Shown here in pieces: positions 1 to 54,981 of a DNA stretch of 54,981 nt. Source of the DNA: Bacteroidota bacterium. Its GTDB lineage: Bacteria > Bacteroidota > Bacteroidia > JABDFU01. The number at the start of each line of letters is the position of its first letter. Positions within the stretch are counted from its first letter, which is position 1. Location of the stretch: assembly GCA_016183775.1 (NCBI GenBank), contig JACPDY010000075.1, positions 1-54,981 on the forward strand, given 5' to 3'. The position numbers and the translations under genes are program-made. Below the pieces are notes generated by a model. It saw nothing but the letters and a program-made list of their open reading frames with translations, did no database searches and was not told where the DNA came from.

Positions 1-1312
1 TCCCGGGTATTGAAAAAATAAATTCAATTACAAATGAACCGGAAATAGCAAGCGGGAAAATGTTGGCAAAAAGCGTGATGATCGGAATAAGTGAATTCCT
101 GAAAGCGTGCTTCCAGACAATTTGTTTTTCGTTTAACCCTTTAGCCCTTGCGGTACGGATAAAATCCTGTCCCAATACATTCAACATTCCCCCGCGCATT
201 TGCCTCGATATAAAAGCAAGTGAACCGTATGTCCAGCAAATCAATGGGAGTACCAGGCGGTACACTGTTTCGGGTAACCATTCACTTATGGGTGCATCAC
301 TTGACGGAGCATCAGCTCCGGGCGACGGGAACCACGAAAGCCAATCGCCGCCACAAAGAAAAATCACACTAAGTGTCGCGATCCAGAAGTTGGGTAAAGA
401 ATAAAGCATGAATAGGGTGGTGGTAATGCTTTTTTCTTTAAGTGTACCTTTATCAACCGCTGATATAACACCAAGCGGTATCGCAATAAGATAAGCGAAG
501 ATCATCGAAAGAATGCTTAATGTCATGGTCCAGCCAATGGCACCCCACAAAACCGATGATACGGGCCGTTTGTCCTGATATGATATGCCAAAATCACCCC
601 TGATGAAGCCCTTATTTTGTCCGTATTGCATTTCCCCAAACCAGGGTGCATTACCAAACAACCAACGATGATACTGGTTGTTGAAGCCATACCAATGGAA
701 TGTGGGTATGTATTTCTTAATGGAACTTTGATCTTTCAGGAGTAATGAATAGGATGATCTTAATTTTGAAAAAGATGCCGCAGCCGGCTGCATAAATTTA
801 TTTTCCTCAACTATTGTATTTGTATTATTAATGATTTGCTGTATGTGAATACTGTCATGCTCGTTATAAAGAGAATTAACATTATCCCTTACTTTATTTA
901 TTAGTAATGAACTTGAATCAGTTCTGGGCAGCTTATATAAACTGTTTTCAAATTCTTTTAAGGCGCTGTAATAGCTTGAAACCCTGTCCCAGTTTCCGTT
1001 TGTAAATGCAAGTCGTTCCAGGACAGCCCTGTGTCCCGCATTACTGATCCTGTAAAGAGTGTCACAATAAGTGGCATTTGCGATTGAAAAGTAAAACACA
1101 GGCAGATCAAATCCAAGCTGATGTCTTAATTCATTGTATGCACCTTCCTGGGCTTGTTTTTCCGAAAGCTGTCCGTCGCCGCCCGAGTTTTTATTGAGCA
1201 TACTCTCTACAGGATCGCCGGGAGCATTGATGCTGATAATAAAAGTAATGAGTGAAATAGCGATGAGGGTAGGGGTAAAAATAAGAAGCCTTTTCGCCAG
1301 GTATTTCAGCAT
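1..1312 (-). CDS. Peptide ABC transporter permease, DppB/OppB family (3' end cut by window edge)
   Basis: Inner-membrane permease of a di-/oligopeptide importer. The minus-strand frame opens at an ATG at 1312 (MLKYLAKRLLIFTPTLIAIS, first membrane helix) and is open to base 1, so the last helices are missing. The permease core starts near residue 250 (WTMTLSILSMIFAYLIAIPL), and the EAA-loop signature ARAKGLNEKQIVWKHAFRNS is visible close to the edge; this loop contacts the ATPase subunit. Roughly 150 residues of hydrophilic sequence separate helix 1 from the core, where ordinary DppB has far less. It lies 14 nt downstream of the substrate-binding lipoprotein gene, so the two are probably co-transcribed. 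A nickel or other solute cannot be excluded as substrate. Confidence 0.9.
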   Translation of the reverse strand, partial: MLKYLAKRLLIFTPTLIAISLITFIISINAPGDPVESMLNKNSGGDGQLSEKQAQEGAYNELRHQLGFDLPVFYFSIANATYCDTLYRISNAGHRAVLERLAFTNGNWDRVSSYYSALKEFENSLYKLPRTDSSSLLINKVRDNVNSLYNEHDSIHIQQIINNTNTIVEENKFMQPAAASFSKLRSSYSLLLKDQSSIKKYIPTFHWYGFNNQYHRWLFGNAPWFGEMQYGQNKGFIRGDFGISYQDKRPVSSVLWGAIGWTMTLSILSMIFAYLIAIPLGVISAVDKGTLKEKSITTTLFMLYSLPNFWIATLSVIFLCGGDWLSWFPSPGADAPSSDAPISEWLPETVYRLVLPLICWTYGSLAFISRQMRGGMLNVLGQDFIRTARAKGLNEKQIVWKHAFRNSLIPIITLFANIFPLAISGSFVIEFIFSIPG

Positions 1313-1326
1313 AGAGTAATGATAAT

Positions 1327-3090
1327 TTATTTACCGCTATTTTCAGATAATGTAAATGCGGCCTCATAAAAACCGGGGCGCATTACAGATGGTTCTGCAT
1401 TAGTGAAGCGTTTATGGATCGCGATACGTTCGGTTTGTGTGTACAAAAATATACTGGCCACCTCATCATGAATGATCTGCTGTACCCTTTTGTACATCCG
1501 AACACGCTTTTCTTCATCCAACTCAACACGTATTGAATCAATAAGGGCATCTGATTCGGGAGTTCCGAAACTGGTGTAATTTGATCCCTTGTTTAAGGCC
1601 GATTGAGAGTGATATATTTGTTTCAGATCGGGAGGAACAGGAGCGCCGATCCATGCGCCATAACAGATATCAAAGTTATGTGACCTGCAATTATCAACAA
1701 AAATAGAGAACTCCTGCTGAAGCACATTAATTATGATACCAACTTTTCGTGCTTCTTCCTGTAACAATAATCCGGTTTGTTTCCTGGAATCGTTTCCTGA
1801 ATTATACAGATAGTCAATCACAAATTCAGTATGCTTGCCATCGATCATTTTATCAAGTGTTCCATCTCCATTCGTATCCTTCCAGCCAACTTCAGTGAGC
1901 AATTGTTTGGCTTTATCAAGGTTATAATCGTAAGGTTTAATATCACTGTTGTATATTTTTCCTTTTGACGGATGGATCGGTCCTATAGCTGGCTTGGCAT
2001 AGCCATACATTATAGTTTCTATCATTTTATCAATATCCAGCAAATGGGCGATCGCCTCACGTGTTCTCCTGTCGGCGAAGATCGGTCGCTTGGTGTTTAT
2101 GCAGATTACACTATACACTAATGCCATTGGTGTATATGTATTGTATTTCGCTAAAAATTTATCTGATTTTGTCAATTCAAAAAAATCTTTTGGCTTAATT
2201 GCCCGCATTACATCAAGATCGCCTGCTTTCAATGCTACGAGTGCGCTGGTCATATCATTCACCACCTTATAAGTTAATTTAGGCGCATTAGCCTCGAAAT
2301 AAATATTTGTTCCTTTTATTTTATCTCCCCACCAGTTTTCTTTCCGCTTTAGTACAACGCGCTGGCCTGTCACCCATTCATCAAGTTTATATGGACCGCT
2401 GCCGCCAACAAATTCTTTTTCACGCATCCGTTTTTCGGAATTGAAATCACTGGCATACTCATTAATAGCGGGATCATTCGCTAATTTTTCTTTTTCCTGG
2501 TCCAGTTGTTTAATGGTGAATTTTTTCATTAAACCTTTTGGATCATAGAAGTACTCGGGGAGCACAGAAAAGTCTCCGCTGTTTTGTTCAGCCAGCATAT
2601 AGGAAGTATCGAATACAATAGTGAATTTTAATGGATCGCTGCTGTCATAAATAAAATCAACCAGATGCTCATAATATGGTTTGGCACTGGGGTCGTTAAC
2701 TTTTGGATTTTTGATCACTTTCAACGTGAATTCAATATCTTTAGCTGTGACAGGACTTCCGTTATCCCACTTAGCTTCCGGTCTTATACTATAATGAAAC
2801 CTTAATTGTCCTTCGGGAGTTTTTTCAATGGTGGGCCTCTTTTCCGCAAGGACAGGTATCAGTTCAAGTGTTTTAAAGTCAATATCATTCAGCGACTGGA
2901 ACATAAATCGCGCAATATCATTCGCTGAAGCATCTGTTGAATTAATGGGGTTCAGCATTTCCGGATCGGATAATATGTGAACCGTGACATTAGCCCGGTC
3001 GTTACTTTTTTTACTTCCTTTACAGGCATTAAGGAGGCACACAATAGTAATACCAATAATGGATAAAAATCCAACGTATTTCAGTCTCAT
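1327..3090 (-). CDS. Peptide ABC transporter substrate-binding lipoprotein (SBP_bac_5 family)
   Basis: Membrane-anchored solute-binding component of the peptide importer whose permease follows. The 587-residue product starts with a lipoprotein signal: MRLKY, a hydrophobic stretch, then LLNAC with the lipid-bearing Cys23. The rest has the family 5 layout (SDPEMLNPINSTD near the N-terminus, a PEAKWDNGSPVTAKDIEFTL segment, and GSGPYKLDEW). An in-frame ATG 11 codons upstream (3123) exists, but it sits inside a TAnnTTTG promoter element (3112-3119), so the ATG at 3090 is preferred. Length is normal for the family. Substrate specificity cannot be read from sequence. Confidence 0.93.
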   Translation of the reverse strand: MRLKYVGFLSIIGITIVCLLNACKGSKKSNDRANVTVHILSDPEMLNPINSTDASANDIARFMFQSLNDIDFKTLELIPVLAEKRPTIEKTPEGQLRFHYSIRPEAKWDNGSPVTAKDIEFTLKVIKNPKVNDPSAKPYYEHLVDFIYDSSDPLKFTIVFDTSYMLAEQNSGDFSVLPEYFYDPKGLMKKFTIKQLDQEKEKLANDPAINEYASDFNSEKRMREKEFVGGSGPYKLDEWVTGQRVVLKRKENWWGDKIKGTNIYFEANAPKLTYKVVNDMTSALVALKAGDLDVMRAIKPKDFFELTKSDKFLAKYNTYTPMALVYSVICINTKRPIFADRRTREAIAHLLDIDKMIETIMYGYAKPAIGPIHPSKGKIYNSDIKPYDYNLDKAKQLLTEVGWKDTNGDGTLDKMIDGKHTEFVIDYLYNSGNDSRKQTGLLLQEEARKVGIIINVLQQEFSIFVDNCRSHNFDICYGAWIGAPVPPDLKQIYHSQSALNKGSNYTSFGTPESDALIDSIRVELDEEKRVRMYKRVQQIIHDEVASIFLYTQTERIAIHKRFTNAEPSVMRPGFYEAAFTLSENSGK

Positions 3091-3111
3091 AAATTTACAA
3101 TTGGGTATACA

Positions 3112-3119
3112 CAAATATA
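3112..3119 (-). promoter_or_regulatory. Promoter -7 element (TATATTTG) of the peptide transporter operon
   Basis: TATATTTG on minus matches the Bacteroidota housekeeping consensus TAnnTTTG and lies 22 nt before the ATG at 3090. No TTG at the usual -33 spacing is obvious. Its position rules against the upstream ATG at 3123. Confidence 0.6.
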
Positions 3120-3180
3120 ACATTCCTGATGTTAATTTCTATTAATTGCCAACAACAAAAAAATATTTTCCCAGTATAAT

Positions 3181-4317
3181 TTATATAATTGTTTCGGTTT
3201 TATTGTAAACTACATTTCTTTTTTTCAGGTAGTGGAGTATATAATTAAAGCAATCTTCATTTTTTCCTACTAGTTCAGGCGGGAAGACTCCTTTGTCGCT
3301 GAACTTATTTTCAATCAGTAAATTAATTGCGCCGGTGGCTGTATAACCTGTAGTTCGTGCCATTGAAGATATTTGGGTTTCAGCATCATATTCATCATGC
3401 AGGTGATAAACGATGTTTTTCTTAACGCCAGCTTCCGAGCCCGACAATGAGATCCGCATCACAGTCAGCTCTGCTTCTGTTTCCCCGAGCTTCCATTCAT
3501 TAAACAAAATTCTGGACGTAAAATCAAGAGGTTTAATTTCTATACCATTCAAAATTAATGGTGTCGTGCTAAAAAATCCGGAATCCCGTAAAGCGATCAC
3601 TTTCTCAATATGCCCGGGATATCTGAGTGTTTTTTCTTTCTTATTGGGGATGTGGGGCATTGTAAAAATGATCGATCGCAAACCGTCGGAATTAAAGGAT
3701 TCCAGCGTTCCTACATTTTCCATTTCAATATGTTCGATATCCGACATGGCAGGCTTTACTACAACATTGCCATTTTCCACATACCGGGCAGGTCGGGTAT
3801 ATTCTTCAATAACGTCAACAGGTGAAAAGGGAGCTTTATAATTGAATGGCCATTTTTTTACTTTAGGCAGGCCACCTACCAGGCACTCAAAGTCCGTCAA
3901 TTTCAGCTTTTCGTTATAGCGACCCAGAATAAGATTACTCATGCCAGGAGCGACACCGCAATCAACTATTGCAGTAACTCCTTTTTGTTTTGCCAGGACA
4001 TCAAGTTCAAGCGCATTCTCCGGGAAGAAGGAAATGTCTACTACATTCTTGCCTGCCTCAATGATTGTTTTTAAGGTTGCATAACCCATAAAGCCCGGTA
4101 CAGCAGATAATACAATATTAAATTTTTCGATCACTGAAGACAAACCGGACTTATCTTTAGCATCAAGCTGAATGATCTCAATTTTATCATTTCGTTTTTT
4201 TAGTTTTTGGAGCGCGCTTATATTCAGATCAGCAACTGTAATCGGGTGTTTTTGGGCTAAGTCAAGTGCCATGGCACTTCCAACCATACCGGCACCTAAT
4301 ACAATAATTTTGTTCAT
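3181..4317 (-). CDS. Saccharopine dehydrogenase-like NAD(P)-dependent oxidoreductase
   Basis: The 378-residue protein opens with a Rossmann dinucleotide-binding motif (IIVLGAGMVGSAMALDLAQ, residues 4-22) and an acidic residue after the second strand (VADLN). It continues with the DCGVAPGMSNLILGRY segment typical of the LYS9-type saccharopine dehydrogenase family. Such enzymes interconvert saccharopine with glutamate and an aminoadipate semialdehyde in lysine metabolism; relatives make carboxy(nor)spermidine, which cannot be excluded. It is separated from the peptide transporter by about 90 nt and from upstream tRNA genes by about 160 nt, so it is probably its own unit. The start is the only sensible ATG before the Rossmann motif. 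Confidence 0.88.
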   Translation of the reverse strand: MNKIIVLGAGMVGSAMALDLAQKHPITVADLNISALQKLKKRNDKIEIIQLDAKDKSGLSSVIEKFNIVLSAVPGFMGYATLKTIIEAGKNVVDISFFPENALELDVLAKQKGVTAIVDCGVAPGMSNLILGRYNEKLKLTDFECLVGGLPKVKKWPFNYKAPFSPVDVIEEYTRPARYVENGNVVVKPAMSDIEHIEMENVGTLESFNSDGLRSIIFTMPHIPNKKEKTLRYPGHIEKVIALRDSGFFSTTPLILNGIEIKPLDFTSRILFNEWKLGETEAELTVMRISLSGSEAGVKKNIVYHLHDEYDAETQISSMARTTGYTATGAINLLIENKFSDKGVFPPELVGKNEDCFNYILHYLKKRNVVYNKTETII

Positions 4318-4479
4318 ATAAGAATAGTTTTAAGATTTATAAAAATGAAATACGAAAGAAGGGAATAGGGAACTACATTACAACCCGGGAATGGCTACCC
4401 ATGGTATGAATTTTAAAACGATGATGATGAAAGTGTTTTTCATTGAGTTAAACCAAGATTGTAGAAATAAGAGCCTTTG

Positions 4480-4553
4480 TGATCCCGATTGGATTCGAAC
4501 CAATGGCCTGCTGCTTAGAAGGCAGCTGCTCTATCCAGCTGAGCTACGGGATC
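4480..4553 (-). tRNA. tRNA-Arg (anticodon TCT)
   Basis: Read on minus, the 7-bp acceptor stem GATCCCG/CGGGATC, the D arm (GCTC...GAGC), the anticodon stem GCTGC/GCAGC with loop CTTCTAA, and the T arm ATTGG-TTCGAAT-CCAAT all form. The anticodon TCT reads AGA/AGG. CCA is not encoded. Confidence 0.97.
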
Positions 4554-4638
4554 AAAATCAAGGCACAAATATACAGCGATAACTTTTTACCACAAGTGAA
4601 ATGCTGTTCATTTTAGATTATTAAGTGTGAAAGCAAAA

Positions 4639-4670
4639 AAAGCCCGCAAACTATAATGTTTGCGGGCTTT
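4639..4670. terminator. Bidirectional intrinsic terminator between tRNA genes
   Basis: A perfect 13-bp hairpin, AAAGCCCGCAAAC (4639-4651) against GTTTGCGGGCTTT (4658-4670) with a 6-nt loop. It has A-runs on the left and T-runs on the right, so it can act in both directions. It lies between the tRNA-Pro and tRNA-Arg genes and would end transcription of the upstream tRNAs on minus. Confidence 0.85.
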
Positions 4671-4676
4671 TATAAG

Positions 4677-4751
4677 TCGGGGTGGCAAGATTCGAACTTG
4701 CGACCTCCTGGTCCCAAACCAGGCGCGATAACCGGGCTACGCTACACCCCG
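4677..4751 (-). tRNA. tRNA-Pro (anticodon TGG)
   Basis: The acceptor stem CGGGGTG/CACCCCG, the anticodon stem CCTGG/CCAGG with loop TTTGGGA, and the T arm CTTGC... with TTCGAAT (minus strand) are all present. Anticodon TGG reads CCN proline codons. It is followed directly by the terminator at 4639-4670. Confidence 0.97.
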
Positions 4752-4788
4752 AAAAATATGAATCAATAATATAAGAACATTATCTTCA

Positions 4789-4877
<89 letters not shown>

Positions 4878-4947
4878 ATTTAGGGGAGGCAAAGGTAGAA
4901 AAAGATTCGAATTAGGCCAATTTCAATAAGTTAAAATCAGTTGAAGA

Positions 4948-5439
4948 TTAACTATTCGACAACAAAGCGGTCATTTTTATAGCCGTCACGGCCGCTTCAT
5001 CACCTTTGTTTCCATACTTTCCTCCGCTGCGTTCCTTAGCCTGATTAATGTTATTGGTAGTAAGCACTCCAAAAATAACCGGTTTGTTATATTTTATGTT
5101 GAGGTTGGTGATGCCTGTCGCAACAGCCTGGCAAATAAAATCGAAGTGAGGGGTTTCTCCCCGGATAACACATCCCAGGCAAATAATGGCATCAATATTT
5201 TTTTTAGCAGCTAAATGTTGAGCCCCTAAGGTCAATTCAAAACTGCCGGGGACTGTTAACAAAGTGATATTTTTCTTTTTCGCTCCGTATTTCAGAAGTG
5301 TTTTGTATGCTCCAAGGTAAAGAGCATTGGTAATACCTGAATTCCATTCGGAAACGATAATACCAAACCGCATTGATCTGGCATTGGGAATGTTAGTGTT
5401 ACCTGTAAAGTCGGAGAGATTTTTTTGTGATGAGGACAT
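4948..5439 (-). CDS. ribH: 6,7-dimethyl-8-ribityllumazine synthase
   Basis: Penultimate enzyme of riboflavin synthesis. It condenses 5-amino-6-ribitylamino-uracil with 3,4-dihydroxy-2-butanone-4-phosphate in the cytoplasm, usually as a 60-mer. The 163-residue product shows the substrate-binding segments IIVSEWNSGIT (27-37), VPGSFELTLGAQ (63-74) and GCVIRGETPHFDFI with the catalytic His98. Length is normal. It follows the TPR membrane-protein gene by 90 nt on the same strand; this Bacteroidota pairing is familiar. No FMN riboswitch is seen upstream, but an 11-bp inverted repeat occupies the gap. Confidence 0.97.
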   Translation of the reverse strand: MSSSQKNLSDFTGNTNIPNARSMRFGIIVSEWNSGITNALYLGAYKTLLKYGAKKKNITLLTVPGSFELTLGAQHLAAKKNIDAIICLGCVIRGETPHFDFICQAVATGITNLNIKYNKPVIFGVLTTNNINQAKERSGGKYGNKGDEAAVTAIKMTALLSNS

Positions 5440-5462
5440 TTTGTGGTGGCTAACCGTTCTTG

Positions 5463-5521
5463 GTTGTCAGTTGTCTGTTATTTTTCAATTATTCGCTACC
5501 AAACAACCAGCAACTGACAAC
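5463..5521. repeat. Inverted repeat with GTTGTCA-type arms
   Basis: GTTGTCAGTTG (5463-5473) is the exact reverse complement of CAACTGACAAC (5511-5521), with a 37-nt spacer. It fills most of the gap between the TPR gene and ribH. The left arm also reads as a degenerate GTTGTCA tandem. There is no T-run, so it does not look like a standard terminator. Confidence 0.6.
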
Positions 5522-5529
5522 AAATAACA

Positions 5530-6213
5530 TCATTCTCCCGCCAATGCCTTCGCACGGGCAATAAATTTCTCAATATCCTTTGCTTCCGAAGATTTTTCAA
5601 AATCAGTTTTGATGCGTTCATAAACCTTAACCGCATCTTTATACTTATTCAGGCTTTCGTAGGCCAAGCCCGCTTTTTTAAGGTAAATGGGACTGGTGAA
5701 TTTATTTTTACTTTGTTCCGCGGCTTTCAGGTAAAATGAAATGCCCTCTTCCACCTTATTTAATTCAACATAGCAATCGCCTATAGCTCCTGTAGCAACA
5801 GGGGCAACCATCTGATCATTCGAGTCGAACTCTTTTAAATGTTCAATGGCTTTTTCGTATTCGCCCTTTTTTAGATAACCAACACCCAGGTAATATTCGG
5901 CCAGGTTGCCGGAAGGTGTAACCCCGTATTGATCAACAATACCGGCAAGTCCAATGGATTGGCCATCTCCATTAATAGCCTGATTCAATGAATCTTTTTC
6001 AAAATAGGTCTCGGCCATAAAAAGTTCTTTTTGAGCTTCTTTTTCCTGCCCGGCAACATACCAGTACTTCCAGGCGATATAAATCCCCACTAAAGCAACA
6101 ATTACACCTATAATAATTGAAAGGCTCTGTTTATTTTCTTCTATATACTGTTCGGTTTTACTATAAGCCTCCTGAACATCAATGATAGGCTCATCTTTAG
6201 TTTCTTCTGCCAT
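5530..6213 (-). CDS. Single-pass membrane TPR protein (YfgM-like)
   Basis: The 227-residue protein has a short acidic cytoplasmic N-terminus (DEPIIDVQEAYSKTEQYIEE), one membrane helix (about 36-55, IIIGVIVALVGIYIAWKYW) and then tetratricopeptide helices to the end, for example EYYLGVGYLKKGEYEKAIEHL. This architecture matches the YfgM/TPR_21 type, which associates with the secretion and outer-membrane assembly machinery in other bacteria. The role here is inferred only from architecture. It precedes ribH and has its own TAnnTTTG element. Confidence 0.85.
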   Translation of the reverse strand: MAEETKDEPIIDVQEAYSKTEQYIEENKQSLSIIIGVIVALVGIYIAWKYWYVAGQEKEAQKELFMAETYFEKDSLNQAINGDGQSIGLAGIVDQYGVTPSGNLAEYYLGVGYLKKGEYEKAIEHLKEFDSNDQMVAPVATGAIGDCYVELNKVEEGISFYLKAAEQSKNKFTSPIYLKKAGLAYESLNKYKDAVKVYERIKTDFEKSSEAKDIEKFIARAKALAGE

Positions 6214-6232
6214 TTTTTAATTGATTGAGGTG

Positions 6233-6240
6233 CAAAAATA
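6233..6240 (-). promoter_or_regulatory. Promoter -7 element (TATTTTTG) of the TPR/ribH unit
   Basis: TATTTTTG on minus fits TAnnTTTG and lies 19 nt before the ATG at 6213. No clear -33 TTG is seen. Confidence 0.55.
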
Positions 6241-6316
6241 AGCTTTTTTTATCATTATCGTAATGTTTTGAACATTAGCGGTAAAACCGGTAAAATTCTC
6301 TAATTTTATTGGCCCA

Positions 6317-7456
6317 ATGTATCTCAAAAACATATCACTCATAAACTTTAAAAATTATGCCGCTGCAGAACTTGATTTTTGCACTGGTATTAACTGTTTT
6401 ACAGGGGTAAATGGTGAAGGGAAAACGAATTTACTTGACGCCATACATTATCTGTCTTTTTGTAAGAGTTTTTTTAATCCGATCGATAGTCAGAATATAT
6501 TGCACGAAGCCCCTTTCTTTATGATACAGGGCACTTTTGAAGTGGAGGGCGCTAATGAAGAAATATATTGCGGACAAAAACGCAGCCAGAAAAAACAATT
6601 TAAACGTAACAAGAGTGAGTATAGCAGGTTGGCCGATCATATTGGTTTATTCCCTCTTGTTATGATTTCACCTGCAGATGCCGATCTGATCAATGAGGGA
6701 AGTGAAAGCCGGAGGAAATTCCTGGATAGTGTTATTGCGCAATTCGACCGGGTTTATCTTGAGGATCTTATAAGTTATAACAAAATAATATCACAGCGGA
6801 ACGCTCTTTTGAAACGTTTTGCCGAAACAGGACGCTTTATAAAGGATTCGCTCGAAGTATGGGATCTTCAAATGGTGGAATTTGCTAAACGTATCAACAA
6901 AAAAAGAAAAAGCTTAGTAGATGAGTTGATACCCATATTCCAGCGATATTATGAATTGTTATCGGGAGGCAGAGAACAGGTACAGATCATTTATCATTCA
7001 GACCTTAATTATGAAGATTTTGATGTTGTACTAAAAGCCGCCTTGGTAAAGGACAAGGCATTTCAGTACTCTACTGTTGGAGTGCATAAAGATGACCTCG
7101 AATTAAAGCTGAACGGGTATCCTGTCAAAAAATACGGTTCACAGGGACAGCAGAAATCGTATTTAATAGCAATGAAACTTGCCCAGTATGACTACATTAA
7201 GAAAATTAAAAATGTGGATCCATTATTATTGCTTGACGATATTCATGATAAGTTGGATGAAGCAAGAGTAAAGCAGTTGATGGAATTGGTTAGTAGTGAA
7301 CATTTCGGACAAATATTTATTACCGATACGCATTCAGATCGCATTTCCGGTATTTTGTCAACTAACAGAAACATCCCTTTCAGGCAGTTTAACATAAAAG
7401 ACAGTGTTGTAGAGAGCAGGCCGGAGATCATTGGCATATTAACCAATGACCAGTAA
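6317..7456 (+). CDS. recF: DNA replication/repair protein RecF
   Basis: SMC-like ATPase that loads RecA at single-strand gaps with RecO/RecR. The 379 residues show Walker A GVNGEGKTN (30-38), the ABC signature region GSQGQQKSYLIAMKLAQ (about 274-290) and Walker B PLLLLDDIHDKLD (about 301-313). The start MYLKNISLINFKNY is the canonical N-terminus of the family. It is divergent from the TPR gene and leads a plus-strand run with the DciA-like gene 26 nt downstream. Confidence 0.96.
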   Translation: MYLKNISLINFKNYAAAELDFCTGINCFTGVNGEGKTNLLDAIHYLSFCKSFFNPIDSQNILHEAPFFMIQGTFEVEGANEEIYCGQKRSQKKQFKRNKSEYSRLADHIGLFPLVMISPADADLINEGSESRRKFLDSVIAQFDRVYLEDLISYNKIISQRNALLKRFAETGRFIKDSLEVWDLQMVEFAKRINKKRKSLVDELIPIFQRYYELLSGGREQVQIIYHSDLNYEDFDVVLKAALVKDKAFQYSTVGVHKDDLELKLNGYPVKKYGSQGQQKSYLIAMKLAQYDYIKKIKNVDPLLLLDDIHDKLDEARVKQLMELVSSEHFGQIFITDTHSDRISGILSTNRNIPFRQFNIKDSVVESRPEIIGILTNDQ

Positions 7457-7482
7457 CAAGCGTCAAATGACTAAATATACCA

Positions 7483-7770
7483 ATGAACAATAATCAACGT
7501 ACCATAAAGCAGGCCATTGACGAATTGCTGAAGACTTACAGGCTTGACGGGAAAATGGCCGAGTTAAAGCTCATCGATTCGTGGGAGAAAATAATGGGAG
7601 GGATGATCTCCAGGCACACAACGGACATTTTTATCCGGAATAAATATTTGTTTGTTAAACTCGATTCGGCTGCACTAAGGCAGGAGCTGTCGTACGGGAA
7701 AGAAAAAATTGTTAAAATGCTGAATGATGCTGCCGGTGGTCATGTTATTGAACAGATCGTTTTTCAATAA
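7483..7770 (+). CDS. DUF721 / DciA-like protein
   Basis: The 95-residue protein is of the DUF721 family, which includes the helicase operator/loader DciA of bacteria lacking DnaC. The typical features are IKQAIDELLKTYRLDGKMAE at the N-terminus, the conserved W-E-K-I-M-G core and a KH-like C-terminal half (LFVKLDSAALRQELSYGKE). Its position directly behind recF is the usual one in Bacteroidota. A helicase-loading role is an inference from the family. Confidence 0.88.
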   Translation: MNNNQRTIKQAIDELLKTYRLDGKMAELKLIDSWEKIMGGMISRHTTDIFIRNKYLFVKLDSAALRQELSYGKEKIVKMLNDAAGGHVIEQIVFQ

Positions 7771-7773
7771 AGG

Positions 7774-8628
7774 ATGAATATGAAGATCATTGAATGTCCG
7801 CGCGACGCTATGCAGGGAATAGAGCAATTTATCCCAACGCAAAAAAAAGCCGATTATATCAATTCGCTTTTAAAAGTTGGTTTTGACACGATCGATTTTG
7901 GCAGTTTTGTTTCGCCGAAAGCGATCCCGCAATTGAGGGATACCGCGGAAGTGCTGGGTAAACTTGACTTGAATAATACAAGATCAAAACTATTAGCCAT
8001 CATCGCGAATGTTCGTGGGGCACAGGATGCAGTTGCATTCAATGAAATACACTATCTCGGTTTCCCGTTCTCGGTTTCCGAAACTTTTCAGCAGCGTAAC
8101 ACCAATTCCTCTATTGAAGAATCGTTGAAAAGGGTGGAGGAGATACAAACCTTGTGTGTAAACAATAAAAAAGAGCTTGTAGTTTATATTTCTATGGCTT
8201 TTGGCAATCCTTACGGTGATTTATGGAGCAGTGATATTGTAATAAAATGGACAAGAAAATTGACCTCAATGGGAATTAAGATAATTGCATTGTCGGATAC
8301 TATTGGTGTTTCAACTCCTTCTACTATTTCTTATTTGTTTTCAAACATAATACCTGAATTTACCGGCGTTGAGATCGGCGCGCATCTGCATACCCGTCCC
8401 GATGCCTGGGAAGAAAAAGTTAAGGCCGCTTACAATAATGGTTGCCGCAGATTTGACTCTGCTTTGAAAGGTTTGGGGGGGTGCCCGATGGCCGAAGATG
8501 AATTAGTGGGAAATATGCCTACGGAGAACCTGGTACGTTATTTTAATGATCATAAAGTAAATTTGAATCTTAATACTTCAGCGTTTAATGAAGCTATGAT
8601 TATTGCCGGGCGTACTTTTCCATGCTAA
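7774..8628 (+). CDS. Hydroxymethylglutaryl-CoA lyase
   Basis: Cytoplasmic TIM-barrel lyase that splits HMG-CoA to acetyl-CoA and acetoacetate in leucine degradation. The 284-residue product has the N-terminal substrate loop CPRDAMQG (family usually PRDG), HLHTRPDAWEEKV with the metal-binding histidines, and the signature GLGGCPMAEDELVGN containing the catalytic Cys. It starts 3 nt after the DciA-like gene, with AAAGG in front of the ATG. It is slightly shorter than the mammalian enzyme, as usual in bacteria. Confidence 0.94.
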   Translation: MNMKIIECPRDAMQGIEQFIPTQKKADYINSLLKVGFDTIDFGSFVSPKAIPQLRDTAEVLGKLDLNNTRSKLLAIIANVRGAQDAVAFNEIHYLGFPFSVSETFQQRNTNSSIEESLKRVEEIQTLCVNNKKELVVYISMAFGNPYGDLWSSDIVIKWTRKLTSMGIKIIALSDTIGVSTPSTISYLFSNIIPEFTGVEIGAHLHTRPDAWEEKVKAAYNNGCRRFDSALKGLGGCPMAEDELVGNMPTENLVRYFNDHKVNLNLNTSAFNEAMIIAGRTFPC

Positions 8629-8660
8629 TAAAACGTTTGCTTATCAACGCCGTTACCTGT

Positions 8661-9152
8661 TTATTGTGTTATGGTTTCATACCCGGATATCCCACCTGTT
8701 CTTATTATGAAAATACAGAACACAAGGAGTGCAGAAAATATAAAGATTACACGAACATAATAAGCTATCCTGTCATTTAGCCAGGCTATTCCAAACGCCG
8801 ATAAAAGCAGCACAATAATACACTGTATGGCTGCAATTGTCATAATACGGTTAAGCTTATTTATTTTATACTTAATGTCATTCTCGTATTTCGTTTTAAT
8901 GGAAAAAGTCGTTTCATATCTGGCGGCAGGTCTTTTGTAGGCTCCGGGCTTGGAAGTTGATGGGATGGCGCTTGTAAAATCAAAGGTTTGGAAATAAATG
9001 AGCAGCATGATCCAATAACTTGCGAATATTGGAATAAAAATTTTAGTGGAAAAGTAAGCGTATTTTTTTCGCCGGTGGCTCCTGTAAACAGGAATAATGT
9101 TAATAACCAGCAAAATAAAAAACGCCAGTAAATTGAATTTTGTGAAAATCAT
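8661..9152 (-). CDS. Hypothetical four-helix membrane protein
   Basis: Function not recognised. The 163 residues contain two hydrophobic segments in the first third (about 8-24, 39-54), a hydrophilic basic middle (about 60-102, with YKRPAARYETTFSIKTKYEN) and two helices in the last third (about 104-125 and 130-149). It ends in a short soluble tail. It is transcribed towards the HMG-CoA lyase gene (convergent, 32-nt gap) and has a TATCTTTG promoter element 20 nt upstream of the ATG. A diverged repeat lies just beyond that element. Confidence 0.7.
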   Translation of the reverse strand: MIFTKFNLLAFFILLVINIIPVYRSHRRKKYAYFSTKIFIPIFASYWIMLLIYFQTFDFTSAIPSTSKPGAYKRPAARYETTFSIKTKYENDIKYKINKLNRIMTIAAIQCIIVLLLSAFGIAWLNDRIAYYVRVIFIFSALLVFCIFIIRTGGISGYETITQ

Positions 9153-9171
9153 TTGATGTCAACCAAGATCA

Positions 9172-9179
9172 CAAAGATA
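9172..9179 (-). promoter_or_regulatory. Promoter -7 element (TATCTTTG) of the four-helix membrane protein
   Basis: TATCTTTG on minus is an exact TAnnTTTG match 20 nt before the ATG at 9152. The region where a -33 box would lie falls in the dispersed repeat at 9184-9280. Confidence 0.55.
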
Positions 9180-9183
9180 TGAC

Positions 9184-9280
9184 TTATACTATCCGCTGGA
9201 TAAAATAGTTTGCTGTATAATACCGATCGAAAGAGAAAATTATTCAAACTTAAACTAAAATATACTGAGCATCGGCATTT
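9184..9280 (+). repeat. Diverged dispersed repeat, copy 1 (inverted-repeat ends)
   Basis: About 97 nt that align by eye with 25635-25736. The most similar part runs from TATAATACCGATCGA to ACTAAAATATA and ends in ATCGGCATT. The inner ~60 nt are bounded by AATACCGAT and ATCGGCATT, an 8-of-9 inverted repeat (9 of 9 in copy 2). It contains no ORF and lies between clpB and the membrane-protein gene. Confidence 0.7.
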
Positions 9281-9292
9281 ACTGTTTAATAA

Positions 9293-9321
9293 AAAGCTCC
9301 CCGCAAAATATAGGGAGCTTT
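9293..9321 (-). terminator. Intrinsic terminator of clpB
   Basis: AAAGCTCCC (9293-9301) pairs with GGGAGCTTT (9313-9321) across an 11-nt loop. On minus it is followed by TTATT-rich sequence. It lies 20 nt beyond the clpB stop codon. Confidence 0.8.
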
Positions 9322-9340
9322 AAATTACTTTGCCTGCTGA

Positions 9341-11968
9341 TCAGGCTTTTGTCCTTTTCTTTTGTTCGTTTTTCAGAGGATTTCTGAAAACGACCTGGTT
9401 GTCGAACACGTCAAGCAAGATCTCCGAATCTTTTTGCACACTTCCGCTAAGTATTTGTTTGGATAATTCATTGAGTATATATTTTTGAATTACACGTTTC
9501 ACCGGTCGTGCACCAAACTGCGGGTCGTAGCCTGTATTGGCGATCCATTCAAATGCATATTCTGTGGCATTGATCTTGATATTACTTTCGGCCAGCATTT
9601 TTTGGACTCCCAGGAATTGCAGCTGAACGATATTACGAACATCAGATTGGGTTAACGGGGCAAACATTATTATTTCATCAATGCGGTTCAGGAATTCCGG
9701 GCGGATTGTATTTTTTAACAATTCGAACACTTCAGTTTTGTTTTTTTCCATTATATCCTCCCTGTTCTTCTCGTTCATTTTTTCCGAATTGGTCTGGATA
9801 ATATGTGAACCAAGGTTAGATGTCATTATGATGATTGTATTCTTAAAGTTGACTACGCGTCCTTTATTGTCGGTAAGGCGGCCATCATCCAGCACCTGCA
9901 GCAACACATTAAACACATCAGGGTGCGCTTTTTCAATTTCATCAAGTAGTATAACTGAATAAGGTTTTCTTCGAACAGCCTCTGTCAATTGACCTCCTTC
10001 ATCATATCCGACATATCCGGGAGGAGCCCCTACTAACCGGCTCACCGCGTGGCGCTCCTGGTATTCGCTCATATCAATTCGTGTCATTGAGCTTTCATTG
10101 TTAAAAAGGAATTCCGCTAGAGCTTTTGCCAGCTCGGTTTTGCCAACTCCTGTAGTGCCTAGGAATATAAAAGAACCAATCGGACGTTTAACGTCATGCA
10201 ACCCGGCCCGGCTTCTGCGTATAGCATCGGCAATGGCTCCAATGGCTTCATCTTGTCCGACTACACGTTTATGGAGATCATCTTCCAGGTGTAATAATTT
10301 CTCACGTTCACTTTGAAGCATACGGCTAACGGGGATCCCGGTCCACCGGGAAACAACTCCCGCTATATCTTCACTGTCCACTTCTTCCTTAACAAGCTGA
10401 GATCCTTTTAATTTCATTTTATCCAACTTAGACTGGAATTCTTCAACATTTTTCTCCGCATCTTTAATCTTCCCATAACGGATTTCCGCTACCTTTCCAT
10501 AATCACCAGAACGCTCAGCCTGTTCGGCTTCAAACTTTAATTGTTCAATCTGCGCTTTTATTTTTTGTATGCCGTCAATCACATCTTTTTCACTTTGCCA
10601 TTGAGCCCGCAGATCAGCGCGTTTGTCGCTCAGTTCAGCAATTTCCTTGTTTAGTCCTTCAAGTTTACTCTTGTCATTTTCCCTTTTTATAGCCTCGCGT
10701 TCAATTTCGAGCTGGCGTATCTTGCGTTCTGCTTCGTCAAGTTCTGCAGGCATTGAATTGATTTCCATACGCAGCTTGGAAGCGGCTTCGTCAATCAGGT
10801 CAATCGCTTTATCGGGTAAAAACCGGTCATTTATATATCGCTGCGAAAGCTCAACCGCCGAAATGATCGCTTCATCCTTGATACGTACTTTATGATGCGC
10901 TTCATATTTTTCTTTGATACCGCGAAGTATAGATACAGCATCTTCCAGGGAAGGTTCATCAACCATCACTTTCTGAAAGCGTCTTTCCAGAGCTTTATCC
11001 TTTTCGAAATATTTTTGAAACTCATTGAGAGTAGTTGCTCCGATCGCTCTTAACTCACCTCTGGCAAGTGCAGGTTTTAAAATATTAGCGGCGTCCATTG
11101 CTCCTTCGCCACCGCCTGCGCCGATAAGCGTATGAATCTCATCAATAAAAAGTACGATATCCCCATCACTGCTGATCACTTCTTTTACCACAGCTTTCAG
11201 GCGTTCTTCAAACTCTCCTTTATACTTTGCTCCGGCAATAAGAGCTCCCATATCAAGAGAATAGATTTGTTTGGTTTTCAGATTTTCGGGCACATCACCG
11301 TTTATTATCCGATGTGCCAGGCCTTCGGCGATGGCTGTTTTGCCCACACCGGGTTCACCCACCAGTATGGGGTTGTTTTTTGTTCTCCGGGAAAGTATCT
11401 GGAGCACCCTTCGTATTTCTTCATCCCGGCCGATCACCGGATCAAGTTTTCCGTTGCGGGCACGCTCATTCAGATTGATGGCGTACTTATTCAACGCGTT
11501 ATAACTTTCTTCCGCGCTGCTGCTTGTTACTTTCGAACCTTTACGCAGATCAACAATCGCTGCCTTCAGTTCCTTTTCACTAACACCACTGTCCTTCAAG
11601 AGTTGAGAAACAGTATCTTTTGCGGATAATATTCCAAGTAACAAATGTTCAATTGAAACATACTCATCATTAAATTCTTTTAATAATGAACCTGCTTTTG
11701 TTAATGCAGTATTGGCCGAGTTTGATAAATAAACATTACCACCGGATACTTTGGGATAGGATTCAACAATTTTATCCAATGCCTTTAGTAAGACACCGGT
11801 ATTAATATTTAATTTTTTAAGTAAGAATAGAGTTACATTCTCGTCTACATTGAAAATAGCTTTTAAAATATGACCATTCTCAATTGCCTGATTGTTATTT
11901 ATAGTAGCCAGCTTTTGTGCTTCCTGCACCGCTTCCTGCGATTTTATCGTAAAATTATTCAGGTTCAT
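9341..11968 (-). CDS. clpB: ATP-dependent disaggregase ClpB
   Basis: Hexameric AAA+ chaperone that extracts proteins from aggregates together with DnaK. The 875 residues begin with the Clp N-domain (MNLNNFTIKSQEAVQEAQKL). Next come NBD1 (Walker A GEPGVGKT near 200, Walker B VLFIDEIHTL), the coiled-coil M-domain (about 400-525, rich in E/K/R heptads) and NBD2 (GTTGVGKT near 600, ILLDEIEKAHPDV). A further ATG 10 codons upstream (11998) precedes MNLNNF, but the family start is at 11968. Length is normal. A perfect palindrome 52 nt upstream may be regulatory. Confidence 0.97.
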   Translation of the reverse strand: MNLNNFTIKSQEAVQEAQKLATINNNQAIENGHILKAIFNVDENVTLFLLKKLNINTGVLLKALDKIVESYPKVSGGNVYLSNSANTALTKAGSLLKEFNDEYVSIEHLLLGILSAKDTVSQLLKDSGVSEKELKAAIVDLRKGSKVTSSSAEESYNALNKYAINLNERARNGKLDPVIGRDEEIRRVLQILSRRTKNNPILVGEPGVGKTAIAEGLAHRIINGDVPENLKTKQIYSLDMGALIAGAKYKGEFEERLKAVVKEVISSDGDIVLFIDEIHTLIGAGGGEGAMDAANILKPALARGELRAIGATTLNEFQKYFEKDKALERRFQKVMVDEPSLEDAVSILRGIKEKYEAHHKVRIKDEAIISAVELSQRYINDRFLPDKAIDLIDEAASKLRMEINSMPAELDEAERKIRQLEIEREAIKRENDKSKLEGLNKEIAELSDKRADLRAQWQSEKDVIDGIQKIKAQIEQLKFEAEQAERSGDYGKVAEIRYGKIKDAEKNVEEFQSKLDKMKLKGSQLVKEEVDSEDIAGVVSRWTGIPVSRMLQSEREKLLHLEDDLHKRVVGQDEAIGAIADAIRRSRAGLHDVKRPIGSFIFLGTTGVGKTELAKALAEFLFNNESSMTRIDMSEYQERHAVSRLVGAPPGYVGYDEGGQLTEAVRRKPYSVILLDEIEKAHPDVFNVLLQVLDDGRLTDNKGRVVNFKNTIIIMTSNLGSHIIQTNSEKMNEKNREDIMEKNKTEVFELLKNTIRPEFLNRIDEIIMFAPLTQSDVRNIVQLQFLGVQKMLAESNIKINATEYAFEWIANTGYDPQFGARPVKRVIQKYILNELSKQILSGSVQKDSEILLDVFDNQVVFRNPLKNEQKKRTKA

Positions 11969-12019
11969 AATAGTTCTGTTTTTGCAGTAAAGGTGCAAAG
12001 TTCATTCCATAGGCAGAAA

Positions 12020-12033
12020 CTGATATATATCAG
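12020..12033. promoter_or_regulatory. Perfect 14-bp palindrome upstream of clpB
   Basis: CTGATATATATCAG is its own reverse complement. It lies 52 nt before the clpB ATG, where an operator for heat-shock control could sit. No known regulator site was recognised, so the role is only suggested. Confidence 0.4.
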
Positions 12034-12172
12034 GATTTATTGGCTCAAGGCACCTTAAATAATGACTAATTGACACTGTGTAGTGACGTATTTTCCGAAA
12101 TTTGCTTAAATTCGTCATTGTATGAAATCCTTCTCTTTCTCTTTATTATTGGAGTGTTTGAAGTTATTTCAC

Positions 12173-12440
12173 ATGGTGCTTTGCAGTTTGATTTTAAGAA
12201 TATGATGTGAGTATGCGGCGGCCTACAATCCATTTATATTATCCGTGGTAATAGTTTAATTACAAATAAGGCCGATAAGTTTCCCATTGGAAAACAATCC
12301 GACGAACATGAACTTTTGGTGGACCGAAAGTGAAGAAATTTAAATATAAAATATTTCAAGATATACTTTTAACAATAAGCTGGAAAGGGGATTTTGAACA
12401 GATTGGATATCCTGATAATAGGCGTAAGGGTCTAATACTC
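12173..12440 (+). pseudogene. Decayed SpoIIE-type phosphatase (C-terminal half remnant)
   Basis: Pieces of a PP2C/SpoIIE phosphatase can be read in order across three frames. They are MVLCSL at 12173, then a DFKN / EYAAAYNP piece, then YIIRGNSLITNKADKFPIGK (about 12231-12291), then KKFKYKIFQDILLTI (from 12333) running into WKGDFEQIG at the position of the family's WKG-LEQVDD end. Stops and frame changes separate them, and the FTDGYADQFGG segment is missing. Intact homologues have the same order, including the product of the next gene downstream. This 553-nt gap between clpB and the propeller gene therefore holds a gene relic; nothing else was seen in it apart from the palindrome near clpB. 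Confidence 0.7.
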
Positions 12441-12521
12441 CGATATATTTGAAGTTATTACAGATTAAAATTCAGCTCCCATATCAAAATATTTTCGTAA
12501 CTTTTCCGACTATTCCGGTTT

Positions 12522-15500
12522 ATGAAAGTGCTTCGCACCAAATTACTTCTATCTCTTTTTCTTTCTACGATAGTTTCTATTGGTTTTTCGCAACTATATA
12601 ATTTCCATACATATACAGTTGAAGACGGACTTTCACAATCACAGGTAAGAGCATTGTTTCAGTCTAAGTCAGGCAATTTATGGATCGGGACTTCCAGCGG
12701 CGGTATCACCAAATATAACGGTAAAAAGTATTTTAATTATACCAGCGTTAATGGATTGGCTGACAATGAGGTTACATCCATTGTAGGTGACAAATGGGGT
12801 AATGTATGGATAGGTACTGTGCAGGGCATGTCGAGATATAACGGCCAGGAGTTTAAGAATTTTTCGACTAAAAACGGCATGGTAAATAACCAGGTAAATG
12901 TGTTATGTACTGATACATTTGGTAATATCTGGGCCGGAACCGATGACGGACTTTGTATTTTAATTCCGACAGATAGCACTCACAGTTTTTATAAATTCTC
13001 AAATTATTTTTTGAAAGACGGGCTTCCTGATAGCAAGATCACGGCGCTTTTTGCTGATAGAAAAGGGAAAATGTGGATTGGTACAGAAAAAGGCCTGGCA
13101 AAAGCAGACAAGGCTCCAAACAGCCGGAATTACACTTTTACTACAATTACCGAAAAGGATGGGATTGCAAGTAATATAATAAACGATATTGCTCAGGACC
13201 AAAACGGATATATGTGGTTCGCTACTTCCAAAGGTGTCAGCAAACTTATTTCAAAGGCTAACGAAAAATATAAATTATTGAATTATTCACCGCAAAATGG
13301 ACTATTGACTAATAAAATAAATTCAATTACTGCAGATACCAAGGGCAGTATATGGCTTTGCAGCGACGTTGGAGTAACAAGGATACTGTTTGAAAATAAC
13401 ACAAGTGATCTGCAGGTCATTAATTATACAGAAAAATCAGGATTAGTGGAAGGTGCCATTAACACCTCACTCGAAGACCGGGAGGGCAATATTTGGTTTG
13501 GTGCCGAAAATGGATTAACGCGTTACAGTGGAAGCCGGTTCGTTACCTATACAAAAGAACATGGATTGGTGAATAATGTCGTCTGGTCGATCGTTGGTGA
13601 TAAAGATGGGAATTTATTGGTCGGGACGGAGGAAGGGCTTTCTCAACTTGAATTAACCGGAGATACCGGACATTTTATAAATTTTACCCGTAACTATAAT
13701 CTTAATAAAGAAGCAACAACAGCCTTATTCCAGGATAGAGAAAATAATTTATGGATCGGAACAGAACATGTTATAAAGATGACTCCTCAAAAAACCGGAG
13801 GATACACTTTAACTGAATTCAGAAACAAAGAATTTTTTGAAGGGCCGGTGTATAGTATTCTTGAAGATAGTAAGGGGAATATCTGGTTTGCGACCTCTAA
13901 CGGCCTGGTTAGCTACGATGGTGCAGATTTTAAGAAGTATACGCGTGGCGAAGGATTGCCGGATAATCGTGTTTTGAGTTTAATGGAGGACAGGAAAGGT
14001 ACTCTGTGGGTTGGTACCGAAAAAGGCTTATGCAGTTTTGATGGAAAGGGTTTCACCAAATTTGGTTCCTTCACCGGGTTGAAACTTCAGGTCGCTTCAA
14101 TGGTTGAAGATGAATCAGGAAACCTGTGGCTGGGATCCTTTTCCGGTGGGGGCCTTACCAGATTTGACGGACAGAACTATACAAATATAAGTGAAGCGGA
14201 TGGTCTTATATCAAATACAGTCTACCTGCTTATTGTTGACAATTCCGGCGCACTGTGGGTTGGAACAAATAAGGGACTTGATCTTTTTGATATTAATTAT
14301 TACAATAAATCAGATTCGATAAGGGTCCGGCATTTCAGTAAGAATGAGGGATTCACAGGGATTGAATGTAACAGGAATTCAGTCTACAAAGATTATAGTG
14401 GTAAGATATGGTTTGGTACCGTTAAAGGTGTTGTAATGTATAATCCAAAAGAAGATGCACACAACACAATACCTCCCATAACTCAGATCACCGGAGTAAA
14501 GCTTTTTAACAAAGAAGATGTTGATTGGTCAAAATACTCCGACAGTATAAATCCGGAAAATAATCTTCCGGAAAAACTCATTGTTCCATATGATCAAAAT
14601 TTTTTCACATTTAATTTTCTGGGGGTAAGTCTTACAAATCCTGAAAATGTGAGGTACAGGTATAAGCTGGAAGGGTTTAGTGATGAATGGTCTGAACCTA
14701 CTGCGGAAACTACAGTTCCATTCCCGAATTTACCACATGGACATTACAGTTTTTATGTTATGGCATGCAATAATGAAGGCGTTTGGAACAAAGAACCCGT
14801 AAAATTCAGTTTTATTGTTACACCTCCTTTTTGGAAGACAACCTGGTTTTATATTTCGTGTGTATTTATCAGCGCGCTCGGAATATGGGCATTTATCAGC
14901 TGGAGAACGAACCAACTTCAGAAGGCCAAGAAAATACTTGAGAATAAAATTATTGAACGCACCCGTGAATTACACGAAAAAAATATTGAACTCGAAAAAC
15001 TTTCCATTGTAGCCCGCGAAACGGTTAACGCAATTGCCATCGCAACGCCTTCCGGTGAAATAGAATGGGTAAATGAAAGCTTTACACGTATGACGGGGTA
15101 TACATTGCGCGACCTGAAAGATGACAAAGGCAGTTCGGTATACCAGGCAAGTCATAATCCCATACTTAAAAAGATCATACTCGATTGTGTATCATCTAAA
15201 CAGTCAAAGATGTATGAGCTGCTCAATCAGACAAAAGAAGGGAAAGAGATATGGATACACACAACACTCACTCCGATATTTGATGAGAACGGACGTGTGA
15301 AAAAGCTGGTGTTCATAGATACTGATATTACAGAAAGCAAGCAGGCAGAAGAAATCATCCGTCAGAAGAACAAAGACATGATGGACAGCATAAACTACGC
15401 GAAGCTGATACAGGATGCTATTCTCCCCACAAAAGAAGAGATATTACGTGTTTTTCCTGAGTCATTTATCTTCTTCCGGCCAAGGGAAGTTGTCAGTGGT

Positions 15501-16160
15501 GATTTTTATTGGTTCAATATTGTGGGCGAAACCGTTTATATTGCTGCTGCAGACAGTACGGGACATGGTGTTCCGGGTGCATTCATGAGCCTGATCGGAT
15601 CCACTTTGTTGAATGAGATCGTCAATCAAAAAGGCATTTTACAGACTGATAAGATATTGAATGCGCTCCACGATGAGATCCGCCTTGTTCTGAAGCAGGG
15701 AAAGGAAGGGGTTGAAACGCGCGATGGAATGGACATCGCCTTGTGTGCTATAAATATAAAAACAAACACCGTACATTTTTCAGGTGCTATGAGGCCGATG
15801 TATATAATCAATAAAAAAGAAGTTGATGATGGCATTATCGGTGATCATAAAATTCTTGAGATCGCTCCGGACAAACGATCTATTGGTGGGGATCAGCAGG
15901 GAAGGATAAGTGAATTTACCAGCCGCGAAATAAAATTAAAAAAAGGCGATGCCATTTACCTGTTCACTGACGGTTATGCCGATCAGTTTGGCGGCCCTAA
16001 AGGCAAAAAGATAACTAATGCACGTTTTAAAGAGGCGTTATTATCCTTGCAGGTATTGTCCATGAAAATGCAGGGTAAACTTCTTGAACAGGATCTGCAG
16101 AAATGGATGAGAGAACTCGAACAGGTTGATGATATACTTGTAATGGGTATTAAATTCTGA
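12522..16160 (+). CDS. Two-component-propeller sensor with PAS and SpoIIE phosphatase output
   Basis: The 1212-residue one-protein signalling system has a signal peptide (1-23, ending IGFSQ) and about 14 Reg_prop repeats of the form DxxGNLWIGTxxG (about 35-660), which form two periplasmic propellers. A Y_Y_Y domain follows (about 690-770, RYRYKLEGFSDEWSEP), then one membrane helix (about 775-795), a coiled coil, a PAS domain (about 830-935, TPSGEIEWVNESFTRMTGYT) and a SpoIIE/PP2C phosphatase (about 955-1212). The phosphatase shows FRPREVVSGDFYWF and DSTGHGVPGAFMSLIG. Most propeller sensors instead end in a histidine kinase, which is absent here. The phosphatase probably acts on an anti-sigma-antagonist-type partner, none of which is in this window. 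Confidence 0.92.
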   Translation: MKVLRTKLLLSLFLSTIVSIGFSQLYNFHTYTVEDGLSQSQVRALFQSKSGNLWIGTSSGGITKYNGKKYFNYTSVNGLADNEVTSIVGDKWGNVWIGTVQGMSRYNGQEFKNFSTKNGMVNNQVNVLCTDTFGNIWAGTDDGLCILIPTDSTHSFYKFSNYFLKDGLPDSKITALFADRKGKMWIGTEKGLAKADKAPNSRNYTFTTITEKDGIASNIINDIAQDQNGYMWFATSKGVSKLISKANEKYKLLNYSPQNGLLTNKINSITADTKGSIWLCSDVGVTRILFENNTSDLQVINYTEKSGLVEGAINTSLEDREGNIWFGAENGLTRYSGSRFVTYTKEHGLVNNVVWSIVGDKDGNLLVGTEEGLSQLELTGDTGHFINFTRNYNLNKEATTALFQDRENNLWIGTEHVIKMTPQKTGGYTLTEFRNKEFFEGPVYSILEDSKGNIWFATSNGLVSYDGADFKKYTRGEGLPDNRVLSLMEDRKGTLWVGTEKGLCSFDGKGFTKFGSFTGLKLQVASMVEDESGNLWLGSFSGGGLTRFDGQNYTNISEADGLISNTVYLLIVDNSGALWVGTNKGLDLFDINYYNKSDSIRVRHFSKNEGFTGIECNRNSVYKDYSGKIWFGTVKGVVMYNPKEDAHNTIPPITQITGVKLFNKEDVDWSKYSDSINPENNLPEKLIVPYDQNFFTFNFLGVSLTNPENVRYRYKLEGFSDEWSEPTAETTVPFPNLPHGHYSFYVMACNNEGVWNKEPVKFSFIVTPPFWKTTWFYISCVFISALGIWAFISWRTNQLQKAKKILENKIIERTRELHEKNIELEKLSIVARETVNAIAIATPSGEIEWVNESFTRMTGYTLRDLKDDKGSSVYQASHNPILKKIILDCVSSKQSKMYELLNQTKEGKEIWIHTTLTPIFDENGRVKKLVFIDTDITESKQAEEIIRQKNKDMMDSINYAKLIQDAILPTKEEILRVFPESFIFFRPREVVSGDFYWFNIVGETVYIAAADSTGHGVPGAFMSLIGSTLLNEIVNQKGILQTDKILNALHDEIRLVLKQGKEGVETRDGMDIALCAINIKTNTVHFSGAMRPMYIINKKEVDDGIIGDHKILEIAPDKRSIGGDQQGRISEFTSREIKLKKGDAIYLFTDGYADQFGGPKGKKITNARFKEALLSLQVLSMKMQGKLLEQDLQKWMRELEQVDDILVMGIKF

Positions 16161-16188
16161 CGTTCTTCTGTCAGGAGCATTCCATTAA

Positions 16189-16968
16189 TTAAACAAACGA
16201 TTTGATAATACGAAGCTGATGAGTGTATCCGTTTTTCTCTTCATTGAAAATCCCATAATGATCAAATTTATCCACCCGTACTTTTCCTGAAGCGTGAATT
16301 ATTTGACTATTACCAAGCAATATTCCAACATGAATGATCTTACCGGCATCATTGTCAAAAAAAGCCAGATCACCGGGCCTGGCTTCATCAATAAAATCTA
16401 TTGATTGTCCTCCTTCCACCTGCTGTGACGCGTCTCGTAGAATATTTATTCCGCTTAGTTTTAACACCATTTGAGTAAACCCTGAACAATCAATGCCAAA
16501 AGGGGAGCGCCCGCCCCAAAGATAAGGCGCGTTAAGATACAGGTACGCATTCTGGATTATTGTGGCACGTGTTTTTTTTGCAAGTCCGGCTTTTACTGTT
16601 TGGCCATCATATTCATAAAGTATATCCTCAATTTTTAATTCTGTGCCTTTTAATGAAGGCAGCTGACTTCCCAACACTATAGGAAGCGCATTGCCCGTTG
16701 AAGAAACCATTAAAGGGCGGACAAGATCAGACGCAAGTTGTATGGGTTCTTTTAGAATAGTGTTGTATGTCTTTTGAGTTATGGATTGATATTGTTTTTT
16801 GTCGATCCATGAAATGTAACTATCAAAACTGTTATTTATTTTGACCCATTTTTTTTGTTCTTCAATAATTTCAAAGGTTTCACCAAACAAAAGCTGTGTA
16901 ACCATCTCGCTGCGGTCGGATGGCGATTTGCGGCAGGGTACTATGCTTAAATTACATATTCCGTACAT
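16189..16968 (-). CDS. NlpC/P60 peptidoglycan hydrolase with bacterial SH3 domain
   Basis: The 259-residue cell-wall endopeptidase has an N-terminal bacterial SH3-like part (about 5-60, FGETFEIIEEQKKWVKI), a linker with a second SH3-like segment, and a C-terminal NlpC/P60 domain. The catalytic triad can be assigned to Cys161 (in GIDCSGF), His213 (IIHVGI) and His225 (IIHASG). Family members cut gamma-D-Glu to diamino-acid bonds. There is no clear signal peptide, a known trait of several Bacteroidota members, so the route of export is uncertain. It is divergent from the ATP-pyrophosphatase gene and convergent with the propeller gene. Confidence 0.92.
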   Translation of the reverse strand: MYGICNLSIVPCRKSPSDRSEMVTQLLFGETFEIIEEQKKWVKINNSFDSYISWIDKKQYQSITQKTYNTILKEPIQLASDLVRPLMVSSTGNALPIVLGSQLPSLKGTELKIEDILYEYDGQTVKAGLAKKTRATIIQNAYLYLNAPYLWGGRSPFGIDCSGFTQMVLKLSGINILRDASQQVEGGQSIDFIDEARPGDLAFFDNDAGKIIHVGILLGNSQIIHASGKVRVDKFDHYGIFNEEKNGYTHQLRIIKSFV

Positions 16969-17009
16969 TATCTGTAATGTTGAGTTAAAGATAGTGATTT
17001 GATTTTTTT

Positions 17010-17017
17010 CAAAAATA
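17010..17017 (-). promoter_or_regulatory. Promoter -7 element (TATTTTTG) of the NlpC/P60 gene
   Basis: TATTTTTG on minus fits TAnnTTTG and lies 42 nt before the ATG at 16968, in the divergent gap to the next gene. Confidence 0.45.
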
Positions 17018-17082
17018 AAATCACTACATTTCTTTCATCAAACGGCTGTTGCCCAAAAAGCAATACCATTTTAAAATACTGT

Positions 17083-17814
17083 ATGAAGAAGGAAGTCAGG
17101 AAAACCGCAATGTTCTGGAGTGGGGGAAAGGATTCGGCCTTTTGCCTGTATAAGTTACTGTCAGATGATTCCATAGAAGTTTGTTCTTTAATAACAACCA
17201 TCAATGCCGATTTCAAAAGAATATCAATGCATGGTATCAGGGAAGCAATGCTTGATCGGCAAGTTGAATTACTCGACTTACCTCACGTACATCTGATGAA
17301 AATGTATGTAATTTCCAATACAAACATGGAGTATGAGGAACAACTTAAAAGAATATTGATTACGCTGAAAAAGGAACAAAATATCACACATGTTGTTTTT
17401 GGAGATATTTTTTTGGAAGACCTGAGGCTATACCGGGAAAAGCAGCTTGCACCAATAGGTTTAAAAGCATTATTTCCCTTGTGGGGAATCAATAGCCTTC
17501 TCCTTGCCAGAGATTTTATTAGGCAAGGATTTAGATCGGTCACATGCTGTGTTAACGATGGGTTACTTGACGAAAGTTATTGCGGGGTTGAATTTGACGA
17601 AGTGTTTTTAAGTCGCTTACCTGTAAGTACAGATCCTTGCGGTGAAAATGGTGAGTTTCATACATTTTGCTATGATGGCCCCCTTTTCAAATATCCTGTG
17701 AAGTTTAAACTTGGCGAGAGAATATATAAGCCATTGGAAATTAATTTCGATCAGCATCCGGAGAATAAAATCCAAACAAAGGGTTTTTGGTATATTAATA
17801 TAATGCCAGTATAA
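17083..17814 (+). CDS. Diphthine-ammonia-ligase-like ATP pyrophosphatase (DUF71/ATP_bind_4)
   Basis: The 243-residue cytoplasmic protein of the adenine nucleotide alpha hydrolase fold has the PP-loop SGGKDSAFCLYKLL near residue 13. It also has the family motifs MHGIREAMLDRQ, VVFGDIFLEDLRLYRE, the GxxPLWG-type element (ALFPLWG) and DPCGENGEFHTFCYDGPLF. Eukaryotic relatives amidate diphthine. Bacteria lack diphthamide, so the substrate here is unknown. An ATG 28 codons upstream (16999) is in frame, but the added residues are not family-like, and MKKEVRKTAMFWSGGKDS is the usual N-terminus. Confidence 0.88.
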   Translation: MKKEVRKTAMFWSGGKDSAFCLYKLLSDDSIEVCSLITTINADFKRISMHGIREAMLDRQVELLDLPHVHLMKMYVISNTNMEYEEQLKRILITLKKEQNITHVVFGDIFLEDLRLYREKQLAPIGLKALFPLWGINSLLLARDFIRQGFRSVTCCVNDGLLDESYCGVEFDEVFLSRLPVSTDPCGENGEFHTFCYDGPLFKYPVKFKLGERIYKPLEINFDQHPENKIQTKGFWYINIMPV

Positions 17815-17887
17815 AAGAATATTGTGCAGTTGATTAATAGCATATTTCTATAGCTAATAAAGTGTAGTTTTCCTACCTTTAAAAGCA

Positions 17888-18268
17888 ATGAATACGGTCG
17901 CAAGGGTTTATAAAAGTAGAGGAGTCATGGTCTTTGCGGTTTTTTGCATTGTTTTGCTGTTTGCTCAGTGTAAAAAAAGTGAGGATGACCCTTTTGCAAA
18001 TGTAGATTGCTCAAAAATAAGTTCAGCTTACTCTATGAACATACGTCCCGTATTAATCTCTGCGGCATGCAGCATGCAAGGTTGTCACAATGCAAACTCT
18101 CAGTATGGTGACCTAACAAATTATGCCGGCGTTAAAGCCAAGGTCAATAATGGTTCAATGTATTTACGTGTTGTTAAGCAGGGTAATATGCCTCCCTCCG
18201 GCGCCCTGTCAATTGACGACAGAAAAAAGATCAAATGTTGGATAGATTCCGGTGCTCCCAATAATTAA
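17888..18268 (+). CDS. Cytochrome-c-like lipoprotein with a CX4CH motif
   Basis: The 126-residue small lipoprotein has a basic n-region (RVYKSR), a hydrophobic stretch and LLFAQC with lipidated Cys28. The mature part contains C61-SMQG-C66-H67, a possible heme attachment site with four rather than two spacer residues. It then has MPPSG with a candidate distal Met, and ends with the pattern KIKCWIDSGAP seen at the C-terminus of PSCyt1-type cytochromes. It precedes the giant adhesin by 228 nt. A second ATG at 17927 has AGGAG in front but would leave no basic n-region, so the first ATG is preferred. Heme binding is inferred. Confidence 0.72.
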   Translation: MNTVARVYKSRGVMVFAVFCIVLLFAQCKKSEDDPFANVDCSKISSAYSMNIRPVLISAACSMQGCHNANSQYGDLTNYAGVKAKVNNGSMYLRVVKQGNMPPSGALSIDDRKKIKCWIDSGAPNN

Positions 18269-18357
18269 CTCATTTCCATTATTTCCCAAAGTGGGTAACT
18301 GAATCTGCCAATACAGCATATGTACTCGTTCCTCTTAATTGCTTGTTAATAAGTTGT

Positions 18358-18389
18358 TTGAATCTTCTTCTTCTGTTTTACTATTTTTG
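18358..18389 (+). promoter_or_regulatory. Promoter of the giant adhesin gene (TTG-N21-TATTTTTG)
   Basis: The -33 TTG at 18358-18360 is separated by 21 nt from the -7 element TATTTTTG at 18382-18389, matching Bacteroidota sigma-A promoters. The predicted leader is about 100 nt and contains a perfect 12-bp palindrome at 18444-18455. Confidence 0.6.
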
Positions 18390-18496
18390 TCTTGTTAGGG
18401 TGAAAACGTTTTTTTGGAGATTGTTGACTATTGGTAAGAAAAGTACATCGATGTATTTGCCAGGCAGAAGCAGCGACAAATATCCATAATATATAA

Positions 18497-21400
18497 ATGA
18501 GTTTTAAGCAGCTTCTTTTTTTTATTCTTGTTGCAACTTCATTATTGGGTTTCGCCAATAGTGAGATTCCTTCGACTCCAAAAATAGTTTTTGAAGAGAA
18601 CAAAAATCAATGGCCTGAACAGGTCGTTTTTCAGGCGGATGTCCCTTCCGGAAAAATTTTTCTCGAAAAAAATACGTTTACCTATCTGCTTACAGAAAAT
18701 GTGGACTTCCATGATTTCAAGCGGAATATGGAAGATACTGTTACAGTTCACTACCATTCATACAAAGTAAATTTCAGGAACAGTGATCCGAATGTATCTG
18801 TCAAAGGAAGCGATCTGTTCTCTTTTCACAGAAATTACTATATAGGTAATGATCCTCAAAAGTGGGCAGAGAAGGTGAAGTTGTATGGCCGGGTTCATTA
18901 TTCAAACTTATATCCCAAAATTGATATGCATGTTTATAATTCAGATCAGAATCTGAAATATGATTTTATTGTCAACCCTGGCGGGGATCCCGCAAACATC
19001 AGCATGAATTATGAGGGTCAGGATAAGTTGTATGTCGAATATGGACACCTGTATATTCAAACCAGTTTAGGCGTTGTGATGGAGCAAAAGCCATATGTGT
19101 ACCAGGAAATAAACGGAGTAAAAATTGAGATACCTTGCTCCTATAAAAAAACAGGCAATTCAATTGGTTTTTCCATTAACGGAGAATACGACAGGAGATT
19201 CGCTTTAATAATAGATCCTTTACTTATTGCTTCTACTTATACAGGTTCAACCGGCGACAATTGGGGCTTTACTGCAACCTATGATTTTGGCGGAAATATC
19301 TACACAGGAGGAATTGTTGCGGCAACAGGATATCCGACAACTGTCGGGGCCTTCAGCACTGTTTTCGGCGGTGGTGTAGCGCCTTATCCCTTCGATATTT
19401 CATTAACCAAGTTTAATCCGACCGGTTCCGCTATTTTGTATTCTACCTATTACGGTGGCAGCAGTAATGAACAGCCCCATAGTCTTTTTGTGAACAGCAA
19501 TAACGAGTTGTATGTTGCAGGGAGGAGTAAATCCGCGAATTTTCCGGTCACAGCAGGCGCTTTTGATACCTCATATAATGGTGGATTTGATATTATTGTA
19601 GGCAAATTCGGAACCAGCGGAAATCTGCTTGGTTCAACATTTATCGGCGGAACCGGAGATGATGGCGTTAACATTAATATCGGCTGGTCAACTTATAGCT
19701 CTCTGAAGTTTAATTATACTGATGATGGCAGGAGTGAGATCTTGCTTGATAACAATGGTGAAGTTTATGTTGCGGGCTCTACACGTTCAACAAATTTTCC
19801 CGTGTCGGCAGGGGCATTTGATACTTCGCTTGGGGGGACCCAGGATGGCTGTGTATTTAAGATGAACAGCTCACTTACCGCATTGAACTGGAGTACTTAC
19901 CTTGGTGGTACAGGTGACGATGCAGCGTACGGGATAAAAGTGGATGCCGCTGATAATGCTTACGTTACAGGTGGAACAGCAAGCGCTGATTTTCCTGTAA
20001 CTGCGGGGGTGTTGTACACCTCATTCCAGGGAGGACTTGCGGATGCATACATCACAGCTATCAGCAATACCGGAACCACTATACTTTATTCAACATATCT
20101 GGGAACAACCGCTTATGATCAGTCTTACCTGATTGAAATAGACGGGAACGATGATGTATATGTTTACGGTCAAACCAAAGGAACATATCCTGTTACAGCA
20201 GGGGTATATTCCAACCCAAACAGCGGACAGTTTATTCATAAGCTCAACAAGCAGCTCAACTTAACCGTTTTTTCGACAGTTGTTGGTACCGGAACACCCA
20301 CTCCGGAACTATCGCCAACGGCCTTTCTGGTTGATAGTTGTCAAAGTATTTATCTTTCAGGGTGGGGTAGATGTTCAGGTTTCGGACATCCGTTTCCTAA
20401 GGGTACAAACGGATTGCCTGTGACAGCAAATGCGTATCAAAAAACAACTGACAATTGTGATTTCTATTTTATGGTACTCCGTCCGAATGCCCAGGCTTTG
20501 CAATATGCTACTTTTTTTGGCGAGAGCGGCGGACGTACCGATCATGTCGATGGAGGAACAAGTCGTTTTGACCAAAGAGGATTTATTTATGAATCTGTTT
20601 GCGCGAGTTGCGGAAAAACGCAGGGATTTCCTACAACAGCAACGGCGTGGTCTAAAACTAACAAAAGCAACAATTGTAACAATGCCGTCATTAAGATGGA
20701 TGTGCAGGTTAAACCTCTTGCTGTTGCCGGTGTCGGACCATCGCTGGGATGTACTCCGTTTACTACTTCTTTTAATAATGGCGGCAGCCTTGGCTCCGAT
20801 TTTATATGGGATTTTGGCGATGGAACACCCAAGGTATATACTCCATCACCATCACATACCTATACTATACCGGGCACCTACACAGCATCACTTTTTGTAA
20901 CTGATTCTACAGGAAGTTGTGGCGTTGTTGATACTGCTTTTATTACTATAGTGGTAAAACCTCTTCCAACCCTGGCTTCAGTTCAAACAAATGTTTCCTG
21001 CTTTGGCGGGAGTGATGGCACTGCAACAGTCACTCCCTCTGCAGCAAGTGCACCTTATGGTTATTTGTGGTCTGATCCGGGCGGACAAACATCTGCAACA
21101 GCTTCAGGTTTACCTATTGGTTCCTATACTATAACCGTTACCGATAACTTCGGTTGCTCTTCATTATCGACAGTGACGATTTCAGAGCCGGCTGTGTTGC
21201 AAACAAGTACATCCGTCAATACAAATGTATCATGTGCAGGAGGTGCTAATGGTAGTGCCTCAGCTACACCAATCGGCGGTACACCGCCATATAACTATCT
21301 GTGGTCCGCCGGCGGACAGACCTCGGCAATTGCAACAAATTTGTCACAGGGTTTATACACTGTTACTGTCACTGATGCAAAAAACTGTTCCATACAATCC

Positions 21401-24400
21401 ACTGTTTCCATAACAGAGCCGCCCGCACTTACTACTACAGCTGTGGTTGGAGCCAATGTGTTGTGTAATGGAGGTAACAATGGAAGCACAACTGTATCTG
21501 CGGCCGGAGGAGTATCTCCATATTCATATTTATGGAATTCTTCAGCTTCCGGACAAACTTCTGCGAATGCTACCGGCTTATCTGCGGGCACATATATAGT
21601 GACAGTTACTGATCTTAATAGTTGTACAATAACACAAACAAGTACAATAACTGAACCATCGGTTCTTGCTTCTTCCATTTCACGGACAGATGTAAGTTGC
21701 AACGGTGGATCGGATGGTTCTGCGACAATTACAGCTTCCGGAGGAATTGTTCCTTATACATATTCGTGGAGCAATGGTACTGTAAATACATTGAATATCA
21801 ATCTGTCAATCGGGACATATACCTGTACGGTCACCGATAATAATAGTTGTATAACAACTGCAACAATTACAATAAGCGAACCTGTTGTGCTTTCCGGCAC
21901 GACGTCGGGAACAAATGTAAGTTGCAACGGGGGGGATGATGGTACAGCAACCGTTTCCGGGGTTGATGGAACTTCACCATATACTTATCTATGGAATAAT
22001 TCCCAAAGCAGTTCAATTGCAACAGGTCTTGCTGTGGGAATATACACCGTAACTATTACAGATAACAACGGATGTGTTGCAACCACTGCCCAAAACATTT
22101 CCGAACCGCTACTTTTAACGGGGACTACCTCTTTTACACAGTCAACCTGCGATTCGGCGAATGGTGTCGCATCTGTCAATGCAATCGGAGGAAGTGCACC
22201 ATATACCTATTTGTGGAATACAGTTCCGGCAGGACAGGTGTCATTAATAGCGACAGGGTTATCAGCAGGGACATATACGGTAACAATCACGGATATGAAA
22301 GGGTGTACATATAGCGTATCGGCAATTGTTCCAAATGCAGGTCCTCCTACAGCTACACTGATCTCCCAGGTAAATGAATTGTGTGTTAATGGAAATAATG
22401 GGGCATCAACGGTATCCGTAACCGGGGGAACAATTCCATACACCTATCTTTGGTCTGATCAGGCCGGGCAAACAACTGTTACGGCAACTGCTCTTTTAGC
22501 CGGAACATATACAGTTACGGCGACCGATGCCAATGGCTGTGTCTCGCAAACCACAGTAACAATAACCGAACCGCTTGCTCTTTCCCTCAATGGAGTTATA
22601 GTAAATAATGTTAGTTGCAACGGCGGAAATAATGGCTCGGCAAATATACTTGCATCAGGTGGTACCCCTTCGTATTTATATAGTTGGTCGGATGCAAACG
22701 GGCAAACATCTCAAACTGCCGGAAATTTAAGCGCGGGTGTTTATACCTGCACTGTAACGGATAATAATGGCTGCACATCCACGAACAATGTTACCATTAC
22801 TGAACCGGTTGTATTATCTTTAAATGGTGCTTCATTTCCGGCTTCTTGTTTTGGAGGCAGCAATGGTCAGGCTTTTGTACTTCATTCCGGTGGAACGGGT
22901 TCGTATACATATAGCTGGCTGCCGGGTAACGGAACCTCCATAAGTCATAATAATATTTCAGCGGGTATATATACAGTTAATGTAACAGACCAAAATAATT
23001 GTATTTCAACAACTACGGTGACAGTTACTCAGCCGCCAAAAATTTTGCCGGGGATTACCTCTACACAAGCTACCTGTAACGTTGCGAATGGAACAGCATC
23101 TGTTTCAACAACCGGCGGTACAATTCCATATACTTATCTATGGAATAACTCCCAAACCAATGCTTCAATTGCTAATCTTTCCGCCGCAGTTTATTCAGTA
23201 ACTGTTACTGACGCGAATGGCTGTACGGAATCAACAAGTGTAATCGTTACTAATGCGGGTTCTCCTTCAACTATATTGTCATCTCAATCAGATGTTTCCT
23301 GCAAAGGCGGGAACAATGGAAATGCGCTAATAAGTGTAACGGGAGGAACTTCTCCTTATACTTATTTATGGTCTGATCCGCTTTCACAAACAAATTTAGC
23401 GGCAACAAACCTGTCAGCAGGAATGTATAATGTTACTGTAACTGATATGAATGGTTGTATTTCCATTACTAATGTTACAATAATTGAACCAACAGCTATC
23501 TCATTAGCAACATCAGTGATTGGTAATGTAAAATGTACAGGAGGCAATGATGCATCCGCAATGTTAATTGCATCCGGAGGAATTCCTTCATATAACTATT
23601 CCTGGTCTGATCCGGGTGGACAAACCAGCCAGAACGTAACCGGTTTAAGTATGGGTACTTATACCTGTACAGTAACCGATAATAATGGTTGCAGTTCTTT
23701 GGGCACGGTATCAATTACAGAACCGCTTGTATTGTCCTCTGTAAGTTCACCAGGCTCCACTTCATGTTTCGGAGGAAATGATGGACAAGTATCGGCAACT
23801 CCTGCCGGTGGAACAGGTACTTATACTTATACATGGCAACCCGGCAATGGAACTAATTCGGGCTTTAGTGGACTTTCCGCCGGAATATATACTGTTACAA
23901 TAACCGATCAGAATAGCTGTACAACAACCACAGCAGCAACCGTTACCGAACCAACAGACCTTTTGGCTTCAACGTCATTTACGCAATCTACCTGTGCCAA
24001 ACCGAATGGAACTGCTACCGCAATTGCAAGCGGCGCGGCTTCTCCATACAGCTATTTATGGGATAACGGGCAAACTGGTCAGACTGCAACAGCACTCCTT
24101 GCCGGGACATATACTGTGACAATTACAGATGATAAAGGATGTTCGAAAAGTGCTACTGCAGTTGTTATTAATGCAAATATGCTGGCGGCTATAACAAGTA
24201 ATACAGATGTATCATGTTTTGGAGGGAATAACGGGACCGCGAGTGTAAGTGTTTCCGGTGGAGCTGTACCATATACATATCTTTGGAACGATAATTCTGC
24301 AGCCAATCAGATCAATAATTTATCGGCCGGAACTTACACTGTGACAATTACAGACGGGAATAATTGCACTCTGAGTAGTGTTGTAAATATTACCCAGCCT

Positions 24401-25420
24401 TTAAAAATACAGGTAAGCCTCTCAAGTACGGGTGATGTGATCTGTAGAAATGAAATAGCAACGATCAGCTCAGGTGTCCTTGGCGGAACTCCGTTGTATA
24501 CCTATCAATGGAATAATCTGAAAACAAATTCAATTATTTCGGTTTCGCCTGTTCAAACCACAGCCTACATGGTGTTGGTTACAGATGCAAATGGCTGCAC
24601 AGAAAAATCAACCATAGTCATTACTGTCAATCAATTGCCTGGTGTGGCATTTAGCACAATTGATACCGCCGGTTGCGGAAGTTTGTGTGTGAATTTTGTG
24701 AATACCAGCTCAAATGATTCTTTATATAACTGGACTTTTGGTGATGGAGATACGAGTTCACTTAAAACCCCGTCTCACTGTTACAATACTCCCGGCAGTT
24801 ATGGGGTAACTTTAAAAGTGACAAGCACAAAGGGATGTTCTTCTATACTTACACGAAGCAATTACATCCGGGTTTATGAAGTACCTGTCGCCTCATTTAC
24901 CGCAAAACCAACCATCACCACAATCTTAGCTCCAACCATATATTATACCGACCAATCTACCGGGGCAATATCATGGCTTTGGAACTTTGGTGATATAGCA
25001 AACGCATCGAGTAAGCAGAAAGATCCTTCGTATACATACGCCGACACCGGCTCATTCTGTACAACTTTAATGGTTACCAATCAATTTGGCTGCACGGATA
25101 CGGCTTCTTCCTGTGTTGAAATTAAACCGGCATATAGTTTTTATGTGCCCAATGCCTTTACACCTGACAAAGATGGCATAAATGAACTCTGGACCCCAAA
25201 AGGGTATAATATAGACGAAACAACCTACAAGCTAATGGTATTTGACCGATGGGGTAACCTGATATGGCAAACCCGTACCTGGGGAGAAGCATGGGATGGG
25301 AAAGCAAATAACGGAGATGAAGTTGCTCAGATCGATGTATATGTATGGAAAGTGATATTCAAAGATAAAGTGGAAAAAAACGATCATCAGTTTATTGGTA
25401 ATGTTACACTATTGAAGTGA
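18497..25420 (+). CDS. Giant T9SS-secreted adhesin: SBBP propeller, PKD and about 16 SprB repeats, type B C-terminal domain
   Basis: The 2307-residue surface protein begins with a signal peptide (1-22). An N-terminal DUF7948-like domain follows (about 28-245, ENKNQWPEQVVFQADVPSGK), then SBBP beta-propeller repeats (about 250-730, YSTYYGGSSNEQ, WSTYLGGTGDDA). Next are a PKD domain (about 738-819, WDFGDGTPKVYTP), about 16 SprB repeats of about 75 residues (about 825-2045; core VSCNGGxDGxAxV...PYTYLW...AGTYTVTVTDxNGC), and two PKD domains (about 2048-2210). The last 95 residues (PNAFTPDKDGINELW ... IYVWKVIF-type strand ... FIGNVTLLK) are a gliding-motility/type B sorting domain, which directs export through the type IX secretion system. 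SprB is the motile gliding adhesin of Flavobacterium; the role here is inferred by repeat type. It is flanked by two CX4CH lipoprotein genes. Confidence 0.94.
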   Translation: MSFKQLLFFILVATSLLGFANSEIPSTPKIVFEENKNQWPEQVVFQADVPSGKIFLEKNTFTYLLTENVDFHDFKRNMEDTVTVHYHSYKVNFRNSDPNVSVKGSDLFSFHRNYYIGNDPQKWAEKVKLYGRVHYSNLYPKIDMHVYNSDQNLKYDFIVNPGGDPANISMNYEGQDKLYVEYGHLYIQTSLGVVMEQKPYVYQEINGVKIEIPCSYKKTGNSIGFSINGEYDRRFALIIDPLLIASTYTGSTGDNWGFTATYDFGGNIYTGGIVAATGYPTTVGAFSTVFGGGVAPYPFDISLTKFNPTGSAILYSTYYGGSSNEQPHSLFVNSNNELYVAGRSKSANFPVTAGAFDTSYNGGFDIIVGKFGTSGNLLGSTFIGGTGDDGVNINIGWSTYSSLKFNYTDDGRSEILLDNNGEVYVAGSTRSTNFPVSAGAFDTSLGGTQDGCVFKMNSSLTALNWSTYLGGTGDDAAYGIKVDAADNAYVTGGTASADFPVTAGVLYTSFQGGLADAYITAISNTGTTILYSTYLGTTAYDQSYLIEIDGNDDVYVYGQTKGTYPVTAGVYSNPNSGQFIHKLNKQLNLTVFSTVVGTGTPTPELSPTAFLVDSCQSIYLSGWGRCSGFGHPFPKGTNGLPVTANAYQKTTDNCDFYFMVLRPNAQALQYATFFGESGGRTDHVDGGTSRFDQRGFIYESVCASCGKTQGFPTTATAWSKTNKSNNCNNAVIKMDVQVKPLAVAGVGPSLGCTPFTTSFNNGGSLGSDFIWDFGDGTPKVYTPSPSHTYTIPGTYTASLFVTDSTGSCGVVDTAFITIVVKPLPTLASVQTNVSCFGGSDGTATVTPSAASAPYGYLWSDPGGQTSATASGLPIGSYTITVTDNFGCSSLSTVTISEPAVLQTSTSVNTNVSCAGGANGSASATPIGGTPPYNYLWSAGGQTSAIATNLSQGLYTVTVTDAKNCSIQSTVSITEPPALTTTAVVGANVLCNGGNNGSTTVSAAGGVSPYSYLWNSSASGQTSANATGLSAGTYIVTVTDLNSCTITQTSTITEPSVLASSISRTDVSCNGGSDGSATITASGGIVPYTYSWSNGTVNTLNINLSIGTYTCTVTDNNSCITTATITISEPVVLSGTTSGTNVSCNGGDDGTATVSGVDGTSPYTYLWNNSQSSSIATGLAVGIYTVTITDNNGCVATTAQNISEPLLLTGTTSFTQSTCDSANGVASVNAIGGSAPYTYLWNTVPAGQVSLIATGLSAGTYTVTITDMKGCTYSVSAIVPNAGPPTATLISQVNELCVNGNNGASTVSVTGGTIPYTYLWSDQAGQTTVTATALLAGTYTVTATDANGCVSQTTVTITEPLALSLNGVIVNNVSCNGGNNGSANILASGGTPSYLYSWSDANGQTSQTAGNLSAGVYTCTVTDNNGCTSTNNVTITEPVVLSLNGASFPASCFGGSNGQAFVLHSGGTGSYTYSWLPGNGTSISHNNISAGIYTVNVTDQNNCISTTTVTVTQPPKILPGITSTQATCNVANGTASVSTTGGTIPYTYLWNNSQTNASIANLSAAVYSVTVTDANGCTESTSVIVTNAGSPSTILSSQSDVSCKGGNNGNALISVTGGTSPYTYLWSDPLSQTNLAATNLSAGMYNVTVTDMNGCISITNVTIIEPTAISLATSVIGNVKCTGGNDASAMLIASGGIPSYNYSWSDPGGQTSQNVTGLSMGTYTCTVTDNNGCSSLGTVSITEPLVLSSVSSPGSTSCFGGNDGQVSATPAGGTGTYTYTWQPGNGTNSGFSGLSAGIYTVTITDQNSCTTTTAATVTEPTDLLASTSFTQSTCAKPNGTATAIASGAASPYSYLWDNGQTGQTATALLAGTYTVTITDDKGCSKSATAVVINANMLAAITSNTDVSCFGGNNGTASVSVSGGAVPYTYLWNDNSAANQINNLSAGTYTVTITDGNNCTLSSVVNITQPLKIQVSLSSTGDVICRNEIATISSGVLGGTPLYTYQWNNLKTNSIISVSPVQTTAYMVLVTDANGCTEKSTIVITVNQLPGVAFSTIDTAGCGSLCVNFVNTSSNDSLYNWTFGDGDTSSLKTPSHCYNTPGSYGVTLKVTSTKGCSSILTRSNYIRVYEVPVASFTAKPTITTILAPTIYYTDQSTGAISWLWNFGDIANASSKQKDPSYTYADTGSFCTTLMVTNQFGCTDTASSCVEIKPAYSFYVPNAFTPDKDGINELWTPKGYNIDETTYKLMVFDRWGNLIWQTRTWGEAWDGKANNGDEVAQIDVYVWKVIFKDKVEKNDHQFIGNVTLLK

Positions 25421-25634
25421 CCTGTTCAGCATATTTATACTCCTGCAATGTATAACGCTACTTCATTGAGTTTGCGGTGCAACGAAATTAGAACCGGTTA
25501 TACCAGTAGCGTTGGCAGTTTACTTTCCGCAAACTCATGCAGCCATGGTATAATTCCGATCTCTGGAAGCATATTTCTCCTTTACTTCCAATATCCTCAC
25601 CTGTTTTGATATGATCGTATGATTTACGAGTTTT
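25421..25634. other. Structured gap after the adhesin: interleaved inverted repeats
   Basis: This part of the 340-nt gap has no credible ORF. AACGCTACT (25454-25462) pairs with AGTAGCGTT (25505-25513), and TGAGTTTGCGG (25467-25477) pairs with CCGCAAACTCA (25527-25537). The order A-B-A'-B' gives a pseudoknot topology if transcribed. An overlapping alternative is GTATAAC (25450-25456) with GTTATAC (25497-25503). No T-run follows. The minus strand also gives LytTR-like peptide fragments, so a decayed gene is an alternative reading. Confidence 0.5.
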
Positions 25635-25736
25635 GTTATACCGTCCGCTATTATAAATAAATAGTCTGTGGTATAATGCCGATCGAGAGGGAAAAATGTT
25701 CAAATTCAGACTAAAATATATCGAGTATCGGCATTA
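25635..25736 (+). repeat. Diverged dispersed repeat, copy 2 (inverted-repeat ends)
   Basis: About 102 nt similar to 9184-9280. Shared blocks include TTATAC at the left, CCGCT, TATAATGCCGATCGA, ACTAAAATATA and ATCGGCATT. The inner ~62 nt are bounded by AATGCCGAT and ATCGGCATT, an exact 9-bp inverted repeat. A further GGTATAATTCCGATCT at 25547 resembles the start of the conserved core. The copy ends 24 nt before the ATG of the next gene. Confidence 0.7.
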
Positions 25737-25760
25737 GTGGTTATATTCAAAACAGGAAAG

Positions 25761-27263
25761 ATGAAGGCGTATAGAATAGTTGGCTCGTTGGTTCTTTATA
25801 GTTTAACTGTTATTGGTTTTAGTCTTTTTTTTATAACCTGCAAAACAGATAGGGGAACACCCGATTTTGGAAATTATCCCACAGCCGTTGGGAAACTATT
25901 GATCACTAAATGTGCCATACCGGGTTGCCATACTAATATAAGCAAAGACGGGGCCGCAGGACTTTCGCTTGAAACATGGAATATTTTATTTTTGGGCGAC
26001 AAAACCGGGTCCCCTGTAATTCCCTACAGGCCTGATTTTAGCCCACTTTGTTTTTTTGTGAATACTTTCCCTGACCTCGGAATAGCGTTGAAGCCAACCA
26101 TGCCTTATAATAAAGCTCCGTTAAGCCGTGAAGAAGTGATTATGTTACAAAATTGGGTCAAACTTGGTGCTCCCGACAAAAATGGTTTTGTTAAATTTTC
26201 TGATAACTCATTAAGGAAAAAAATTTTCGTAACTAATCAGGGCTGTGATGTTGTTACTGTTTTTGATCAGGAAACGTGTTTGCCTATGCGCTATGTTGAT
26301 GTCGGGAAAAGCCCGGGAATTGAATCCCCTCACATGATCCGGGTGTCGCCGGATGGAAAGTACTGGTATGTGGTCTTTACAGGTGGCGGTTATATTCAGC
26401 GTTACCTCACCAGTAATGAAAGTTTTGCCGGCGAAGTAAGTATAGGTTCCGGAAACTGGAACACTATAACCATTTCATCCGATTCTAAGAAAGCATTTAT
26501 AGTCGACTGGAGCTCAAACGGAAAGGTCGCTTATTTGGACTTAGACGCGATGAGTTTGATACAAACATGGGCAGGAGCAATGTTATACGAATATCCTCAC
26601 GGCGGGGCCATAAATAAAACCAACGACACATTATATTTAACAGGCCAAACCGGAAACTATATTTACAAAGTTCCTGTCAGCGATCCTGCATCACCTATTC
26701 AGATAAGTCTTCAGCAGTCTCCTTTTGAAACATATGTACCACCCGTTACGACCTCCTTATTGGATATACATGAGATCATTTTTTCTCCGGATTATTCAAA
26801 ATACTTTGTGACTTGTCAGAAGACAAATGAGGTTCGTGTGGTAAAAACCTCCAACGACAGCCTGTTAAGTGTAATTTCTGTGGGTTTATATCCGCAGGAG
26901 TTAAGCATTTCAAAAAATACAAAATACTTATTTGTTAGCTGCCCCGAGGATACTGTATCTTTTCCAGGTTCAAGAGGTTCCGTCGCTGTTATCGACTATA
27001 CAACTAATACATTGGTTAAAAAAATATTTACAGGTTTCCAGCCTCATGGTTTGGTTGTGGACGATGTTAAACATCTCATGTATGTAGCCAACCGGAATGT
27101 TACCAACAGTGGACCTGCACCCCATCATTCAGGCATTTGCGGCGGACGTAATGGTTATTTAACCGTAATTGATATGGTCACCATGCAGCTCGTAAAAAAT
27201 AATGACGGAAGTGACAAACGAATTGAGTTATCGGTCGATCCATATTCCGCCGCTATCCGATAG
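25761..27263 (+). CDS. Lipoprotein with CX4CH cytochrome-like domain and YVTN-type beta-propeller
   Basis: The 500-residue protein begins with MKAYRIVGS, a hydrophobic helix and FFITC (Cys27), an imperfect lipobox. Next is a cytochrome-like segment with C51-AIPG-C56-H57, TMPYNKAPLSREEV and NWVKLGAPD, the same pattern as in the 17888-18268 product. The rest (about 150-500) is a beta-propeller with YVTN/surface-layer style blades (HMIRVSPDGKYWYVVF, AIDYTTNTLVKKI-like, PHGLVVDDVKHLMYVANR). AGGAAAG stands in front of this ATG. An ATG eight codons upstream (25737) abuts the repeat and is less likely. A redox or surface-binding role is inferred, not shown. Confidence 0.8.
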   Translation: MKAYRIVGSLVLYSLTVIGFSLFFITCKTDRGTPDFGNYPTAVGKLLITKCAIPGCHTNISKDGAAGLSLETWNILFLGDKTGSPVIPYRPDFSPLCFFVNTFPDLGIALKPTMPYNKAPLSREEVIMLQNWVKLGAPDKNGFVKFSDNSLRKKIFVTNQGCDVVTVFDQETCLPMRYVDVGKSPGIESPHMIRVSPDGKYWYVVFTGGGYIQRYLTSNESFAGEVSIGSGNWNTITISSDSKKAFIVDWSSNGKVAYLDLDAMSLIQTWAGAMLYEYPHGGAINKTNDTLYLTGQTGNYIYKVPVSDPASPIQISLQQSPFETYVPPVTTSLLDIHEIIFSPDYSKYFVTCQKTNEVRVVKTSNDSLLSVISVGLYPQELSISKNTKYLFVSCPEDTVSFPGSRGSVAVIDYTTNTLVKKIFTGFQPHGLVVDDVKHLMYVANRNVTNSGPAPHHSGICGGRNGYLTVIDMVTMQLVKNNDGSDKRIELSVDPYSAAIR

Positions 27264-27284
27264 TACAGGACCCAGAATTCGGAA

Positions 27285-28049
27285 CTACGAACAGAAGATA
27301 TCCCATGCCTTATCGGCCTGCAGGTGCAACATGTTTAATCCATTCATAGTAACACATCCCGCCTGTTTACCCTTTTTTATAAAAGCGGTTTCTTCGGGAT
27401 TATAAACAAGATCGTACAGGAAGTGCCTTGAGCTAAGATATTCATAAGGTATAGGCGGCAGATCATTCACATTCGGGTACATACCAAGAGGTGTTGTATT
27501 TACAATAAGTGTAAATGATCCTATACTGTTTTTATTCAGTTCAGCGTAAGTGAATTGTTTTGCATCAGAAACCTTTTTGATGCGGCTTACTTTATACGTA
27601 TCAAGTCCGATATGCCTTAAGCAATACTCAACCGCTTTTGATGCACCGCCAGTTCCAAGTATAAGCGCACGTTCGTGGTGACTTTCTAAAAAAGGTTTTA
27701 TACTTTGTGAGAAGCCATAAGCGTCAGTGTTAAATCCTTTAAGAAAAATTTCCCTCGTTCCTCGTCTCTCGTCTCTCGTCACTTTAACACAGTTAACTGC
27801 ACCGACAGCTTTAGCTGTTTCATCCAATTCAGTTAAAAAAGGAATAATCTGTTCTTTGTACGGAATAGTAACATTTAAACCAAGCAGATCGGGGTTGCTG
27901 TTGATCAGGGATTCAAATTCATTGATGCTTTTCAGTGGAAATAGTTTGTAAACAGCGTCTGTTATTTTTTCGCGCGCGAATTTTTCAGTAAAATATTTTT
28001 GTGAAAAAGAGTGGGAGAGAGGGTAACCTATTAGGCCGAAGGTTCGCAT
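27285..28049 (-). CDS. aroE: Shikimate dehydrogenase
   Basis: NADP-dependent reduction of 3-dehydroshikimate in chorismate and aromatic amino-acid synthesis. The 254 residues show GLIGYPLSHSFSQKYF with the Ser-x-Ser substrate site, LNVTIPYKEQI with catalytic Lys, GAVNCVKV, GFNTDAYGF, the nucleotide loop ILGTGGASKAV and NTTPLGMYP. Residues around TRDERRGTRE, between GAVN and GFNTD, are encoded by a four-copy 7-bp tandem repeat (27753-27780) and look like an in-frame insertion into a surface loop. It starts at the stop codon of the DedA gene and is the last gene of the operon. Confidence 0.96.
   Translation of the reverse strand: MRTFGLIGYPLSHSFSQKYFTEKFAREKITDAVYKLFPLKSINEFESLINSNPDLLGLNVTIPYKEQIIPFLTELDETAKAVGAVNCVKVTRDERRGTREIFLKGFNTDAYGFSQSIKPFLESHHERALILGTGGASKAVEYCLRHIGLDTYKVSRIKKVSDAKQFTYAELNKNSIGSFTLIVNTTPLGMYPNVNDLPPIPYEYLSSRHFLYDLVYNPEETAFIKKGKQAGCVTMNGLNMLHLQADKAWDIFCS
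27753..27780 (+). repeat. Heptamer tandem repeat (YCTCGTY x4) inside aroE
   Basis: Four consecutive 7-bp units, CCTCGTT, CCTCGTC, TCTCGTC and TCTCGTC, lie within the aroE reading frame (read on minus as GACGAGA-type units). Related CCCTCGTCTC sequence occurs in the glmM upstream region near 31437. Confidence 0.85.
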
Positions 28050-28682
28050 TTATTTTTTTGTTGAACGGGCTTTTATCACCTCAAATACGATGGGCAAAAC
28101 TGAAATTAAAATAATGGCAATGGCCACCTTTTCAATATTGTTCCTTATAATTTCAAAATGCCCCAGGAAATAACCGGCAAAGGTCAGGCTGCCTATCCAT
28201 AACGCCCCGCCAAGCAGATCGAACAATAAAAAAGTGCGGTATTTCATTTCAGCTATACCCGCTACAAAAGGGGCAAACGTGCGTACAATGGGGACAAAGC
28301 GCGCCATGATGATTGTTTTTATCCCATACTTTTCGTAAAAAGAGTGTGTCTTATCCAGGTATTCCTGTTTTACTAAAATTTTTCCCCGGAGTTTTAGTTT
28401 CAGCACATTAAGTCCTATGTTTCTTCCAATAAAATAATTGGTATTATCACCAACAACAGCGGCAATAAAAAGCAACAGCACTAAAAACGCGATATTCATA
28501 TAACCCATGCGGGCAAACAGGCCCGCAGTAAACAATAATGAATCACCGGGCAAAAATGGCATGATCACTAAACCTGTTTCGGTAAAAATTACGAGAAACA
28601 ATATAAAATAAACCATCGTTCCATAATTCTGGAACAACCATTCAAAATCAAGGTGCAGTATGTGTTTGAATAATTCAATCAT
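28050..28682 (-). CDS. DedA-family (SNARE-associated/VTT) membrane protein
   Basis: The 210-residue inner-membrane protein has several helices. Signature motifs are PGDSLLFTAGLFA, VVGDNTNYFIGRNIG and MARFVPIVRTFAPFVAG; the last two carry the conserved acidic and arginine residues linked to proton-dependent transport. DedA proteins act in undecaprenyl-phosphate or phospholipid recycling and envelope homeostasis. The exact substrate is not readable. It abuts aroE without a gap, and a 157-nt gap with an orphan reading frame separates it from the rhodanese gene upstream. Confidence 0.92.
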   Translation of the reverse strand: MIELFKHILHLDFEWLFQNYGTMVYFILFLVIFTETGLVIMPFLPGDSLLFTAGLFARMGYMNIAFLVLLLFIAAVVGDNTNYFIGRNIGLNVLKLKLRGKILVKQEYLDKTHSFYEKYGIKTIIMARFVPIVRTFAPFVAGIAEMKYRTFLLFDLLGGALWIGSLTFAGYFLGHFEIIRNNIEKVAIAIILISVLPIVFEVIKARSTKK

Positions 28683-28694
28683 AATTTATCACAA

Positions 28695-28814
28695 TCAGGC
28701 TTTTTTCAAAAAACATGTTTTAAGCACGATCTCCGATCTGTCAACGCGGCCTTCAATTTCTTCATCATTGGAAGTGAGTCGGATGTTTTTTACGATCTTT
28801 CTGTTTAAGTTTGG
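28695..28814 (-). pseudogene. Orphan C-terminal reading frame without a start codon (possible gene remnant)
   Basis: On minus, 39 open codons between two stops encode a charged, protein-like stretch (KNIRLTSNDEEIEGRVDRSE, then IVLKTCFLKKA). It contains no ATG, GTG-led or TTG-led plausible start with enough sequence. It resembles the C-terminal end of a small globular protein but was not recognised. It may be the tail of a deleted gene in the rhodanese/DedA gap, or chance. Confidence 0.3.
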
Positions 28815-28839
28815 TTATAATGTCTTAAGTATTTCGATT

Positions 28840-29154
28840 CTAATATTTCATCAATGAATCATCCACATCGTCGGAATAGGCCAGTATTCCGCCTGTAAGA
28901 TTATACAGGTTGGTAAACCCTTCATTTATGAGGGCATTAATGATCGCTCCCGAACGGTTACCGCTGCGGCAATAGATAACCACTTTTTTGTTTTTATCTA
29001 TTTTATCAAGACTGTCCATCACATCTCCCATAGGGATGTTTTCTCCGCCAATAGTCGCGATCTCAACTTCATGAGGTTCCCTTACATCGATCAATTGAAA
29101 ATCGGTCTTTCTGTCAATGAGTTCTTTCAGTTCGAGTGGTGTGATCTCCTGCAT
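28840..29154 (-). CDS. Single-domain rhodanese-like protein
   Basis: The 104-residue sulfur-transfer domain has LIDVREPHEVEIATI at the N-terminal half and the active-site loop YCRSGNRSG with Cys62. It could carry a persulfide or transfer sulfur to cyanide or thiol acceptors. It begins 2 nt after the phosphosulfolactate-synthase-like gene, so the two are translationally close. That neighbour suggests, without proving, a link with sulfonate or sulfite metabolism. Confidence 0.93.
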   Translation of the reverse strand: MQEITPLELKELIDRKTDFQLIDVREPHEVEIATIGGENIPMGDVMDSLDKIDKNKKVVIYCRSGNRSGAIINALINEGFTNLYNLTGGILAYSDDVDDSLMKY

Positions 29155-29156
29155 AC

Positions 29157-29933
29157 TTATGCTTTTTGTAAATTTTTTGGTAAAAAAGTAAAGAAGGTAT
29201 CGCCTCGAAGTCCTAAACGCAAGGTTTCCAGGGGAATTATATCCTCGTAACCAATATTACCCAGGTTAACATTCGGGCCAAGCAACTTTATGAACCATAC
29301 CTGTTGAGATTTTTGCGGAGCTTCCCACAGGATATCGTCTTTATTTACATTATTTAAAATATTATTAATGAGCAATGTGTGTGCATGACCTGTAGGCCGG
29401 TAAATACCTACAGTTCCGCTTTCACGGGCTTCGGCAATTACTTTAAATGAGCCAGCTTTTAATTCGGCATTCATCATGGATGCCCATTTGGCCGGGCGGA
29501 TAACAAATCCTTCTTCCTTGGAACCAACCTCCGAAAGAACAGTAAAATTTTTCGATAGTTTGTTAATGTATTCACATTTTTGATCGTGTGGCATCGTGAT
29601 CGACCCATCTGATACTTCAACGGTGTCCAATTTAAATTTATCCAGCAGCTTAATGTAATTATTGAACATATCACGAATGATAAAGGCCTCAAATAATGTT
29701 CCGCCCAGGTAAACTTTAATATTAGCTTCTTTATAAAGCTTTATCTTTTGTTCAAGTTGCTTTGTGATAAAGGATGTTCCGAAACCCAACTTTACAAAAT
29801 CTGTAAAGTTGCCGTTCACATCAATAAAGTCTTCCACCTGTCGCAGGCTAAGACCTTTATCCATCATCATGTTAAGTCCGGTTTTCCGCGGCTTGTTGGT
29901 ACGTTCGGGTATGTGGGTTAGTACAAAATTCAT
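29157..29933 (-). CDS. Phosphosulfolactate synthase-like protein (ComA family)
   Basis: The 258-residue TIM-barrel protein belongs to the family that adds sulfite to phosphoenolpyruvate, the first step of coenzyme M synthesis in methanogens and of sulfolactate formation in Bacillus spores. Family features seen are KPRKTGLNMMMDKGLSLRQ, VKLGFGTSFIT, KVYLGGTLFEAFI, VEVSDGSITM, SEVGSKEE and GLRGDTFF near the end. Bacteroidota have no coenzyme M, so the product may feed sulfolactate or sulfonolipid pathways; that is inference. It overlaps the upstream TPR gene by 4 nt. Confidence 0.88.
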   Translation of the reverse strand: MNFVLTHIPERTNKPRKTGLNMMMDKGLSLRQVEDFIDVNGNFTDFVKLGFGTSFITKQLEQKIKLYKEANIKVYLGGTLFEAFIIRDMFNNYIKLLDKFKLDTVEVSDGSITMPHDQKCEYINKLSKNFTVLSEVGSKEEGFVIRPAKWASMMNAELKAGSFKVIAEARESGTVGIYRPTGHAHTLLINNILNNVNKDDILWEAPQKSQQVWFIKLLGPNVNLGNIGYEDIIPLETLRLGLRGDTFFTFLPKNLQKA

Positions 29934-31342
29934 TTTTTAAAGGATTCGATTAGGTCAATAACTGTACTGTTCTCTTTTAGTTGTGGCAGGTATTCGAAAA
30001 GTTCGCTGTGTTTATCGTAATCCAATTCCAGCGCTTTATGGAGGAATGTGAGTGCTTCCTGTTTTTGTCCGACACTGAAAAGGCATGCTGAAATACGGTA
30101 AAGCAGATCAGCGTTATCGGGATGATGTTTAACTCCTTCAGCAAGTATTTCGAGTGCCCCGGTTTTATTTTGCTCAGCATCCAGCAGGTTAGCATAATCC
30201 AGCCATATCTCTTTATTCTCGGGTTCAAGTTCGGTTACTTTATTATACGCCTGTTCTGCCTCTTCAATAAAACCGAGTTTGGCTTGCACATCACCGTATA
30301 CATACCAAAAGACCGGATTTTCCGGCTGAAGGTCGAGAGCCTTTTTAATGTAATGAATTCCTTCCGAAGTGCGGCTCTGGTAATCAAGTACAATACCAAT
30401 ACCCAGCCACGCATCGGCGAGTTGAGTATCTATCTTAACGGCTTTATTATAAAATACAAGTGCCTGATCGTAATTTTCTTTCTTTTCGTAACACTCCGCG
30501 ATATAATAATAGGCCAGCGCGTCGTGGTGCTCGTAGTTAAATGTTTCCTTATACGTTTCAATAGCTTCATCGTAACGTTCAAGGTTAGCTAATGCATTCG
30601 CTTTATTAAAGTAGGCTGATGCGAATTTATCATCGATTGCAATCGCGTAATCATAAGCCAGTATAGCTTTCTCAAATAGTTTAAGCCGGTTATAAGCCAC
30701 ACCTAGGTTAAACCAACCGGTTTTTGAATACGGATGTTTATCAAGAAAGTCGGTGTAATAAGTTACAGCGTCGTCCAGTTTCCCGGTGATCTCATAACAA
30801 AAGGCCAGTTCATATAAGGCCGCCTCATTATCAGGATTGGCTTGGACAGCCTTCTTCAGGTAATAAATAGCATCGTCGGTTTTCCCGGTATTCTCAAATT
30901 CAAATGCGATATTCAGGTAAACCTCGTCAGGTACTTCGGTAAACTCAAGTGCTTTTTTATAATTCTCGATGGCCTGGTCCGTCAGCCCCATCTGGCTGTA
31001 AACGCCCCCTTTGGTCATAAACAGTTCATCGCTCGATGGCTCAAGGCGTTCGGCTTTACTCAATACTTCAAGCGCTTTATGTGTTTGATTGGTAGCCGAT
31101 AAAAGCTGGGCCTGGCGCAGCATAAAAAAAGTGGCGAATGGATATTGGCTCAATGCAAAGTCAATGGCCTCAAAAGCTTGTTTAGGACTGTTTATGTCAA
31201 TATAATATTCAACGACCTCCTCCAATTCATGTGCATCGAAAAAAAGACGCTCATCATTTTTGAGCATATTCTCAAAACGGGTAACCAGGGCTTTTATTTC
31301 CTGGTCGTCATTTTCTTCAAAATCGTCTTTAGAATCGGCCAT
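29930..31342 (-). CDS. Tetratricopeptide repeat protein
   Basis: The 470-residue soluble protein consists of about 12 TPR units from residue 35 onward (for example EAALYELAFCYEITGKLDDA and AWLGIGIVLDYQSRTSEG), following an acidic N-terminus (ADSKDDFEENDDQEIKALVT). There is no signal peptide or membrane segment. It is the first gene of the operon running to aroE and overlaps the next gene by ATGA. TPR proteins are scaffolds; the partner is unknown. A TACATTTG element lies 23 nt upstream. Confidence 0.9.
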   Translation of the reverse strand: MADSKDDFEENDDQEIKALVTRFENMLKNDERLFFDAHELEEVVEYYIDINSPKQAFEAIDFALSQYPFATFFMLRQAQLLSATNQTHKALEVLSKAERLEPSSDELFMTKGGVYSQMGLTDQAIENYKKALEFTEVPDEVYLNIAFEFENTGKTDDAIYYLKKAVQANPDNEAALYELAFCYEITGKLDDAVTYYTDFLDKHPYSKTGWFNLGVAYNRLKLFEKAILAYDYAIAIDDKFASAYFNKANALANLERYDEAIETYKETFNYEHHDALAYYYIAECYEKKENYDQALVFYNKAVKIDTQLADAWLGIGIVLDYQSRTSEGIHYIKKALDLQPENPVFWYVYGDVQAKLGFIEEAEQAYNKVTELEPENKEIWLDYANLLDAEQNKTGALEILAEGVKHHPDNADLLYRISACLFSVGQKQEALTFLHKALELDYDKHSELFEYLPQLKENSTVIDLIESFKK

Positions 31343-31364
31343 TTATAGAATTCTGCTTTTACCG

Positions 31365-31372
31365 CAAATGTA
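31365..31372 (-). promoter_or_regulatory. Promoter -7 element (TACATTTG) of the TPR-aroE operon
   Basis: TACATTTG on minus matches TAnnTTTG, 23 nt before the ATG at 31342. No good -33 TTG is visible. Confidence 0.55.
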
Positions 31373-31458
31373 GCGAAATTACATCTATTTAATGTTCTAA
31401 AATTATTCACAAAAAAAGCTTAACAATTTACTATTTCCCTCGTCTCTTTCACTTTCCC

Positions 31459-31489
31459 TTGTCCCTTCTTCATAAAAAAATTATCTTTG
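31459..31489 (+). promoter_or_regulatory. glmM promoter (TTG-N20-TATCTTTG)
   Basis: TTG at 31459-31461 and TATCTTTG at 31482-31489 with a 20-nt spacer are a full Bacteroidota promoter match. Transcription would begin about 15-20 nt before the TTG start codon of glmM, which supports that unusual start. Confidence 0.7.
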
Positions 31490-31511
31490 TTCACTTCAAA
31501 TACAAACTCAT

Positions 31512-32927
31512 TTGGCACTCATCAGATCAATTTCAGGAATCCGCGGAACAATTGGCGGGGCAGTAGGACAAGGGTTAACCCCTGTTGATGTTGTAAAATA
31601 TGCCGCTGCTTTTGGAACCTGGGTTAAAAAACATTCGAAAAACCAGCGTGTACATATTGTCGTTGGGCGCGATGCCCGTATTTCAGGCGATATGGTGAAT
31701 AATCTTGTGTTAGGTACCTTGCAGGGCTTGGGCATTGACGCTATTGATATTGGTGTTTCAACGACTCCAACTGTTGAGATAGCTGTTCCTGAAGAGAATG
31801 CCGATGGAGGTATTATAATTACTGCCAGTCATAATCCTAAGCAATGGAACGCGCTTAAATTGTTGAATGAAAAGGGGGAGTTTATTTCCGAAAAAGACGG
31901 AGCTGAAGTACTTAAAACTGCTGAAGAAGAAGCCTTCTCGTTCGTTGAGGTAAATGTATTGGGACAGATTAAAAAGAACGATACCTATTTTCAGAAACAC
32001 ATTTCGAAAATTCTGGCTTTACCATTGATAGATGTTGAAGCTATAAAAGCACGTAAATTTAAAATTGCAATTGATTGTGTCAATTCATCAGGCGGCATTG
32101 TGCTTCCATTGTTATTGAATGCGTTGGGTGTAGAGGATATTGTGAAATTGTACTGCGAGCCAAACGGAGATTTTCAACACAATCCCGAGCCGCTTCCTGA
32201 GAATTTACGTGAACTTTCAAAAACTGTTATTAAGAGCAAGGCCCATCTTGGCATTGTGGTTGATCCGGATGTTGACAGGTTGGCAATTGTTTGTGAGGAT
32301 GGAGAAATGTTCGGAGAAGAATACACACTTGTAGCAGTATCCGATTATGTATTAAAGAACAGTAAAAAAGCCGGGAACACCGTTTCCAATATGTCATCCA
32401 CGCGTGCCTTACGTGATGTAACTGAAAAAGCAGGTGCAACCTATACCGCATCTGCGGTAGGAGAGGTGAATGTGGTTAAATTAATGAAAGAAACCAAAGC
32501 AATTATTGGCGGAGAAGGCAATGGCGGTGTCATTTACCCTGAATTACATTATGGCCGCGATGCTTTAGTTGGGATCGCTTTATTCCTGAGCCACCTGGCA
32601 AAATATGGAAAGAGTTGCTCAATGCTTCGCTCAACCTATCCCGATTATCATATCTCAAAAAATAAAATTGAGTTATTGCCGGAGTTGAACGTAGATAATA
32701 TATTACAGGGTATACAGGAAAAGTATAAAAAACATCCGATCAATACGGTTGATGGCGTGAAGATCGAATTCAACAGCAAAGAATGGGTGCACCTGCGCAG
32801 GTCAAACACGGAACCTATTATACGTATATACTCTGAAAGTGAATCGGAAACTACCGCAGATAACCTTGCAAAGAAGATAATGCTGGATATACGGGAGATC
32901 ATTAAGGCCCAACAGATCAGAAATTAA
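31512..32927 (+). CDS. glmM: Phosphoglucosamine mutase
   Basis: Converts glucosamine-6-phosphate to glucosamine-1-phosphate for peptidoglycan and LPS precursors. The 471-residue alpha-D-phosphohexomutase has SISGIRGTIGG at the start, the phosphoserine loop ITASHNPKQWNAL, the metal-binding loop VDPDVDRLAIV, the sugar-binding GGEGNGG and the C-terminal RRSNTEPIIRIYSE phosphate site. No ATG precedes these; the frame begins at TTG (31512), close behind a full promoter. A phosphomannomutase role is possible by family. The cysteine desulfurase gene follows after 6 nt. Confidence 0.92.
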   Translation: MALIRSISGIRGTIGGAVGQGLTPVDVVKYAAAFGTWVKKHSKNQRVHIVVGRDARISGDMVNNLVLGTLQGLGIDAIDIGVSTTPTVEIAVPEENADGGIIITASHNPKQWNALKLLNEKGEFISEKDGAEVLKTAEEEAFSFVEVNVLGQIKKNDTYFQKHISKILALPLIDVEAIKARKFKIAIDCVNSSGGIVLPLLLNALGVEDIVKLYCEPNGDFQHNPEPLPENLRELSKTVIKSKAHLGIVVDPDVDRLAIVCEDGEMFGEEYTLVAVSDYVLKNSKKAGNTVSNMSSTRALRDVTEKAGATYTASAVGEVNVVKLMKETKAIIGGEGNGGVIYPELHYGRDALVGIALFLSHLAKYGKSCSMLRSTYPDYHISKNKIELLPELNVDNILQGIQEKYKKHPINTVDGVKIEFNSKEWVHLRRSNTEPIIRIYSESESETTADNLAKKIMLDIREIIKAQQIRN

Positions 32928-32933
32928 TTTGAA

Positions 32934-34073
32934 ATGAAGGTTTATTTAGATAACGCCGCAACAACCCCGCTTGACAAGGAAGTGCTTGATGCCATGATAC
33001 CGGTAATGAAGGATCAGTTTGGTAATCCCTCGTCCATTCATAATTTTGGGCGACAAACACGGGCACTTATTGAGAACGCGCGTAAATCAGTTTCAAAATT
33101 TTTAAATGTTTCTCCTGCTGAAATATTTTTCACATCAGGCGGTACTGAAGCCGATAATCAGGCTATCTCCTGTACTATCATCGATCTGGAAATAAAACAT
33201 GCCATCACTTCCAGAATTGAGCATCACGCCGTATTACACACGCTGGAAGCATTGGAAAAACAAGGCAAAATTAAGTTAAGCTATGTGGATCTTTCTGATA
33301 AAGGTCATATTGATCTGAAGCATCTGGAAGAATTATTAAAAGGAAACGAACGTAGTTTTGTTTCGTTGATGCATGCCAATAACGAGATCGGTAATTTATT
33401 GCCAATGAAAGATGTCGGCGAATTATGCGAAAAATATAACGCTGTTTTTCATTCGGACACCGTTCAGACAATGGGCCATTACGCGATGGATATGCAGGCG
33501 GTTAATGTACATTTTGTAACCGGTGCGGCGCATAAGTTTCATGGTCCCAAAGGGGTTGGTTTTTTATACATCAGCAATAAGGTAAAGATCAGTCCATTTA
33601 TACATGGCGGCTCACAGGAACGCAACATGCGCGGCGGAACAGAGAATGTGTATGGTATTGTAGGGATGGTAAAGGCAATGGAGATCGCTTACCGCGACCT
33701 GAAAGAGCACCAGCAGTATATACAAGGGTTAAAAACCTATATGATCGAACAGCTTGAAAAGAATATTCCGGCTATTGAATTTAACGGTGATGCAAAAGGC
33801 AGCAGCTTGTATACGGTTCTGAATGTATTACTTCCTTCAAATAAAAATGCCGAAATGATGCTTTTTAATCTTGACATACAAGGTATCGCGGCATCAGGTG
33901 GTAGCGCCTGCACTTCGGGCAGCAACCAGGGGTCCCATGTATTACGCAACATTGGAAGCGATCAAACCCGTCCTTCTGTGCGTTTTTCATTCAGCAAATT
34001 GAACACAAAAGAAGAAATTGACTACTGTGTAAGTAAACTGAAGGAAATGTACGCCCTTAAAGTGGCCGGCTGA
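32934..34073 (+). CDS. Cysteine desulfurase (NifS/IscS family)
   Basis: PLP enzyme taking sulfur from cysteine for Fe-S clusters and thio-modified tRNA. The 379 residues have YLDNAATTPLDKEV, SGGTEADNQAI, EHHAVLHTLE with a PLP-stacking His, the Schiff-base Lys201 in GAAHKFHGPKGVGFLY, and the persulfide Cys in GGSACTSGS near residue 325. IscS, NifS and tRNA-type paralogues cannot be distinguished here, since no scaffold gene is nearby. It is co-transcribed with glmM. Confidence 0.95.
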   Translation: MKVYLDNAATTPLDKEVLDAMIPVMKDQFGNPSSIHNFGRQTRALIENARKSVSKFLNVSPAEIFFTSGGTEADNQAISCTIIDLEIKHAITSRIEHHAVLHTLEALEKQGKIKLSYVDLSDKGHIDLKHLEELLKGNERSFVSLMHANNEIGNLLPMKDVGELCEKYNAVFHSDTVQTMGHYAMDMQAVNVHFVTGAAHKFHGPKGVGFLYISNKVKISPFIHGGSQERNMRGGTENVYGIVGMVKAMEIAYRDLKEHQQYIQGLKTYMIEQLEKNIPAIEFNGDAKGSSLYTVLNVLLPSNKNAEMMLFNLDIQGIAASGGSACTSGSNQGSHVLRNIGSDQTRPSVRFSFSKLNTKEEIDYCVSKLKEMYALKVAG

Positions 34074-34182
34074 TTGTATTCCTGACCAAAATCATATTTG
34101 ATAATATGTTCAGAATGACCTAAGTCATTTTTGTTTTATTGCACCTGAATTAGTTTTGAAACAGAAACCAAAACTAACTCCC

Positions 34183-34365
34183 ATGAAAAATAAGATCATT
34201 GCTTACGCGATCCTGGCTGCTGTTTTCCTGTTCCCTTTCCGTTATGCATTTTTGGAGGCTCACAAAACAGATATGATCTGGATATTTAATTTTTTAATGG
34301 TTGTAGCAGGAATGCTGCTCTTTTTTATTCTTACTATTTCCGATCCCGAAAAGGAGAAGTCATAG
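34183..34365 (+). CDS. Small two-helix membrane protein
   Basis: The 60-residue product has two hydrophobic segments (about 5-22 and 32-53) and a charged end (SDPEKEKS). Function is not recognised. The frame extends upstream to a TTG at 34156, but the ATG at 34183 starts at the lysine-rich N-terminus expected for a membrane protein. It lies 109 nt after the desulfurase gene. Confidence 0.6.
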   Translation: MKNKIIAYAILAAVFLFPFRYAFLEAHKTDMIWIFNFLMVVAGMLLFFILTISDPEKEKS

Positions 34366-34459
34366 CAATACATTCCATAATGATGGGGCTGTTGGGAATA
34401 ATATCCTATGAAATAGCCATATACCTTCGACATACCAACCGAAAATGAATATGGCAGGG

Positions 34460-34480
34460 CAAACTGCCAGTGGCAGTTTG
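34460..34480. repeat. Near-perfect 10+1+10 palindrome
   Basis: CAAACTGCCA (34460-34469) and TGGCAGTTTG (34471-34480) are exact reverse complements around one base. It lies in the 215-nt gap before the MBL hydrolase gene, without a T-run. It could be an operator or a cruciform; no ORF spans it. Confidence 0.55.
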
Positions 34481-34562
34481 AGCCGGTAGGTGTGAAAGCC
34501 ATCTGACAAACAGCAACTTGTAAAATTATATACAGATAAATCATTGTTTAAAAGAAATTTGA

Positions 34563-34580
34563 AGAGTATTTTTATACTCT
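34563..34580 (+). promoter_or_regulatory. Hairpin abutting the start codon of the MBL hydrolase
   Basis: AGAGTAT-TTTT-ATACTCT is a perfect 7-bp stem with a 4-nt loop whose last base touches the ATG at 34581. In RNA it would cover the ribosome landing site. Confidence 0.5.
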
Positions 34581-35342
34581 ATGCAAGTTACTTTTTTAGG
34601 TACAGGTACTTCACAAGGCGTGCCGGTCGTCGCTTGTCCTTGTATTGTTTGCCGGTCAAAAGATCCTAAGGATAATCGTTTACGCAGTTCTATCCTGGTC
34701 GAAGATGGCGGTAAGGTGTACGTTATTGATACCGGCCCTGATTTTCGTTACCAGATGTTAAGAGCAGGTGTAAAATCATTGGATGCGGTAATTTTTACTC
34801 ATGAGCATAAGGATCACATAGCAGGCTTCGATGATATTCGCGCGTTTAATTATGTGCTGAAAAAGAAGATCGATGTATACGCTACAGAGAGGGTGCAGCA
34901 GGCTATGAAGCGTGAATTTGCCTATATTTTTGACGGAACAGATTATCCCGGTATTCCCCAGATCAATTTATTCACAATCGATAATAAACCATTTGTAATT
35001 AACATTACACGTTTTATTCCGATCGAGGTTAAACATTTTAAGTTGCCCGTGCTCGGATTCCGGATCGGTGATTTTACATATATAACCGACGCGAATTTTA
35101 TTTCAGAGGAAGTGAAAGAAAAGATAAAAGGTTCGAAAGTACTGGTGCTGAATGCACTCCGCCGGGAACATCATGTTTCTCACTATACATTGGAACAAGC
35201 CATTGAATTGGCAAAGGAGCTAAAACCGGAAAAGGCTTACTTTACACACATCAGCCATCAATTGGGTCTCCATTCGGAAGTTGAAAAAGAATTACCTCCG
35301 GGTATTTTTCTCGCCTACGATGGTTTGCGTTTGGAATTATGA
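34581..35342 (+). CDS. MBL-fold metallo-hydrolase (PhnP-like)
   Basis: The 253-residue cytoplasmic metallo-beta-lactamase-fold phosphodiesterase has the dinuclear metal motif FTHEHKDHIAGFDD, later ligands in VKHFKLPVLGF, ITDANF and FTHISHQLG, and a PhnP-type extra zinc site in ACPCIVCRSKDPKDNRLRSS. PhnP cleaves cyclic phosphodiesters, but no phosphonate genes are here, so the substrate is uncertain. The 3' end overlaps the convergent lipoprotein gene by 28 nt. Confidence 0.92.
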   Translation: MQVTFLGTGTSQGVPVVACPCIVCRSKDPKDNRLRSSILVEDGGKVYVIDTGPDFRYQMLRAGVKSLDAVIFTHEHKDHIAGFDDIRAFNYVLKKKIDVYATERVQQAMKREFAYIFDGTDYPGIPQINLFTIDNKPFVINITRFIPIEVKHFKLPVLGFRIGDFTYITDANFISEEVKEKIKGSKVLVLNALRREHHVSHYTLEQAIELAKELKPEKAYFTHISHQLGLHSEVEKELPPGIFLAYDGLRLEL

Positions 35343-35890
35343 TCTTCTGAACTTATTGAATAGACATCCTGGTATTCACTATTGTCAGTATCACAGGGGG
35401 TATCCAGGAAATTATTCTCATTGAAGTCCGATACAAATTCGCCCTTTTCATCAAGCTGAAAATAAAAACGAATATTCTCAATTCCATTAATGCTCAGCGG
35501 AGTGTCGGTACGATAAACATCAACAGGGCGGTCTGTAATAATATAGCTGTATTGGTACCTGGTCAATTTATATAACAGTAGCGATTCAATGTTAAAATAA
35601 AGTGTATCATACCCATTTTTCTTCAGCCAAACATTATAATTATCCTTCCATTTTTTCAATTTTATCTTAAGCATCGTTTCATACGATTCATCCAATACCA
35701 GGGGTGAAGTCCGTTTCAGGTGGTTGAGTCTGCGTTTACAGCTATCCGGTTCATAGTCGCCACTATTAATGAATTCGCTGACATCCACCGGCATAGGCAT
35801 CATATTGTTCATCTCGTATTTCTGCTGTTTGCAGCTATTGATAAACATATAACCAAGCAGGATACAAGCTGTAATGGAAAGGCGCTTCAT
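35315..35890 (-). CDS. Hypothetical lipoprotein
   Basis: The 191-residue product has a lipoprotein signal (MKRLSITACILLGYMFINSC, Cys20). The mature part contains no family I recognise. It is polar, with a tyrosine-rich middle (YSYIITDRPVDVYRT) and a beta-strand-like FYFQLDEKGEFVSDF segment. It overlaps the 3' end of the MBL hydrolase gene on the other strand. There is no obvious promoter match; TATTTTTA lies in the usual region. Confidence 0.75.
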   Translation of the reverse strand: MKRLSITACILLGYMFINSCKQQKYEMNNMMPMPVDVSEFINSGDYEPDSCKRRLNHLKRTSPLVLDESYETMLKIKLKKWKDNYNVWLKKNGYDTLYFNIESLLLYKLTRYQYSYIITDRPVDVYRTDTPLSINGIENIRFYFQLDEKGEFVSDFNENNFLDTPCDTDNSEYQDVYSISSEDHNSKRKPS

Positions 35891-35951
35891 TAAAGTATGA
35901 TTTTTATTATTGAGTAAAAATAGTCAAAAACCATATGCATATAGCAATAAA

Positions 35952-35983
35952 AAGGGAGGCCCCGAATATTCAGAGCCTCCCTT
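35952..35983 (-). terminator. Intrinsic terminator of the exported metal/cysteine cluster
   Basis: AAGGGAGGC (35952-35960) pairs with GCCTCCCTT (35975-35983), and on minus the stem is followed by TTTTATTG. It lies 22 nt beyond the stop of the cysteine-rich mini-protein. Confidence 0.85.
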
Positions 35984-36004
35984 GATTTAAATTAACAGTT
36001 TAAT

Positions 36005-36193
36005 TTATTTACTGCATTCTCCGCAACCTGCAGATCCGCAATTGCTGCAATCATTGCAGTCGGAACATTCACAGGTTTGGCAATCACATGTACTGCAGCA
36101 GCAGCTGTCAGTTGATCTTGCATTCAATGCGTAAATAGTGGCGGTAGCCATCATTAAGACAGCAGTACCGAATATTATCATTTTCTTTTTCAT
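36005..36193 (-). CDS. Exported 12-cysteine mini-protein (metallothionein-like)
   Basis: The 62-residue product has a clear signal peptide (MKKKMIIFGTAVLMMATATI, cleavage expected near ALNA). The mature peptide of about 36 residues has 12 cysteines in CCC, C-x-C and C-x-x-C spacing (DSCCCSTCDCQTCECSDC, then NDCSNCGSAGCGEC) and no aromatic residue. Such density implies metal chelation or disulfide/iron-sulfur ligation outside the cytoplasm. I do not recognise a named family. It is the last gene after HYC_CC_PP and HMA-type genes and is followed by a strong terminator. Confidence 0.8.
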   Translation of the reverse strand: MKKKMIIFGTAVLMMATATIYALNARSTDSCCCSTCDCQTCECSDCNDCSNCGSAGCGECSK

Positions 36194-36250
36194 TTTTTTT
36201 AGTTTTAAAACCTGCCTTTATATTTGTTTTGGTGGAGCAGGTAAGGTTAA

Positions 36251-36595
36251 TTATTCTTTTCTTTTATACTGGCAACACTCATGCAGGTTAGCATAAGCGC
36301 TATCATCACCCTTCATTTTCTCTGTATCATAACCTGCATTGGCTATCTGCTTATGGATATCAGCAAGGGTTACCGCAAGTGTATCGTATTTCACCCGGAT
36401 CATTTTGGTGTCTTTGTTCCAATTGGCTTCAATTACACCATCCGTTTTTAACGAACCTTCTATGGTCTCCTTGCACATGCCGCAGTTTCCCCAAACCTTA
36501 AATTCAGTGGTTTTGGCACTCGACGGCGCGCAGGATGAAAGATAAGCAAGCGATAGACTCAATGCTATATATATAGCAACTTTTAAATTTTTCAT
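36251..36595 (-). CDS. Heavy-metal-associated (HMA) domain lipoprotein
   Basis: The 114-residue product has a lipoprotein signal (AYLSSC, Cys22) and one HMA ferredoxin-like domain (about 30-95). The domain carries the metal-binding loop GNCGMCKETIE (C38, C41), followed by IRVKYDTLAVTLADIHKQI and NAGYDTEK. A C-terminal ECCQYK adds two further cysteines. It would bind a soft metal such as copper in the periplasm. The open frame continues upstream of this ATG (to 36772), but MKNLKVAIYIALSLSLAYLS is the real signal sequence. Confidence 0.88.
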   Translation of the reverse strand: MKNLKVAIYIALSLSLAYLSSCAPSSAKTTEFKVWGNCGMCKETIEGSLKTDGVIEANWNKDTKMIRVKYDTLAVTLADIHKQIANAGYDTEKMKGDDSAYANLHECCQYKRKE

Positions 36596-36653
36596 TTCTT
36601 TGAATTTACAGGTTAAAATTAATTTGAAGGATGATGGAAAAACAAGTGGTACA

Positions 36654-37034
36654 TCAAACCAGTAGAACACGAATGAATAAGTGAAGTTCTTTTTTGAGAT
36701 ATTTTGGAGGTGAATGCGTGGCTTGAGTAATAACTTCAGCAACGTCAGCATGTTCTGAATTGTCCAAAACATTGCTTAGCAGAAAGTTTGCAGAAACGAT
36801 GGGTTTAACTTTTACGTCAGCCGAATATTGATGAGAATCTTTTACCTTAACATAAGCTTGCTTATCCTTGCAGCAACCGCTTTTGTTTTCGCCACCACAG
36901 CCACAATTCGGGTCGCTTTTGTAATTAATGGTTATTGAAGATATTTTTCCCGCGCAGTAATGGATATTTAATGCAATACCCGTTGATAACATCAGGTATA
37001 GAAACATTAAACATATAGTTATTGAGCGTTTCAT
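36654..37034 (-). CDS. HYC_CC_PP family protein
   Basis: The 126-residue exported protein carries the three family marks: HYC (residues 25-27, in NIHYCAGK), CC (54-55, in SGCCKDK) plus the NCGCGG cysteines before it, and PP (109-110, in THSPPKY). It has an N-terminal signal helix. The family is typical of Bacteroidota and its function is not established. It often occurs near metal-handling genes, as here with an HMA lipoprotein and a cysteine-rich peptide downstream. The TATCTTTG element ends only 6 nt from the ATG, so the mRNA may be leaderless. Confidence 0.88.
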   Translation of the reverse strand: MKRSITICLMFLYLMLSTGIALNIHYCAGKISSITINYKSDPNCGCGGENKSGCCKDKQAYVKVKDSHQYSADVKVKPIVSANFLLSNVLDNSEHADVAEVITQATHSPPKYLKKELHLFIRVLLV

Positions 37035-37039
37035 TCAGT

Positions 37040-37047
37040 CAAAGATA
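37040..37047 (-). promoter_or_regulatory. Promoter -7 element (TATCTTTG) of the HYC_CC_PP cluster
   Basis: Exact TAnnTTTG on minus, ending 5 nt before the ATG at 37034. The expected transcription start coincides with the start codon. Confidence 0.55.
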
Positions 37048-37097
37048 AGTAATAATAAGATCATTTAAAAGTTATCAAAAAACATACCAAATAATGG

Positions 37098-38327
37098 TTA
37101 ATTACCATTTACAACACTATTTAACACCTCATTAACACTTTTCGCAGTCGGGAAATACGATAATATTTTCTGTAACACACCATCAACAATTGCATCGGGA
37201 CAGGATGCGCCGCTGGTTAAAATAATCTCGATGGGTTCTTTTGCCGGCAAAAATTTTTCAGTCGACAAGTGTTCTTGTTTATGGTAGTTAAAATGTCGTA
37301 TCGTATTTTTTGATTCAATTTCACTTGCCGATGAAATAAAATAAGTGGGTAATTTTGCTTCACATAATTCAACCAGGTGTGATGTGTTGGAACTATTGTA
37401 TCCTCCCACAACAATTGCCAGGTCTGCTTTTTCACGCAATAAACCATAAGTGGAATCCTGGTTTTCATTTGTAGCGTAACACAATGTGTCGCGGGTATCG
37501 GCAAAATGGTCTTTAATATTGGGTTCACCATATTTTTTTACCATCACCTGCTTTATATATTCGGCAATTTCTTGTGTTTCACTGGCAAGCATGGTAGTTT
37601 GATTGATTACGCCAACGCGCTGCAGGTATTTTGCCGGGTCAAAGCCCTGTGAACAGCGATCTTTAAATAATAATTGAAATTCTTCGGGTCCGATTTCACC
37701 CAATATAAATGCGCCTAATTTTTTCGCTTCATGAATATCTTTCACTACAATGGCAGGGGCATTGATCTCACTTCTCGAAAAAGTGGCCCTGGTTTCCTCA
37801 TGATTATGTTTGCCATGAATAACTATGGAATAATTACCTTCTCCAAGCTTTTCAGCCCTGTTCCATACCTTTTCAACAAAGGGGCAGGTGGTATCGTATT
37901 TATGAACTTCTATACCAATCGCTTTAATTTTTTCCTGTATTTGTAAAGTAGTTCCAAAAGCCGGAATAATAACAATATCATTTGAATTAACCTCGCTCCA
38001 GCCAATAAGTTGTTTTCCAGAAATATCCATAATAAAACGAACGCCCCGATCAGTAAGATCTTTATTAACTTCCGGATTATGTATCATCTGACTTAAAAGA
38101 AAAATTCGCTTTCCGGGATTTTCCTCTACAGCCTTAAAAGATATTTCAATGGCATTCTCAACACCATAGCAAAAGCCAAAATGCCGGGCAATTAAAAAAC
38201 GTACAGGGCCGAAATCCAATAGAGTAGGAGTGAAATCCTTTTTACGCGGGTCGGTTATGCGCCTTACATTCTTTATCTTCGATATGATCGGACTTCTGTA
38301 AAACTCCGGTATCTGGAATTGTTTCAT
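37098..38327 (-). CDS. ispH: 4-hydroxy-3-methylbut-2-enyl diphosphate reductase
   Basis: Last enzyme of the MEP isoprenoid pathway, giving IPP and DMAPP. The 409-residue product has the three iron-sulfur ligands Cys53 (HFGFCYGVENAI), Cys148 (DTTCPFVEKVW) and Cys376 (SGASCPDAIVDG), and the conserved IHGKHNHEE and VGGYNSSNTSHLVELC segments. It is longer than E. coli IspH because of an N-terminal extension and internal insertions, as in the long form found in many Bacteroidota. It follows the zinc metallopeptidase gene by 10 nt. Confidence 0.96.
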   Translation of the reverse strand: MKQFQIPEFYRSPIISKIKNVRRITDPRKKDFTPTLLDFGPVRFLIARHFGFCYGVENAIEISFKAVEENPGKRIFLLSQMIHNPEVNKDLTDRGVRFIMDISGKQLIGWSEVNSNDIVIIPAFGTTLQIQEKIKAIGIEVHKYDTTCPFVEKVWNRAEKLGEGNYSIVIHGKHNHEETRATFSRSEINAPAIVVKDIHEAKKLGAFILGEIGPEEFQLLFKDRCSQGFDPAKYLQRVGVINQTTMLASETQEIAEYIKQVMVKKYGEPNIKDHFADTRDTLCYATNENQDSTYGLLREKADLAIVVGGYNSSNTSHLVELCEAKLPTYFISSASEIESKNTIRHFNYHKQEHLSTEKFLPAKEPIEIILTSGASCPDAIVDGVLQKILSYFPTAKSVNEVLNSVVNGN

Positions 38328-38337
38328 TCAACTTCTT

Positions 38338-39045
38338 CTAATCTCTTCTGCTTGTATAGCGAAGAATATAATATACTAAAGTTGTTATTGAAGCCAATGC
38401 GGCAACAAAGTAGGTCATCGCGGCCCATTTCAGTGCTGTAACCGCTTTGTCGTGATCTTCGCCGGGCGTAATATTAGCCGAGTTGAGCCATACCAAAGCG
38501 CGTCTGCTGGCATCTATTTCAACGGGCAATGTTACTAATGGGAACAACGTGATAATCGCTTGCAAAATAATAATAACAAGCAATGCTTGCGTATACATCT
38601 GCGCTCCAAAAGCAAGAAAAGCCATCGCGATATAAACAAATTGCATTAGGCCCGAAGTGATATTAACAACAGGAACTAATTTAGAACGTAAGTTAAGCCA
38701 TGTATACGCTGTCGCATGTTGTATAGCATGACCACATTCATGCGCCGCGATAGCCGCTGCAGAAATACTTTGTCCGTCATATACATCACGGCTGAGATTC
38801 ACTGTTTTATCAGCGGGATTGTAATGATCGGTTAACTGACCTTCTACTGAAATCACCTTCACATCAAAAATTCCACTATCATGCAACATTTTTTCGGCCA
38901 CTTGTTTGCCGCTCATGCGATTAAACAAAGGTATCTGCGAATATTCTCTAAATACACTTTTCAAACGGTTACTTACTAACCATCCAATACCCATAAATCC
39001 GAAGACTATTAAAAGTAATACTGGATCAAAATTTCCAAACATCAT
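38338..39045 (-). CDS. Membrane zinc metallopeptidase (YugP family)
   Basis: The 235-residue protein has an N-terminal helix (about 8-25), the zinc motif AAHECGHAIQH (HECGH at 102-106) and three hydrophobic segments (about 123-150, 153-178, 212-230). This matches the neutral zinc metallopeptidase Zn_peptidase_2/YugP family, whose substrates are unknown. It is first in a two-gene unit with ispH. The upstream region has two ATGTAAATATA copies and a palindrome. Confidence 0.93.
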   Translation of the reverse strand: MMFGNFDPVLLLIVFGFMGIGWLVSNRLKSVFREYSQIPLFNRMSGKQVAEKMLHDSGIFDVKVISVEGQLTDHYNPADKTVNLSRDVYDGQSISAAAIAAHECGHAIQHATAYTWLNLRSKLVPVVNITSGLMQFVYIAMAFLAFGAQMYTQALLVIIILQAIITLFPLVTLPVEIDASRRALVWLNSANITPGEDHDKAVTALKWAAMTYFVAALASITTLVYYILRYTSRRD

Positions 39046-39063
39046 AGTTATAAATTTTTAGTT

Positions 39064-39114
39064 ATGTAAATATACTATTCAAATTTCATACCCTTTACAT
39101 ATGATGTAAATATA
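39064..39114. promoter_or_regulatory. Two ATGTAAATATA repeats and a TTTACAT palindrome
   Basis: ATGTAAATATA occurs at 39064-39074 and 39104-39114, exactly 40 bp apart. The second copy overlaps the perfect palindrome TTTACAT-ATG-ATGTAAA (39094-39110). They lie 19-69 nt before the metallopeptidase ATG. The spacing of about four helical turns fits a dimeric regulator binding twice, by inference. Confidence 0.45.
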
Positions 39115-39289
39115 ACGATGAACAATGCCAAATTGATGGTTAAAATTTGTTAAAGATGTAATGCTGTCAGATTGTAGTTGTTGTTGAAAGTCACAATGGC
39201 AGTATAATTTATACGCTAAGAAATAAATTTCATTTGGTATACAATTTGAAAGTTTCTTTATAAAATAATATAAACCAATTAAAAATTAC

Positions 39290-39296
39290 GGGAGGA
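39290..39296 (+). promoter_or_regulatory. Strong Shine-Dalgarno (GGGAGGA) of hsp20
   Basis: GGGAGGA ends 7 nt before the ATG at 39304. Most genes in this window have no such motif, as is usual in Bacteroidota, so it marks hsp20 as unusually strongly initiated. Confidence 0.6.
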
Positions 39297-39303
39297 CCAT
39301 AAA

Positions 39304-39753
39304 ATGACACTTTTAACAATTAACAAACCAAACAGAAGCGGAAACAGGAATAAGTTATTCCAAACCTTTCCCGGAGTATTCGATGAATTTTTTAATGACT
39401 TCATCAAAAATGATTCGGCGGCTTATGTTCCCGCGGTAAATATTGCGGAAAACGCCAATGACTTTACTATAGACTTATCTGCTCCTGGCTTCAGTAAGGA
39501 GGATTTTAAGCTAAAGGTTGAAGACAGCGTGCTTACTGTATCAGGTGAGTCCAAAACGGAAAGCAAGAATGAGAACAGCAACTATACAAGGAAAGAATTC
39601 AGCTATAGCTCATTCAAGCGTTCATTTACGTTACCCGAGAATGTTGATGAAGAAAACATTAATGGGAAGTATGAGAATGGAATATTGAAATTGACTCTTG
39701 CAAAAAAAGCTGAAGCAAGTGTTAAAGCTGCTAAGGAGATCAAAATTGCCTGA
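39304..39753 (+). CDS. Small heat shock protein (Hsp20/alpha-crystallin family)
   Basis: ATP-independent holdase that keeps unfolding proteins soluble for ClpB/DnaK. The 149 residues contain an N-terminal arm (FPGVFDEFFNDFIKNDS), the alpha-crystallin domain (about 40-135, DLSAPGFSKEDFKLKVEDSV and the A-x-x-x-N-G-I/V-L-x-L-type motif NGILKLTLAK) and a C-terminal I-x-I motif (EIKIA). It has a strong Shine-Dalgarno and its own terminator, and is monocistronic. Confidence 0.95.
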   Translation: MTLLTINKPNRSGNRNKLFQTFPGVFDEFFNDFIKNDSAAYVPAVNIAENANDFTIDLSAPGFSKEDFKLKVEDSVLTVSGESKTESKNENSNYTRKEFSYSSFKRSFTLPENVDEENINGKYENGILKLTLAKKAEASVKAAKEIKIA

Positions 39754-39776
39754 TCGTTGATAAGTTTGTTATCAAA

Positions 39777-39808
39777 AAGCGTCTTGCATATAAGCAAGGC
39801 GCTTTTTT
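39777..39808 (+). terminator. Intrinsic terminator of hsp20
   Basis: AAGCGTCTTGC pairs with GCAAGGCGCTT around ATATAA (one mismatch in the middle), followed by TTTT. It begins 24 nt after the hsp20 stop codon. Confidence 0.85.
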
Positions 39809-39816
39809 ATTTTGAG

Positions 39817-39824
39817 TAGATTTG
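39817..39824 (+). promoter_or_regulatory. Promoter -7 element (TAGATTTG) of the surE operon
   Basis: TAGATTTG matches TAnnTTTG just after the hsp20 terminator and 30 nt before the ATG at 39854. It lies inside the longer open frame that begins with TTG at 39812, arguing against that start. Confidence 0.6.
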
Positions 39825-39853
39825 TTGATATTGTAAAAGAAGCGTATACGAAA

Positions 39854-40642
39854 ATGAAAATGGAGAAAAGGCCTTTAATATTAGTAACGAATGATGACGG
39901 GATAATGGCACCCGGGGTTCGTGCTTTGGTGGAAGTGATGAAAGAGCTTGGCGATGTGGCAATCGTTGCGCCAGACAAGGCTCAATCGGGAATGGGGCAT
40001 GCCATTACCATAAACTCAACATTGCGAATCAATAAATCGGACATTTATGGCGTTTTACATGAATACAGTTGCTCTGGCACCCCTGTTGATTGCGTAAAAA
40101 TTGCCGTTAACAAAATATTGCATCGCAAACCGGACTTATGTGTGTCAGGTATAAATCACGGGTCAAATAGTTCCATTAGTGTGATCTATTCCGGTACTAT
40201 GTCGGCGGCGGTAGAAGGTGCTATTGAAAATATACCTTCAATTGGTTTCTCTTTATGTGATCATTCAATTGACGCTAATTTTTCAGCGGCAAAAATAGTT
40301 GTGAGGGGTATTGCGCAGAATGTAATGAAGAATGGTTTACCTGAAGGTACTTGTCTGAATGTTAATATTCCTCCATTACACATTGATGAGTTAAAAGGGA
40401 TCAGGGTTTGCAGGCAGGCAAAGGCTAATTGGATAGAGGAACTCGATGAGCGTAAAGACCCGAGCGGAAACAGCTATTATTGGCTGACCGGAAGTTTTCA
40501 GAATTTTGAAAAGGGGAACACTGAAACAGATGCTTATGCCCTTGACAATGGGTTTGTTTCTGTTGTTCCAGTGCAATTCGATATGACAGCTCACAGATCC
40601 ATAACAATATTGAATCAATGGAATTTAGAAATAAAGAAGTAA
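39854..40642 (+). CDS. surE: 5'/3'-nucleotidase SurE
   Basis: Metal-dependent nucleoside monophosphatase. The 262-residue product starts MKMEKRPLILVTNDDG with the metal-binding NDDG, followed by VVAPDKAQSGMGHAIT-type sequence (IVAPDKAQSGMGHAIT), CSGTPVDCVKIA, SGINHGSNSS and YSGTMSAAVEGAI. The frame extends to a TTG at 39812, but a promoter element lies in that extension. A second ATG at 39860 is possible. It overlaps the next gene by 25 nt. Confidence 0.95.
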   Translation: MKMEKRPLILVTNDDGIMAPGVRALVEVMKELGDVAIVAPDKAQSGMGHAITINSTLRINKSDIYGVLHEYSCSGTPVDCVKIAVNKILHRKPDLCVSGINHGSNSSISVIYSGTMSAAVEGAIENIPSIGFSLCDHSIDANFSAAKIVVRGIAQNVMKNGLPEGTCLNVNIPPLHIDELKGIRVCRQAKANWIEELDERKDPSGNSYYWLTGSFQNFEKGNTETDAYALDNGFVSVVPVQFDMTAHRSITILNQWNLEIKK

Positions 40643-40965
40643 TGCCGTCGCAGGGCCTGCAGAGTGAAAAGAAGGGCTTTGATTTCGATAACATGTGGTT
40701 AGGCACGATACTTGGACTGATCGCACCTATGCTGACAATGATCGGCTATTACTATTATAATTTCAGTCATATTTCCGTAGATAAATTTATTGATCATCTT
40801 TTTGCCGCTCATATCGAATCAAAACTATTGAGCTTATGTGTGGTGTCTAATTTACTTGTGTTTTTTATTTTTATCTGGAGTGAAAAATATCTTTCGGCAC
40901 GCGGGGTGTTGTTATCTACCTTTATGTATGGTGGACTTGTGATGTATCTTAAATATTTTCTATGA
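40618..40965 (+). CDS. Hypothetical membrane protein between surE and lpxB
   Basis: The 115-residue protein has three predicted helices (about 27-47, 70-88 and 93-113) and a hydrophilic N-terminus containing DFDNMWLGTILG. Function is not recognised. It overlaps surE at its start and lpxB at its end (4 nt), so translation is probably coupled, suggesting an envelope role beside lipid A synthesis. The start ATG is at the expected position before the first helix. Confidence 0.75.
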   Translation: MEFRNKEVMPSQGLQSEKKGFDFDNMWLGTILGLIAPMLTMIGYYYYNFSHISVDKFIDHLFAAHIESKLLSLCVVSNLLVFFIFIWSEKYLSARGVLLSTFMYGGLVMYLKYFL

Positions 40966-42056
40966 ACTATTACATCATCGCTGGAGAAGCTTCAGGCGAC
41001 CTTCATTCATCAAACCTGATGAAGGAATTAAAGGAGCTGGATAAAAGGGCGACATTCCGTTGCTGGGGAGGCGACCTGATGGAGGAGCAAGGAGCGGTAT
41101 TGGTAAAACATTACCGTGAGCTGGCTTTTATGGGATTTGCCGAAGTTGTTTTGAATCTTCGTACAATTCTGAAAAATATTGAGTTGTGTAAAAAGGATGT
41201 ACTACAGCATAAGCCGGATGTATTGATCTTAGTGGATTATCCGGGCTTTAACCTTCGGATAGCGGAGTTCGCTAAAAAGAAAGGAATAAAAGTGGTGTAC
41301 TATATCTCCCCGCAGATATGGGCCTGGAAACAATCCCGTGTATACAAAATAAAGCGTATAGTTGATAAAATGCTTGTTATCCTTCCTTTTGAAAAGGAAT
41401 TCTACAAACGTTTTGATTTTGATGTTGAATTTGTCGGACATCCTTTGCTTGATGCGATCACGGCTTCACAAGATAACATGCCTGTTGTTGAATCACAAAA
41501 ACCGATAATCGCTTTATTGCCGGGAAGCCGAAAACAGGAGATATCACAAATGCTTCCTTTAATGTTGAGCGTAAAGGAAAATTTTAAGAATTACCAGTTC
41601 GTTGTCGCGGGAGCCCCTTCCCAGGCACCGGAATTTTATAGAAAAATACTGACTGATGAAGATGTAAAAATTGTCTATAACCGGACTTATGATTTGCTTC
41701 GCCAATCACATGCGGCATTGGTAACCTCGGGTACGGCCACGCTTGAAACAGCTTTGTTTGGTGTGCCCGAAGTGGTTTGTTATAAAGGAGGTAAACTGTC
41801 ATTCGGGATAGCAAAACAATTGGTCAAGGTAAAATATATTTCCCTTGTAAATTTAATTATGGACAAACCCGTAGTTAAGGAGCTTATACAGGAAGAGTTG
41901 ACAACAAATAATATACAGATAGAGTTAAGCCGGATCTTGAATGGTACGTCAAGAAGCCAACTGATTGCGGATTATAGCGAACTAAAACAAAAACTGGGTG
42001 GTGCCGGCGGGTCAAAAAAAGCGGCTGAAAGCATTCTCCGATCATTGAATCCATGA
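40962..42056 (+). CDS. lpxB: Lipid-A-disaccharide synthase
   Basis: Peripheral membrane GT-B glycosyltransferase that joins UDP-2,3-diacylglucosamine and lipid X. The 364-residue product has the N-terminal IAGEASGDLHSSNLM, YYISPQIWAWKQSRVYKI, FVGHPLLDAI, the nucleotide-binding ALLPGSRKQEI and the donor-site TSGTATLETALFGVPEVVCYK. Length is normal. It starts within the stop of the preceding gene, and its stop overlaps the SpoIID gene (ATGA). Confidence 0.96.
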   Translation: MNYYIIAGEASGDLHSSNLMKELKELDKRATFRCWGGDLMEEQGAVLVKHYRELAFMGFAEVVLNLRTILKNIELCKKDVLQHKPDVLILVDYPGFNLRIAEFAKKKGIKVVYYISPQIWAWKQSRVYKIKRIVDKMLVILPFEKEFYKRFDFDVEFVGHPLLDAITASQDNMPVVESQKPIIALLPGSRKQEISQMLPLMLSVKENFKNYQFVVAGAPSQAPEFYRKILTDEDVKIVYNRTYDLLRQSHAALVTSGTATLETALFGVPEVVCYKGGKLSFGIAKQLVKVKYISLVNLIMDKPVVKELIQEELTTNNIQIELSRILNGTSRSQLIADYSELKQKLGGAGGSKKAAESILRSLNP

Positions 42057-43231
42057 GATACAGTATACCGAAATATCTTATCTGTATATTAACACAGGCC
42101 CTGCTTTTCAGCTATTCAGTCAGCGCACAGAAATTTAAAATCGGACTTACTGCTAATTCACCTTCTGCAACAGTTATTTTCACGCCTCTTGCAGGAGATT
42201 ACCGGATCTGGCTCGACACCGTTTTATTTAACCCCGGAAATACAGCGGATGTATACCAGCTTATGCTTGATGGTGATTCTATAGAGGTAAAAACATTCGA
42301 GAGAGGTATCGGCAAATGCAAAAAAATAGTTTTCAAAGCTTTGGTGAAGGATGGGAGTTTTAAACTGAAATCAGTTAAACCGGAAGCTAAGGTAAAGACG
42401 TATGATGACGACCTGGAAGTAACTGTCGCTAGTACAGGATTGAAACTCATTAATAGTGTGGATGTGGAAGATTATATTGCCGGAGTCGTGGAGTCGGAGG
42501 CCGGTTCGCGCAGCTCCCCGGAATATTATAAGCTGCAGGCAATACTTTGCAGAACATACGCGCTTAATGGTTTAAGAAAACACGAATTGGATAGCTTTAA
42601 TTTATGTGACCAGGTACATTGCCAGGCCTATAAAGGGAAAACGGACAACCCAACGGTTTTAACTGCTGTAAATGAAACCAGAGGGCTTGTTATTGTTGAT
42701 GATAATCTGAATTTAATATCGGCTACTTTTCATTCGAACTGTGGCGGACAAACAGTTAACTCGGAAGACATATGGTTGTTATCGGCCTCTTATTTACGGT
42801 CTGTTAATGACACCTTTTGTTTGCGGATGCCGAACGCCCGCTGGCAAAAAAGAATAACCAAGTCTGAATGGTTGAATTACCTCTCTTCAAAGTTCAGATA
42901 TCCGGTCGGTGATTCTTTGAGTTGTGGTAGAGCTCTTTCTGTGCAGCAAACAAATGGGAGAGAAGTTTATTTTGTCAGTAAAGACCTGAATATTCCGTTA
43001 AAGAATATTCGTACTGATCAACAGTTTAAATCAACCTATTTTTCACTGGCTCTTCAAAATGACACCGTATTATTCAGCGGACGCGGGTATGGACATGGTG
43101 TAGGTTTGTGCCAGGAAGGCGCTATGCGCATGGCTCAATATGGAATTTCTTATAAAGAGATCATTAGTTTTTATTATACCAAAGTACACCTTGTAGATCT
43201 TGCCGTGCTAAGTTTTTTCAGAGAGGATTAG
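42053..43231 (+). CDS. SpoIID/LytB-domain protein
   Basis: The 392-residue exported protein has a signal peptide (ending SVSAQ, about residue 25) and a SpoIID/LytB domain from about 120. The domain shows VEDYIAGVVESEAGSRSSP with the catalytic Glu, LQAILCRTYAL, ATFHSNCGGQT and the C-terminal GRGYGHGVGLCQEGAMRMAQ. SpoIID is a lytic transglycosylase acting on peptide-stripped glycan, so this should act on peptidoglycan or septal glycan. It is coupled to lpxB by ATGA. The last gene of the operon, it faces the second SprB-type gene at 13 nt. Confidence 0.92.
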   Translation: MRYSIPKYLICILTQALLFSYSVSAQKFKIGLTANSPSATVIFTPLAGDYRIWLDTVLFNPGNTADVYQLMLDGDSIEVKTFERGIGKCKKIVFKALVKDGSFKLKSVKPEAKVKTYDDDLEVTVASTGLKLINSVDVEDYIAGVVESEAGSRSSPEYYKLQAILCRTYALNGLRKHELDSFNLCDQVHCQAYKGKTDNPTVLTAVNETRGLVIVDDNLNLISATFHSNCGGQTVNSEDIWLLSASYLRSVNDTFCLRMPNARWQKRITKSEWLNYLSSKFRYPVGDSLSCGRALSVQQTNGREVYFVSKDLNIPLKNIRTDQQFKSTYFSLALQNDTVLFSGRGYGHGVGLCQEGAMRMAQYGISYKEIISFYYTKVHLVDLAVLSFFRED

Positions 43232-43244
43232 TAGGGTTAATTGA

Positions 43245-46200
43245 TCAAGGTGCCGTAAGGTTTACATTTATACTGCAGCCATTTTTATCCGTAACGTTTA
43301 TTGTGTAGGTATCCGGGCAAACACGATTCTTATACCTGTTTACATAGCCGTCAGGCCAGGTGTAACTATACGGACTTGTACCGCCTGTTGCATTTACCAT
43401 TACCCATTCTTTGCAGCCGCAACCGGAACAGTTCGCTGTGCCCTTTGTAAATTGTCCGGTCAAAGGCTGCGGCGCTACTATTGTCGTAGTATTTGTTGCT
43501 GTGCATCCTTTGTTGTCTGTTATTGTTACTGTATACGTTCCCGATGACAAACCCGAAATTGTTGAACCTGAAACTCCGCCACCCCAGGTATAGGTATATG
43601 GAGTTGTACCACTATTGCCTGTTGCCGAGGCTGAACCGCTACCTCCATTACAAACAATATTAGTTGGCGTGACGCTTACAGTAACTGCCGGATTGACTGT
43701 TACTACAGCTGTTGAAGTTGATGTGTTTCCGCCCGAATCTCTTATTGTTACAGTATAAGTAGTGGTTGATGCCGGACAGGGGCTGATATTTTGCGTTGTT
43801 GCGCCATTATTCCAGGAGTATGTGTACGGTGCAGTCCCTCCTGTTGCGCTTGATGTTGCCGTTGCGCAGCTGCCCGGACAAACAGAACTGCCCGTTGCCG
43901 CTGCAGTGGGGCTTCCAGAGCACACAATAACTGTAACCGGAGTCACTACATTCTTGGAACAGCCGCTGGTTGTCACTGTATGAGAAACACTATAATTTCC
44001 TGCGGTTAAAAAAGTATATGAAAAATTAACTGTCGTGCCGCTTACATTTGCAGGAGATATTGTTGAAATGACCCAATTATATGTCCCTGTTGTACCTGTA
44101 TTCGTAAATGTTACAGGAGTTCCTGTACAAACCGTTGTGCCGGGGGATATTGTAAATGTAGCTGATGCCAGGCTTGGAGTGTCGGTTATTGTAAACGTTT
44201 TAGTTGAAATGCAACCATTGGCATCACTTACTGTCACAGTATAGTTTCCTGCCGACAAGGCTGTGGCGGCATTGGATGTTTGTGCAGTTCCACTCCAGAT
44301 ATAAGTATACGGAATTGTTCCTCCGGTGGCAGTAGCGGTTGCGTTTCCGCCATTACCGCAGGTACCATTCGTAGTGGTTAAAGTAAAGGCCGAAGGAGGT
44401 ATGGTGGTTATCACCGCTTTTTGTGTTGAACTACAGCCGTTGGCATCTCTTACAGTCACTGTATAATTGCCTGCAGCAAGTCCTGTAGCAGTCTGTGTAG
44501 TTTGTCCGTTGTTCCAGTTATAGGTATATGGCAATGTTCCGCCGGATGCAGTGACAGTTGAATTTCCGTTATTCAGACCACAGGTAGCCTGCTTACCCGA
44601 ACTTATAACGGGAACAATGGCAGCGGGCTGTGTAATAGTAACGGATTGTGTAAGCGAACAACCGGCTGCATCGGTTACTTTTACTGTATATATTCCGGCA
44701 CTTAGGTTTGTCGCGGTTTGTGTTACTTGTCCGTTACTCCAGGAATAGGTATAAGAAGGTGTTCCTGCGGAAGGAGTTGAAGTTGCGCTTCCGGACACAG
44801 TACAAGTTTTATTTGTCGGAGTTATAGTGGCAGATAAAGTTCCGCTTGCATTTATAGTTATGGTTTTTTGCCCAACACATCCGTTCGCGTCCCTCACAGT
44901 TACTGTATATGTTCCTGCACCAAGTCCGGTGGCAGTTTCGGTTGTTTGTCCGTTACTCCAGCTATAGGTATAAGGTGATGAGCCGCCAACAGGAGTAGCT
45001 GTTCCCGTTCCATTGCTGGAAGCACAGCTGCTATTTGAAATGGTTGTGGTTACAGTAACTGTAGGATTAATGACCACACTTTTTGTAATAGAATCTTTGG
45101 GACATCCAACGATTAGTTTTACATTATAAGTACCGGGAGATCCGTATACGTGTGCAGGATTTTGCAGATTGGATGTTTGTCCATCACCAAAATCCCACTT
45201 CCAGTAATTAGGCGTCCATGTTTGCTGCCATATACATGTACCGCTTGCTGTTCCTGTAAAATTTACGGTATTATTACATGTTCCGATTGCGAATGTATAA
45301 TTTAAGGTTGCGAGACTCGGTTTCAATTTAAAAACAACTGCAATGTCATTTGCCACCCCACCCGGATTGGGACCGAATACTCCGGCCGTTGTAGGCGTAT
45401 TTGTAGAATGTGTTGTATAAGCGACAAATACTTCATCCTGCGCATTTGCGCAAATAGGAAGGTTGGCATAATCCTGCGCGTTACCACCAAAATAAGTTGA
45501 ATATAGCAAATCTGAAACACCGCCGCCGGCCATCTTTAATTTTAGTACTATTACATCAGCAGGGCCCGGGGCAGTTGATCTATATGCGCACGAAGTAATG
45601 GGAGGTGTTGTTCCCGAACCTGCTGAAATAAACACTTCATTGTTATCACAGGACGAAGAACTAAGAGCAATATTCGGACCACTGACGCCTTCTATATATG
45701 TTGAATAGAGCAGTGTTGTACCTGATATATTTAGTTTGAGAGCAAAAATGGCAATGGTACCACCATAGGCTACATCATAAGCACCAGCAGTAACAGGAAA
45801 ATTAGCTGAAGCGGTATTTCCGGTAAGAAACGCTTCACCGGCGGCATTAACAACAATACCAGTACCTCCATCTCCGGCAGAGCCACCAATGAATGTAGAG
45901 TAGATCATATCTGCTAATCCCGCGCCGCCCGGATTGATCTTGCATGCAAAAGCATCCGCAGAGCCTCCAAACACTGTACTATAGGCTCCAGCTGTGGTGG
46001 GGAAGTTTCCTGAACTTGTTGAACCGCTTATGCATGCCCTTCCTAAAGGATCTATAGCCAGGCTTATTCCGGATTCTGTTCCGGTGCCTCCAATAAAAGT
46101 TGAATATACAAGATCGGCGGCACCGGCACCCGCAGGATTAATTACACTTAAAAATATATCATTACCGCCATTGTGGGTAACATCAAATGCGCCGGCTGTA

Positions 46201-47717
46201 ACCGGAAATGAAGGGCCCTGCGTGCCGCCTGTAACATAAATAAGACCTGTTGAAGACACCGCAATATCTTCTCCTTTTTCCAGAGCAGAGGCTGACCCCA
46301 GGTAAGATGAATACAATAATGTTGAACCTGCATTGTTAAGTTTTAAGAAGTATGCATTGCCGGTTCCAGCAGCCGGTCCATTGTATGTAACATCATAAGC
46401 TCCGGGAGTTGTGATGAGATTTCCACCGCCGCCGCCACAGGCCGGACAAGTCCTACCCACTATATAAACATTATTTTGTGTATCCAGGGCGATGGATCTT
46501 TCATCGGAAGTATTATTTCCCCGGCCGGTAGAGACAAAAGTTCCCCATATCAGAGTTGTTGCCGTGCTGTTAAACTTAAAAACATAGGTATCATATCCTC
46601 TTAGAAATACTCCTGTTGAATAGGCTCCCGGAGTTGTAGGATACAAAGGTGTGCCATCAGTAACACCATATACATTGCTCGCCGCATCAATTGCAATATC
46701 CTGCATATAGCTCGACCCATCTCCTGCCGGGGCAAGCATTGTACACCATGTCAATGTAACCGGGTCGATCACCAAAGGTTCTGAAGTTGAGTAGCGCTCA
46801 TTTGTGTAGAAACCAAAAGTTGTTTTATCGATCAGTTTATAATGAATTTTCACCTGTTTTTTCACCCCGTTGATAATCTGATATGACTCGGGAATCTCCT
46901 CCAATAGGGTTCCCAAAATTGTTTTGATCTCCAATTGACCTTTATTGTTAATGGTGAGTTTTTCAATTCCATCACAACTCATTTGAATGCTGCTCATATC
47001 ACCGTCCGGATGGATTATATAATCATACTTCAATTCCTTGCCGGCATTATAATAACGGAGATCAATATTGTCATAAATATTATTATAACTTATCATTCTG
47101 TAGTCAGGAACATTAAGTTGTTGTTTGTCAACGTCTATATTATAGATGTAACTGATGTGACTGTTTTCTTTTCCTTCGGCAGTTATTCGTGTATTAATAT
47201 TTGCACCTTTGAAAATTAAGTTCCACACCAGGCATTCCATATCTTCCTCACCCGGCCGGGCTGTCCTGATATCCGGTATTTCCTTCTCATATAAGAAACC
47301 AAAACTCAACCCATTTTTCATGAAATTAATGTTCGCGTTCCAGCCTGGAGATGAACCACGGTATATTATATTGCTATCCCATTGTCCCATATTTTTTCTG
47401 AAACTAATGGGTAAAGCAGCAATGTTTTGGGCTATTTGCTTTCGCTGCGTTTCTGATACGTCCCTTTTCAAAGGCTGATCTAACAGGCTCATGTCGGGCA
47501 TAAAACTGAGTGAAGAGTCTTTTTGGGGAGATATATTCTCCATTTCCGGAAGAGTGGTAAATACCTCTGTCTGGTCTTTTAAGGCAATACTGCCGGTTAC
47601 TGATTGCGCACTTGTATAAATGCTTACACACACCAGCATGGATAGTAGTGCAAAAGAAAAGAAGCGTACAATTGTTTTTCGCGGAAATAAAGAGGTATCA
47701 ATTGTTATCACATACAA
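43245..47717 (-). CDS. Large secreted protein with SBBP propeller, PKD and about seven SprB repeats, no C-terminal sorting domain
   Basis: The 1490-residue protein has a signal peptide (about 1-37), a DUF7948-like domain (about 90-320, RKNMGQWDSNIIYRGSSPGW) and SBBP repeats (about 320-830, YSTFIGGTGTESGISLAI). A PKD domain follows (about 830-905, YWKWDFGDGQTSNLQN), then about seven SprB-like repeats interrupted by one PKD-like unit. The protein stops right after the last repeat (DKNGCSINVNLTAP), with no type A or B T9SS C-terminal domain, unlike the 2307-residue paralogue. It may be retained, truncated or exported otherwise. Confidence 0.92.
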   Translation of the reverse strand: MYVITIDTSLFPRKTIVRFFSFALLSMLVCVSIYTSAQSVTGSIALKDQTEVFTTLPEMENISPQKDSSLSFMPDMSLLDQPLKRDVSETQRKQIAQNIAALPISFRKNMGQWDSNIIYRGSSPGWNANINFMKNGLSFGFLYEKEIPDIRTARPGEEDMECLVWNLIFKGANINTRITAEGKENSHISYIYNIDVDKQQLNVPDYRMISYNNIYDNIDLRYYNAGKELKYDYIIHPDGDMSSIQMSCDGIEKLTINNKGQLEIKTILGTLLEEIPESYQIINGVKKQVKIHYKLIDKTTFGFYTNERYSTSEPLVIDPVTLTWCTMLAPAGDGSSYMQDIAIDAASNVYGVTDGTPLYPTTPGAYSTGVFLRGYDTYVFKFNSTATTLIWGTFVSTGRGNNTSDERSIALDTQNNVYIVGRTCPACGGGGGNLITTPGAYDVTYNGPAAGTGNAYFLKLNNAGSTLLYSSYLGSASALEKGEDIAVSSTGLIYVTGGTQGPSFPVTAGAFDVTHNGGNDIFLSVINPAGAGAADLVYSTFIGGTGTESGISLAIDPLGRACISGSTSSGNFPTTAGAYSTVFGGSADAFACKINPGGAGLADMIYSTFIGGSAGDGGTGIVVNAAGEAFLTGNTASANFPVTAGAYDVAYGGTIAIFALKLNISGTTLLYSTYIEGVSGPNIALSSSSCDNNEVFISAGSGTTPPITSCAYRSTAPGPADVIVLKLKMAGGGVSDLLYSTYFGGNAQDYANLPICANAQDEVFVAYTTHSTNTPTTAGVFGPNPGGVANDIAVVFKLKPSLATLNYTFAIGTCNNTVNFTGTASGTCIWQQTWTPNYWKWDFGDGQTSNLQNPAHVYGSPGTYNVKLIVGCPKDSITKSVVINPTVTVTTTISNSSCASSNGTGTATPVGGSSPYTYSWSNGQTTETATGLGAGTYTVTVRDANGCVGQKTITINASGTLSATITPTNKTCTVSGSATSTPSAGTPSYTYSWSNGQVTQTATNLSAGIYTVKVTDAAGCSLTQSVTITQPAAIVPVISSGKQATCGLNNGNSTVTASGGTLPYTYNWNNGQTTQTATGLAAGNYTVTVRDANGCSSTQKAVITTIPPSAFTLTTTNGTCGNGGNATATATGGTIPYTYIWSGTAQTSNAATALSAGNYTVTVSDANGCISTKTFTITDTPSLASATFTISPGTTVCTGTPVTFTNTGTTGTYNWVISTISPANVSGTTVNFSYTFLTAGNYSVSHTVTTSGCSKNVVTPVTVIVCSGSPTAAATGSSVCPGSCATATSSATGGTAPYTYSWNNGATTQNISPCPASTTTYTVTIRDSGGNTSTSTAVVTVNPAVTVSVTPTNIVCNGGSGSASATGNSGTTPYTYTWGGGVSGSTISGLSSGTYTVTITDNKGCTATNTTTIVAPQPLTGQFTKGTANCSGCGCKEWVMVNATGGTSPYSYTWPDGYVNRYKNRVCPDTYTINVTDKNGCSINVNLTAP

Positions 47718-47799
47718 GGGTTTTATGTTAAATAGTATACAATACTTAATCAGTTATGAATTTAAGGTAAAAATCACATGCTGCCAAATAAAAATTGCT

Positions 47800-47807
47800 C
47801 AAAAGTA
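47800..47807 (-). promoter_or_regulatory. Promoter -7 element (TACTTTTG) of the SBBP/SprB gene
   Basis: TACTTTTG on minus matches TAnnTTTG, leaving a leader of about 75 nt before the ATG at 47717. No -33 TTG at the standard spacing. Confidence 0.4.
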
Positions 47808-47987
47808 AGGCTCTTAAAAGTGTATTATAAATACGGATTGTAGATTATGATTATCATCTTCAATAGCAATATAAATATACTTAAAATTAGAAGTTAGCTG
47901 CTTGAATGTTTGCCGGGCCAAGGTCTGCCAATAGGCAAGTGTCGTTGAAATAATTTTCCGGGAAGCATTGTTGAATGATCATTTTTT

Positions 47988-47995
47988 TAGTTTTG
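47988..47995 (+). promoter_or_regulatory. Possible promoter -7 element (TAGTTTTG) before comEC
   Basis: TAGTTTTG matches TAnnTTTG but ends only 3 nt before the preferred ATG at 47999, so transcription from it would be leaderless or start just inside the gene. Weak. Confidence 0.3.
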
Positions 47996-47998
47996 CAT

Positions 47999-50068
47999 AT
48001 GCGTTTTTTTAACGAAGCACCACTCGTTCGCTTATTGTTGCCATTGATCCTGGGTATTGTTTCTGCAGTTTACTTCTTAAACAACGTGATTATCCTGCTT
48101 ATTTGTTCCTGCATCAGTATAATGGCATTGATAGCTCTGATATGCATAAAGCCACACACAACAGCTTATAAGTATACCTGGATGAGCGGCTTGGCAATTA
48201 ATTCAGCCCTGTTTTTTTTTAGTGCACAATTGACACTCAATAAGTCTGAAATTCGTTCAGTGAACCATTTCAGTAAACACGTTCATTCCGGCGGCTATGT
48301 TATTGCTCAATTGACCGAACCGTCTGTAGAAAAGGAGAAAACACTTAAGTGTTTGTTCATTATAAACCGAATTGTAACAAGCGATGGAATTGAACAGGTA
48401 AACGGTAAAGCATTGGTGTATATTCAAAAAGACACCCGGGCTTCAGCATTAAAATATGGGGATGAGATAGTTTTCAGATCCGATCTTAGAGAAATTGCGC
48501 CACCACAAAATCCCGAAGAGTTTAATTACAAACGCTATTTGTCATTTCAAAATATTTTTCATCAACAGTATATTAAGCAGGAGCAATGGAAGCTGTTGAA
48601 TGAAAATGCGGGAAACAGAGTAATGAGTATTGTATATGATACACGAAACAGTTTACTCCTGAAATTAAATGAATTGGGGTTAAAGGGGCAGGAGTATGCT
48701 GTAGGTGCCGCACTGATACTTGGTTATTCCGACAAACTGGATCCCGGTATTATCAGTGCTTATGCAGGCACAGGTACATTGCATGTATTGTCTGTTTCAG
48801 GTTTACATGTTGGATTGGTGTATGTTGTGTTTAATTTCTTATTGAGGTTTATTGAACGCTTTAAGCAGGGGAAGATCATAAAGGGCATATCGATCATTAT
48901 GTTGTTATGGGCCTATGCCGCGCTTACCGGTTTCTCACCTGCGGTATTGAGAGCTGCAACCATGTTTAGTTTTGTAGTGTTAGGCCGCTCCATTAACCGC
49001 GACACAAATATTTATAATACACTTGCGGTTTCCTGTTTTGTGTTGCTGCTTTTTGATCCTTTTTTGATTTTTGATGTGGGCTTCCAGCTTTCATACCTGG
49101 CTGTGGCGGGTATTATTTTTCTGCAACCTTTAATTTATAATTGGTGGCACACAACCAAATGGCTGCCTGACCAGGTATGGAAAATAATTTCGGTCTCCAT
49201 CGCAGCGCAGTTGGCTACGTTACCTCTTTGCTTTTTTTACTTTCACCAGTTCCCTAATTATTTTTTATTTTCAAATCTTATTGTGATACCGTTATCCACC
49301 CTGGTTATCTATAATGGGATATTGGTTTTTGTCCTTAGCAATATTCCGTGGCTGGGGACCGCCTTAAGTAAGTTACTTAATTACTTATTGGCGTTTTTGA
49401 ATAGTTCGGTGAAGTTTATGGAACAGCTGCCTTATGCCTTGTGGCAGGGTATTTCAATATCATTTATGGAGACAGGATTAATCTATCTGCTGATAATTTC
49501 AGGAATAGTTTATCTGCTTAAAAGAAAGTATATTCCTTTAGTCGTTTTTCTTATAACAGGTGTGATCTTATTGTCAATTAACTTATATGAACGGGTAGGG
49601 GAAGGACATCAACAAAAGATCATCGTTTATAACATCCCTCACCTTTCCGCCATAGACCTTGTTGATGGAAATAAAAATTATTTTATCGCCGACAGATCAC
49701 TTACAACAGAAACGGGAAAGGTGCATTTTTATATTCTTCCCAACCGCTGGAGCCTGGGTATAGCCGGGACAAGTTTTTTCCGAACAGATAGCTTGCAAAA
49801 GATCAGGTTAGGCGGTAAAGTAGTCGTACATATAACCGATAAAGATCAGGTTGGAGGGCTGGAAGGTTTAAAAGCAGATTGTGTCATACTGTCATCAAAC
49901 TGTGAGCTTAATCTCGTTGAACTGGCGAAAACAGTAGCCTTTGATCTCCTGGTGTTTGATTCAAGCAACTCGGCTTCACATGTCGGTAAGTGGATACAAG
50001 AGTGCCGCATGCTTCATAAGAAATATTATAATGTCGCCACCAAAGGTGCTTTTATTATGAATATATGA
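47999..50068 (+). CDS. comEC: ComEC/Rec2-family DNA uptake channel protein
   Basis: Inner-membrane channel for single-stranded DNA during natural transformation. The 689-residue product has two N-terminal helices, an OB-like soluble part (DUF4131, about 80-190) and the Competence domain with many helices (about 230-510, ALILGYSDKLDPGIISAY, LHVLSVSGLHVGL, GFSPAVLRAATMF). The C-terminal part (about 540-689) lacks the HxHxDH metallo-beta-lactamase motif present in many ComEC proteins; Bacteroidota members commonly lack it. An in-frame ATG eight codons upstream (47975) overlaps a possible promoter. Confidence 0.92.
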   Translation: MRFFNEAPLVRLLLPLILGIVSAVYFLNNVIILLICSCISIMALIALICIKPHTTAYKYTWMSGLAINSALFFFSAQLTLNKSEIRSVNHFSKHVHSGGYVIAQLTEPSVEKEKTLKCLFIINRIVTSDGIEQVNGKALVYIQKDTRASALKYGDEIVFRSDLREIAPPQNPEEFNYKRYLSFQNIFHQQYIKQEQWKLLNENAGNRVMSIVYDTRNSLLLKLNELGLKGQEYAVGAALILGYSDKLDPGIISAYAGTGTLHVLSVSGLHVGLVYVVFNFLLRFIERFKQGKIIKGISIIMLLWAYAALTGFSPAVLRAATMFSFVVLGRSINRDTNIYNTLAVSCFVLLLFDPFLIFDVGFQLSYLAVAGIIFLQPLIYNWWHTTKWLPDQVWKIISVSIAAQLATLPLCFFYFHQFPNYFLFSNLIVIPLSTLVIYNGILVFVLSNIPWLGTALSKLLNYLLAFLNSSVKFMEQLPYALWQGISISFMETGLIYLLIISGIVYLLKRKYIPLVVFLITGVILLSINLYERVGEGHQQKIIVYNIPHLSAIDLVDGNKNYFIADRSLTTETGKVHFYILPNRWSLGIAGTSFFRTDSLQKIRLGGKVVVHITDKDQVGGLEGLKADCVILSSNCELNLVELAKTVAFDLLVFDSSNSASHVGKWIQECRMLHKKYYNVATKGAFIMNI

Positions 50069-50095
50069 TACATTTATGACCCTAAAATAATTAAA

Positions 50096-51357
50096 ATGAA
50101 TTTACTCAGATCCCTTATTCTCATCATTGGTTTTACACCTTCATTCTTCGCACAAAAGGAAGATTCGCTCATAATCAGAAAAATATTTTCTGAAATCCTT
50201 ACCAAAGGACAATGCTACTCAAACCTTGATTACCTGAGTAATAGTATCGGCGGACGCCTGAGCGGCTCTATTCAGGCGCAGAAGGCTGTTGAGTGGGCTG
50301 CTAAGGCTATGAAAAGCGCTGGCAGCGATACCGTATTTATGCAGGAATGTATGGTACCGCATTGGGTAAGGGGAGAGAAGGAGGTTGGGAAAATAATTAG
50401 GTGATGTGATGAATATTTGCGCGCTTGGAGGTTCAGTGGGTACACCTGCAGAAGGTATTACAGCTCCGGTCATTGAAGTGAAAAGTATAGAAGATCTGTA
50501 TAAGATCGGGACAGAGTATATAAAAGGGAAAATAGTTTTCTTTAACAGGCCCTTTGATAAAACGGAGGAAGATCCCTTCAATGCTTATGGCAAAGCGGTT
50601 GATCAGCGCTGGAAAGGCCCGAGTATAGCAGGGAAGTTCGGAGCTGTGGCCACAATATGCCGTTCTATGACTACCGATATAAATGATTTTCCTCACACCG
50701 GTTCAATGACTTATTTTGACAGTATCCCGCAAAAAATTCCGGCATGTGCTATCAGTACATGGGGTGCAGAGTATTTAAGTGATCTTTTAAGGGATGATCC
50801 GCAGGTTAAATTTTTCCTGAAAATGAATTGTGAGAAATTGCCGGATGAAAAATCCTTTAATGTGGTAGGAGAACTTAGAGGCTTCGAACATCCGGAAGAA
50901 ATTATTGTGGTTGGCGGCCACCTGGATTCTTGGGATACAGGCGATGGTGCGCACGATGATGGGGCGGGGGTGGTGCAGTGGCAAAAAATACGCGGAGCTG
51001 GCAAAGAAAAACAATGAGAAGCACATCTTGGCTATTGAGAGCGATAGGGGAGGTTTTGCTCCACGAGGATTTACATTCACCGGTCCTGCTGAAAAACGTG
51101 AACAGTTAAAAAAATGGAAGCCCCTGCTTGCACCTTATGGAGTGTATGATTTCGACCAGGAAGGGGGAGGAGTTGACATATCTCCGCTGGAAAAAGCGGG
51201 AGTGCCTGTAATGGAACTTTACCCCGACCCGCAACGGTATTTCGATTATCACCACGCTTCTACTGATAAATTCGACGGGGTAAACAAACGTGAACTGGAA
51301 ATGGGTGCGGCAAGTCTCGCGGCCCTTATCTACCTTGTAAGTGAACATGGCTTTTGA
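50096..51357 (+). pseudogene. M28-family aminopeptidase, disrupted
   Basis: Three frames together encode an exported M28 zinc peptidase. The first (50096-50404) runs from a signal peptide to VRGEKEVGKIIR and a stop. The second (from about 50394) resumes with LGDVMNICALGGSVGTP and carries the metal-binding VVGGHLDSWDTGDGAHDDGAG. After GVVQ the frame is lost, and the third resumes at KKYAELAKKNNEKHILAIES to YHHASTDKFDGV and the stop at 51357. The segment that should lie between GVVQ and GGKKYAEL, about 30 residues including the catalytic/metal NEE-NG motif, is missing. A frameshift alone could be a sequence error, but the loss of the core suggests a true pseudogene. Confidence 0.85.
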
Positions 51358-51474
51358 TGTCTTGTTCAATTGAGGTAGTATATTGTTGAAAATTCAATAC
51401 TTTTCTTAAGTCATTCATTCGTAAATTGCGCCTGCAACCTTTGGGTCTTTACTCAGAATAGTTATTCTTAAGAA

Positions 51475-53136
51475 ATGTTTAAGAAATTATTCATACAAAA
51501 TTACGCCCTGATCGATGAACTGGATATTTCATTCACCGATGGCTTAACTATAATAACAGGTGAAACGGGTGCAGGCAAATCCATCCTTTTGGGCGCCTTG
51601 TCACTTATTATCGGCCAACGTGCAGATACGTCAGTGTTGCAGGATAAAGCACGTAAATGTATTGTCGAAGGCACATTCAGCATAAAGGGCTATAAGCTGA
51701 ATGATTTCTTCAAACAGAACGAGATCGATTTTGCGGATGAAACGATTGTCAGAAGAGAGATCAATCCCGAAGGAAAATCGCGCGCGTTCATTAATGATAC
51801 ACCCGTTACACTTAACCTGCTGAAAGAATTGGGAGAGCAGCTCATCGATATTCATTCCCAACATGAAACATTGACATTGAATGATTCCGCATTTCAACTC
51901 GAACTGGTGGATGTATATGCCTCCAATGAAAAGCTGTTGAACACTTATCAGGATTCATACAAACAGTATAAGGAACATCAGCGGCTTTTAAATGAACTGA
52001 TAGAGCGGGAAGCCCGGTCAAAAAAGGACCATGACTATTTTCAGTTCCAGTTCAATGAGTTGGAGGAAGCAAACCTTGTAGAAGGAGAGCAAATAACGAT
52101 GGAGCAGGAGTTGGGAACGCTTAACAATGCCGAAGAGATAAAACAGAGTCTGTCTAAGGCTCACTTTGCCTTGCATGGCAGGGAACATAATATAATTATC
52201 TCCCTGAATGAAGTGAAAGCGCTGATCGCCAATATGTCCAGGTACAATTCATCCATAAATGAATTGAATGAACGCCTGAACAGCGTACTGATCGAATTGA
52301 AAGATATTGCGAGTGAGCTCGAAACAATTGAGCAGGAAGTGGTTTACGACCCCAGGCGCATTGAACAATTGAATTTACGATTGGATTCTATTTACCGTTT
52401 GCAAAGTAAACACCAGGTTAACCGCGTTGAAGAGCTGCTTGATATTAAAGAGAACCTTGGAAGGAAATTAGCTGACATCAATTCTTTAGAGACAGAGATA
52501 GGAAAATTAAAGAAAGAACTGATTGTAATTGAAGGGTCATTGCTGCGGCAGGCTACAGAGCTTTCTAAAAAGAGGCAGGGCGCTATTCCTAAAATTGAAA
52601 AAGATATCAAGAAAATGTTGACAGAGTTAGGGATACCAAACGCGGAGCTGAAGATCGACCAGACAAGTATTGCTAATAATGAGTTTAATGCCTTTGGAAT
52701 TGATAAGATAAATTACTTATTTTCAGCTAATAAGGGTTCATCATTGAAAGAATTACATAAAGTAGCTTCCGGAGGGGAATTATCACGTTTAATGCTCAGT
52801 TTGAAATCATTGATAGCGCAGCTTACATCATTACCCGCAGTTATCTTTGACGAGATAGACACAGGAGTGAGCGGTGATGTGGCCAATAAAGTGGGAATGA
52901 TAATGGGTAGGATGGCCGAAGCCATGCAGGTAATAACCATCACTCATTTGCCGCAAATAGCAAGCAAAGGGAATGCGCACCTGTTTGTGTATAAAGAAGA
53001 AAAGAACAAGAAAACATACACACGTATTAAAAAGCTGGATAAGGCCGAACGGGTAATTGAAATAGCCAAAATGCTTAGTACACAAAACCCAAGCGATGCC
53101 GCTATAAAGAATGCGAAGGAGCTGCTGAAGACATAA
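51475..53136 (+). CDS. recN: DNA repair protein RecN
   Basis: SMC-like ATPase in double-strand-break repair. The 553 residues have Walker A ITGETGAGKSILLGALSL (about 28-45), long coiled-coil arms (about 150-370), the ABC signature ASGGELSRLMLSLK and Walker B LPAVIFDEIDTGVSG, and the C-terminal THLPQIASKGNAHLFV. Length and start (MFKKLFIQNYALIDEL) are typical. It stands alone, followed at a short distance by the MNT/HEPN pair. Confidence 0.96.
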   Translation: MFKKLFIQNYALIDELDISFTDGLTIITGETGAGKSILLGALSLIIGQRADTSVLQDKARKCIVEGTFSIKGYKLNDFFKQNEIDFADETIVRREINPEGKSRAFINDTPVTLNLLKELGEQLIDIHSQHETLTLNDSAFQLELVDVYASNEKLLNTYQDSYKQYKEHQRLLNELIEREARSKKDHDYFQFQFNELEEANLVEGEQITMEQELGTLNNAEEIKQSLSKAHFALHGREHNIIISLNEVKALIANMSRYNSSINELNERLNSVLIELKDIASELETIEQEVVYDPRRIEQLNLRLDSIYRLQSKHQVNRVEELLDIKENLGRKLADINSLETEIGKLKKELIVIEGSLLRQATELSKKRQGAIPKIEKDIKKMLTELGIPNAELKIDQTSIANNEFNAFGIDKINYLFSANKGSSLKELHKVASGGELSRLMLSLKSLIAQLTSLPAVIFDEIDTGVSGDVANKVGMIMGRMAEAMQVITITHLPQIASKGNAHLFVYKEEKNKKTYTRIKKLDKAERVIEIAKMLSTQNPSDAAIKNAKELLKT

Positions 53137-53149
53137 ATTTTATATATTG

Positions 53150-53157
53150 TATATTTG
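53150..53157 (+). promoter_or_regulatory. Promoter -7 element (TATATTTG) of the MNT/HEPN pair
   Basis: TATATTTG matches TAnnTTTG, 16 nt before the ATG at 53174. The earlier in-frame ATG at 53147 overlaps it and is rejected as start. Confidence 0.6.
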
Positions 53158-53173
53158 TAATAATAAACTTTAC

Positions 53174-53491
53174 ATGAATAAGCCGGTTAACAATAAAGAA
53201 CAACTGATAATCCTTATCAAAAAACATCAAACTGAAATAAAAAAGTTTGGCGTTACAAAGCTTGGTATTTTTGGCTCATTTGTTAGGAATGAGCCAACAC
53301 CAGCCAGTGATATTGATTTTTTGATTGAGTTCGACCCCCCAAAAAAGACATTCAGAAATTTTATGGGGTTAATTGATTTTTTAGAAAGCCTGACAGGTCG
53401 GACAATTGAACTTGTAACCCCTCAGTCTCTAAGCCCATATATTGGTCCGCACATATTGAAATCAGTTGAATATGTCACACTCGCAGCTTGA
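53174..53491 (+). CDS. MNT-type nucleotidyltransferase (MntA-like antitoxin)
   Basis: The 105-residue minimal nucleotidyltransferase has the signature GSFVRNE (34-40) and SDIDFLIEF with two catalytic aspartates (D46, D48). This family pairs with HEPN proteins. In the studied MntA-HepT systems it AMPylates the HEPN partner and blocks its RNase activity. The downstream HEPN gene overlaps by 20 nt, which supports that role here. Confidence 0.9.
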   Translation: MNKPVNNKEQLIILIKKHQTEIKKFGVTKLGIFGSFVRNEPTPASDIDFLIEFDPPKKTFRNFMGLIDFLESLTGRTIELVTPQSLSPYIGPHILKSVEYVTLAA

Positions 53492-53819
53492 ACTTTTGAG
53501 GCATATTTTATCGGAAACGGACTTTGTTTTGGAAAATACCGCCAATAAAAGCGAAACGCAGATAATTAATGATTCTATTTTGTCAAGAGCCCTTGTAAGA
53601 AGCCTTGAGATTATTGGTGAAGCAACAAAAAAGTTGCCTGATGAGGTCGTATTAAAATATCCCGAAATTAACTGGAAAGATATGGCTCGAACAAGGGATA
53701 AATTAATCCATCATTATTCCGGGGTTGATTATGCAATAATTTGGGATATTATTTGCAATGAATTACCCGAACTTAAATTTCAAATTGAAAATATAATCAC
53801 AGAAGAAAGCAAACAATAA
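53472..53819 (+). CDS. HEPN-domain protein (HepT/DUF86-like toxin)
   Basis: The 115-residue all-helical protein has the HEPN catalytic motif R-x4-H-x-Y (R75, H80, Y82 in RTRDKLIHHYSG), preceded by RSLEIIGEATKKLPDEV, which is typical of DUF86. Family members are RNases of toxin-antitoxin pairs; the tyrosine is the AMPylation target in known MntA-HepT systems. The ATG at 53472 lies inside the end of the MNT gene; a TTG two codons earlier is less likely. Confidence 0.9.
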   Translation: MSHSQLELLRHILSETDFVLENTANKSETQIINDSILSRALVRSLEIIGEATKKLPDEVVLKYPEINWKDMARTRDKLIHHYSGVDYAIIWDIICNELPELKFQIENIITEESKQ

Positions 53820-53859
53820 ATTTTATATTAATCAGTCATTCATCTTAAATGTAACTCTT

Positions 53860-54709
53860 ATGTCAACTAACTTACTGAAAGGGAAAAAGGGAATTATATC
53901 AGGAGCATTGGATTCTAACTCAATAGCCTGGAAAGTGGCTGAAAAAGCCCATCAACAGGGCGCTCAGATCGTTTTAACCAACGCACCGATAGCGATGCGT
54001 ATGGGAGAGATCAAAAAGTTATCTGAAGCAGTTAATGCGGAGATCATTCCTGCAGATGCAACTTCGATTGAGGACCTGACGAATCTGTTCACAAAGTCAC
54101 AGGAAATAATGGGTGGCACAATTGATTTTGTACTGCATTCAATCGGCATGTCGCCCAACGTGCGTAAAAACATTCCTTATACCGATCTGAACTATGATTT
54201 TTATATGAAGAGTATTGATATATCCGCCATGTCGCTCCACAAAATGCTGAGCGTGGCCCATAAACAGGATGCCATCAGTGAGTGGGGAAGTGTTGTTGCC
54301 TTGTCTTATATTGCCGCGCAGCGCGCATATCCATTTTATAATGATATGGCCGAAGCCAAAACAGTATTAGAATCTATTGCCCGTAGTTTTGGTTACCACT
54401 ATGGAAAAGCAAAAAAAGTAAGGATTAACACCATTTCACAATCTCCTACAATAACTACTGCAGGATCGGGGATTACTGGATTTGATCAAAACAACTGCCG
54501 GCAACGGCATCAAAGGGTTTGAAGATTTCTTTAACTATGCCGAACTGCTTTCTCCGTTAGGAAATGCCAGCGCCGAATCCTGTGCCGATTATTGTATCAC
54601 ATTGTTTTCAGATCTTACCCGCATGGTAACTATGCAAAATCTTTACCACGATGGCGGTTACTCATATACGGGAGTAAGCAATGAGATCATGGAGAATATG
54701 GGTAAATAA
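53860..54709 (+). pseudogene. fabI: Enoyl-ACP reductase FabI, frameshifted by a 37-nt diverged duplication
   Basis: NADH-dependent last step of fatty-acid elongation. Frame 1 (53860-54522) encodes the SDR fold with Y150, Y160 and K167 (SYIAAQRAYPFYNDMAEAK), ending in TITTAGSGITGFD and then junk. A second frame continues as IKTTAGNGIKGFEDFFNYAE and SPLGNASAESCADY to GGYSYTGVSNEIMENMG (stop 54709). The segment TTAG-x-GI-x-GF appears twice in diverged form, with GCA at 54460 and GCC at 54497, 37 nt apart, causing the frame change. The rest of the gene looks functional. FabI is usually essential, so a sequence or assembly error is a serious alternative to real loss. Confidence 0.85.
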
Positions 54710-54829
54710 GGCAGTACCTTTTAACCAATAAAATAAGTTTGGCTATTTCTTTTGAATTTGTATTTTGGCCTTACAAGCCCCTAACCAGCAAATAAATAAT
54801 ACCTTCACTGTTGTCGTATAATGTAATTG

Positions 54830-54847
54830 CGTTATGTTAATATAACG
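54830..54847. repeat. Short inverted repeat in the right-end gap
   Basis: CGTTAT (54830-54835) and ATAACG (54842-54847) flank a 6-nt loop. The 272-nt gap after fabI also holds TAAGTTTG-type promoter-like sequence near 54732; no ORF was recognised before 54965. Confidence 0.3.
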
Positions 54848-54909
54848 TGAGCTATGGATTAAATTGACAACAAACGGTTGATAATAAAAAAGTTAAGATT
54901 AAAAAGATA

Positions 54910-54964
54910 AGGACTTGAGGTGAAAATTAGAGGAAAAAAATAAACCTCTACAACCCCAAGTCCT
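54910..54964 (+). repeat. Long imperfect hairpin abutting an ATG at the window edge
   Basis: The outer stem is AGGACTTG-A-GG (54910-54920) with CC-C-CAAGTCCT (54954-54964); the inner stem is TAGAGG (54928-54933) with CCTCTA (54945-54950). The hairpin ends at the base before the ATG at 54965, which starts MLLTD and runs off the window. It could be a mobile-element end, an attenuator or a translation-control structure. Confidence 0.55.
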
Positions 54965-54981
54965 ATGTTACTTACCGACAC

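Follow-up and report, generated by a model that had tools for sequence, protein, structure and literature searches.

A three-gene operon on the minus strand of a Bacteroidota genome has, in our estimate, an even chance of serving a soft, Cu(I)-like periplasmic metal, with an HYC_CC_PP protein as the sensing leader, an HMA-domain lipoprotein as the chaperone and an exported mini-protein as the thiol buffer. The operon lies in a stretch of 54,981 nucleotides (the window) from a genome of 4.5 Mb that is 97.7% complete (G000); its order is represented by six sampled genomes of one genus (G000-G005). The first-pass annotation had described the three genes and missed what the first of them may be: HYC_CC_PP is more likely to act in regulation, as a leader, than to bind metal in a structural role. 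By analogy with known leaders, HYC_CC_PP and a second family, the WxPPK leaders, might both be nascent-chain metal sensors of Bacteroidota that control modular cargo translationally through a locus-specific helix, a tentative reading that we place a little short of even. The helix would join the leader stop region to the next start, and the cargo would be an RND pump, a TonB receptor, an HMA chaperone or a mini-protein.

The three-gene locus

The three consecutive minus-strand ORFs are all present as first described, and a terminator follows them (Table 1). The HYC_CC_PP copy of the window is a clear member of its family, whose name describes motifs only (NCBIfam NF047658, 52.2 bits against a cut-off of 28). 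Inspection of its sequence shows a signal peptide, the motifs HYC, CGC and CC, and 16 residues after the PP. The second gene, whose true start is internal to a longer ORF, encodes an HMA-domain protein (PF00403, 34.5 bits against a gathering cut-off of 24.8) with the CxxC metal motif, a lipobox LSSC, the expected GNCGMC and a C-terminal CCQY. Both family assignments of the first-pass annotation therefore hold.

Table 1. Features of the three-gene locus and its flanks, in window coordinates.
Feature	Position	Strand	Description
ispH	37098-38327		flanking gene
Weak Bacteroidota -7-like element, TATCTTTG	37040-37047	-	ends just before the HYC_CC_PP start codon
HYC_CC_PP family protein	36654-37034	-	126 aa; NF047658
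Possible 5' arm, TACTGGTT	36657-36664	-	last HYC_CC_PP codons; pairs with 36607-36614
Possible 3' arm, AACCTGTA	36607-36614	-	12-19 nt before the HMA start codon
HMA-domain lipoprotein	36251-36595	-	114 aa; PF00403
Small hairpin in the HMA/mini-protein gap, 5' arm, TACCTGCT	36236-36243	-	pairs with 36210-36217
Small hairpin in the HMA/mini-protein gap, 3' arm, AGGCAGGT	36210-36217	-	pairs with 36236-36243
Exported Cys-rich mini-protein	36005-36193	-	62 aa; ORF; identical in G004
Intrinsic terminator	35952-35983	-	14-bp stem, 4-nt loop, T run
Lipoprotein gene	35315-35890		flanking gene

The strong terminator claimed at the end of the unit is borne out by its fold (z -4.6 in the window and -5.7 in G004, a second species of the genus, on MAG contig JAEUTS010000045) and by its 14 pairs, which G004 retains with two double changes and three single ones. 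The single promoter element claimed at the front fares less well: a -7-like element is there, reading TATCTTTA in G004, but it is weak and has no -33 element at the usual spacing. A sigma-70 promoter scan gave sites no more numerous than in shuffles.

Elsewhere in the window, an M28-type peptidase recognised by eye at 50406-51357 (+) is divided between two frames that overlap (50406-51017 and 50905-51357), the result of a frameshift, a pseudogene or a MAG error. A FabI-like enoyl-ACP reductase, also recognised by eye, at 53860-54522 (+) terminates prematurely with a tail, ITGFDQNNCRQRHQRV, that is unrelated; this suggests a frameshift.

The exported mini-protein

Judged by eye, the signal peptide of the mini-protein has its cleavage site after ...TIYA or ...LNA, which gives a mature part of 37-40 residues (about 36 had been claimed) with the 12 Cys first reported, arranged as CxC and CxxC. 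No Pfam, NCBIfam or PDB relative was found, in agreement with the earlier remark that the peptide has no named family, and no metallothionein model of Pfam or NCBIfam matches it. Bacterial metallothioneins of the SmtA/BmtA type are tiny, very Cys-rich, cytoplasmic proteins with CxC and CxxC motifs and with family models of their own; the mini-protein shares the size, the Cys content and the motifs but differs from them in that it carries a signal peptide and matches no family. A search for papers on periplasmic or exported metallothioneins found none.

The gene is single-copy in G000, and exact conserved words from it, searched in 85,000 species genomes, matched the sister species G004 alone. 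There the same three genes stand in the same order, flanked by DNA that is ~89% identical, and all 62 of the 62 residues of the mini-protein are the same (dN=0; none of the 151 nonsynonymous sites differs, and 3 of the 35 synonymous ones do). Since neighbouring genes have a dS of 0.3-0.9 between the two species (dN about 0.03-0.06), the ORF is not a chance one. At the rates of the neighbours, zero nonsynonymous changes have a Poisson probability of 0.0002-0.007, and this comparison of two sequences indicates strong purifying selection on the mini-protein. The synonymous sites of 36005-36193 are also unusually conserved between the two species (P 0.0004-0.02 for the three changes), which may reflect codon or RNA constraint, or local or recent exchange.

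Across the genus, the order HYC_CC_PP, HMA, mini-protein is seen only in G000 and G004. In G005 the HMA gene lies at a contig edge and is directly followed by another gene, with the peptide absent on that contig and HYC_CC_PP at the edge of a different one, and neither the mini-protein nor HYC_CC_PP was seen in G001-G003 (56-72% complete); the triad is thus documented in two of the six genomes. Other Cys-rich mini-proteins stand behind another leader in G001, G002 and G005. Outside the genus, no mini-protein was found behind HYC_CC_PP in about 70 loci, and HYC_CC_PP is directly followed by an HMA protein in 13 sampled loci. Of the neighbourhood proposed in the first-pass annotation, the HYC_CC_PP-HMA pair therefore recurs outside the genus, the three-gene unit was seen in this genus only, and the peptide itself was seen in only one of the close relatives. 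The suggestion of a metallothionein-like exported peptide in a metal-handling unit is upheld in another way: relatives of each part of the triad sit in copper or arsenic neighbourhoods, among CusA/CzcA pumps, HMBD proteins, multicopper oxidases and ars genes (unscanned genes named by eye). What finds no support is the idea of one conserved three-gene periplasmic system.

Mini-proteins behind WxPPK leaders

With the mini-protein alone as query, 395 Bacteroidia genomes yielded two remote relatives, and a three-row alignment yielded more; most of the weak hits of the alignment search were long ORFs that matched by their signal peptide, and these were set aside. An arrangement recurred among the relatives, in which an exported leader of ~110 aa is followed 33-170 nt downstream by an exported Cys-rich mini-protein. 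The leader carries the Cys motifs CC and then CNPFxxCxC and ends in WxPPKxx-stop. A profile built from six such leaders matched 70 of the same 395 genomes. At 21 of the 63 leader loci outside the profile set, the leader is directly followed by an ORF of 52-113 aa that is rich in Cys and bears a signal, where about 0.4 would be expected by chance (from about 40 spurious such ORFs in 666 kb of the same loci, both strands). A second search, covering 87 genomes from a different order, turned up six new short peptides; four stand directly behind a leader, and two are found in ars-type operons with the leader absent.

Judging from these sequences, Bacteroidia have a loose class of exported, Cys-rich mini-proteins of 50-113 aa, to which the window peptide belongs. 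The members vary widely in length and in the number and spacing of their Cys, and their common descent is only putative. The window peptide probably acts as a sponge for metal on the far side of the inner membrane. In other loci, read by inspection, the WxPPK leader precedes an RND pump, a TonB receptor, or an HMA-like protein and a TonB receptor. DUF6660 (PF20365) resembles the leaders found with mini-proteins in one weak match, the best score being 11 bits against a cut-off of 27; a search for papers on DUF6660 found none.

Some peptides of these loci deserve mention in their own right. L086 1141-1440 and matching genes in L090, L091, L096, L100, L108 and L142 form a longer subtype behind leaders (about 97-105 aa, 13-15 Cys, CCKxCKDxKCKxxC...GKGCCK), whose spacing suggests helices, perhaps like those of copper storage proteins. 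In an ars-type operon of G302, L074 8436-8555 (-) encodes a 39-aa, 11-Cys peptide without a signal peptide (MNDNKDQECCKNCNCN...GSCC), a possible cytoplasmic metallothionein, which adjoins a leader and an exported mini-protein. Exported 63-66 aa, 7-Cys peptides occur in ars-type loci at L079 8798-8989, L194 1501-1701 and L197 1501-1701, next to a short protein that ends in repeated CC motifs; no leader was detected there.

Two leader families at the head of metal operons

HYC_CC_PP is present in 242 of the 395 sampled Bacteroidia genomes (about 60%). A PP occurs in 68 of 71 members, followed by a tail of 15-16 aa in 53, and the CC-to-PP spacing is 52-55 in 51 of the 68; with a spacing of 53 and a tail of 16, the window copy is typical of a family whose length is constant. 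In the WxPPK leaders the PP is universal (69 of 69), 53 of them having a tail of 2-3 aa, and the last motif Cys mostly lies 39-42 residues before it. The stretch between is almost unconserved, as is the mid-region of HYC_CC_PP, where conservation is concentrated at the Cys motifs, the PP and the last residues. A comparison of the two profiles gave no credible match beyond the signal peptide, and a relationship between the families was set aside.

Both families head RND-pump and TonB-receptor operons. The genes after HYC_CC_PP include 27 RND pumps, 15 HMA proteins (two of them in this genus) and six TonB receptors, besides Sco-like, MbnP-like and HMBD types, and most of its upstream neighbours are divergent or separated from it by over 60 nt. 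The earlier statement that the function of HYC_CC_PP is not established agrees with our literature search, which found neither an assigned function nor a paper naming the family.

RNA pairing between the leader stop and the next start

The sequence around and after the leader stop folds better than shuffles (mean z -2.57 for HYC_CC_PP and -1.87 for the WxPPK leaders, against -0.09 to -0.87 for controls). When the leader-stop stretch was paired with the stretch before the next start, in cognate and in swapped combinations (10000 permutations), cognate pairing stood out at z -13.8 for HYC_CC_PP (n=65) and -9.8 for the WxPPK leaders (n=62), each with 0 of 10000 permutations. After removal of relatives (leaders below 40% or 45% identity kept), the values were -8.6 and -7.7, respectively. 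Control adjacent gene pairs gave z -3.0, and 15% of them fell in the top 10%, against 45-51% for the leaders. The 5' arm comprises the last codons and the stop in the WxPPK leaders and lies just after the stop in HYC_CC_PP. In the latter family the fold of the gap depends on the next gene, with a mean z of -4.45 before RND pumps, -3.65 before TonB receptors, -2.2 before other genes and -1.3 before HMA genes.

The HYC_CC_PP-HMA gap of the window folds no better than shuffles (z +0.95), with no significant RNA structure that would shield the next start; the leader role of the window protein is for this reason drawn from its family, and control in this operon may be transcriptional or exerted by weaker coupling. 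A weak pairing of TACTGGTT with AACCTGTA (duplex -5.9 kcal/mol, rank 0.65, fold not significant) has 7 bp and one mismatch in the window and 8 bp in G004, which differs by one double change; this paired change is suggestive of a helix, no more. The small hairpin in the HMA/mini-protein gap is present in G000 and G004, its fold z likewise not significant, and a regulatory hairpin in either gap of the window was rejected on these fold tests. An Rfam scan gave nothing above threshold.

Comparison with CutF and CruR

In Rhodobacter capsulatus, the first gene of the CutF-CutO copper operon encodes a small exported Cys protein whose PP motif is C-terminal. The study of CutF, which required a PP among the last 15 residues, had already classed Bacteroidota proteins as CutF-like (PMC9973294), so leaders as such have a precedent in this phylum. 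In Bordetella pertussis, CruR (DUF2946) is an exported Cys-motif protein with a PP near the C terminus and a conserved motif spacing of 45 aa; it heads TonB-receptor, Sco-like and MbnP-like operons, and copper lowers expression by Rho-dependent termination (PMC9426467). Arrest has not yet been demonstrated for CruR or CutF, and HAPP is one of the RAPP-like motifs (PMC10987492); several HYC_CC_PP proteins carry it, the G005 copy included, and the window copy has HSPP. Metallothioneins go unmentioned in the CruR paper and in the main text of the CutF paper (PMC9426467, PMC9973294).

Like CutF and CruR, which are nascent-chain copper sensors of Proteobacteria, HYC_CC_PP and the WxPPK leaders are exported Cys-motif proteins with a PP near the end and a conserved spacing. 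They stand at the head of metal operons of the TonB, RND, Sco or MbnP kind, in which the next gene is preceded by structured RNA or a long gap. By inspection, the window copy has the signal peptide and Cys metal motif of such leaders. The differences lie in the details. With 16 residues after its PP, the window protein falls outside the CutF filter, as most HYC_CC_PP proteins would with their 15-16. CutF has RNA structure between leader and next gene, whereas the window locus has no significant stem-loop. The motif-to-PP spacing is 39-42 in the WxPPK leaders and 52-55 in HYC_CC_PP, unlike the 45 of CruR, and neither the WxPPK leader nor the window copy of HYC_CC_PP has a profile match to DUF2946. 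We propose, by analogy, that HYC_CC_PP works like CutF and CruR, and do not claim that it belongs to that family.

Mechanism and alternatives

In the mechanism that we infer, down to the metal, the stalling, the direction of regulation and the buffering, HYC_CC_PP would be an exported, probably short-lived leader that samples metal during export. Its Cys pair would bind metal while the chain is emerging from the Sec channel, and the metal-bound chain would slow translation near the PP and the C-terminal segment and thereby alter downstream expression. The HMA lipoprotein, with its HMA fold and GNCGMC, would be a chaperone moving metal at a membrane face, and the mini-protein a periplasmic metallothionein-like buffer whose 12 thiols could hold several metal ions or act as a redox reserve. 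Cu(I) is the most likely metal, and arsenite is possible. As the PP lies 15-16 codons before the HYC_CC_PP stop, a ribosome halted there would not cover the stop-proximal arm, so stalling in this family would have to occur nearer the stop.

The weak HYC_CC_PP-HMA subset, the gap of the window with its non-significant fold and the finding of the triad in one genus only count against the leader model. The view of the first-pass annotation, somewhat unlikely to our mind, is that HYC_CC_PP is a stable periplasmic metal-binding or assembly protein acting with the other two products, and not a regulator. The non-significant fold of the window gap speaks for this view, the conserved HYC and CC metal-ligand motifs and the constant length would fit a small folded metal protein, and the fixed spacing could reflect a fold instead. 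Such a protein is harder to reconcile with a mid-region that is almost unconserved, with the strong leader-to-start pairing and folding before RND or TonB genes and, as weak evidence, with a single-sequence prediction that gives no fold (pLDDT 45). That this pairing stems only from translational coupling or AT-rich composition, with no metal sensing, is unlikely: control gene pairs are also slightly over-paired, but the excess is far larger for the leaders and robust to deduplication, and the conserved PP and Cys spacing and the metal gene context also speak against it.

The periplasm is usually oxidising, and 12 Cys could give six disulfides, so the mini-protein might be a secreted disulfide-rich peptide, antimicrobial or structural, instead of a metal buffer. 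We regard this as highly unlikely, given the copper and arsenic gene neighbourhoods of its relatives, the metallothionein-like CxC and CxxC spacing, and a Cys number and spacing that vary widely among relatives, unlike those of disulfide-locked folds.

Perspective

Should HYC_CC_PP prove to be a sensing leader, nascent chains would exert translational control over much of the copper and metal transport of Bacteroidota, a mode of control outside the transcription-factor models now in use. The sensor reading, if true, would also provide the first function for HYC_CC_PP and mark out exported bacterial metallothioneins under leader control as a class.
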